From Crocinitomicaceae bacterium (lineage in GTDB: Bacteria > Bacteroidota > Bacteroidia > Flavobacteriales_D > Sanyastnellaceae), in the NCBI GenBank assembly GCA_002690915.1, contig NZGF01000048.1, forward strand, positions 1 through 32,478: DNA of 32,478 nt. The letters run 5' to 3'. Positions within the stretch are counted from its first letter, which is position 1, and every line of letters starts with the position of its first letter. A program made the position numbers and the translations under genes. The notes beneath the pieces were generated by a model. That model saw only the letters and a program-made list of their open reading frames with translations. It made no database searches and was not told the origin of the DNA. Shown here piece after piece: positions 1 through 32,478 of this stretch.

Positions 1-34
1 AGCATCGGAAAACGTTCCGGTGCTTTGTTCTTTT
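1..34 (+). terminator. Intrinsic terminator of a gene left of the window
   Basis: A 10-bp stem (positions 1-10 with 15-24, one G.T pair) closes a 4-nt AACG loop and is followed by a T-rich run at 24-34. It is read on the plus strand and so ends a transcript that enters from the left edge. The gene it serves is outside the window. Confidence 0.6.
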
Positions 35-144
35 AACATGATATTCAATAAGTTACCATTTTTCACCTTAAAAAACATCTTTCGAACTGAAACAAACCGG
101 GGTTGTAATCCGTAGGAAAACCACGATTCTTACACACCGTTATC

Positions 145-330
145 ATGTCCATCACTGGTATCCCTATAATGCACTTACCGAACGCTCTCGAGCAATACAA
201 AACGCTCATTCGCCACGTGCATGCGGAGCCCATGATGATCCGAAGAGCGATGCGAATCGCATTTCGGAATTTGAATCCGAAGGAATCCATCGAGCTTCGG
301 GATTGGCTCGAAAACCGTTATCAACTTTGA
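145..330 (+). CDS. Small hypothetical protein (61 aa)
   Basis: This short open frame encodes a basic, helix-prone 61-residue protein ending in ESIELRDWLENRYQL. I recognise no family. It has no signal peptide or membrane segment, so it is probably cytoplasmic. The argument for a real gene is positional: its TGA lies only about 10 nt before a strong intrinsic terminator, and it sits alone between two terminators. A second Met at residue 9 (position 169) is an alternative start. The sequence is rich in Arg and Met (MMIRRAMRIAFRNL), which could suit nucleic-acid or protein contacts, but that is inference. No promoter with a convincing -33/-7 pair was seen upstream. Confidence 0.5.
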   Translation: MSITGIPIMHLPNALEQYKTLIRHVHAEPMMIRRAMRIAFRNLNPKESIELRDWLENRYQL

Positions 331-339
331 CCCCATCAC

Positions 340-369
340 AAAAAGGCACCCATTATCGGTGCTTTTTTT
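340..369 (+). terminator. Bidirectional terminator between convergent genes
   Basis: An A-rich arm ending GGCACC pairs with GGTGCTTTTTTT across a 7-nt loop, giving about 10 bp with one G.T pair. The flanking A and T runs let it work in both directions. It ends the small rightward gene and the leftward RluA-like gene; the TAA stop of the latter (353-355) lies in the loop, so the last codons of that gene form one arm of its own terminator. Confidence 0.7.
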
Positions 370-1366
370 CATTGCTATACTCGGATCGCTGAGGTCGATC
401 GGTCCTGCTCGATGACTGCATTTTCTCCGAACGATGGCCTGATCGGCCCGCACCGTGAGCTTCTTTACGCTTCCAATTGGGTTCTGCCTTTGGGCCCTTT
501 CCCCCTTTCATGAGATTCAAGAACGGCTGTGGCACCCGAGACTTAACCTTGATGACTTCACCTTCTGGGCCAACCAAATCAACACCGAACAGGTGCAAGC
601 CACTGCGACCCAGCGGGTCAGGCATTTCTTTTCCTTTTCCAATCAGCAAACACTGCTGGCGGCGCAGTCCACTCATCAGCAATGGCACATGCTCAAAACC
701 TGCTTCTATTTTCAGTAAGGTATGCGCGGGTGTCGCGCGCATTGTACGGTAGGCGAATTCGTGCTTGGTTCGCTTTTTTTTTCCTTCTTCTTGATTAAAG
801 CAGAATAGCACATCGTCTGCAGGCAAGTGCCCCTCTACCAAGACATACATACGCCGCTGAAAATGTTGCCACTCGTCTTGGAGGTGCTTTCTCCAAACGA
901 GGTTTTTGGCGATGATGCTTATGCCGGAAGACTCTTTCTCAATGCGGTTGACGAATTGGATGCACTCGCATTTAGGGCGGGAAATGGACATCCACGACTT
1001 CATGGCTGTGAACGACGTCTTCACCTGCGGTTTTGGGGAGGCAAACACCATCCCGGCAGGCTTGATGTAAGCAAGGACGTTATCATCCTCATAAACAACC
1101 TCGTAAGGCGCTTTTGCGGACTTCGAGCTGTCGGAACCGCTTCCTCCAAGATCGAAGTCTTTAACGCTTTTGCGTGCAGCAAGTGATTGCCAGGTAACCG
1201 TTTGGCCGGCTTTCAATTCAGCAGAGGGAATCTTGAGCACTTGACCATCAACGGTAACAGCCCCAGCCTTAATAGCGGTCCGAGCGCGGGTACGCGTAGC
1301 GTAGTGCCCGGATTCCAACAAAAAATCCAGCAACGGCCCATCCACCTTGACTTGCTTGCTTTCCAT
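353..1366 (-). CDS. RluA-family pseudouridine synthase homologue, probable pseudoenzyme
   Basis: The order of parts is an N-terminal S4-like RNA-binding segment (about residues 1-60), a Gly/Ser/Lys linker (70-86), an RluA-type catalytic fold (about 88-285), and a basic tail (287-337) rich in Lys/Arg. RluA enzymes isomerise uridine to pseudouridine in rRNA or tRNA with an invariant Asp in the motif HRLDxxTSG. Here the aligned segment reads NRIEKESSG (140-148), so the catalytic Asp is Glu143 and the preceding His is Asn140. The later HQIRxH motif is also lost, replaced by an EHVPLLMSGLRR segment. The SGLHLFG...VPQPF segment near 255-282 keeps the C-terminal family pattern. The frame is intact, so this looks like a maintained RNA-binding paralogue, not a decaying gene. 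It lies 54 nt downstream of yebC and may be cotranscribed. Family assignment is fairly sure; loss of catalysis is inference. Confidence 0.8.
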   Translation of the reverse strand: MESKQVKVDGPLLDFLLESGHYATRTRARTAIKAGAVTVDGQVLKIPSAELKAGQTVTWQSLAARKSVKDFDLGGSGSDSSKSAKAPYEVVYEDDNVLAYIKPAGMVFASPKPQVKTSFTAMKSWMSISRPKCECIQFVNRIEKESSGISIIAKNLVWRKHLQDEWQHFQRRMYVLVEGHLPADDVLFCFNQEEGKKKRTKHEFAYRTMRATPAHTLLKIEAGFEHVPLLMSGLRRQQCLLIGKGKEMPDPLGRSGLHLFGVDLVGPEGEVIKVKSRVPQPFLNLMKGGKGPKAEPNWKRKEAHGAGRSGHRSEKMQSSSRTDRPQRSEYSNEKKHR

Positions 1367-1420
1367 GGCGCGAAGGTACTGACTCCAGCGCCTTGGTCGA
1401 CCGGAGCAATGGACGTTGAA

Positions 1421-2152
1421 TTAGCCTTCCACTTCGGTCGAAGAGCTCATGGTGTGGAAGACGTTCTGAACGTCATCGTCTTCTTCCAAGCGTTCGATCA
1501 ATTTTTCGACTTCAGCCGTGGCCTCGGGGTCCAATTCCTTGGTCGTATTTGGCACGCGCTCCAAGCCCGATTCTAGAATTTCCATTCCGTCCGCTTCCAA
1601 CTTTGACTGCAACTGTCCGAATGACTCAAAGGTGCCCGTAATGACCAAGGCGTCTTCGTCCGCGGTCACTTCCTCGGCGCCGTAGTCGATCAACTCCAAT
1701 TCCACATCTTCCGCTTCGACTCCTTCCGCTTTGATTTTGAAAAAGCACACGTGGTCAAACATGAATTCGACTGAGCCGGATGTGCTCAGGTTGCCGTTGC
1801 ACTTGTTGAAGTGGCTGCGCACATTGGCCACGGTGCGGTTGTTATTATCTGTAGCCGTTTCCACGAATACTGCAATCCCATGCTGAGCGTACCCTTCGAA
1901 ATTGACCTCTTTGAAGTCAGATGTATCCTTGTCGGTCGCCTTTTTGATGGCGCGCTCGACATTGTCCTTGGGCATATTCGCAGCGCGGCAGTTCTGCAAA
2001 ACCGCACGGAGGCGAGGATTCATGTCTGGATCAGAACCATTTCCTTCACGGATGGCAATGATGATGTCCTTGTTCAGCCGGGCAAACGTCTTGGACATCG
2101 CTGCCCATCGCTTGAACTTTCGTGCTTTCCGGAATTCAAATGCTCTTCCCAT
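1421..2152 (-). CDS. yebC: YebC/PmpR/TACO1-family protein
   Basis: The protein has 243 residues, the usual length of the YebC family (about 235-250). The N-terminus begins MGRAFEFRKARKFKRW, a variant of the family's MAGHSKWxxIKxRK signature, followed by KTFARLNKDIIIAIREG and the NCRAANMPKDNVERAIKKA segment that is diagnostic of the family. The C-terminal part is acidic. YebC proteins are cytoplasmic; members have been described as DNA-binding transcription regulators and, for TACO1/YebC-type proteins, as factors that help ribosomes through difficult sequences such as polyproline. Which role applies cannot be read from this sequence. It is the promoter-proximal gene of a likely two-gene unit with the RluA-like gene. 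Confidence 0.93.
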   Translation of the reverse strand: MGRAFEFRKARKFKRWAAMSKTFARLNKDIIIAIREGNGSDPDMNPRLRAVLQNCRAANMPKDNVERAIKKATDKDTSDFKEVNFEGYAQHGIAVFVETATDNNNRTVANVRSHFNKCNGNLSTSGSVEFMFDHVCFFKIKAEGVEAEDVELELIDYGAEEVTADEDALVITGTFESFGQLQSKLEADGMEILESGLERVPNTTKELDPEATAEVEKLIERLEEDDDVQNVFHTMSSSTEVEG

Positions 2153-2168
2153 GGTTGAATACTTTCCG

Positions 2169-2198
2169 CAAATATCGTATCTTCATGTTAGTTGACAA
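2169..2198 (-). promoter_or_regulatory. Putative sigma-A promoter of yebC
   Basis: On the minus strand there is a TTG (2196-2198), a 19-nt spacer, and GATATTTG (2169-2176), a 7/8 match to the Bacteroidota -7 element TAnnTTTG. The start codon follows 16 nt later, so the leader would be very short. The divergent rightward gene has only a weaker candidate, CATCTTTG at 2203-2210. Confidence 0.4.
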
Positions 2199-2241
2199 TT
2201 CACATCTTTGCTTGACCAAAATTCAACATAGTTCCAAAGCA

Positions 2242-2595
2242 ATGCGATGCCTTTTATTTGCCCTGTTCTTTGCCCCTTTGGTTTCATGCCGATATGATGT
2301 TGAGGGGACGCTTTACGGTTCGAATTGTCCAGATGCCATCGAGTCCTACGAGGGCGATGTTCGGCTGTTGCTCGAGGCGCATTGCACAACTTGCCACGGC
2401 GGAGCTTCTCCGGAAAGTGGCCTCGACTTGACCAACTATGCCTCCGCACGTCAGGCCACCTTGGAGGGGTCACTGCTGAACGTATTGGTCTTGCCCGAAT
2501 CCAATTCGCTCTCCATGCCTCCTAATGGTGCATTGGACTCGTGTAAAATTGCTCTTCTGCAGAACTGGGCGGCATTGGGCGCCCCTGAATTCTAA
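2242..2595 (+). CDS. Small c-type cytochrome lipoprotein
   Basis: I place the start at the ATG at 2242 because it gives a compact lipoprotein signal (MRCLLFALFFAPLVSC, lipid-attachment Cys16); the frame stays open upstream but encodes nothing sensible. The 117-residue product has one covalent-heme motif, CTTCH (C48, C51, H52), and the segment SMPPNG (Met92), typical for the distal Met ligand of this cytochrome class. It should be a membrane-tethered periplasmic or surface electron carrier. The gene starts a rightward cluster and is followed after 3 nt by a YceI-like gene and then a DUF5777 barrel. I recall the same cytochrome/YceI/DUF5777 grouping in other Bacteroidota; its function is not established. 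Confidence 0.8.
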   Translation: MRCLLFALFFAPLVSCRYDVEGTLYGSNCPDAIESYEGDVRLLLEAHCTTCHGGASPESGLDLTNYASARQATLEGSLLNVLVLPESNSLSMPPNGALDSCKIALLQNWAALGAPEF

Positions 2596-2598
2596 GCC

Positions 2599-3144
2599 AT
2601 GTATAAGTTCATCCTTCCATTTGTTGCCCTCGCATGCATCATGCCATTCACTTCAACAGCTCAGCAGTACATGACGCGAGAAGGCCAAGTGCAGTTTTTC
2701 TCGACCACGCCTATTGAAAATATCGAAGCTGAAAACCAACAGATGACAGCGCTTCTGCAGGCGGATGGTCGCTTTGCATTTCGTGTTCCGGTGTTGGGAT
2801 TTCGATTTGAGAAGGCGTTGATGGAAGAGCACTTTAACGAAAACTACCTCGAGTCGCACACCTACCCCAACGGTTCGTTCGAAGGCAGTATTGTTGGTTT
2901 CGATGCAACCCTCCAAGACGGAGAGGCGCATGACGTGGTGGCCAAAGGCACACTCACCATTCACGGGGTCGTTCAGGAACGTGAAATCCCAGCGAAGATC
3001 CAGTGGAATGGAACAGGATGGGACATTGAATCGATTTTTAGCATTGCTCCTGCAGACCATGATATCGACATACCGAAGGTAGTTCGCAGGAAAATCGCAC
3101 CTTCAATTGAGGTCACGGTTCGGGCCAATTTACTCCCTCGCTGA
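2599..3144 (+). CDS. YceI-like lipocalin-fold periplasmic protein
   Basis: A Sec signal peptide (about residues 1-21, MYKFILPFVALACIMPFTSTA) precedes a single YceI-type domain. Family features visible are the early PIENIEAENQQ segment, a central SFEGSIVGFD strand pair, and the conserved pattern AKGTLTIHGVVQEREIPA near the middle. YceI proteins form a beta-barrel pocket that binds polyisoprenoids such as quinone side chains. A quinone or isoprenoid role would fit the flanking cytochrome and the quinone-reductase-like flavoprotein further on, but this is inference. The stop overlaps the next start by one base (TGATG), indicating translational coupling to the DUF5777 barrel gene. Confidence 0.85.
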   Translation: MYKFILPFVALACIMPFTSTAQQYMTREGQVQFFSTTPIENIEAENQQMTALLQADGRFAFRVPVLGFRFEKALMEEHFNENYLESHTYPNGSFEGSIVGFDATLQDGEAHDVVAKGTLTIHGVVQEREIPAKIQWNGTGWDIESIFSIAPADHDIDIPKVVRRKIAPSIEVTVRANLLPR

Positions 3145-4016
3145 TGCGTGCTTTTAACATAATCCTCCTCGGCGGCATGCTGCTCACGGGCTCACTTCAT
3201 AAATCCGTCCGCGCCCAAAGTTTATTGGACGGCATTGAAGACGCTCCCCAAGTTACCTCACTTCTATCCGCTACGTTTAAAGACACGCGCATCATCAACG
3301 CCCAGAGTAATGAGACGCCCGGAAAGAACGTATTGCATTTTGTTATTGCTCACCGATTCGGCCAGATCAACGAAGGGGCCTATGCCCTTTGGGGGTTGGA
3401 CAATGCAAGCATGCGAATGGCATTTGAGTACGGTGTAACGGACCGATTGGCCGCAGGAGTCGCCCGCAGCACCTTCCAAAAGACATTTGAGGTTAACGTC
3501 AAATGGCAGGCTTTTCGTCAGAATTCTGATAACAGCATGCCAGTCAGCGTGACCCTCTACTCCGTGGCCATGGCCAATGGGTTGCGGTGGGATGACTCCA
3601 CAAGAGAAAATTATTTTTCATCCCGATTGAGCTATGTCCACCAAGCAGTGGTCGCGAAGAAATGGAGCTCGAAACTAAGCATCGCTCTTATCCCTTCCTT
3701 TATTCACCGCAATCTGGTCGAAACCCTCACCGATGAGCACGATCAGTGGACCTTGGGTGCAGGTGGCCGGTACAAGGTGACGTCCCGGGCAAGCATCAAC
3801 GCAGAATACCATTACGCTGTCGCGGGATTGCCTACTGACCATGTAAACAGTTTGTCACTTGGCATGGATATTGAGACAGGTGGTCATGTGTTTCAGCTGC
3901 ACGTCACGAACTCACAAGGCATGTTTGAACGGGCATTCCTTACAGAAACCGGTGGACGGTGGAGGGAAGGCGCACTTTATTTCGGCTTTAATCTGAGCCG
4001 AGTTTTTGATCTTTAA
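3144..4016 (+). CDS. DUF5777-family outer-membrane beta-barrel protein
   Basis: The 290-residue product has a signal peptide (cleavage near VRA/Q, residue 24) and then alternating amphipathic strands. Signature stretches are SATFKDTRIINAQSNETPG, VLHFVIAHRFGQINEG, LWGLDNASMRMAFEYGVTDRL and GVARS, all matching the DUF5777 pattern as I know it. It ends in a hydrophobic Phe-containing strand (YFGFNLSRVFDL), as expected for a barrel inserted in the outer membrane. The start overlaps the stop of the YceI-like gene by one base. The biochemical role is unknown. Together with the cytochrome lipoprotein and YceI-like protein it could form an envelope redox or lipid-handling assembly. Confidence 0.8.
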   Translation: MRAFNIILLGGMLLTGSLHKSVRAQSLLDGIEDAPQVTSLLSATFKDTRIINAQSNETPGKNVLHFVIAHRFGQINEGAYALWGLDNASMRMAFEYGVTDRLAAGVARSTFQKTFEVNVKWQAFRQNSDNSMPVSVTLYSVAMANGLRWDDSTRENYFSSRLSYVHQAVVAKKWSSKLSIALIPSFIHRNLVETLTDEHDQWTLGAGGRYKVTSRASINAEYHYAVAGLPTDHVNSLSLGMDIETGGHVFQLHVTNSQGMFERAFLTETGGRWREGALYFGFNLSRVFDL

Positions 4017-4027
4017 GAACAGACAAG

Positions 4028-4807
4028 ATGAATGTATTTCTCTCAACCCTTTTGGTGACATCAGCACTGCTCGTTTCAGAACAGGCAAGCGCTACAGCAT
4101 GCACTGCGGATTCCACGAAAACCACAGGAGAAAAAAAAGTGGAGACCAAGGGCAATTGGAATGGCCTCTCCTTCAACGCCCTGTCAATGGCTCAGTTTCA
4201 AGGCAACCTAGAAGACTACACCGCTACATGGGGAGGCCGAGATGATTTAGGACTGATAACGGATGATGCTTTTGATTCATTCCGAATCTCCATCAACCCC
4301 TTTGAACGCCGTCAAAAGCTGCTGGGCGAATTTTTCGGAATTACTACAGGCATTGGCTTTGATTGGATCCGCTTAGGAGTGTCTCCAGACCGGGTGTTGG
4401 GGTATGACGAAAGCAGCGATACTGTCGTGGCAGATGACCTACAACTCCTATCCTCCGAAGTCTCAGTCAACCGCATCAATGCAGTATATCTGCGGGTACC
4501 GGTACTTGCCTCCGTACATCTATTTCGCCAAGGAGGCAAAGGATTGCATGCAGAAGCAGGACTGGTAGCTGGTTATTTGCTTTACGGCAAATACAACCGA
4601 GAGCACAAAATGGGTGGCTCCAGCACGGTCACGGAAGAAGACTTCCCAGTCTCTCCGATTCAACTGAGTGCGCGCATCGGCGTGGGATTCGGAAAGGTGA
4701 GTTTGTTGGGCGAAGCTGGGTTGTTACCATTTTTCGACGAGAACCCCTCAGATTCGCCAAGTATGCACAGTTTCTCAGTGGGCATACACTTCGCATTGGC
4801 TGATTAA
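4028..4807 (+). CDS. Outer-membrane beta-barrel protein (PorT-like, small)
   Basis: A signal peptide ending near residues 21-23 (SEQASA/TA) leads into a 259-residue protein made of amphipathic strands, with features of the small outer-membrane barrel families common in Bacteroidota: SINPFERRQKLLGEFFGITTGIG, a repeated YLRVPVLASVHLF strand and the late HAEAGLVAGYLL/ARIGVGFGKVSLLGEAGL strands. The YLRVP signature is common in PorT-like barrels that bind partners at the cell surface. The gene begins 11 nt after the DUF5777 gene in the same direction and is probably in the same transcript. No specific function can be assigned. Confidence 0.7.
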   Translation: MNVFLSTLLVTSALLVSEQASATACTADSTKTTGEKKVETKGNWNGLSFNALSMAQFQGNLEDYTATWGGRDDLGLITDDAFDSFRISINPFERRQKLLGEFFGITTGIGFDWIRLGVSPDRVLGYDESSDTVVADDLQLLSSEVSVNRINAVYLRVPVLASVHLFRQGGKGLHAEAGLVAGYLLYGKYNREHKMGGSSTVTEEDFPVSPIQLSARIGVGFGKVSLLGEAGLLPFFDENPSDSPSMHSFSVGIHFALAD

Positions 4808-4827
4808 AATAGCGATTTGAACCAACC

Positions 4828-5397
4828 GTGCACAAGGGTTGTTCAGATGGGGTGTTACCCTCGTCTACCCTCTTTATTGCAGGCAACCCGGATGCCGACT
4901 CCTCTGCATTTATCCATGATCTACAGCCCATCATTCATGCGCTCGATATAGATTGGATGGCTCTCTCAGATGAGTCTTCAGGTGGTAATTTCAATGTCCC
5001 TGCGTTGCAAGAAAAATTGTCCCAGCCGACAAACATCGTACTGCACTTCCCTTTGTATTGGTACAGTCCGCCTGCGCTGGTAAAGCACTGGTTAGATTCC
5101 GTTTTAACCCCAGGGTGGGCTTTCCCAAGCACAACATCCAGGTTACGTGGAAAATCGCTTATACTCAGCATTACAACGGGCGCTCCACTGGACTCCTTTC
5201 AGCCGGATGGTGCCAACGGAGCCACATTAGAAGCGCTTCTGTTGCCCCTGAAACGGACAGCTCTTTACTGCGGAATGAAATGGGGAGGTGTCGTGGCGTC
5301 CCAATGGAATGGCTCCGATACCGGAAATGCAGCTTTGAGCACTACCACCAAACGCCACAGCGACGACCTCGTTGCTAGAATCACCGCACTAGGGTAA
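4828..5397 (+). CDS. NAD(P)H-dependent flavodoxin-fold oxidoreductase (NQO1/KefF type)
   Basis: This is a flavodoxin-like fold protein of the Flavodoxin_2 family. The first beta-strand reads STLFIAGNPDADS, and the FMN/FAD-binding signature FPLYWYSPPALVKHWLDSVL (about residues 72-91) is nearly canonical, followed by GWAF. Such enzymes reduce quinones by two electrons or act as cytoplasmic regulators of K+ efflux systems. The start is uncertain: GTG at 4828 is the longest; a second GTG at 4852 (just before strand 1) would still leave the fold complete. It is the last gene of the rightward cluster, and its 3' end overlaps the convergent T9SS gene by 17 nt. No signal peptide is seen, so it is cytoplasmic. 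Confidence 0.85.
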   Translation: MHKGCSDGVLPSSTLFIAGNPDADSSAFIHDLQPIIHALDIDWMALSDESSGGNFNVPALQEKLSQPTNIVLHFPLYWYSPPALVKHWLDSVLTPGWAFPSTTSRLRGKSLILSITTGAPLDSFQPDGANGATLEALLLPLKRTALYCGMKWGGVVASQWNGSDTGNAALSTTTKRHSDDLVARITALG

Positions 5398-8300
5398 ACG
5401 ATCCTGTAAGATCGCTTTTGCCCGGAATGGTCAGAACGTAATAGTACGTTCCTTCAGCAACACCTTCGGCCCGCCAGTTGTTACCGTAGTTGTTTTTTTG
5501 GTGAACTAAGTTGCCCCAACGGTCAAAAACGGTTAGCTGATTGCCCGGGAAACTTGTCAGGTATTTGAAGACCAAATAATCGTTTTGTTCGTCCCCATTG
5601 GGCGAAAACACGTTAACGATTTCCACATCGCACCCTATAACCTCCATGGCCACTGTTTGGGCATCGCCGCACAGTCCTTCAACTGTGTATGTAATCTCGA
5701 GAACGCCAACTCCGGCTTGCATTAAATCAATCGTTCCGATGTCAGACAGGCACCCGTCACAATTCGCCGTCCAAATCCCACCTGGCCAAGCCACGCCGGG
5801 TTGAAGCCCCTCCAATGCCAAGCACACCCAGTCAGGCAAATTCACCGTGGCATCAGCTTGAGGTACAACGATTACTTCGATTTCATCCATGTCCGCACAA
5901 ACGTCATCGATGGTATATGAAACGGTGTACGCACCAGCCCCAACCGTCGGGTCAAAAGAAGCTCCGACCAAGCAGTTGTCACAATCCGAACTCCACGCAC
6001 CGCCAGACTCCGCTGCTGTGAGCGGTTCAAGATCACCGCTTTCGCAAAGATCAGGCACCGCGTCAATGGTGGCGTCGACTTCCGAAGCGACTATAACTTC
6101 ACCTGTAAATGGGGCGCTGCATGGGTGATCGAATTCAAAATCAATACTTACAGCGCCGACTTGGTTGGCTGAGAACGCACCGGTATTCTCATTTGTGATG
6201 CAACCCGGACAATCGCTCGAGCTCCAATCGCCAGTCGCCCCTGTTGCATACGCATCGGGGATGTCATCATCCAACGTGAAGGAAAGGTTAGCCGTAGCAC
6301 CGATGCACAGCGGATTCATGGCGTTGAATGTACCTTCAAGGACAGGACGGATGTCTACCGTCCACGTAGCCGTATCAGCGCAAGCACCGTTTGAAATTTC
6401 GTATTCGATCGGCAACAGACCGACCGGCGTATTCGCTACCTCGAGCAATCCGGATTCCGAAAGGCATTCGGGACAATCTGCAGACCAAGTTCCGCCGTTG
6501 ACATCGACCACCAATTGAAAATCATCGGCCGTTTCACATAAGGAACTTGGCACGTTTGACGCCCCAATCGTCACGCTCTCATTTACCGCTACCTGAAATT
6601 CATCACCAACAGGACAATAGGAGTCCGGCGTAAAGGTCACAATCCACGTGTTTGGCTCTTCACCCAATGCACTGAAGACGCCCGACAAAGAGTCGATACA
6701 GCCAGCGCAATCCGACGACCAATAGCCTGGAACATTGGCCTCAAAAAACGCCGAGTCGTCTTCGCACAAAAGTGCCGGACCGGTTATGGAGCCTTCGAGC
6801 AATTCAGACACGCCAACCTCAACCACGGATTCGCCCGGACAAACGCCCAAGGTTGTGAACGTCACGGTATTCAGTCCCTCATTCGCCTGATCTGCAAAGA
6901 ATACACCTGTATTGGCAATGATGCAATCGCCGCAACTCGCAGACCATGTTCCAAATGGCGGCGTAGCATTGAAGTCGAACACTTCGTCGTCGCACAATGC
7001 TTCTGTTGAAGCTGTGAACAGAGGCGTTGGAGTGGTGCTGATAAAAATCTCTGTTTCCTCGATGTCGGCGAGGCACGTCCCTTCCAAGACATGGGATACA
7101 GGCAGCCATCCGCCACCTGCAATGGCTGGATCGATGGTCAACGTCGCCTCGTTAAAGCAACCGTCGCACCCCACTGTCCATTCGCCCGAACCTTCGTTTG
7201 GAGTGAGTGTGAATGGTTCCCCTCCGCTACAAATGGGCGACGGCCAATCAAAACCCGCATCCGCATCACTGACAGCCGTAATGTACAGCTCATCAGAAAC
7301 GACCTGGATGTAATCGTCAACTGTTGGCTCCGGACCATCGTAATCTTCTACGCAAAATGAGGCGGAGCCGTTGTCACCCGATTCCAAGGTATAAGCACCC
7401 AAAACTTCACCATCTGGACTGGTAATGGTCAGGTCTGCACTTCCCCACCCGTTGTTGGCTGAATCGAACATTTCCAAGGTGTAACAACCGTTGGGCAAAC
7501 ACACTGCATCAGTGAAGGGCGCGCCGCCTTCCAATAAGTTCGCTCCGTTCTCTGAGAGGATTACCCAATCAATTTGGTTGTTGGTAAAGGCCGAGCCCGT
7601 GGATGAAACACTAACTTCGAATGAAGTGCAAAACGCGTCCGGAGGCAGCTGTGCAAACCAACCGGTCAATAAAGTTGATTGTGTTGTGCAGTAATCCAGC
7701 GTATCTCCCATGCCCAAGTATTCATCGCCTTCATACCACAGGGTAGTACCTTCGACCACTTCACCGGAAGAAAAACGCCAGGCTTCATTGCTTGCGCTCC
7801 AGTTGCCCGTGTTGTAGCCATCAGGCGAAATGCCAATCGTACCAGGCTGATTCATAATACCCACTACCGCGCTGCCCCATCCGCATGTTGGGCGGTTACC
7901 TAAGTACACTTCGATGGCATTGGTCCCCTCATACAACACGACTTCAGCGCTGACTTGCTGACTCGTGCAACTAAATTGACAAATTGCGTTCCAAGTAACC
8001 ACGAATTCTCTGCACGGCGCTGTTCCATAAGTGTCGTAGCGGACATTGCCACAAGTGCTTGGATTCAAATCGCTGTAGATGCCCATAACACTGTTGTTGG
8101 GCATATTCTGATTGGGGTTGGTGCCGTTGGGATTGTAGCCTGCCGTTTCCCCAGTATCGAAGGAAAACCAACCGTTGCTCGAAATTCGGCACTCTGTGTA
8201 ATTGTTTCCGAAAAATTCGAACGTAAAGCCCAGTGGGATTATTGAGCTGTACACGTCATCACCCGTATTTATGGCTGCGTTTCCTTGGTTAAAGGGGTAC

Positions 8301-8590
8301 GGCAGCGCGTATTCAAATTGTTCTACCTCGTATTCTGTTCCGCCTGAAGCCACTGTGGCGATGCTCGGCGACACCAGTGTAAGGCATGAGTCTTCGCACG
8401 TTATTTCGGTGTCTTCACCGATGTCAAATGTCCCAAAAGTTGCACATTGTGCCACAAGGTCATTAGGCACTAAAGCCAGTAGCGCCAGTACTCCCAAGAA
8501 AGCAAGGTGTCTCGCACATGAATTTGACGTGTTAAACTTTATCTGCTGGTTAACCATGTTTGAACAATTTCTGCTTTCAGCAAGTTGCAT
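5381..8590 (-). CDS. Giant T9SS type-B cargo protein with repeated CxxC Ig-like domains
   Basis: The 1069-residue product carries a signal peptide (hydrophobic core HLAFLGVLALLALV, residues 29-41). The start at 8590 is the longest; Met12 (8557) gives a more normal signal and may be the true start. The N-terminal domain (about 50-275) has a nidogen-like pattern, including PLGFTFEFFGNNYTECRIS and WRFSSG. Then comes a WG-rich domain (about 315-413). Seven Ig/PKD-like repeats follow, each marked by W-[ST]-x(2,3)-C-x2-C at about residues 471, 559, 624, 702, 789, 866 and 950, usually preceded by LC or IC and followed by a short beta hairpin. The last 80 residues (VFSPNGDEQNDYLVFK ... GTYYYVLTIPG ... 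TGSFTLVR) are a gliding-motility-associated type-B sorting domain, so the protein is exported by T9SS. It is probably a cell-surface adhesin or matrix protein. It is unusually Cys-rich for T9SS cargo. Confidence 0.93.
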   Translation of the reverse strand: MQLAESRNCSNMVNQQIKFNTSNSCARHLAFLGVLALLALVPNDLVAQCATFGTFDIGEDTEITCEDSCLTLVSPSIATVASGGTEYEVEQFEYALPYPFNQGNAAINTGDDVYSSIIPLGFTFEFFGNNYTECRISSNGWFSFDTGETAGYNPNGTNPNQNMPNNSVMGIYSDLNPSTCGNVRYDTYGTAPCREFVVTWNAICQFSCTSQQVSAEVVLYEGTNAIEVYLGNRPTCGWGSAVVGIMNQPGTIGISPDGYNTGNWSASNEAWRFSSGEVVEGTTLWYEGDEYLGMGDTLDYCTTQSTLLTGWFAQLPPDAFCTSFEVSVSSTGSAFTNNQIDWVILSENGANLLEGGAPFTDAVCLPNGCYTLEMFDSANNGWGSADLTITSPDGEVLGAYTLESGDNGSASFCVEDYDGPEPTVDDYIQVVSDELYITAVSDADAGFDWPSPICSGGEPFTLTPNEGSGEWTVGCDGCFNEATLTIDPAIAGGGWLPVSHVLEGTCLADIEETEIFISTTPTPLFTASTEALCDDEVFDFNATPPFGTWSASCGDCIIANTGVFFADQANEGLNTVTFTTLGVCPGESVVEVGVSELLEGSITGPALLCEDDSAFFEANVPGYWSSDCAGCIDSLSGVFSALGEEPNTWIVTFTPDSYCPVGDEFQVAVNESVTIGASNVPSSLCETADDFQLVVDVNGGTWSADCPECLSESGLLEVANTPVGLLPIEYEISNGACADTATWTVDIRPVLEGTFNAMNPLCIGATANLSFTLDDDIPDAYATGATGDWSSSDCPGCITNENTGAFSANQVGAVSIDFEFDHPCSAPFTGEVIVASEVDATIDAVPDLCESGDLEPLTAAESGGAWSSDCDNCLVGASFDPTVGAGAYTVSYTIDDVCADMDEIEVIVVPQADATVNLPDWVCLALEGLQPGVAWPGGIWTANCDGCLSDIGTIDLMQAGVGVLEITYTVEGLCGDAQTVAMEVIGCDVEIVNVFSPNGDEQNDYLVFKYLTSFPGNQLTVFDRWGNLVHQKNNYGNNWRAEGVAEGTYYYVLTIPGKSDLTGSFTLVR

Positions 8591-8613
8591 AACCGCAATA
8601 AATTACATCAATC

Positions 8614-9207
8614 ATGCGATACGACTTACATTGGATAACAATATCTGGTATTTTAATTTTCCTCGCCGTTGGTCTAAGTTCTTGGAAATTGCAACAAAGC
8701 TCAACTACATACGCCCCACAACCGGCCATGGAAAATTTTTATGATCTCTCAGCCTCTACTCTAGATGGCACTCCTTACGAATTCTCCCAGCTGAAAGGAA
8801 AGCGAGTGTTGTTAGTCAACACTGCCTCACGTTGCGGATATACTCCTCAATATGCAGACCTGGAAACATTGCACAAACAATACGGCTCGAGTGGCTTTGT
8901 TATTTTAGGCTTCCCTTGCAACCAATTTGGATTCCAAGAGCCGGGGTCAGCCGGAGATATCGCCACGTTCTGCGAAAAGAATTACGGCGTGAGCTTTCAA
9001 ATCATGGAAAAGGTAAATGTGAAAGGAAGCGAAGCGCATCCAGTGTACAAGTGGCTCAGCGAAAAAGCCCGGAATGGTGTCGAAGATCATAAGGTTGGTT
9101 GGAATTTCCACAAGTTTTTGGTGGATGAAAGCGGTCGATTGGTCGCATCACTTCGCAGCGGAGTGAGCCCTATGGACGACACAATCGTGGATTTCGCCAA
9201 GCAATAA
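8614..9207 (+). CDS. Glutathione-peroxidase-family peroxidase (2-Cys, thioredoxin-type), membrane-anchored
   Basis: The GPx fold is clear: NTASRCGYTPQ holds the peroxidatic Cys74 (Cys in place of Sec), FGFQEP gives the Gln of the tetrad (Q108), and VGWNFHKFLVD gives Trp163 and Asn164. Cys120 in FCEKNYGVSF lies where thioredoxin-dependent GPx enzymes have their resolving Cys, so reduction by thioredoxin, not glutathione, is likely. From the start at 8614 the protein has an N-terminal hydrophobic segment (ITISGILIFLAVGLSS), predicting a signal anchor and periplasmic location; an internal Met40 would give a cytoplasmic form of about 158 residues. I favour the longer form because the segment is a good membrane helix in frame. 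The gene is divergent from the T9SS cargo gene with only 23 nt between them. Confidence 0.9.
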   Translation: MRYDLHWITISGILIFLAVGLSSWKLQQSSTTYAPQPAMENFYDLSASTLDGTPYEFSQLKGKRVLLVNTASRCGYTPQYADLETLHKQYGSSGFVILGFPCNQFGFQEPGSAGDIATFCEKNYGVSFQIMEKVNVKGSEAHPVYKWLSEKARNGVEDHKVGWNFHKFLVDESGRLVASLRSGVSPMDDTIVDFAKQ

Positions 9208-9248
9208 AGCCTGACCTGTACGGTTGAATTTTGGTGTACTTTTAAAAC

Positions 9249-11798
9249 ATGCCAACACAACCGTATTCGAGCGTACTCAGCGCCCCATTTCTTCTGTTGC
9301 TGTTCGCCCATGTATTGGGAACGGCGCAAGGCCAGGAATCCTTTGAAAACCCCAGTGATTTCCTAGGATTTGAATTGGGGAGTCGTTTCAGTTTGCACCA
9401 TGAGGTCACCGACTACTCCAAAAGCCTGAGCAACGAGAGAGGGGTATCCTACGTAGAGTATGGTAAGACTCACGAAAGACGCCCATTGCATGCTTTGGTG
9501 TTCACGCACCCAGAAAACGCAAAACGCTTAGAGGACATTCGACTCCAGCATCTAGATCGCATTCAAGGTGGAACGGGAATGGCTGAATTCGACGAGTTGG
9601 CCATCGTATGGATGAGCTACAACGTGCACGGTAACGAAGCAGTGTGCACAGAGGCAGCACTTGAGGTGATGCACGCATTGGCTTCTAAATGTGCCGCAGG
9701 AGACCCCATAATGAAGCGGTTGGTGGTGCTAGTCGACCCTTGCCTCAACCCAGATGGCCATGATCGGTATGCCGTGTGGTTCAACCAACACGCCAGTTCA
9801 CCTCCCAACCCGGACCCCGACGGCATGGAACATGATGAACCATGGCCTGGAGGTCGCCCCAACCACTACCTCTTCGATTTAAACCGGGATTGGGCCTGGC
9901 AAAAACAGATTGAAACGCAGAAGCGATCCGCCTTGTATCATTCATGGATGCCGCACGTGCATTGCGATTACCACGAGATGGGATACAACTCGCCCTACTA
10001 TTTCGCGCCGGCTGCCGAGCCCTATCATGAAGTGATCACCGATTGGCAACGCGAATTTCAGAGCGAGATTGGCCGAGCCGCCGCTGCAAATTTTGATGCC
10101 CGTGGCGAATTGTACTACACACGGGAGTCGTTTGACCTGCTCTATCCGAGCTATGGTGACACCTATCCGATGTACAACGGTGCCATTGGTATGACCTACG
10201 AGCAAGGCGGTAGCGGACGCGCTGGTGTATTGGTCGAACGTGCTGACGGCACGTTACTGAGTCTGCGTGACCGCATCGACAACCATGTCGAATCAAGCCT
10301 TTCCGCCATTGAAACCAGTGCCCGCCTGGCCGGTCGCCTTGTAGATGAACTGGCGGCATTCCACGAGACCAATCGCGCCCAGCCGAAAGGACGCTTTGGC
10401 GGGTATCACATTCCCGTTAATGCCGGTAATGCCTCCCGTGTCGACCGGCTGGTAGAATTCTTGCAACAGCACAAAATCGAATGCGAGCGCGCAACATCCA
10501 CATCACGTCCACTTAGTGCATGGGAGTATGGCACAAGTACCAACCGCAATGTTGTGATTCAGCCTGGAGACTTGCTGATTTCAAGTTACCAAACCCATAG
10601 CCGTATCCTAGATGTGCTTTTCGATCCCGAACCTGTGCTTTCGGATTCCTTGACCTATGACATCACTGCCTGGAGCGTACCCTACGCGTACGGAGTTCAG
10701 ACTTTCGGTATGTCTAAGCCCGTCCAAGGTGGAGACTGGTTCCAGGCACAGTCGTTGCCTAAATGGGTATCCTCACCGTATGGCTATGCCATTGCTCCCA
10801 AACAAGATGGATACACTCATGCCCTTGCTCAACTTCACAAAGCAGGGATTCGGTTGCGAACTTCCTCCAAAACCATCGTGCACACCGACGCAGAATACAC
10901 ACGAGGAACCCTCTTTGTATTGCGAGGCGATCAGACAGAAGAAAACTGGACAGAAATCCTCGAATCCATAAGGCTCAGCTCCCATGTGGCGATTTTGCCA
11001 ATGGAAGGCGGACACTCACTAGAAGGTCCCGATATGGGGTCAGATAATGTTTGGTTGGTGGAGGCACCCCGCGTTGCGATGCTGAACGGTGAAGAAACCT
11101 CAAGCTTGAGTTCAGGTGAAGTCTGGTGGCACTTCGAACAGGAACTTGAGTACCCAATTACCCGGATAAACGCCTCGTCTTCCTCCCCCTCCGATTGGGG
11201 AGCTTTTGATGTTGTCATCCTTCCCTCGGGATGGTACGGCTCAGCATCAGAAGCGTGGATGAAAGCCTTGAACGAGTACGTGCGCGACGGCGGGCGAGTT
11301 TTGGCCTTGTCACGTGCTGTCAACCTTTTCAACGGAGAATCAGGATGGGGCATCGAACGCTACAACGACAGCGACATAGAACAAAGCATACGAGCGCGCG
11401 ATCGTGAAGAACGCAGCGCAAATCGCGAGAAGCCTTTTGAGGATAGGGAGCGGCATTACGCCATGAATATCGGTGACGGCTCCGTCTACACGGTCAAATT
11501 GGACTTGACCCACCCCCTGGCCTGGGGATACCCCGACCGCCCTTACTACAGCCTTCGCTCTTCTGGTAGCCGTTACGGCACCTTGGACAATGGGTGGACC
11601 GTAGGGCTGTACGGAGATCGTGTCAGTGGATTTGTCGGCAGCAGGGCCAATCGGGAACTACCGGGCAGCCTTGCATTTGGAGCCCAGCCCATGGGACGCG
11701 GGCATGCAGTTTACTTTGCAGACAACCCGCTCTTTCGCGGATTTTGGGAAAACGGGAAGCGCCTGTTTGATAACGCCGTATTCATGCCGTTGGACTGA
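9249..11798 (+). CDS. Secreted M14-family zinc carboxypeptidase with C-terminal extension
   Basis: A signal peptide (FLLLLFAHVLGTAQGQ, cleavage near residue 26-28) precedes an M14 carboxypeptidase domain. Zinc ligands are His127 and Glu130 (YNVHGNEA) and His242 (DYHEMG). The substrate-binding Arg is in DLNRDW (R213), the NPDG turn is at 167-170, and the catalytic Glu is probably E318 in MTYEQGGSG. The C-terminal half (about 380-849) includes a glutamine-amidotransferase-like Rossmann segment with VVILPSGWYG and YVRDGGRVLALSRA, which is common in this long subfamily. The whole protein is full length for the subfamily (about 830-860 residues). It should trim peptides in the periplasm or outside the cell. 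It converges on the WYL-type gene with a 3-nt gap between the stops. Confidence 0.93.
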   Translation: MPTQPYSSVLSAPFLLLLFAHVLGTAQGQESFENPSDFLGFELGSRFSLHHEVTDYSKSLSNERGVSYVEYGKTHERRPLHALVFTHPENAKRLEDIRLQHLDRIQGGTGMAEFDELAIVWMSYNVHGNEAVCTEAALEVMHALASKCAAGDPIMKRLVVLVDPCLNPDGHDRYAVWFNQHASSPPNPDPDGMEHDEPWPGGRPNHYLFDLNRDWAWQKQIETQKRSALYHSWMPHVHCDYHEMGYNSPYYFAPAAEPYHEVITDWQREFQSEIGRAAAANFDARGELYYTRESFDLLYPSYGDTYPMYNGAIGMTYEQGGSGRAGVLVERADGTLLSLRDRIDNHVESSLSAIETSARLAGRLVDELAAFHETNRAQPKGRFGGYHIPVNAGNASRVDRLVEFLQQHKIECERATSTSRPLSAWEYGTSTNRNVVIQPGDLLISSYQTHSRILDVLFDPEPVLSDSLTYDITAWSVPYAYGVQTFGMSKPVQGGDWFQAQSLPKWVSSPYGYAIAPKQDGYTHALAQLHKAGIRLRTSSKTIVHTDAEYTRGTLFVLRGDQTEENWTEILESIRLSSHVAILPMEGGHSLEGPDMGSDNVWLVEAPRVAMLNGEETSSLSSGEVWWHFEQELEYPITRINASSSSPSDWGAFDVVILPSGWYGSASEAWMKALNEYVRDGGRVLALSRAVNLFNGESGWGIERYNDSDIEQSIRARDREERSANREKPFEDRERHYAMNIGDGSVYTVKLDLTHPLAWGYPDRPYYSLRSSGSRYGTLDNGWTVGLYGDRVSGFVGSRANRELPGSLAFGAQPMGRGHAVYFADNPLFRGFWENGKRLFDNAVFMPLD

Positions 11799-11801
11799 AG
11801 A

Positions 11802-12896
11802 TTATGGACCGAACATGGGGGCATACCGATCCGAGGCAGCTCGGGAGGCCATGCGCAAGGCATGTCGTACGACGTCCGGTTCAAGAACTTGAAATTCACT
11901 TCCCCATTGGAGCGCAAAACGTACGAATTGTTCGTCCGGAACCAATGATATGTTGAAGATGACGCCTTTTGCGGCATGTTCGATGCGCATGTCTTGTGAA
12001 CCGTGCATAGGCTCTTTGAGGAATCGTTGAGCCAATCTACTAGAGACCCACACCCGCACAGGGACAACCTTGTCAGCGGTGAACGATACAACACCAGGCG
12101 TCAAGGCAATGTGGTTGGCGGTGTGCACTTCCCAATTAAAGGCTTGCGGCTCCAATCCATCTGGCCAATCCACTGCAACGGCATCAATGGAGGTGATTTC
12201 ATCCAATGCCACAACCAAATGAAAGAACGATTCAGCCTCTGCGTCCCAAGCAGAACCTAGGGCGAGTATGCCGTCTGTCTGTTGAATCAACTGATCGGTA
12301 AGGAACGCCACACGTTCCAAGCGATCGCCCATTCCAGGTGCAAATGCCATGCGCAGCGGAGTCTGTTCATACGCAGCTCGCACCAAAAGCTCGTACCAGC
12401 GTCGCTCGTCTTTTGAAAACGTGGCATCAACGATTCGCGGTTTCCATTTTTCCTCCCGTAAACGCCCACCAATCAAACCCAATTGACCTTGAAGAGCCGC
12501 CTTGGAGCGAATCCACCAATCCCACGCAGGTACACCCTTGAAGCGATCCATGGACTGGATAAACCGATGGGCCAGAGCCAGTTCATTTTGCGCCAGATGG
12601 GCCCGGTGTATACCATCTGAATCGGCAGCGTAGGTTAAATGCACTTTACCTCCGACCCTTCCGCGTTCAATTCGAAGGCCGTACATGGTCTCCATGTCTA
12701 CGATGTCCTTTTCCAAGGTGCGCATGGCGATGGGCTTTGTAGCTGGATTATCCGCTCGAAGTTGCCGATTTACCTCAGTCAATAATGCCTCCTTAGTCCA
12801 AATTACAGATTCTTCACGCCTCGCTTTCGCCATGCAGGCATCCAAGATGATATAGCGAAGTTGGACATTTCGTTCGGGAGAAGCCATGCTTCGCAA
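11802..12896 (-). CDS. WYL-domain-type transcriptional regulator
   Basis: The N-terminal part (about residues 1-100) has a helix-turn-helix character: WTKEALLTEVNRQLR ... IAMRTLEKDIVDMETMYGLRIERGR resembles the Deo-type winged helix that precedes WYL domains (KRTLYRDLEALxxxYG). The middle (about 180-270) is a WYL-like SH3 fold with PLRMAFAPG and EVHTANHIALTPG, and the C-terminal part (about 275-345) resembles a WCX extension (VVPVRVWVSSRLAQRFLKEPMHGSQ). Total length 364 fits. WYL proteins usually repress or activate nearby genes in response to nucleic-acid or nucleotide ligands. It is the last gene of a leftward unit; 12 nt separate it from the DUF5723 barrel gene. The start at 12896 gives MRSMASPE; Met4 (12887) is an alternative. 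Confidence 0.75.
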   Translation of the reverse strand: MRSMASPERNVQLRYIILDACMAKARREESVIWTKEALLTEVNRQLRADNPATKPIAMRTLEKDIVDMETMYGLRIERGRVGGKVHLTYAADSDGIHRAHLAQNELALAHRFIQSMDRFKGVPAWDWWIRSKAALQGQLGLIGGRLREEKWKPRIVDATFSKDERRWYELLVRAAYEQTPLRMAFAPGMGDRLERVAFLTDQLIQQTDGILALGSAWDAEAESFFHLVVALDEITSIDAVAVDWPDGLEPQAFNWEVHTANHIALTPGVVSFTADKVVPVRVWVSSRLAQRFLKEPMHGSQDMRIEHAAKGVIFNISLVPDEQFVRFALQWGSEFQVLEPDVVRHALRMASRAASDRYAPMFGP

Positions 12897-12908
12897 ATGT
12901 ATTGCGAA

Positions 12909-14492
12909 TCAGTTTCCGTCCGGAAGCACACATGGCTGAGGTTGAGGCTCCTCGTCATCAAGTTTCACGTCAAATCCAAATGCCGGTGACCGGGTCGAGT
13001 TCTGGAAGGGCGCAAGAGGCTCAGCTTCATTTACCGACTTGGGCTTGCGCCAGTTCAGTCGCCACACCAAACCTGCCTGCGCAGCAAAGTAAGGAGCTTC
13101 TGTTGGCATGCTCCACTCGGTCCGCTCACCACCATGGGCCACGCTAAAGTGCGACCAGTCCAACACCTGATGCCCCTCCGCTGCAGCGAACAACATCAAT
13201 GGTCCGAGAGGCACTCCCAAACTTACTCCAGCGGTCGGAACCAAGCCGAACCGGTTGCCATATGTCAACGTTGATTGCAGTCCATTGCCCAATCGCGCAT
13301 TGATGGCAACGCTCCAACTCATCGGCCTTTGCTTGAGGCATTCAATCATGCCACCAAAACTCAATTGCCCTCCCTGATCACCGCGCAAAACGGTGTATTC
13401 CGTGCCGGCTACGATGCGGTTAGGGAGTTTGGCCTTGTACGCAACCTGCGATTCCGATGCCTGATGGTGCGCTTCAATGGCCGCCAGTTCCTGCATGGCC
13501 CAAAGCTCTACAGAATCCGAAATGGCAGTCGCGCCGTCCATCCAATCACTGCCACCGTTGGTCACGTCAAATCCATCCAATTCCCACTTAAATATCTCCA
13601 CTTCGTAAATAAGCACATCGTTCGTCCATCGAATGTTACCTCCAAGATTAAACTGCAACCAGGTCGACCAGCGCTCAGTACACCGCATCTCTATGCCGGC
13701 GTCCATCCCCCATCCCCTGTTGTTGAACGACGCCAATTGCTGCGGCAATGCCTCTGCCAACGAATTCAGTTGGTCGGACGCATTCGCCTGGTAAATCGCA
13801 TTCAATCCACTACTTACAACTCGGCCGCCCCCCTCTAAACTCCATGACCAATCGGCTGCATCTGTGGTGAGCCCCCATCGGTTTTCTTCTATGGCTAGAT
13901 GATGGAAGCCGTGTAACCTGTGGATGCGCGCGCCGGCGCTTAAGCGCTCACCAAACTTGTGCTGTACACCTGCGCTGTAAGAGCGGTAATGCAACAGGCT
14001 CACATCCAACGGAGCCAAATCAACCATTTCGGCGTCAGCACCGTTGAATGTCGCGTTGCCAGTAAACGGTAAACGCAAGAGGTCCGAAGGTAACCCTATG
14101 CGGGTTTTGACGTGTTCCGTAGCCGCAAAGTCTACAAACGTATTGCGCATTTTTCCGAAAAAAAAACCTGCATTAAACAGTGTGACGGTTGCATTGGCCT
14201 CTGCCGCATTATGATCTGCGAAATCCTCAAAAATTGCATTCAAATCAATCTGTGGAGACGATCGACCAGGAAGCGGAACCAACCATGTCGCTGGATGGGC
14301 AAGGGTGTTAGATGCCATAAAACTGGCATTGCTCAACATCGAGAAATAGCCTTGCTCGAGCTGACCCGTTATTCGCCAATCCCGATGTTGCGGTGCCATG
14401 CCATTAAACGCAGCACTGGGTACCCACTGAGCACGCATGCCATGAACCAGCACCAGGCAAAAACCGACAATGATTGCACTTTTGAACTTCAT
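12909..14492 (-). CDS. DUF5723-like outer-membrane beta-barrel protein
   Basis: The 527-residue product has a signal peptide ending at about residue 21 (MKFKSAIIVGFCLVLVHGMRA) and then a long barrel with strand pairs such as HKFGERLSAGARIHRLHG, SWSLEGGGRVVSS and SGLNAIYQAN, and late strands GNGLQSTLTYGNRFGLVPTAG. The layout resembles the DUF5723 family of Bacteroidota outer-membrane proteins. The last residues after the barrel (about 485-527) are polar and carry EEPQPQPCVLPDGN, an odd Cys-containing tail. The start overlaps the stop of the upstream lipoprotein by four bases (ATGA), indicating coupled translation and probable complex formation. Role unknown. Confidence 0.7.
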   Translation of the reverse strand: MKFKSAIIVGFCLVLVHGMRAQWVPSAAFNGMAPQHRDWRITGQLEQGYFSMLSNASFMASNTLAHPATWLVPLPGRSSPQIDLNAIFEDFADHNAAEANATVTLFNAGFFFGKMRNTFVDFAATEHVKTRIGLPSDLLRLPFTGNATFNGADAEMVDLAPLDVSLLHYRSYSAGVQHKFGERLSAGARIHRLHGFHHLAIEENRWGLTTDAADWSWSLEGGGRVVSSGLNAIYQANASDQLNSLAEALPQQLASFNNRGWGMDAGIEMRCTERWSTWLQFNLGGNIRWTNDVLIYEVEIFKWELDGFDVTNGGSDWMDGATAISDSVELWAMQELAAIEAHHQASESQVAYKAKLPNRIVAGTEYTVLRGDQGGQLSFGGMIECLKQRPMSWSVAINARLGNGLQSTLTYGNRFGLVPTAGVSLGVPLGPLMLFAAAEGHQVLDWSHFSVAHGGERTEWSMPTEAPYFAAQAGLVWRLNWRKPKSVNEAEPLAPFQNSTRSPAFGFDVKLDDEEPQPQPCVLPDGN

Positions 14493-16129
14493 GGTGTAGG
14501 GTCAATTTGGCATTCCACTTTTGCTGCAATTTGCATTGACATGTGGTCATTGGCGTTTAGCTCGACGGACTGCCCCATACCCGCGCCAGCAGTAGCTAGG
14601 GTCCAAGTAGTGGCCATTGCAGCACATTCCATTTCCATCAACTCCATCGCAAGCGGACGGTCTAGTGTGTAATCAACAATTGCTGTTGCAGGGACATCAG
14701 TTCCTCCAGGAATAGAAAGCCCTGGCCCAGCAAGCAACGAATCACCTTGCGCATTAATGAAGTGCACCAAGCCGTTTAACTCCAGCGGCCATCCATTGTC
14801 GATGATGAAGCGAAGAGTAACGGAAGTAACATCCGTCCAATCCAGTGGCGGAGCAACGCCTGCCTGCAATTTCTGGGAAATGGGTGTTGACAGGGTATCC
14901 CTCCACGTCACACCTCGCGCCCAGCCCGCCAGCGGAACTTCAAATACCCCTGTGCAACTCAGCACATCCGTAGCCGTAGCAAATTGTCCGCCCACTGGTG
15001 GAGGTAGTACTTTCACAGAGCCGAGGAGCTGCAAACTGTCTGGAGCTGCATTCAATAAATCCGACCAATCTAGATCCATGCCTGCGTTATCGAATGCGTG
15101 AGTCGTCCATGCGGTATCGCCAACAGACAAAGCCCCGGTTATGTCGGGAAACGCATCAATTGCTGGCCCCTGCAACGGAATAACACCCTCATCCGATCCC
15201 AAGGAAAATTCAGTTATATCCAACCCAAGATCGATGCCATAAGAGTTCTTAACCTCCAATACCAATCTGGGGGCGCTCAAATAAAACAATGCAGGATCCC
15301 ATCTAGTAATCTCCGGCAAGGCCATCCGGGCCTCTATGTCCTGGGACAATTCCGATGAAAACTTACCGAAAGCCCCCACTACAATCGCTTCTTCAAATGC
15401 AGTCCGGAAGGTCAGCGCCTCACCCGCTTCAATGGGCTGGCCTGTAGAAGCCAATGTGACGCTCAACTCCCAATTCAAACTTACACCTTCTGCCGCCGAT
15501 CCTATCAGCGTGGTATTGGTCATGGGAATCAGGATGTCAGACGTACCCGAAGCTGCATCTAGGTCCAACTCAATCGTAAGCGGCTGACCTTGTCTCAAAA
15601 TGCCGCTGCACGTTCCCGACACATTGATGTCGAGCCCAAGTAGCGATTGCATTTGAATGCCCAATGTCCCATTCCCGAGCCACACCGAATCCACTTCGGT
15701 TAAATGGGGCATTGGCACTTCCAACGTATGGGAAAAATCGACATCGAGTTCTGCGCCAGCAGGCAACAGCGAAAGCGCTGCAGCTTGCTTTGAACCCAGA
15801 GCAAATGTCGTCTCAACAAATTCGGACAAAGGCATCAACGGAATAGGTGCCGTCTTAAAAGCATCAAAAGGAAAAATAGCTGTGATTTCTCCGGTTACCT
15901 CCGTCTCAATGTTTGCAGGAACTTCAATCGACCCAATGACTTCGCCAAACGACCACCCTCCCTGTACCAGTGGCACAGCGAAAGTGGGGTCGAGTGTCCC
16001 CGTAATTGTCGTGTCTTGGGAAAGGTTAAATTCTCGCTTGGTACAGCCTGAGGCCACAAGTACCACAAGCCATACAGCCATCAGGGGCTTTGTAATGTTG
16101 TTCCAATCGTTGATGTGACGGGTGCGCAT
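14489..16129 (-). CDS. Large outer-membrane lipoprotein, partner of the DUF5723 barrel
   Basis: I take the ATG at 16129 as start because it gives a proper lipoprotein signal: MAVWLVVLVASGC with lipidation at Cys29. The open frame extends upstream to 16210, but that extension is Cys/Arg-rich and not signal-like. The 546-residue product has SIEVPANIETEVTGEI and numerous beta-strands, with an SVKVLPPPVGGQF segment; I recognise no named domain, though the pattern of a lipoprotein with repeated LDL/IEL strands is common next to DUF5723 genes. A possible -7 element TCTATTTG lies at 16143-16150 (minus), but no TTG is found at the right distance. It overlaps the DUF5723 gene by four bases. Confidence 0.75.
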   Translation of the reverse strand: MRTRHINDWNNITKPLMAVWLVVLVASGCTKREFNLSQDTTITGTLDPTFAVPLVQGGWSFGEVIGSIEVPANIETEVTGEITAIFPFDAFKTAPIPLMPLSEFVETTFALGSKQAAALSLLPAGAELDVDFSHTLEVPMPHLTEVDSVWLGNGTLGIQMQSLLGLDINVSGTCSGILRQGQPLTIELDLDAASGTSDILIPMTNTTLIGSAAEGVSLNWELSVTLASTGQPIEAGEALTFRTAFEEAIVVGAFGKFSSELSQDIEARMALPEITRWDPALFYLSAPRLVLEVKNSYGIDLGLDITEFSLGSDEGVIPLQGPAIDAFPDITGALSVGDTAWTTHAFDNAGMDLDWSDLLNAAPDSLQLLGSVKVLPPPVGGQFATATDVLSCTGVFEVPLAGWARGVTWRDTLSTPISQKLQAGVAPPLDWTDVTSVTLRFIIDNGWPLELNGLVHFINAQGDSLLAGPGLSIPGGTDVPATAIVDYTLDRPLAMELMEMECAAMATTWTLATAGAGMGQSVELNANDHMSMQIAAKVECQIDPTP

Positions 16130-16626
16130 AAATGTGCCTACGCAAATAGACCCTCTTTTGTTACTGTTTCTCACTTCTTTCTGAACTGCGCATCGAAGAA
16201 GGCAGCACATTCATTCGCAATTCGCTTTGCCTCTAACTTCCTAATTGGCTCAAACGGAATCTCATTGAAATTATCGATGGATTTGGAGCCCTTTCCCGCA
16301 TCGAAATTGCGCAGGTTCAACGACTCATATTCTTAAGAAAACCTGTTCATCAACCCCTATTTATCATGGATTCGCGTTTGGTCAACGGCAATGAAATTCA
16401 TAGAGCTAGCGAAGGTTCATGAAAGTGCGAACCATTGGTTTAGTCGACATAGCCAGTCATTTCGCTCGCCTTCACCTCTGAAAAACTTTCGGTTGGTGGT
16501 TGACTACTGTTCGACGGAGACGTCTAAAACCTGGCCTCCACTCCTTGCGAACCTTTTCAACGTTTTCGTCAGGAGAGCTCACTTCGATTTTCATGGCACG
16601 TGGTGATTTATGGCGAGATTTACGGC
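16130..16626. other. About 500 bp without a convincing gene
   Basis: This stretch separates the divergent lipoprotein and carboxypeptidase genes. It must hold both promoters, but no clear TTG-N19/20-TAnnTTTG pair was seen on either strand. A 40-codon minus frame at 16472-16594 (MKIEVSSPDENVEKVRKEW...) has coding-like composition in its first half, but there is nothing further to support it. No hairpins or repeats stand out. Confidence 0.4.
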
Positions 16627-17349
16627 ATGGAACTTCCGTGGAAAATGACCTTAATCTCAATGGTCGTGTGGCTTACAGGAACCGCATTCGTTGTCGCCCA
16701 GTCGGATTGCCCTGGCATGACGTGGGACGAATTGAAAGGCAATGTCAATCCCGCTAGCCACCCTCAATTCGCCTTGATACCGGACCACCTCACATCCAAA
16801 ACAGAAATTTACCTTCGAACAGAGGCCTTGGAGGCCCTAAAAGCCATGGCCGAGGCCGCACGGGTCGAAGGCATCAGTCTTCAGGTGGTGTCCGCGATGC
16901 GCACTTGGAACCATCAACGGCGCATCTGGAACGGGAAGTGGACCAGTCCCCGGTTCATGGGATTCACTGGCTCTTCCAGAGCCACAGAAATTCTTCGCTA
17001 CAGTTCAATGCCAGGATCTTCTCGCCATCATTGGGGAACCGATGTGGATTTGAACGCCTTGGAAAACAATTTTTTTGAAAGCGGCCAGGGTGCAGCGATT
17101 TATGGCTGGCTTATGGAAAACGCGTACAAATATGGGTTTGTTCAGGTGTACGGAGATATGACCAACGGGCGAACGGGGTACCAAGAAGAGAAATGGCACT
17201 GGTCGTATTGGCCATTGGCCGAGCGCTTCCTTCGTTGTTACCTCGACCTATGCCCAGACGAAGCATTCACGGGGTTTGATGGCGCCAAATACGGAGACAC
17301 CCTTCGCATCATCGATCGCTACGTGCAAGGGGTCGATGGCCCTCATTAA
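16627..17349 (+). CDS. D-alanyl-D-alanine carboxypeptidase, M15 (VanY/DdcY type)
   Basis: I choose the ATG at 16627 (MELPWKMTLISMVV) because it gives a normal signal peptide with cleavage after FVVA (residue 24); the frame is open to an earlier ATG at 16600. The M15 zinc motif SxHxxGxxxD is present as SSRHHWGTDVD (His134, Asp141), and ExWH is present as EKWH (Glu188 as catalytic base, His191 as the third ligand). RTWNHQRRIWNGKW is the usual substrate-side region. These enzymes remove the terminal D-Ala of peptidoglycan stem peptides in the periplasm. Length (240) is typical. The 3' end overlaps the convergent DUF3825-like gene by 41 nt. Confidence 0.9.
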   Translation: MELPWKMTLISMVVWLTGTAFVVAQSDCPGMTWDELKGNVNPASHPQFALIPDHLTSKTEIYLRTEALEALKAMAEAARVEGISLQVVSAMRTWNHQRRIWNGKWTSPRFMGFTGSSRATEILRYSSMPGSSRHHWGTDVDLNALENNFFESGQGAAIYGWLMENAYKYGFVQVYGDMTNGRTGYQEEKWHWSYWPLAERFLRCYLDLCPDEAFTGFDGAKYGDTLRIIDRYVQGVDGPH

Positions 17350-18229
17350 CACGTTTGGAACGCACTTGATTCCCCTCGACCAACCACGACGCCTCAGGAC
17401 GAGCGATCAGGCGGGCATTATTATAGGCCATTTCCATGGTGAGTAGATTGATTCCTACGTAATATTCTTTTTGCGCGTCCCATTTCACAGCTAACACCAC
17501 GTTGGTGTCTCGCTGGCGCACCTGCAAGGGAAGCATCAAAGCAACGCATTTACCCTTGGCGTGCCATGCAGGCACGGCGAGTTTGTAGTCCATATGGAGC
17601 AGGTCCAATGCGCGGTCCAATGCAGCTTCGAACCATTGGACCAAAAGGTCCATGCCTTCATCGTCCCTGAGTCGCCGTGCAGCTTCTTCCAAGCAATCCA
17701 TGTAGGCATCCTTTCCTACCTCACGTAAATCCGGTAACAAAATCCGGTCCTCCGTGGCATCGTGTATCAACTGGCGCGGGATACGACTTACATTTTCTTC
17801 TAACAGGCCCAGCCAAGCACATTCTGGCAACCCGGACTGTGGAGCGTAAAAAGCCTGCTCAGCTCGCGTGATGAAGCGCGGACGGACCGGAAGCTCATCG
17901 TACCGTTGAAGAATATCTCCTAGACCTAAACCGTCGGAGGTGCTGAACCCTCTGAAAAACCAATCTTGGGCGTCGTCCCTTTCATTGGGAACGAAAACCG
18001 CATAGATGTCCTGATTACTGCGGGTGAGCAAGCCGGTGTGAAATACGGCCGACTGTCCATCTGGATGAATGCTCAAAAGGCCATCTTCAATAACCTTATC
18101 AAACATGTGGTTGAAGTAGCTTCTCAGCATCCGACCTCCCTTGCCCCAGTGTTCATTGGCGGCCAGGGCTTTAAGACGGTCAAGTGGTTCCGGATAATTG
18201 GGGACAAAGGCAAAGTCAAATAAACGCAT
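17309..18229 (-). CDS. DUF3825-like protein
   Basis: The start is taken at 18229 (MRLFDFAFVPNYPEPL); an in-frame ATG lies 12 nt upstream at 18241. The sequence pattern LFDFAFVP near the N-terminus, a LLSIHPDGQSAVFHTGLL segment, YAVFVPNE and WFFRGF resemble the DUF3825 family, which I recall from bacteria and archaea and sometimes beside RNA-binding modules. The C-terminal half has ALMLPLQVR and VVLAVKWDAQKEYYVGINLLTMEMAYNNARLIARPEASWL. There is no signal peptide or membrane segment, so it should be cytoplasmic. Its function is unknown. The last 41 nt overlap the end of the carboxypeptidase gene on the other strand. Confidence 0.65.
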   Translation of the reverse strand: MRLFDFAFVPNYPEPLDRLKALAANEHWGKGGRMLRSYFNHMFDKVIEDGLLSIHPDGQSAVFHTGLLTRSNQDIYAVFVPNERDDAQDWFFRGFSTSDGLGLGDILQRYDELPVRPRFITRAEQAFYAPQSGLPECAWLGLLEENVSRIPRQLIHDATEDRILLPDLREVGKDAYMDCLEEAARRLRDDEGMDLLVQWFEAALDRALDLLHMDYKLAVPAWHAKGKCVALMLPLQVRQRDTNVVLAVKWDAQKEYYVGINLLTMEMAYNNARLIARPEASWLVEGNQVRSKRVNEGHRPLARSDR

Positions 18230-18325
18230 ACACCTAATCATTCAGTCAGTGCTCAGGAATCAAAAATGTGGCGGAACACATCAACGTCGAACATAAAATA
18301 TTGAAGACTAATATACGCTCTAAGT

Positions 18326-19456
18326 TTAGGAGTGTCTAGCGCAATTTTGTTCAACAACCCACTTTAAGGCCTCATGGAAGCGCTGCCCCCAATCCGCTTC
18401 AAAATGGCGTGCTCCATCAAAAATCGTCGTGGTAAAGCAGGCACCTTCTTCTGCGAGTAAAGTGGACATGCGTTCGATGCCTGGTTGAAGGTCAGCCTCC
18501 AAACCCACTGTGCCATTGTCAATCCAAACTGGAAGGTGTGCGAAGTGTAAACCGCGCGCCGAAAGGACTTCGCTGTGATCAAAGTCTTTGTAAGCAAACG
18601 CCGGTGACATGCAGATGGCCCCGTCGAATGCTTCGGGATGTTGATCGAGCGCAATGAGCGAAATCAAGCCGCCCATCGACGAACCGGCTACATAAAACTG
18701 CACTCCTTCGGCACAATTGAATTGGGCACGAGCCATGGCAATGCCTTTCGTCGCTAACCACATCACGTAGCTTCGACCTGCGTCGGTCCAACTGTAATCG
18801 GTGAAGCGATCATCCGTGCAATCAACACCCAGCACCGCAAAGGCCATCTCCTCTTCCAACAAACCTGTCGCCACTTCGTCCACGCCCCAATCAACACCAA
18901 AGTTGGACAGTGCAGGATCGAATAAATTACGGCCGTCGTGCATGAGCAATACAGCAAACACCTCTCTGCCGTCTTCCGGCGACCAGGCCCACACTTTGCG
19001 GGGCAGAAGGCCTTCAATCTCGACCTCGCCCAGCTCCTCAACTCGACCCGTCACCTGGCCGTAAGCACGGGAGCTCGCTGTACCATCGTTCCACGCCCGT
19101 ACCGTGTCGACAATGAGGGTATCCGAAACGATGTTTAGCACGCGATTATCTCGTAAATAGCCTTCGTCATCCAGCGCTTCGGATTCCCAGGTGCCCAGGG
19201 TCAATTTGCATTCCAATTGGGCTGAATCTGAATGGAAGTGCGCTCGGAAAACATCGTCTCCTGAAGACAGGAACTCCACACCGTCTGGCCGCCAACTGCC
19301 CAATGCTTCCGAACTACCTGCCAAAAATGGCAGACTGGAAGCGCTTGGTGCATGTACCTCGTATACAATCTGGAAACGAGCGTCCGCGTCATCGTTGGGC
19401 GGTGTACATCCCGAAATGGCCAAGGCAATGATCAAGCCTCTAACGAAATATTCCAT
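18326..19456 (-). CDS. Esterase-family lipoprotein with N-terminal starch-binding-like (CBM20) domain
   Basis: The start is the ATG at 19456; a longer reading frame would begin with TTG at 19474. The lipobox LAISGC places lipidation at Cys17. Residues about 27-110 look like a CBM20-type domain: IVYEVHAPSASSLPFLAGSS, EALGSWRP, then an FRAHF strand and NRVLNI. The rest is an alpha/beta-hydrolase of the Esterase_D type, with the nucleophile in GSSMGG (Ser260) and His351 in GARHFEAD. This resembles Bacteroidota lipoprotein esterases related to IroE/Fes-type or feruloyl-type enzymes. Substrate is unknown. It begins 18 nt downstream of the photolyase homologue stop. Confidence 0.82.
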   Translation of the reverse strand: MEYFVRGLIIALAISGCTPPNDDADARFQIVYEVHAPSASSLPFLAGSSEALGSWRPDGVEFLSSGDDVFRAHFHSDSAQLECKLTLGTWESEALDDEGYLRDNRVLNIVSDTLIVDTVRAWNDGTASSRAYGQVTGRVEELGEVEIEGLLPRKVWAWSPEDGREVFAVLLMHDGRNLFDPALSNFGVDWGVDEVATGLLEEEMAFAVLGVDCTDDRFTDYSWTDAGRSYVMWLATKGIAMARAQFNCAEGVQFYVAGSSMGGLISLIALDQHPEAFDGAICMSPAFAYKDFDHSEVLSARGLHFAHLPVWIDNGTVGLEADLQPGIERMSTLLAEEGACFTTTIFDGARHFEADWGQRFHEALKWVVEQNCARHS

Positions 19457-19474
19457 GCCCCAAAGATCGGGCAA

Positions 19475-20965
19475 TCAGTTTGAATCGGATGGTGCCACGT
19501 GCACCCGCAAAATGCGGTTTGCCTCTTCACGCACTGCGCGGGACCGTTTAAATTTCCAGAGCTTCTCCCTCGCTGCGCGGCCCGCCTCCTCAACCGAAAC
19601 TACCGGATCAGGATAGTGCGTATCCACTCCACTCCAAAGCCGCTCCATGGGAGGTTGACTCCACGGAGCATGCAAGGATTCCAATGGCATATCGGCAAGC
19701 TCTGGCACCCACTGACGGATGAATGATCCTTCCGGATCACGCTCTACACTCTGCTTCACCGGGTTGTAAATGCGAATCGTATTGATTCCAGTCACACCCG
19801 CTTGCATCTGAAATTGACTAAAGTGAATGCCCGGCTCGAAATCTAGGAAGCAACGAGCCAAATGTTCAACGCCCGCTTGCCAGGGGTGGTCGAGGTGATC
19901 CGTAAGAAAACTGACCAACATCGCCCGCATGCGAAAGTTCAGGTAACCTGTGTGGATGACGCACCGCATGCAGGCATCAATCAAAGGCACCCCAGTCTGC
20001 CCTCGTTTCCACGCTTCAAGGGTCTCCGGTGTGCCGGCGTAAGGAAAGTTGGTATACCCCCGGTTGACGCTTTCAAATTCGATTCGGCATTCCGATTCGA
20101 ATTTTTGAATGAAATGACCCTGCCATCGCAAGCGGCTACTGAATGCCTTCAGGTCCGTTTTGGCCCGAGGCACTGAGGCCTGTCGATAGGCTTGATACAC
20201 CTGGCGCATGCTCAAGCATCCCCAAGCCAAGTAAGGCGAAAGACGGCTACAGGACTTGCGACTGGCCATGGGCTGACCGATTTGCCGCCGGTACCCCTTC
20301 ACCCGCCCTTCATAAAAAGACTGCATGTACCTGTGGGCCTCGCGCTCACCTCCTTTTTGAAAAGTACCGGTTCCACATGGATCCAGGTTATGTAGGACAG
20401 ATGGCGTCCCTCTACAGCACCAATCATCGGGGAATGGCAGGTGGAAAGCATCGAGTTCGGCACCTGGTTCGGCACGGACCACCGTGCCCTGCATGGTTTG
20501 GTGCCACTCTGACGCCCAACCGTTCCGATTCTTGCGCCCTCGGCTTACGGCCTGCTGCGGGGATTCATTCCAAATCACTCCTACTGAAGACGCCCATCGT
20601 GAGACATCCTTGTCGCGGTCAAAAGTGTGGACCAGTCCCGTCTCTTCATAGCTCCAAAGTGCCCGGATGCCAGGCTCTTGGTGCAGCCATGAAAAGACCT
20701 CCAGCGCAGAACATTGAAGCGCAGCCGTTTGAACAGGCCAGCCCAGTGCTTTGACTTCCTCACAGAGCTGTTGCCATGCTTGCCAACGGAAATTGAGGTG
20801 CCGATTGCTCGTCGTGGCGTGGTCAATATCCATGGGTTCGTACAGGTGCAGGAGGAGTACGTGCCGGCCATGCTTTAAAGCCTGGGCCAGTGGGGCATGG
20901 TCGCGAATGCGCAAGTCACGCTTGAACCAAACGACATCTACAGGTACCTGCGGCGCACGATGCAT
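19475..20965 (-). CDS. Cryptochrome/photolyase-family flavoprotein, divergent subfamily
   Basis: The N-terminal antenna domain is clear ([19 protein letters not shown]), as is the helical FAD-binding domain with [70 protein letters not shown] and [26 protein letters not shown]. Photolyases repair UV-induced pyrimidine dimers with a light-excited flavin. In classical enzymes the flavin pocket contains a D..xN..WQW motif; here the aligned segment is [15 protein letters not shown] (376-390), so the Trp of WQW is replaced by Phe385 and Met387, and the Asp is Glu377. Repair activity is therefore not certain. Length (496) is normal. It heads a two-gene unit with the esterase lipoprotein. Confidence 0.88.
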
Positions 20966-21040
20966 GTTCTTGCAACAAGACCGAAATCGAGAATGTTCAA
21001 GAGGGAATCAGTCTTCCGATTGGACCCAAAATCCCTGTAA

Positions 21041-21172
21041 CTACTCTTCGAATGGCATGGCAAAGTCAATGCCTTTCACTACGCTTGCCACCACCTTAAT
21101 GTTGACTGCACCCTTGTCCTCGCCGAAAGCTGTTCGAAAACGTTCTGAAGGACCGAGCCTTAGATTAGTTTG
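21041..21172 (-). pseudogene. Possible coding remnant, no start codon
   Basis: Downstream of the giant protein's stop, another minus frame reads 43 sense codons to TAG, including SERFRTAFGEDKG and VVKGIDFAMPFEE. The composition is very protein-like, yet the frame begins right after an in-frame TAG and has no ATG. It could be the tail of a gene whose 5' part was lost, or a frameshift. I recognise no family. Confidence 0.3.
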
Positions 21173-24100
21173 CTAACTGTCCAACCATTGGATTGGATTT
21201 AATCAACTCATCCAAAATGGCCTTTTCCGTCTTCGCGTAGATTTGCTTTCGCTCTTCTGGGGTCGTTCGCATCGAATTGATAACACTCGGCGGCAATCCC
21301 AAATCCCGCAGTTCATCAAGGAAGACCAATTCGTGCTTGGTGAAAACTTTGTTGAGGTTTTCGTGATGGCAAGCAATCTTAGTAATGGAGTAGCATATTT
21401 GCGCAAACGCCTCCGCGTAGCCAGCCGGCATCCCAACGTTATGTGCGGGATTGTATCGCGTAGCGCCTGAAGCGGCCGCGTCGGCCGCTTGATTGGCTGC
21501 GGTTTCAAGCGACTCGATGAACTGGTTGATGCGGATTTGCTTTTGCTCATCGGTGACATTGGATTGGATGCGAATCAACTTTTCAACCTGTTCTTGAACC
21601 AGCGCGTTCAATGCTTCAATGTCTTGGACCGGTGCCGTTTGAACCGCTGCGAGCGATTGTGAAGGTGCGGTACCATTGGACGCAGGCACCGTTACCTTCT
21701 CGCCTTTAGTGGTGCCCGTGTTGGTTCCACCTTTGGTCAGGCTGTTGGGCAACGAAGCCTCCCGCCGTGCATTCTTCGCACGCTTGCGAGCTTTTGAGGC
21801 ATTCGAATTGGGTAGGTTTTCTGCAAGCGTTTCCATGAGGCGCGCTTCCATCTGCAAGGCGAGTTCCTCCATTCGCTGATCGATGCTTTCAACCACTTTG
21901 CGCATGGTATTGTCATCCAAGCCTATCGAACAATTGACAATGTTCACGACTTCACTCGTGCCTGATTCCCATGCCACAGCAATGACATCTGGCAGCATCC
22001 ATAACTCGATTTCATCGGGATGGATTGCAATGCCATGCCCATCGTGTTCACCTGATGGTACGATGTAATCACCTTCTTTTACCGGGCCAATGATGCGGAT
22101 CGGCACCTGGCCCAAGAAGGCAACTTTCTCGTAGCGCTCTTTATCAGTCTCTTTCGGTCGGTTACCGAGGATTATGGGGTTGGAAGAAATGACGAGAATA
22201 TGATCCACGTCTGAGGTACGCTTGGATATTTGTCCTCGGCGCACGCCGACAATTTCACCCGGCAAGAATCGCTCCCGGGATTCCTCCCTCAGCAGCCATT
22301 CCGCATAGTCGGCACCTTCAGCGTTGAATACCACACTCGAGTTGTTCTGGTAGTACGTCAAGTAGGCTGCTAAATCCTGCCTGGCCTCGTCAAAGGCTTG
22401 AACTGTCTCCACGGCTACAGCAGTTTCAATGGTTGCTTCAACCGCTGCTTTACCTGCGCCGACCCCCTCGGCAACTCCCTCGGCCACATCGGAGTCTGTG
22501 AGTCCCGCTCCAGGGACTACAGAAGCAATGCCGTTGGCAACTTTCACAGCCGCCTCAGCGATCAATCTAGCCGCTGTGCGGACCTGATCTTTCATATCGA
22601 TGGTCGCCTGCTTCAAGGCCAGCGTTTTGTTCTTAAGTTCTTGCAAGTATTGGATATAGTTAGCCCCCTCGTATGGCGTTTGGCCCTCAAACGCAGCCAA
22701 CGAATTGCCTTGACCGTCGGCAAATTCGATAAAATTATTGTCCGTGGTGGGGTTGCTCGGGGCGAGCTGTATTTTAATACCATGCTCATTATCGGTGTTA
22801 CCCGTCTGATCAATGACCAAGGCAAACGCGTTGCCTGGGTTGGATGCGTTATTTCCAATCAACACGTCCTTCGCTTTGGTCACCAGTCGATCGTGGTGGA
22901 AGGTAGCCGGACCGTATGAATGGAAATGGACATTGGGCTGTGATGCTACCCCAACCGAGACCGTGTTTTTAAAGTTGGTGACACCGTTTTGATCCAACGT
23001 CCCTTGCATTTGCACATTTCCGATGCCGTCCACCGAGAATTGCGTTGCACCATGCTTAACCATCACAATGGAATCGCGCACCTCGAGCTTGTTGTCCACC
23101 CGAACCACCTTATGTACTTCCAGCGAATCGCCTATGACAGCAGATTTGTTCACTTTGATGTCTTGCAGTGTAGCAAATTCCCTGACCCAAAGGGAATCCG
23201 ACTCCATCCTTCCCTCACTGTCCAAAAATACCTTCTGATCGCCCACAGTAATGCGCTGCGCAACATTCAAAGAATCATTGAAAGTGACATTTTTTTGAAC
23301 CAAAAGCGTACTATCTACCCTGACATTTCCGCCTACGTTCAAATCTCCTGACATGCCCAGCGTTGTGGTTTCGACGCCGCCGTCTGAAAAGGTTGTACCC
23401 AATATGCGCAACCACCCTTGGATGTGCACATTGGTTTTGAATTCCACACTATCGTCCCGGAAATCCACTTTACCTATGTCGGCAACTTTGCCGTTGGTAC
23501 CGAGCACCGTGAGCGTTCCATTGCTTACGATGGACTTCTCAATCGTCAAGCTATCACTGTACCCACCTAAACTTCCATCGTCCAAATTACGCGTCATACG
23601 CGAATGCAACGTATCGATTTGACGCGCCCACTCCTCAAGCTTGAACGGATCGGTTTCAAGGATGCGCTTGGAGCCTTCTTGCCGTATGGAAGTAACAGCC
23701 ACAGGGTCTGTTTCAATTTTTTTACCTGGTAAAATGCAGAGGCCTCCCACCATTTCGTAACCCAAGGCGCACGTGCTATCACAGTTGTAGCCCAATGGGG
23801 GGTATACCGGCGTAAAGTCAAAATCCGTGTCGTCACCCGGAGTGTTATCCACACAACTGCACGCCCCATATTCTTCAACCGTCTTGCAGCCACAATCTTC
23901 AACGTCTGGTGTCACCTCCGGGGAGCCTTCAAGAACGCAATCGCCACAACTGTTCTGGACTTCGTTGGCATTAAGGCACGGATCTACGTCATCGCAGATA
24001 TCATCTTCATCGATGTCCGCCGCACAACCACCGCCGCAAATATCGAGGGCATCCAACGTATCACCATTGCAGTTGCACACCGGCGCCACAAATGCAACTA

Positions 24101-25856
24101 CTTGACCTGGAGCCGTGGCAGTGCATTCGTTGCAACTGTTAAGGTAGCGACAATCGGTATCTTGCGCCACGTTGGCATCAATGTTGAAGTTGCAGGCGTC
24201 TGGCAACGTGCATCCCGTAATCTCTAAATCATCGCAAATTCCGTTGCCATTGCCGTCTACTTGTGATTGATCGCACGTGCAATATCCATCTGGAAGGTCT
24301 GTATCGCATCCGCATGCCTTCATTACGTCACAAAGGGAATCATTGGCGACAGGATTTGCATTGGTCGCCGATAAAACATTCGGATCGAATTGCACGGTGG
24401 CCAATGGGTTGAAATTGCAAGCTGTTACATCCATGCACCCTATTTCTTCAGCTGCGTCGCACACACCATTCCCATTGTAATCCGATAGACAGAAAGTAGT
24501 ATCAGTTTGAGCGAGGCAGTTTCCAATGGAATCGATTTTGTGCTTGAAGCAATTGCACCAGTCTAAAGCCTGCACCAATGCAAGTCCCCCTGACCCGTTG
24601 TTCCAATTTCCACTGGGCAGCGCTGTATCCACAGGCAGTGTGTAAGGAATATTGGTGCCGTTCGCATCGGTAAACGTATTTGTCGGCGCACCGGTTTGAT
24701 CTGGATTGTACATCCAATCGCAGCCACAATCGGTATTTTCCCCAGGTGGATAAATGCATGCGTCTTCTTGAAATTCAGTTGCGTTGGAGTTGTAATTACA
24801 GGCCCAACGATCGTTGCACCCCGGAATTTCATTCCAGTTGCAAATTTGCGTTCCCGTTGATGTCGTGTCACCATCCAAGTTCCCATCGACCTCAACGTAA
24901 AATGGGGAGGATTCCCAGCAAGAGTCTGGAGCAATTGGTGCTGTTCCCATTGGTAGGCTGCTCATGGTTACTTCCACTAGATTACTGAATGGCGGGGATA
25001 AAGTAGCATCTGGGATTGGCCGTCGGCGTTTGTCATAATTATTTGCATCATTGAGAGTATCGTATCCTGATGTGACTTTCTGTATCCAGTAATACTTTGT
25101 GGCAGTCGTATCAGCGGTCGTAATTGAATAGGCGAAAGCACCAAAATTGCAAACGTCTTGATTGGAGATTACAATGGGCAAATCGAACGGTAATGTGGCG
25201 TTCGGATTATGGTTAATTGCGGAAGGGTAGCTAGGATCCCCAGACCCGCCTATTTCAAGGGAATCAACAACTTGGTCATTGTTCCCGTCAATATGGACTA
25301 ATTGCTTGTTGACGCAGGACCAAAATTGACTTTCATACTCACAAGCAGATGGTTTCGAGTAATACGGCTCGAAGTTACAAGCCATTGAATCCATGCATCC
25401 GTAACAGTGATATGCACAAGGGCCATTTGTGGTCGCAGGGTAATTATTACCTTCAGGACCCAAAGAATACGGCACAGTACCATTGTAGTTGCAGGCCTCG
25501 GGATCATTACACAGGTCTGTATTGTCCAACACGTAACCCTCGGGCTGCGTGCAAGAGCTCTGGCTGTCGTCCGCATCGCCCAAGCCGTCACTGTCGTCAT
25601 CGGCGTACCACATCGTAGCATACGTGCAAGAACCGTCATCCACATTCGCAGCGGCATCATAATTACAAGCATTGGAATCCATGCAACCTCCAACCACGGC
25701 GTCCTCAGCTGGGTACATTTCGCTGACAGTTGGCACTTCAATCATCTCGCCCACAGATTCAATGAAGTGAACATTGGATATGGCATTCGTGGCGAATGTG
25801 ACTGAAGTCAATCCCAAGCAAACAAGCATTACTTGTGGTATTATAAGTTGGCGCAT
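21165..25856 (-). CDS. Giant secreted protein: Cys/Asp repeats, fiber-like region and Peptidase_G2-like domain
   Basis: The 1563-residue product starts with a signal peptide (MRQLIIPQVMLVCLGLTSVTFA). Residues about 57-720 contain at least six copies of a Cys/Asp-rich repeat of the type GCxDxxACNYxxxA...DxxC (first at 57; others near 113, 150, 346, 473, 547), which likely bind Ca2+. A low-complexity, beta-rich fiber-like region (about 760-1050, with many DSL/V and GN/NV strands) follows, then a helical stretch (about 1060-1140). Around 1180-1285 the sequence GADYAEWLLREE ... FLPGEIVGVRRGQI ... VAFLGQVPIRIIGPVKEGDYIVPSGE matches the Peptidase_G2 self-cleaving module of phage neck appendages. 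A Lys/Arg-rich linker (about 1355-1400) and helices end the protein. There is no T9SS sorting domain at the C-terminus. It is probably a surface appendage or fiber. Confidence 0.88.
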   Translation of the reverse strand: MRQLIIPQVMLVCLGLTSVTFATNAISNVHFIESVGEMIEVPTVSEMYPAEDAVVGGCMDSNACNYDAAANVDDGSCTYATMWYADDDSDGLGDADDSQSSCTQPEGYVLDNTDLCNDPEACNYNGTVPYSLGPEGNNYPATTNGPCAYHCYGCMDSMACNFEPYYSKPSACEYESQFWSCVNKQLVHIDGNNDQVVDSLEIGGSGDPSYPSAINHNPNATLPFDLPIVISNQDVCNFGAFAYSITTADTTATKYYWIQKVTSGYDTLNDANNYDKRRRPIPDATLSPPFSNLVEVTMSSLPMGTAPIAPDSCWESSPFYVEVDGNLDGDTTSTGTQICNWNEIPGCNDRWACNYNSNATEFQEDACIYPPGENTDCGCDWMYNPDQTGAPTNTFTDANGTNIPYTLPVDTALPSGNWNNGSGGLALVQALDWCNCFKHKIDSIGNCLAQTDTTFCLSDYNGNGVCDAAEEIGCMDVTACNFNPLATVQFDPNVLSATNANPVANDSLCDVMKACGCDTDLPDGYCTCDQSQVDGNGNGICDDLEITGCTLPDACNFNIDANVAQDTDCRYLNSCNECTATAPGQVVAFVAPVCNCNGDTLDALDICGGGCAADIDEDDICDDVDPCLNANEVQNSCGDCVLEGSPEVTPDVEDCGCKTVEEYGACSCVDNTPGDDTDFDFTPVYPPLGYNCDSTCALGYEMVGGLCILPGKKIETDPVAVTSIRQEGSKRILETDPFKLEEWARQIDTLHSRMTRNLDDGSLGGYSDSLTIEKSIVSNGTLTVLGTNGKVADIGKVDFRDDSVEFKTNVHIQGWLRILGTTFSDGGVETTTLGMSGDLNVGGNVRVDSTLLVQKNVTFNDSLNVAQRITVGDQKVFLDSEGRMESDSLWVREFATLQDIKVNKSAVIGDSLEVHKVVRVDNKLEVRDSIVMVKHGATQFSVDGIGNVQMQGTLDQNGVTNFKNTVSVGVASQPNVHFHSYGPATFHHDRLVTKAKDVLIGNNASNPGNAFALVIDQTGNTDNEHGIKIQLAPSNPTTDNNFIEFADGQGNSLAAFEGQTPYEGANYIQYLQELKNKTLALKQATIDMKDQVRTAARLIAEAAVKVANGIASVVPGAGLTDSDVAEGVAEGVGAGKAAVEATIETAVAVETVQAFDEARQDLAAYLTYYQNNSSVVFNAEGADYAEWLLREESRERFLPGEIVGVRRGQISKRTSDVDHILVISSNPIILGNRPKETDKERYEKVAFLGQVPIRIIGPVKEGDYIVPSGEHDGHGIAIHPDEIELWMLPDVIAVAWESGTSEVVNIVNCSIGLDDNTMRKVVESIDQRMEELALQMEARLMETLAENLPNSNASKARKRAKNARREASLPNSLTKGGTNTGTTKGEKVTVPASNGTAPSQSLAAVQTAPVQDIEALNALVQEQVEKLIRIQSNVTDEQKQIRINQFIESLETAANQAADAAASGATRYNPAHNVGMPAGYAEAFAQICYSITKIACHHENLNKVFTKHELVFLDELRDLGLPPSVINSMRTTPEERKQIYAKTEKAILDELIKSNPMVGQLAN

Positions 25857-26071
25857 GGTGAATTTTTTTTCGATGAAAATTGTTATTTAGGAGGTAAATT
25901 AATAAAATTCTTCCTTCAAAAGAAATTTGGTCGCCGACTACCCTCATTTTCAACCAAGATGACTTGATCTGATTTATGGAGCTGATACGGATTGAGCAAA
26001 TGAGCATGGCTCCGTAGTGCCTTACTCCAACTGAACAATTGGGCAACTCAAAATCGCAATGTCCCAAACGC
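25857..26071. other. Intergenic region upstream of the giant fiber-like gene
   Basis: About 215 bp of AT-rich sequence between the giant protein start and the terminator of the candidate structured RNA, both on the minus strand. It presumably carries the promoter of the giant protein gene, but no clear TTG/TAnnTTTG pair was found. No gene is apparent. Confidence 0.4.
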
Positions 26072-26118
26072 AAAAAACCGCGCCGAGTTGGAATGTTACT
26101 TCTAACTGCGACGCGGTT
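26072..26118 (-). terminator. Strong intrinsic terminator of the candidate large RNA
   Basis: On the minus strand the arms at 26104-26118 and 26076-26089 pair over about 14 bp with a single bulged C and one G.T pair, closing a 14-nt loop, and six T residues follow immediately (A run at 26072-26077 on the plus strand). There is no T run on the other side, so it works only leftward. Confidence 0.75.
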
Positions 26119-26724
26119 CCTCCGCGGCTTCATCGCGAGCGATGCGGGGGGCTCGGCGAACCGAACGCTTCCCGTTGGGCACACGGTACGCTTGTCATTG
26201 GCTCCTCAATTGCATTCTCAGCAACCCACCTCAGGTGGGACACCTTGGGTTTGCACCCTCGGCCCATGATTTACCGCTTTCAAGCGCTGGATTGGCGGTT
26301 GCCCGCTTCTCCTGAGTCGATGGCTCTGCTTCCTTCCGCTTTGCAACGGATCTTGGCTTTGCTTCGTTCACCAGCGTTTGTGCGTTGCACCGGTCTGCTG
26401 CTCTCTGGTCCTTCTCAGTTCCAGCGAGCTCCCCTGACCACGTGGGAGCTTTCTTGCGAAATCCGCGATGTCGCACGAGTGCTTCACCGTTTCATGAACG
26501 GACACTGGTCTCACGCTTTCCAACTACATCTGGTCCACGCCACCCTTTCGGGCCTTGCCACCATTCTCAGGCGACACGATCACAGCATCTCAACTCAACC
26601 TCGGCACCTTTGTGCCTCGGTGTCTCGAAGAACAGTCAGGTCCGAAGACCTTTCTTCCGCTTTTGTTTCCCTCCTCTAGTGAAGAGTTTCGCTTGACGCT
26701 CCGTGGATGTTCCCATCCGTTGAC
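26072..26724 (-). ncRNA. Candidate large structured non-coding RNA (about 650 nt), unassigned
   Basis: This stretch, between a promoter (26730-26760) and a terminator (26072-26118), is full of short perfect hairpins. Reading the minus strand they are: GGATG/CATCC with GGAA loop (26705-26718), AGGTC/GACCT with TTCG loop (26638-26651), GGCAC/GTGCC (26603-26616), CCC/GGG with GAAA loop (26543-26552), CCGTT/AACGG (26487-26501), AGCTCCC/GGGAGCT (26427-26450), GCGG/CCGC with GCAA loop (26295-26306), GGGT/ACCC with GCAA loop (26247-26258), CCCACC/GGTGGG (26225-26239), TCGG/CCGA with TTCG loop (26153-26164), and CATCG/CGATG (26131-26144). GNRA and UUCG loops appear only on this strand, which fixes the RNA strand. 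The A/G-rich linkers also look RNA-like. I found no RNase P, tmRNA, 6S, SRP or group II intron signatures. Function unknown. Confidence 0.65.
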
Positions 26725-27010
26725 AGTGCCAAATTAAAAGCAAGAAGGAACGCAATGCAATTTCTCGTGTCGAAAGGAATGCACAACCAATCCACAGGCT
26801 TTTTGAACAATTGTTGATATCAGAATACGTCCACCTGCCATCGGAACCCAACGGCCTTAATTCTTTTTCATGAAAGGCCTCAAGCGCCACGCGCATGGAA
26901 CCGTAAGTGGAGCACTGACTCGCGACGACATTTTTCAGTAACTGCAAAAAGGAGAACGAATCAGATGGAACTGGCACGAGAATAACTGGGGGTTTTTCAT
27001 TCACCCACAA
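26636..27010 (-). CDS. Doubtful small ORF upstream of the structured RNA
   Basis: A 124-codon minus frame begins MWVNEKPPVILVPVPSDSF and its first 65 or so codons look protein-like (YGSMRVALEAFHEKELRPLG and SDGRWTYSDIN). The latter part is less convincing and runs across the promoter and first 90 nt of the candidate structured RNA. The gene may be real and shorter than its frame, or a decayed one. I recognise no family. Confidence 0.3.
   Translation of the reverse strand: MWVNEKPPVILVPVPSDSFSFLQLLKNVVASQCSTYGSMRVALEAFHEKELRPLGSDGRWTYSDINNCSKSLWIGCAFLSTREIALRSFLLLIWHCQRMGTSTERQAKLFTRGGKQKRKKGLRT
26730..26760 (-). promoter_or_regulatory. Putative sigma-A promoter of the candidate large RNA
   Basis: On the minus strand TTG (26758-26760) is followed by a 20-nt spacer and TTAATTTG (26730-26737), a 7/8 match to TAnnTTTG. 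The predicted start site is near 26722-26725, just before the first hairpin of the candidate RNA. Confidence 0.5.
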
Positions 27011-27212
27011 CCAAACGAATCATGTAAGGCATCAAATTGCTTCATAGGAAATGCTCGATCCATTAGCAATCCCATAGGACATCAATTTTGCAACCATAAG
27101 CGCATTCATTCAAAGGCAATGAATACATGTGCCCTTTCATTCGCATTCCTACACCAATCCCACCGATGTGTAACACGCGCACCAACAGCAGGTCGTCCCT
27201 CAAATAATTAAA
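27011..27212. other. Intergenic region, nothing recognised
   Basis: About 200 bp of AT-rich sequence downstream of the DoxX-like gene. It contains no protein-like frame, clear promoter or intrinsic terminator that I could support. Confidence 0.4.
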
Positions 27213-27686
27213 TCATAGCATAAGAAAGTAGAGAACTGTCGGATAAAAAAGCACAGAACAAATCAAGGCATAGGAACCGCTCCGTTTGCCCGCAGCATGC
27301 CAGCGCGCGACAAGCAACAAAGGGATTTGAAAAAACAGGCGCAGCGCAGCATCTGATGCACTGAAGCCTAACGTTTGACAAACCTCAGCATCAAAACACA
27401 TGTTTATGTTCACAGGTGAAACAACCAGCAGAAGTACAAATGTCATCCAGGCGGCAAACCGTCTCGTTCGCGGATGAAGTAAAAAAACGGCGACAATCAT
27501 TTCCCAAATTCCGGACCAAAACACTGCAAGCTCAGGAAAAGGAATGAAGGAGGGCATTATATCCAAAAAGAACTTTGGATTGATGACGTGCTGCCAACCT
27601 ATGTAAGCATAGAAGACACTCATTACAGCCAGAGAAACGTACCAACTTGCGGCTACAAATCCCTTTACGAGCGACTGTTGGTCCAT
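27213..27686 (-). CDS. DoxX-like integral membrane protein
   Basis: The 157-residue protein has four hydrophobic helices: about residues 14-31, 48-68, 77-92 and 136-155, with a further amphipathic one near 108-123. The segment GWQHVINPKFFLDIMPSFIPFPELAVFWSGIWEM, split by family position, matches the DoxX/MauE-like pattern GxxHFxxPxFYxxIMPxxxPxxxxLVxxSGxxE, and RTRRFAAWM then VVSPVNINM matches the R..A.W and PANI.M positions. DoxX-like proteins are inner-membrane proteins, in some cases linked to quinone or thiol redox. The gene is 27 nt downstream of another small membrane protein gene and probably in its operon. Confidence 0.8.
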   Translation of the reverse strand: MDQQSLVKGFVAASWYVSLAVMSVFYAYIGWQHVINPKFFLDIMPSFIPFPELAVFWSGIWEMIVAVFLLHPRTRRFAAWMTFVLLLVVSPVNINMCFDAEVCQTLGFSASDAALRLFFQIPLLLVARWHAAGKRSGSYALICSVLFYPTVLYFLML

Positions 27687-27713
27687 TTCATCAACAAGTT
27701 CTCGAGATCCGAC

Positions 27714-28064
27714 CTATTTTGCCTTTCTGGCTGCACGAAAGCTTTGAATGAACGAAACCATCGCAAAGACTCCTGTGCTGAGCATCAGCAAGACGCGAGC
27801 GACCGCCCCCGTATCTCCTCTTCCGATGGAACTTCGAAGAGGCATGAACAAGCTAATGACAATCAATAATGTGAGCAATACAGCGATGTGCGCGATGGCT
27901 TTATTCTGATTTTTCACACCGCGATTGCAAGCGATGAGTAACACGCCAAACACCACAGGTATCAGAGCGGTGACTGAAGGAGTATCGGAAGTGAAGTAGC
28001 CAAATGAGCCCAAGAGAATAAGGGCAATGGCATTGACCAAGCTAGCGATGTGCGGTGCAGGCAT
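27714..28064 (-). CDS. Small four-helix membrane protein of unknown function
   Basis: From ATG 28064 the 116-residue product has four hydrophobic segments: about residues 8-24, 31-47, 60-77 and 91-108. Recognisable features are GYFTSDTPSVTALIPVVFG, HIAVLLTLLIVISLFMPL and SFIQSFRAARKAK. I know this pattern as a hypothetical membrane family but cannot name a function. The frame extends upstream to 28139 with MSFLRFLNLFKYSKLNF, so a longer form of 141 residues is possible; I prefer 28064 because the first helix then begins near the N-terminus and an AT-rich leader precedes it. It is the upstream gene of a pair with the DoxX-like gene. Confidence 0.7.
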   Translation of the reverse strand: MPAPHIASLVNAIALILLGSFGYFTSDTPSVTALIPVVFGVLLIACNRGVKNQNKAIAHIAVLLTLLIVISLFMPLRSSIGRGDTGAVARVLLMLSTGVFAMVSFIQSFRAARKAK

Positions 28065-28167
28065 GAGAAAATTAAGTTTTGAGTATTTGAACAGATTGAG
28101 AAACCGAAGGAACGACATTTTAATCGAACTCGCCAACATTCCTTATTGAAGCTCACCACCAAGGTGA

Positions 28168-28341
28168 TGGAGCACTCTACGATGGAACAAGTGCGGTCAA
28201 TCCCAATACATCTCCGGCATTTTAAGCCTTGCCAAGACGGCGAAAAACAATTGGGTTTTAGTCAACCTATGCAAGCTGCTTGACTTTTACGATGATGAGG
28301 GCAGCGCTGGGCTTTTCACTTTTGAAACCCTCGAGCGTTAA
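28168..28341 (+). pseudogene. Possible coding remnant, no start codon
   Basis: One plus-strand frame reads 57 codons to TAA, ending NWVLVNLCKLLDFYDDEG, then FTFETLER. It looks protein-like, but it starts after an in-frame TGA and has no ATG; neighbouring frames also hold short protein-like pieces. It may be the residue of a decayed gene. I recognise no family. Confidence 0.2.
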
Positions 28342-28616
28342 ACGTGTGTCGCGTCAACCGCATCACCGAATCAAATGTCCCCCGTCAAAGCAAGTGCCCT
28401 GCCCTGGCCTACTGACCAGTCGCCTGAACACGAGCTAAAGAATGTTCGTCACTTGGTATCAGCAAAAGGCCGACTGGCGAACAACGAGCTAACCTGATCT
28501 AAAAAGACCTGCCACGTGCGGGCGACGCGCCGTGGTATCCTCATGAAATGACAGGCAGCTGTGTGCACTTGCGTCACAGCGGGCACTGACCAACGCCTCA
28601 GAAATTCAAAGGCAGA
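28342..28616. other. Intergenic stretch with an imperfect direct repeat
   Basis: No gene is supported here. Two related segments, 28406-28438 and 28468-28492, both begin GGCC and end CGAGCTAA, and share an ACTG...GAACA core; the first has about 8 extra bases. Nothing identifies them as an att or dif site. Confidence 0.35.
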
Positions 28617-28847
28617 TCAATGCGACCAATCGATGCACATCAAGTCTTGTGCAGCTTGCTTCGGATGCGAGCAATTCGCAGTATTAGCTGCTGAACAATT
28701 GGAACATGAGGACGAGGCTGAGAGCCGCGACGAATGTTCATGCTTGTCGCAGGTTGTATTAAAATCAACCTTGGTTTCGTGAACCGTACATTGAAATTTT
28801 GCTCCTAGATGGAGGCAGTTCGTGCAGGTAGATGTTATGCTAATCAT
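28617..28847 (-). CDS. Cys-rich mini-protein with tandem zinc-knuckle-like motifs
   Basis: The 76-residue product has two similar Cys/His clusters: C8-x2-C11-x8-C20-x2-H23-x9-C33 and C48-x2-C51-x7-C59-x-H61-x9-C71, joined by a Ser-rich linker. The repeated spacing strongly suggests an internal duplication of a small metal-binding (Zn or Fe) module. No signal peptide is seen, so it is probably cytoplasmic, but some relatives of such modules are secreted. The frame on the opposite strand is a shadow. No clear promoter was found upstream. Function unknown. Confidence 0.55.
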   Translation of the reverse strand: MISITSTCTNCLHLGAKFQCTVHETKVDFNTTCDKHEHSSRLSASSSCSNCSAANTANCSHPKQAAQDLMCIDWSH

Positions 28848-29054
28848 GGTTCACTTACAATGTGGAAGTCTTTAAGGTTCTCTTAGCACTTGCTTCTGTA
28901 GGCTATTGATATTGAGTCTAAATAACTCAGTTCAGTTGAACAAGGATTGAATTGAATCGATTTGAGTGTAAAACATAGGTTCTAGGGAATAGATGACAAA
29001 TGACAACCAACAGCGACATTATTTAGAATCATTCAAAATAACCCATTTGAGCGA
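28848..29054. other. AT-rich intergenic region
   Basis: This lies upstream of the Cys-rich mini-protein and of a rightward promoter. I see no gene, clear promoter or terminator in it. Confidence 0.35.
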
Positions 29055-29085
29055 TTGCAGAATCACATTTCTACTCGCAGATTTG
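29055..29085 (+). promoter_or_regulatory. Putative sigma-A promoter of a short ncRNA
   Basis: TTG (29055-29057), a 20-nt spacer, then CAGATTTG (29078-29085), a 7/8 match to TAnnTTTG. The predicted start is near 29091. Confidence 0.45.
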
Positions 29086-29090
29086 CCTTG

Positions 29091-29228
29091 TGTAAACGTG
29101 GTTATTTCCTTTCGCAGGGACTACTTTTCAGTATGGTTCTGCTCGACTGAACGCAGTTGATGCAGTTTTCGCTTTTTCAACTATCACTACACGTCTCGGG
29201 TGGGCTCTGGCCCACCCGAATCTTTTTT
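29091..29228 (+). ncRNA. Candidate short ncRNA (about 138 nt) with own promoter and terminator
   Basis: The stretch runs from a promoter-like element to a perfect terminator and contains no protein-like frame on this strand. Inside, TTCAGT (29128-29133) can pair with ACTGAA, and ACGTG near 29096-29100 can pair with CACGT just before the terminator, giving a rod-like fold. Its size is close to that of flavobacterial 6S-like RNAs, but I cannot identify it from the sequence alone. The start site is inferred from the promoter. Confidence 0.4.
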
Positions 29229-29435
29229 GAACCTTGCAGACTCGGATATATCGAATCCATCCAAGTGCGAATCATCAAAGGTCAGAATCAACAAAATGGA
29301 CAAAGCCGATGTGGCATTTAGCATGCATCCCCTTGGCATGAGTTCTAACCCTATTTGGTAGACGACCAAACCTATTTTCAAACCTATCAGACTGATAATC
29401 TGCGTGATAAGTTTGCTGATTCCTTGTATTTTCAT
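29187..29435 (-). CDS. Possible small membrane protein (82 aa)
   Basis: The frame encodes two hydrophobic segments (about residues 7-32 and 41-53) followed by a polar, charged tail ending KKDSGGPEPTRDV. Composition is plausible for a small inner-membrane protein, but I recognise no family. Its last 14 or so codons are read through the complement of a strong rightward terminator hairpin (29196-29219), which is unusual for a coding gene. It lies between that terminator and the promoter of the rightward giant gene. Confidence 0.35.
   Translation of the reverse strand: MKIQGISKLITQIISLIGLKIGLVVYQIGLELMPRGCMLNATSALSILLILTFDDSHLDGFDISESARFKKDSGGPEPTRDV
29196..29228 (+). terminator. Perfect 10-bp intrinsic terminator
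   Basis: TCGGGTGGGC (29196-29205) pairs perfectly with GCCCACCCGA (29210-29219) across a 4-nt TCTG loop, followed by six T residues at 29223-29228. It is read rightward only. Confidence 0.85.
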
Positions 29436-29454
29436 GTATTTATGGATACTTTTT
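29424..29454 (+). promoter_or_regulatory. Putative sigma-A promoter of the giant gene at the right edge
   Basis: TTG (29424-29426), a 20-nt spacer, then TACTTTTT (29447-29454), a 7/8 match to TAnnTTTG. The ATG at 29478 follows 23 nt later. Confidence 0.4.
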
Positions 29455-29477
29455 ACGGTGAACTTTTAACCAAAGCC

Positions 29478-32400
29478 ATGCCTTATTCACCTAAGACTAT
29501 CGCTGCGTCTCTAAAACCAAGCTGCATCGTAGTGATCTCATTTCTTCTGTTCTCGTCCATTTCATGGACACAGGAAGTACAATTAAGCCAGCGTTCGATG
29601 GGCAATGAAAATCACTACGCGATTTCAAACCCAAGTCAATTAGAAGGAGACTTCATCGCAGCAGGAGCATACGAATTTCCATCCTCTACCACAAATGCAA
29701 GGTTAAAGCGCCTCAAGTCCAATGGTGAAATTGTTTGGGATGTTTACATGGAAGCAGACGGCATGCCAAATCGAGCTATGCACGTGGATGCTTCAGGCTG
29801 GGGCGAAGGATCCGCAACGGTATTTGGTTTTATGGAGGAGGGTGACCAAGAGGCACTTATTTATGGTGTGGCCAGTGATGCGAGTATACTGTACCCAATG
29901 AAGCTAAGTATACCCGGAGGTAGCTTCTTTGGTGAAACCACCTTTTTGCATGGAATCCAATCATTGGATGGCAGTTGGGTAGCTGTTGGCGAATATAAAA
30001 ACGGGCCAAACCGTTCGGGATTGATGGTCAAACTGTCCGCGTCTGGCGCTTTGGACTGGAGTATTCATATAAACGCGCCTACAACGAACGCAGGCCCTGA
30101 TTTCGATGCATTAAATCACGTGATAGAGGTTCCAGACCTCGGTTATATTGTTGGTGGTTCTGGAAATTACATAGATCCATCCGGTACTGTCAAACAAGGC
30201 GCGCTTGCAGCATTGGTAGGCTATAATGGGTCACAACTTTGGGGACAGACTTATGTTCACTCGGATATATCCTACGAATCAGTTGCTGCACGAACAGTTG
30301 CTACCACAGAAGGCAAGTATTATCAAATTGTAAATGGCCGGGGAGACATCACGTATCTGGAGAATGGATTCTCTATTTATGAGATTGATCTTTCGAATGG
30401 CATTGCTCCATCCGATGTCCGCCATATTCATATTCAGGAACATCCGATTAAAGTGATGTCCGCTCACCCCCATCCTCAGAATCCTGAACACCTTCTTCTC
30501 TCAGGATTTCTCGAAGTGGATGCCAGTAATCTGCCTTACGACCCAAATGATCCACAATCATTCTACGAAATATCAGCAGGCGATCGCCCTCCATTTCTCA
30601 TGGAAATCAATCCGGGGATATCTCAGCCTGGCTTGAGCTGTATTCAGTGGCACCAAGTTTATGACGTTCCGGCATCGTTCTTCGGCTCGAGCGCAACCTG
30701 GAACCGTTACGATGTCTTCAGTAATGCAGGCGATCAGCCTGAAATTTTCCACCCCGAAATGCTATTGGTCGAGCCATCAACGGATCCAAAACTAATAGGC
30801 TATAGAGACAATTACGCTCTACCGAATGAGTTCGATATGGAGTTCATCGGAACAAATTTGAGCGGGGTTACTGAATGTCCCACCTTCCAAGCAAACTTGG
30901 TAGAACTCGAGCGTGCCCCTGCAATTTCTCCTGAGCTCTTCTTTGCCTTTAAAGAATATGACCTTATTCCATTTGTCCCATCCGTGTTTGACCCAACAGT
31001 CGATTTATTACCATGCGATGTTTGTTTTCCTGAAGTTGAGGTATTGACAGACGAAGTAACGTGCGAGTTTATTCGTCTTAATATCAACCCGGCAAGCGAG
31101 AATGCAGATGAAGTATGCTTCGATATCATGTGGAGCGACGGCACTACTGATTCAGGGACGGACACGACCATAATTGAGAAGCTTTGGACGCCGGGAACGA
31201 CCAATTTGACATTTTCTTTAAGCTCATATTGCTGTGATGAACCCGCAATGACTGGATTCCCGGTCAATGTTTCTTTCGCGCTCCCTGAAGAATGCGATTG
31301 TGGGACCTGTGCTCCATTCGTGAGAGCCAAACAAATTCATCAAGAATCAGTGACCTACTTCTCTGATGGACCATTCAGTCTTACACCGGCAATGCCACTT
31401 TCCCTTTTTGATCAAGAACCAGGGTGCACGCCGGGATCCGCAGCTGAATATGAATTAAGTTTTTTGTCTTTCTTCTCGCCTTACATGCCCTTTAACAGCT
31501 GTCTCGATGATCGAGCGGTGGAATGGCAAATTGATGGTGTAACTGTTGCCTCGTTTGACTGCGGAGTACCTAGCGATTATTCAGGCCTAAAACCATTTGG
31601 AGAATACGATGTGACGGCAATTTTGACTGATTGTTCAGATGCCATTTGCGTCGATACCTTGCATAGATCGCTCACACTTGAAGCGTGCACTCCTCCTGAA
31701 TATTTACCTTTCTCTTTGGTCGATGCACCCATGTTCTGTAGCGGCCCATTCTCATGTGGGAAATACCTGAATGCGGAATTAGCCGTACCCTCATGCATGA
31801 CATTGGATTGGATTATTGATGGCGAGGTTGTCGAAGATGACCCAATGGTTTCAGAATTGCATTGTTTTGGGTGGGGATCACATTCCGTCTCACTGCGTGC
31901 TACATGCAATGATGACCCAACTCGTTTTACCGAATCTGAATCCCAAACATTTTACTGCGGACCGACTCTTACGCCAATCTTGATTTATGATTTAGAATTT
32001 TGTGCGATTGAGGTTGGAGTCAGTGAAATTTTATCAGAAATAAGCCTCGCTGTCGAGGATATGATCGATGTTGACTATGACGTGAACGATGTTGGGTTTG
32101 AAGCAACTGTAACATCTTGCGGTATTCTTGGGCAAGCGAATGGACAGCCACAGGTATTTAATTATGCCCTTGATCTAATGTCATCGTCGAATAATGGCGC
32201 TCCATTTTTTGTCTCTATCCCGAATGCTTCTAATATCCAGACTTTATCCTTGAGCATCTCCTACGGAGATTGGTTTGTCGGAGTCATTGATTTTCCTGAT
32301 TTCATCCCTCCAATTTGTGAAGTAGAGGAAATCCCCGGCTGCACCGATCCAAACGCGCTGAATTTTGACCCCATGGCTTCCATCGATGATGGCAGCTGTG

Positions 32401-32478
32401 TCTATCCCGATCAAAATCCAGAGCCTTGCGACAGCTTGTGCGACCTCATGGTAACTTATGAAATGCTCGCCGGAGCAT
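29478..32478 (+). CDS. Giant secreted protein with Cys-rich modules, 5' part only
   Basis: The frame is open without interruption from ATG 29478 to the right edge (1000 codons), so the gene is truncated by the window. A signal peptide (hydrophobic core CIVVISFLLFSSIS, cleavage near SWTQ at residue 31-32) precedes a region with repeated beta-propeller-like segments (GDFIAAGAYEF ... RLKRLKSNGEIVWDVYM; WVAVGEYKNG ... LMVKLSASGALDWS; YIVGGSGNY ... ALVGYNGSQLWGQ), typical of Bacteroidota extracellular proteins that record quantities in many blades. Later residues (about 510-940) are Cys-rich. Near residues 954-976 is a Ca-binding-like repeat beginning GCTDPNALNFDP and ending DDGSC, the same type as in the giant protein at 21165-25856. 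A T9SS sorting domain may lie beyond the edge. Opposite-strand frames here are shadows. Confidence 0.85.
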   Translation, partial: MPYSPKTIAASLKPSCIVVISFLLFSSISWTQEVQLSQRSMGNENHYAISNPSQLEGDFIAAGAYEFPSSTTNARLKRLKSNGEIVWDVYMEADGMPNRAMHVDASGWGEGSATVFGFMEEGDQEALIYGVASDASILYPMKLSIPGGSFFGETTFLHGIQSLDGSWVAVGEYKNGPNRSGLMVKLSASGALDWSIHINAPTTNAGPDFDALNHVIEVPDLGYIVGGSGNYIDPSGTVKQGALAALVGYNGSQLWGQTYVHSDISYESVAARTVATTEGKYYQIVNGRGDITYLENGFSIYEIDLSNGIAPSDVRHIHIQEHPIKVMSAHPHPQNPEHLLLSGFLEVDASNLPYDPNDPQSFYEISAGDRPPFLMEINPGISQPGLSCIQWHQVYDVPASFFGSSATWNRYDVFSNAGDQPEIFHPEMLLVEPSTDPKLIGYRDNYALPNEFDMEFIGTNLSGVTECPTFQANLVELERAPAISPELFFAFKEYDLIPFVPSVFDPTVDLLPCDVCFPEVEVLTDEVTCEFIRLNINPASENADEVCFDIMWSDGTTDSGTDTTIIEKLWTPGTTNLTFSLSSYCCDEPAMTGFPVNVSFALPEECDCGTCAPFVRAKQIHQESVTYFSDGPFSLTPAMPLSLFDQEPGCTPGSAAEYELSFLSFFSPYMPFNSCLDDRAVEWQIDGVTVASFDCGVPSDYSGLKPFGEYDVTAILTDCSDAICVDTLHRSLTLEACTPPEYLPFSLVDAPMFCSGPFSCGKYLNAELAVPSCMTLDWIIDGEVVEDDPMVSELHCFGWGSHSVSLRATCNDDPTRFTESESQTFYCGPTLTPILIYDLEFCAIEVGVSEILSEISLAVEDMIDVDYDVNDVGFEATVTSCGILGQANGQPQVFNYALDLMSSSNNGAPFFVSIPNASNIQTLSLSISYGDWFVGVIDFPDFIPPICEVEEIPGCTDPNALNFDPMASIDDGSCVYPDQNPEPCDSLCDLMVTYEMLAGA

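Follow-up and report, generated by a model that had tools for sequence, protein, structure and literature searches.

The question raised by this locus is what is encoded on the minus strand at 26724-26072 of the window, that is, of the whole 32,478-nucleotide stretch of DNA that was analysed. The region represents a free-standing gene encoding a structured RNA about 653 nt long (26072..26724, minus strand), the exact start and end of which are predicted. The term "large structured non-coding RNA" is used here on three grounds: compensatory changes in the stems, promoter-like and terminator-like ends, and a lack of any conserved reading frame. The gene probably specifies a trans-acting RNA of a class that is not in Rfam, about 650 nt in length and about 827 nt in a sister lineage.

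The gene, its ends and its homologues

Directly before the RNA start, the minus strand carries TTG-N20-TTAATTTG (26760-26730), which we take to be a promoter of the Bacteroidota type. It consists of a -33 TTG (26758..26760) and the -7 element TTAATTTG (26730..26737). TTG-N20-nnnnTTTG occurs at an equal position in all six near homologues with a complete 5' end (G007 is cut by a contig end), which bears out the promoter proposed in an earlier note on this DNA. Eleven of 12 homologues have the TTTG at this place to within one base; the exception is G011, in which the site reads CTTG. An automatic sigma-70 scan did not flag 26760-26730, the promoter being of another type. The 3' end (26072..26122, minus strand) forms an intrinsic-terminator-like structure, a GC-rich and slightly bulged hairpin followed by six T, in which 99.3% of cells are paired over the seven near homologues (helix 36); this hairpin, too, was not flagged by an automatic terminator scan (26122-26072). 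The hairpin and T run that the earlier note had described are therefore present, but its figure of 14 bp is only approximate because the hairpin carries a bulge. Measured between the start marker and the last T of the run, the RNA is 653 nt long in the window and in G004, 667 in G016, 646 in G015 and 651 in G011. A longer form of 825-828 nt (about 827 nt) is found in G014, G008 and G020.

Homologues were identified in 13 of the 22 genomes of the genus, seven by BLASTN (the window's own genome included) and six by a covariance model of the 5' domain; six of the homologue genomes correspond to metagenome bins. The BLASTN identities were 97% for G019, 92% for G004, 90% for G001, 88% for G013, 82% for G007 and 70% for G016. 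G007 holds only the 3' part, its 5' half being missing at the contig end, and it was omitted from full-length counts. BLASTN against wider sets gave no further carriers (7 of 40 genomes, and the same seven of 114). A covariance model of the 3' domain, R1, likewise found the same seven only in 399 genomes of the order and 114 of the family, and a single match, the window's own genome, in 395 genomes of the class. These R1 negatives outside the genus weigh little, because R1 missed six deep homologues inside it. An exact pattern of the 3' domain matched six contigs among the GTDB 220 genomes, all from Flavobacteriales MAGs.

The six deep homologues came from the model of the 5' domain, R2, which was applied to the 22 genus genomes at E<=1 and gave weak full-length matches in G015 (E 0.0016) and in G011, G014, G008, G020 and G012 (E 0.0097 to 0.048). 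Each of the six has the AAAG hairpin, the first T-loop-like hairpin and the upstream element described below. The terminal hairpin and T run are also present except in G012, where the 3' end is cut by the contig end. A partial R2 match in G006 (17.8 bits, E 0.57) was rejected, as it overlaps long open frames and has no upstream element (best score -11). R1 found nothing in G006 or in the other photolyase neighbourhoods that do not hold the RNA (13 sources). Neither BLAST nor R2 found a homologue in nine of the 22 genus genomes, of which G002, G009 and G018 are at least 90% complete; the RNA is therefore dispensable, lost, or diverged beyond the models in these genomes.

Fold and recurring motifs

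The minimum free energy of the window RNA was -247.6, compared with -228.0 +/- 6.5 for 20 shuffles (z -3.0). The opposite strand gave z -2.8, so energy alone cannot choose the strand, and the lesser stability claimed for the opposite strand is only weakly borne out. Substitution patterns favour the minus strand, with a weaker signal retained in the antisense control.

The consensus fold obtained with RNAalifold contains 21 hairpin loops and 194 pairs. Both sides had changed in 25 of the 194 pairs. Shuffling gave 5.7 +/- 2.1, with none of 500 shuffles reaching 25, and sliding the structure along the alignment gave no more than 8, although this structure was derived from the same sequences it was counted on and leans towards them. 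In a cross-test, the structure was predicted from one single sequence and its pairs were checked in another, permuted substitutions giving the expectation. From G000, the window's own genome, to G016 (198 pairs), 45 pairs were broken against 58.9 expected (p 0.0004), and 15 had changed on both sides against 7.5 expected (p 0.002). The antisense strand of the same two sequences gave 59 broken pairs against 66.5 (p 0.03) and 11 changes on both sides against 6.3 (p 0.03); with the roles of the two sequences exchanged, it gave 15 such changes against 8.1 (p 0.005). There was no antisense pairing signal for G013. The close pairs G000/G001 (p 0.21) and G000/G004 (p 0.49) had no excess of changes on both sides.

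The compensatory changes that the earlier note had asked for are seen again in the much more diverged homologues. For example, 7 of the 12 pairs of the AAAG hairpin and the first T-loop-like hairpin had changed on both sides in the alignment that includes the deep homologues, and 93% of cells in these two hairpins are paired, compared with 77% in shuffled and 27-41% in slid controls. Neither the second T-loop-like hairpin nor the majority of the 3' stems could be recognised in the deep homologues, so the fold that both size forms share is traced over part of the length. As far as the comparison of sequences can tell, the fold of the minus-strand RNA is strand-specific and under selection.

The chain of hairpins with GNRA and UUCG tetraloops, as first described from the window alone, is recovered in the consensus fold. 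Its tetraloops in the window are GGAA, GAAA, GAGA, four GCAA and one UUCG, and a second UUCG hairpin is present in the single-sequence fold of the window copy. Most of the GNRA and UNCG loops retain their class despite letter changes (GGAA/GAAA, GAGA/GCAA, GCAA/GTAA, UUCG/UCCG), and one further GCAA loop site reads CTAA in G019. The first hairpin on the minus strand, on which all features of the fold lie, is GGATG-GGAA-CATCC (26705..26718). Its loop is GAAA in G016, and its stem is rewritten from GGAUG/CAUCC in the window to GAACG/CGUUC in G015 and GGGUG/CACCC in G011; no counterpart was identified in the form of about 827 nt. A long-range closing helix (helix 2) would pair 26697..26701, as the 5' strand, with 26137..26141, as the 3' strand; this helix is predicted but not proven, because it is nearly invariant.

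The AAAG-loop hairpin (26598..26621), with the core GGCAC-AAAG-GTGCC, keeps its loop in 12/12 homologues while the stem is rewritten. The first T-loop-like hairpin (26556..26576), with the loop UGAGAAU at 26563-26569, is found in all 12 homologues reaching that point. Its loop reads UGAAAAU in G015, and its stem in the window, GUCGCC/GGUGGC, is replaced by CGCGUC/GACGCG in G011 and by GGCC/GGUC in G014. The second T-loop-like hairpin (26210..26224, loop UGAGAAU at 26214-26220) is present in 7/7 near homologues and has no counterpart in the six deep ones. Both UGAGAAU heptaloops are closed by a helix and fit the T-loop consensus U-GNR-A-NN, as given in the available text of one account (PMC2258182), and the hairpins are thus called T-loop-like by their sequence.

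The RNA has further GNRA hairpins. The loop at 26542..26553, GAAA in the window, reads GAAA, GATA, GCAA, GTAA, GCAA and GAGA in six near homologues, the GATA of G019 not being a GNRA loop. The nested hairpin GGA-GAA-GCGG-GCAA-CCGC-CAA-TCC (26289..26312) has GCAA or GTAA in 7/7 near homologues, with likely counterparts in G015 and G011 on a reading by eye. The hairpin GGGT-GCAA-ACCC (26242..26263), which has outer GCC/GGT pairs, has two pairs changed on both sides and a loop of GCAA or GTAA. The UNCG hairpin at 26151..26166 has the loop UUCG, which is UCCG in G007 and G016, and two compensated pairs. Lastly, UGGUC (26436..26440) and GACCG (26391..26395) form a candidate pseudoknot of 5 bp that can pair in 7/7 near homologues. 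A helix of at least 5 pairs arises in 1 of 60 column shuffles, and no change on both sides was found in these seven sequences.

The upstream element, the flanking genes and the competing explanations

A conserved element of 44 bp is found upstream of the promoter. The window copy is TATCAACAATTGTTCAAAAAGCCTGTGGATTGGTTGTGCATTCC (26776..26819, minus strand), and the consensus, TATGAACAATTGTTGAAAACGCCTGTGAATACGGTGTGCATTCC, spans 95 to 52 bp before the RNA start. The element starts at -94 or -95 in 12/12 homologues with a complete 5' end. When each clade was left out in turn, it scored 32-55 bits, compared with a best background of 10.6-17.2 bits over 187,400 positions, and no second site above 20 bits was found in the non-viral loci examined. 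In the deepest comparisons, with the window copy as reference, the element is 66% identical in G015 and 64% in G011, compared with 42% and 44% for the full RNA. In close relatives the element is 80% identical and the RNA 90-92%, so it is not better kept there.

Parts of the element were compared with what we take to be the DnaA box consensus. A perfect box, TTATTCACA, is present in G001 and G004 and one-mismatch boxes in eight other homologues; no DnaA-box-like 9-mer was found in the window copy or in G019. The apparent resemblance of parts of the element to DnaA boxes is a lead, not a result. It would fit a more specific account, which is possible but unlikely: that the RNA is a new chromosomal, non-phage class of giant RNA in Bacteroidota, forming an RNA-only or RNA-protein particle, and that a DnaA-box-like array about 95 bp upstream couples its transcription to replication or the cell cycle.

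The flanking genes vary among the carriers. A photolyase gene follows the RNA in G001, G004, G013 and G007; the window also has a photolyase gene, separated from the RNA by a 1563-aa gene. A PhoH gene is found 5' of the RNA in G016 and an ammonium-transporter gene 3' of it in both G015 and G011, and G014 and G020 encode PKD/CHU_C proteins next to it. The synteny proposed as a check is thus kept for the upstream element and not for the neighbouring genes. A control region that is kept where the neighbours are not speaks for action in trans. The surroundings of the RNA, described earlier as gene-poor, are so only in part, as the 1563-aa frame lies 3' of it and a 1041-aa frame runs off the end of the window.

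Several side observations were made on these neighbours. The 1563-aa protein (21165-25856, minus strand) matches no Pfam family, and part of it close to the C-terminus is similar to a frame that precedes the RNA on the 5' side in G004 (35% over 76 aa). In G006 the photolyase is 85% identical to that of the window, and the adjacent gene is an intact one with a trypsin-like domain, with no RNA there. A 3'-end remnant of such a gene lies between the photolyase and the 1563-aa gene of the window (21011-21172, minus strand) and matches the intact G006 gene at 51% over 57 aa. In G004, directly after the terminal hairpin, a gene-end remnant (L014, 1666-1761) shares 69% identity over 36 aa with a G006 protein that itself matches HmuY weakly, below the cut-off; this remnant suggests a cassette-like boundary. 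A DUF3825 protein (PF12873; window 17309-18241, minus strand) recurs in the photolyase neighbourhood at 75-87% identity. Between the RNA and the ammonium-transporter gene, L285 and L286 share a similar short stretch, GGCTTCGGCAATTACCCGA and GGCTCCGGCAATTACCCGA, possibly another leader element. The G019 copy lies on a 3.7-kb contig (L013, 3,711 bp) with flanks 95% identical to the window over 2.7 kb, and the photolyase of G019 is only 65% identical to that of the window. A 97% copy together with a 65% photolyase means that this contig may be misbinned or recently transferred.

Such boundaries bear on the alternative that the RNA belongs to a mobile or phage-derived element, be it a cassette RNA, an omega/HEARO-like RNA, or a remnant of a retron or intron. 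In the carriers, homology ends shortly after the terminal hairpin at the 3' end and shortly outside the upstream element at the 5' end, and the flanks differ. The gene-end remnant abutting the 3' hairpin in G004, the end of a protease gene in the window that is intact in G006, and the 97% copy on the short contig of G019 also fit this explanation. However, each carrier genome gives one BLAST match, and no transposase, reverse transcriptase or phage gene was recognised among the flanking proteins tested. Of nine such proteins compared with PHROG, only the 1563-aa protein gave a match, which scored below 22 bits and was to a family of unknown function. Among 50,697 phage records there was no match to the window copy or to two deep copies, and among 72,556 plasmid records none to the window copy. 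Patterns in IMG/VR gave 142 stretches, none of which scored below E 0.03 against an nhmmer profile, and two other pattern scans gave zero hits. The single hit of a further scan reached 6.2 bits with R2 inside a 177-aa open frame and was rejected. A mobile origin is therefore regarded as improbable.

Less probable still is a cis-acting leader or riboswitch of the downstream gene. The RNA does stand where a leader would, ahead of a gene on its own strand in the window and of the photolyase in G001, G004, G013 and G007, and T-loops and GNRA loops are known in riboswitches, according to the available text on that motif (PMC2258182). The RNA nevertheless ends in its own hairpin with a T run, and the downstream gene changes from the 1563-aa gene to photolyase, ammonium transporter or opposite-facing genes.

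Known RNAs were searched with Rfam. None of 4227 families matched the region 25900-26900 at E<=10, the whole window had no match at gathering, and six loci with divergent copies gave three implausible matches far below threshold (two lncRNA models and one microRNA model). Together with the covariation, this empty result supports the earlier description of a large, ornate-type RNA of no assigned class. Literature searches recognised no publication describing this RNA in the portions of text available. A highly diverged universal RNA, such as RNase P, tmRNA, SRP or 6S RNA, is very hard to reconcile with these results. The large size and the T-loop and GNRA content would suit one, and the window's own genome, which is 85% complete, has no tmRNA above cut-off. 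Yet the sole RF00010 match of that genome lies elsewhere (a partial match at the start of contig G000:C55, with E 2.8e-23 and short of the gathering score), tmRNA lies above cut-off elsewhere in five carriers (G001, G007, G013, G012, G014), and ARAGORN found no tmRNA in the window. The distinction from RNase P and tmRNA drawn from the window alone thus holds.

A protein gene on the opposite strand can be practically dismissed: the 206-aa frame at 26059-26679 (plus strand) is long and has 83-96% amino acid identity in close relatives over 109-206 aa, but it is broken in G016, and the substitutions at codon positions 1/2/3 (3/5/7 in G019, 16/16/8 in G004, 17/22/16 in G001, 25/20/17 in G013, 58/66/58 in G016) have no third-position excess consistent over the five homologues and are explained by stem pairing, in agreement with the earlier finding of no convincing protein.

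Possible role and relation to other large RNAs

The favoured explanation, a large trans-acting structured RNA, invites comparison with OLE, ROOL and GOLLD, whose structures have recently been solved as one dimer and two nanocages and whose roles are still open in the account available (PMC12286853). By the tests run, the window RNA is not a member of these three families. In the homo-oligomers of OLE, ROOL and GOLLD, kissing loops and A-minor contacts hold the copies together. OLE occurs mostly in Gram-positive Bacillota and forms an RNP, whereas the window RNA occurs in Flavobacteriales and has no OLE match. The partner proteins of OLE are OapA, OapB and OapC. The likeness lies in the size of about 600 nt, the cellular gene and the intricate secondary structure of OLE, which localises to the membrane, as described in the parts available of two reports (PMC9723947, PMC12054373).

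ROOL is similarly large (659 nt for env-120) and ornate, and many GOLLD RNAs exceed 800 nt, comparable to the form of about 827 nt; the function of both is not known in the same account of the three structures (PMC12286853). However, ROOL occurs in phages and prophages, often near tRNA islands, whereas the window RNA has no nearby tRNA, phage or Rfam match; no tRNA was found in the window, nor in the 11 mostly short homologue loci examined. GOLLD, too, occurs in prophages and phages, and the window RNA has no covariance-model match to it. The RNAs known to contain T-loops (riboswitches, rRNA, RNase P and T-box) share only the loop motif with the window RNA, with no overall homology, and of its two T-loop hairpins the first alone persists in the deep homologues.

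By analogy, the window RNA may work like OLE, ROOL and GOLLD. Its most likely role would be that of a trans-acting scaffold, as an RNP or an RNA oligomer, judging from what the available text reports for these three (PMC12286853). A regulator binding the 44-bp element would govern transcription, and the RNA would fold around the long-range closing helix into a multi-domain body. The T-loop-like and GNRA hairpins could then serve as docking points for tertiary or intermolecular contacts, and the scaffold would act as an RNA-protein particle, as with OLE, or as a homo-oligomer, as with ROOL and GOLLD.

Few bacterial RNAs of comparable size and complexity have been characterised so far, and those of this rare kind that have been studied well form RNA cages or membrane complexes. 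An apparently uncatalogued RNA class, carried by a group of marine bacteria from another phylum and unlinked to phages in the tests used here, with two size forms and a strongly conserved upstream element, would provide an independent system for probing the role of such RNAs, as well as natural variants for structure work.
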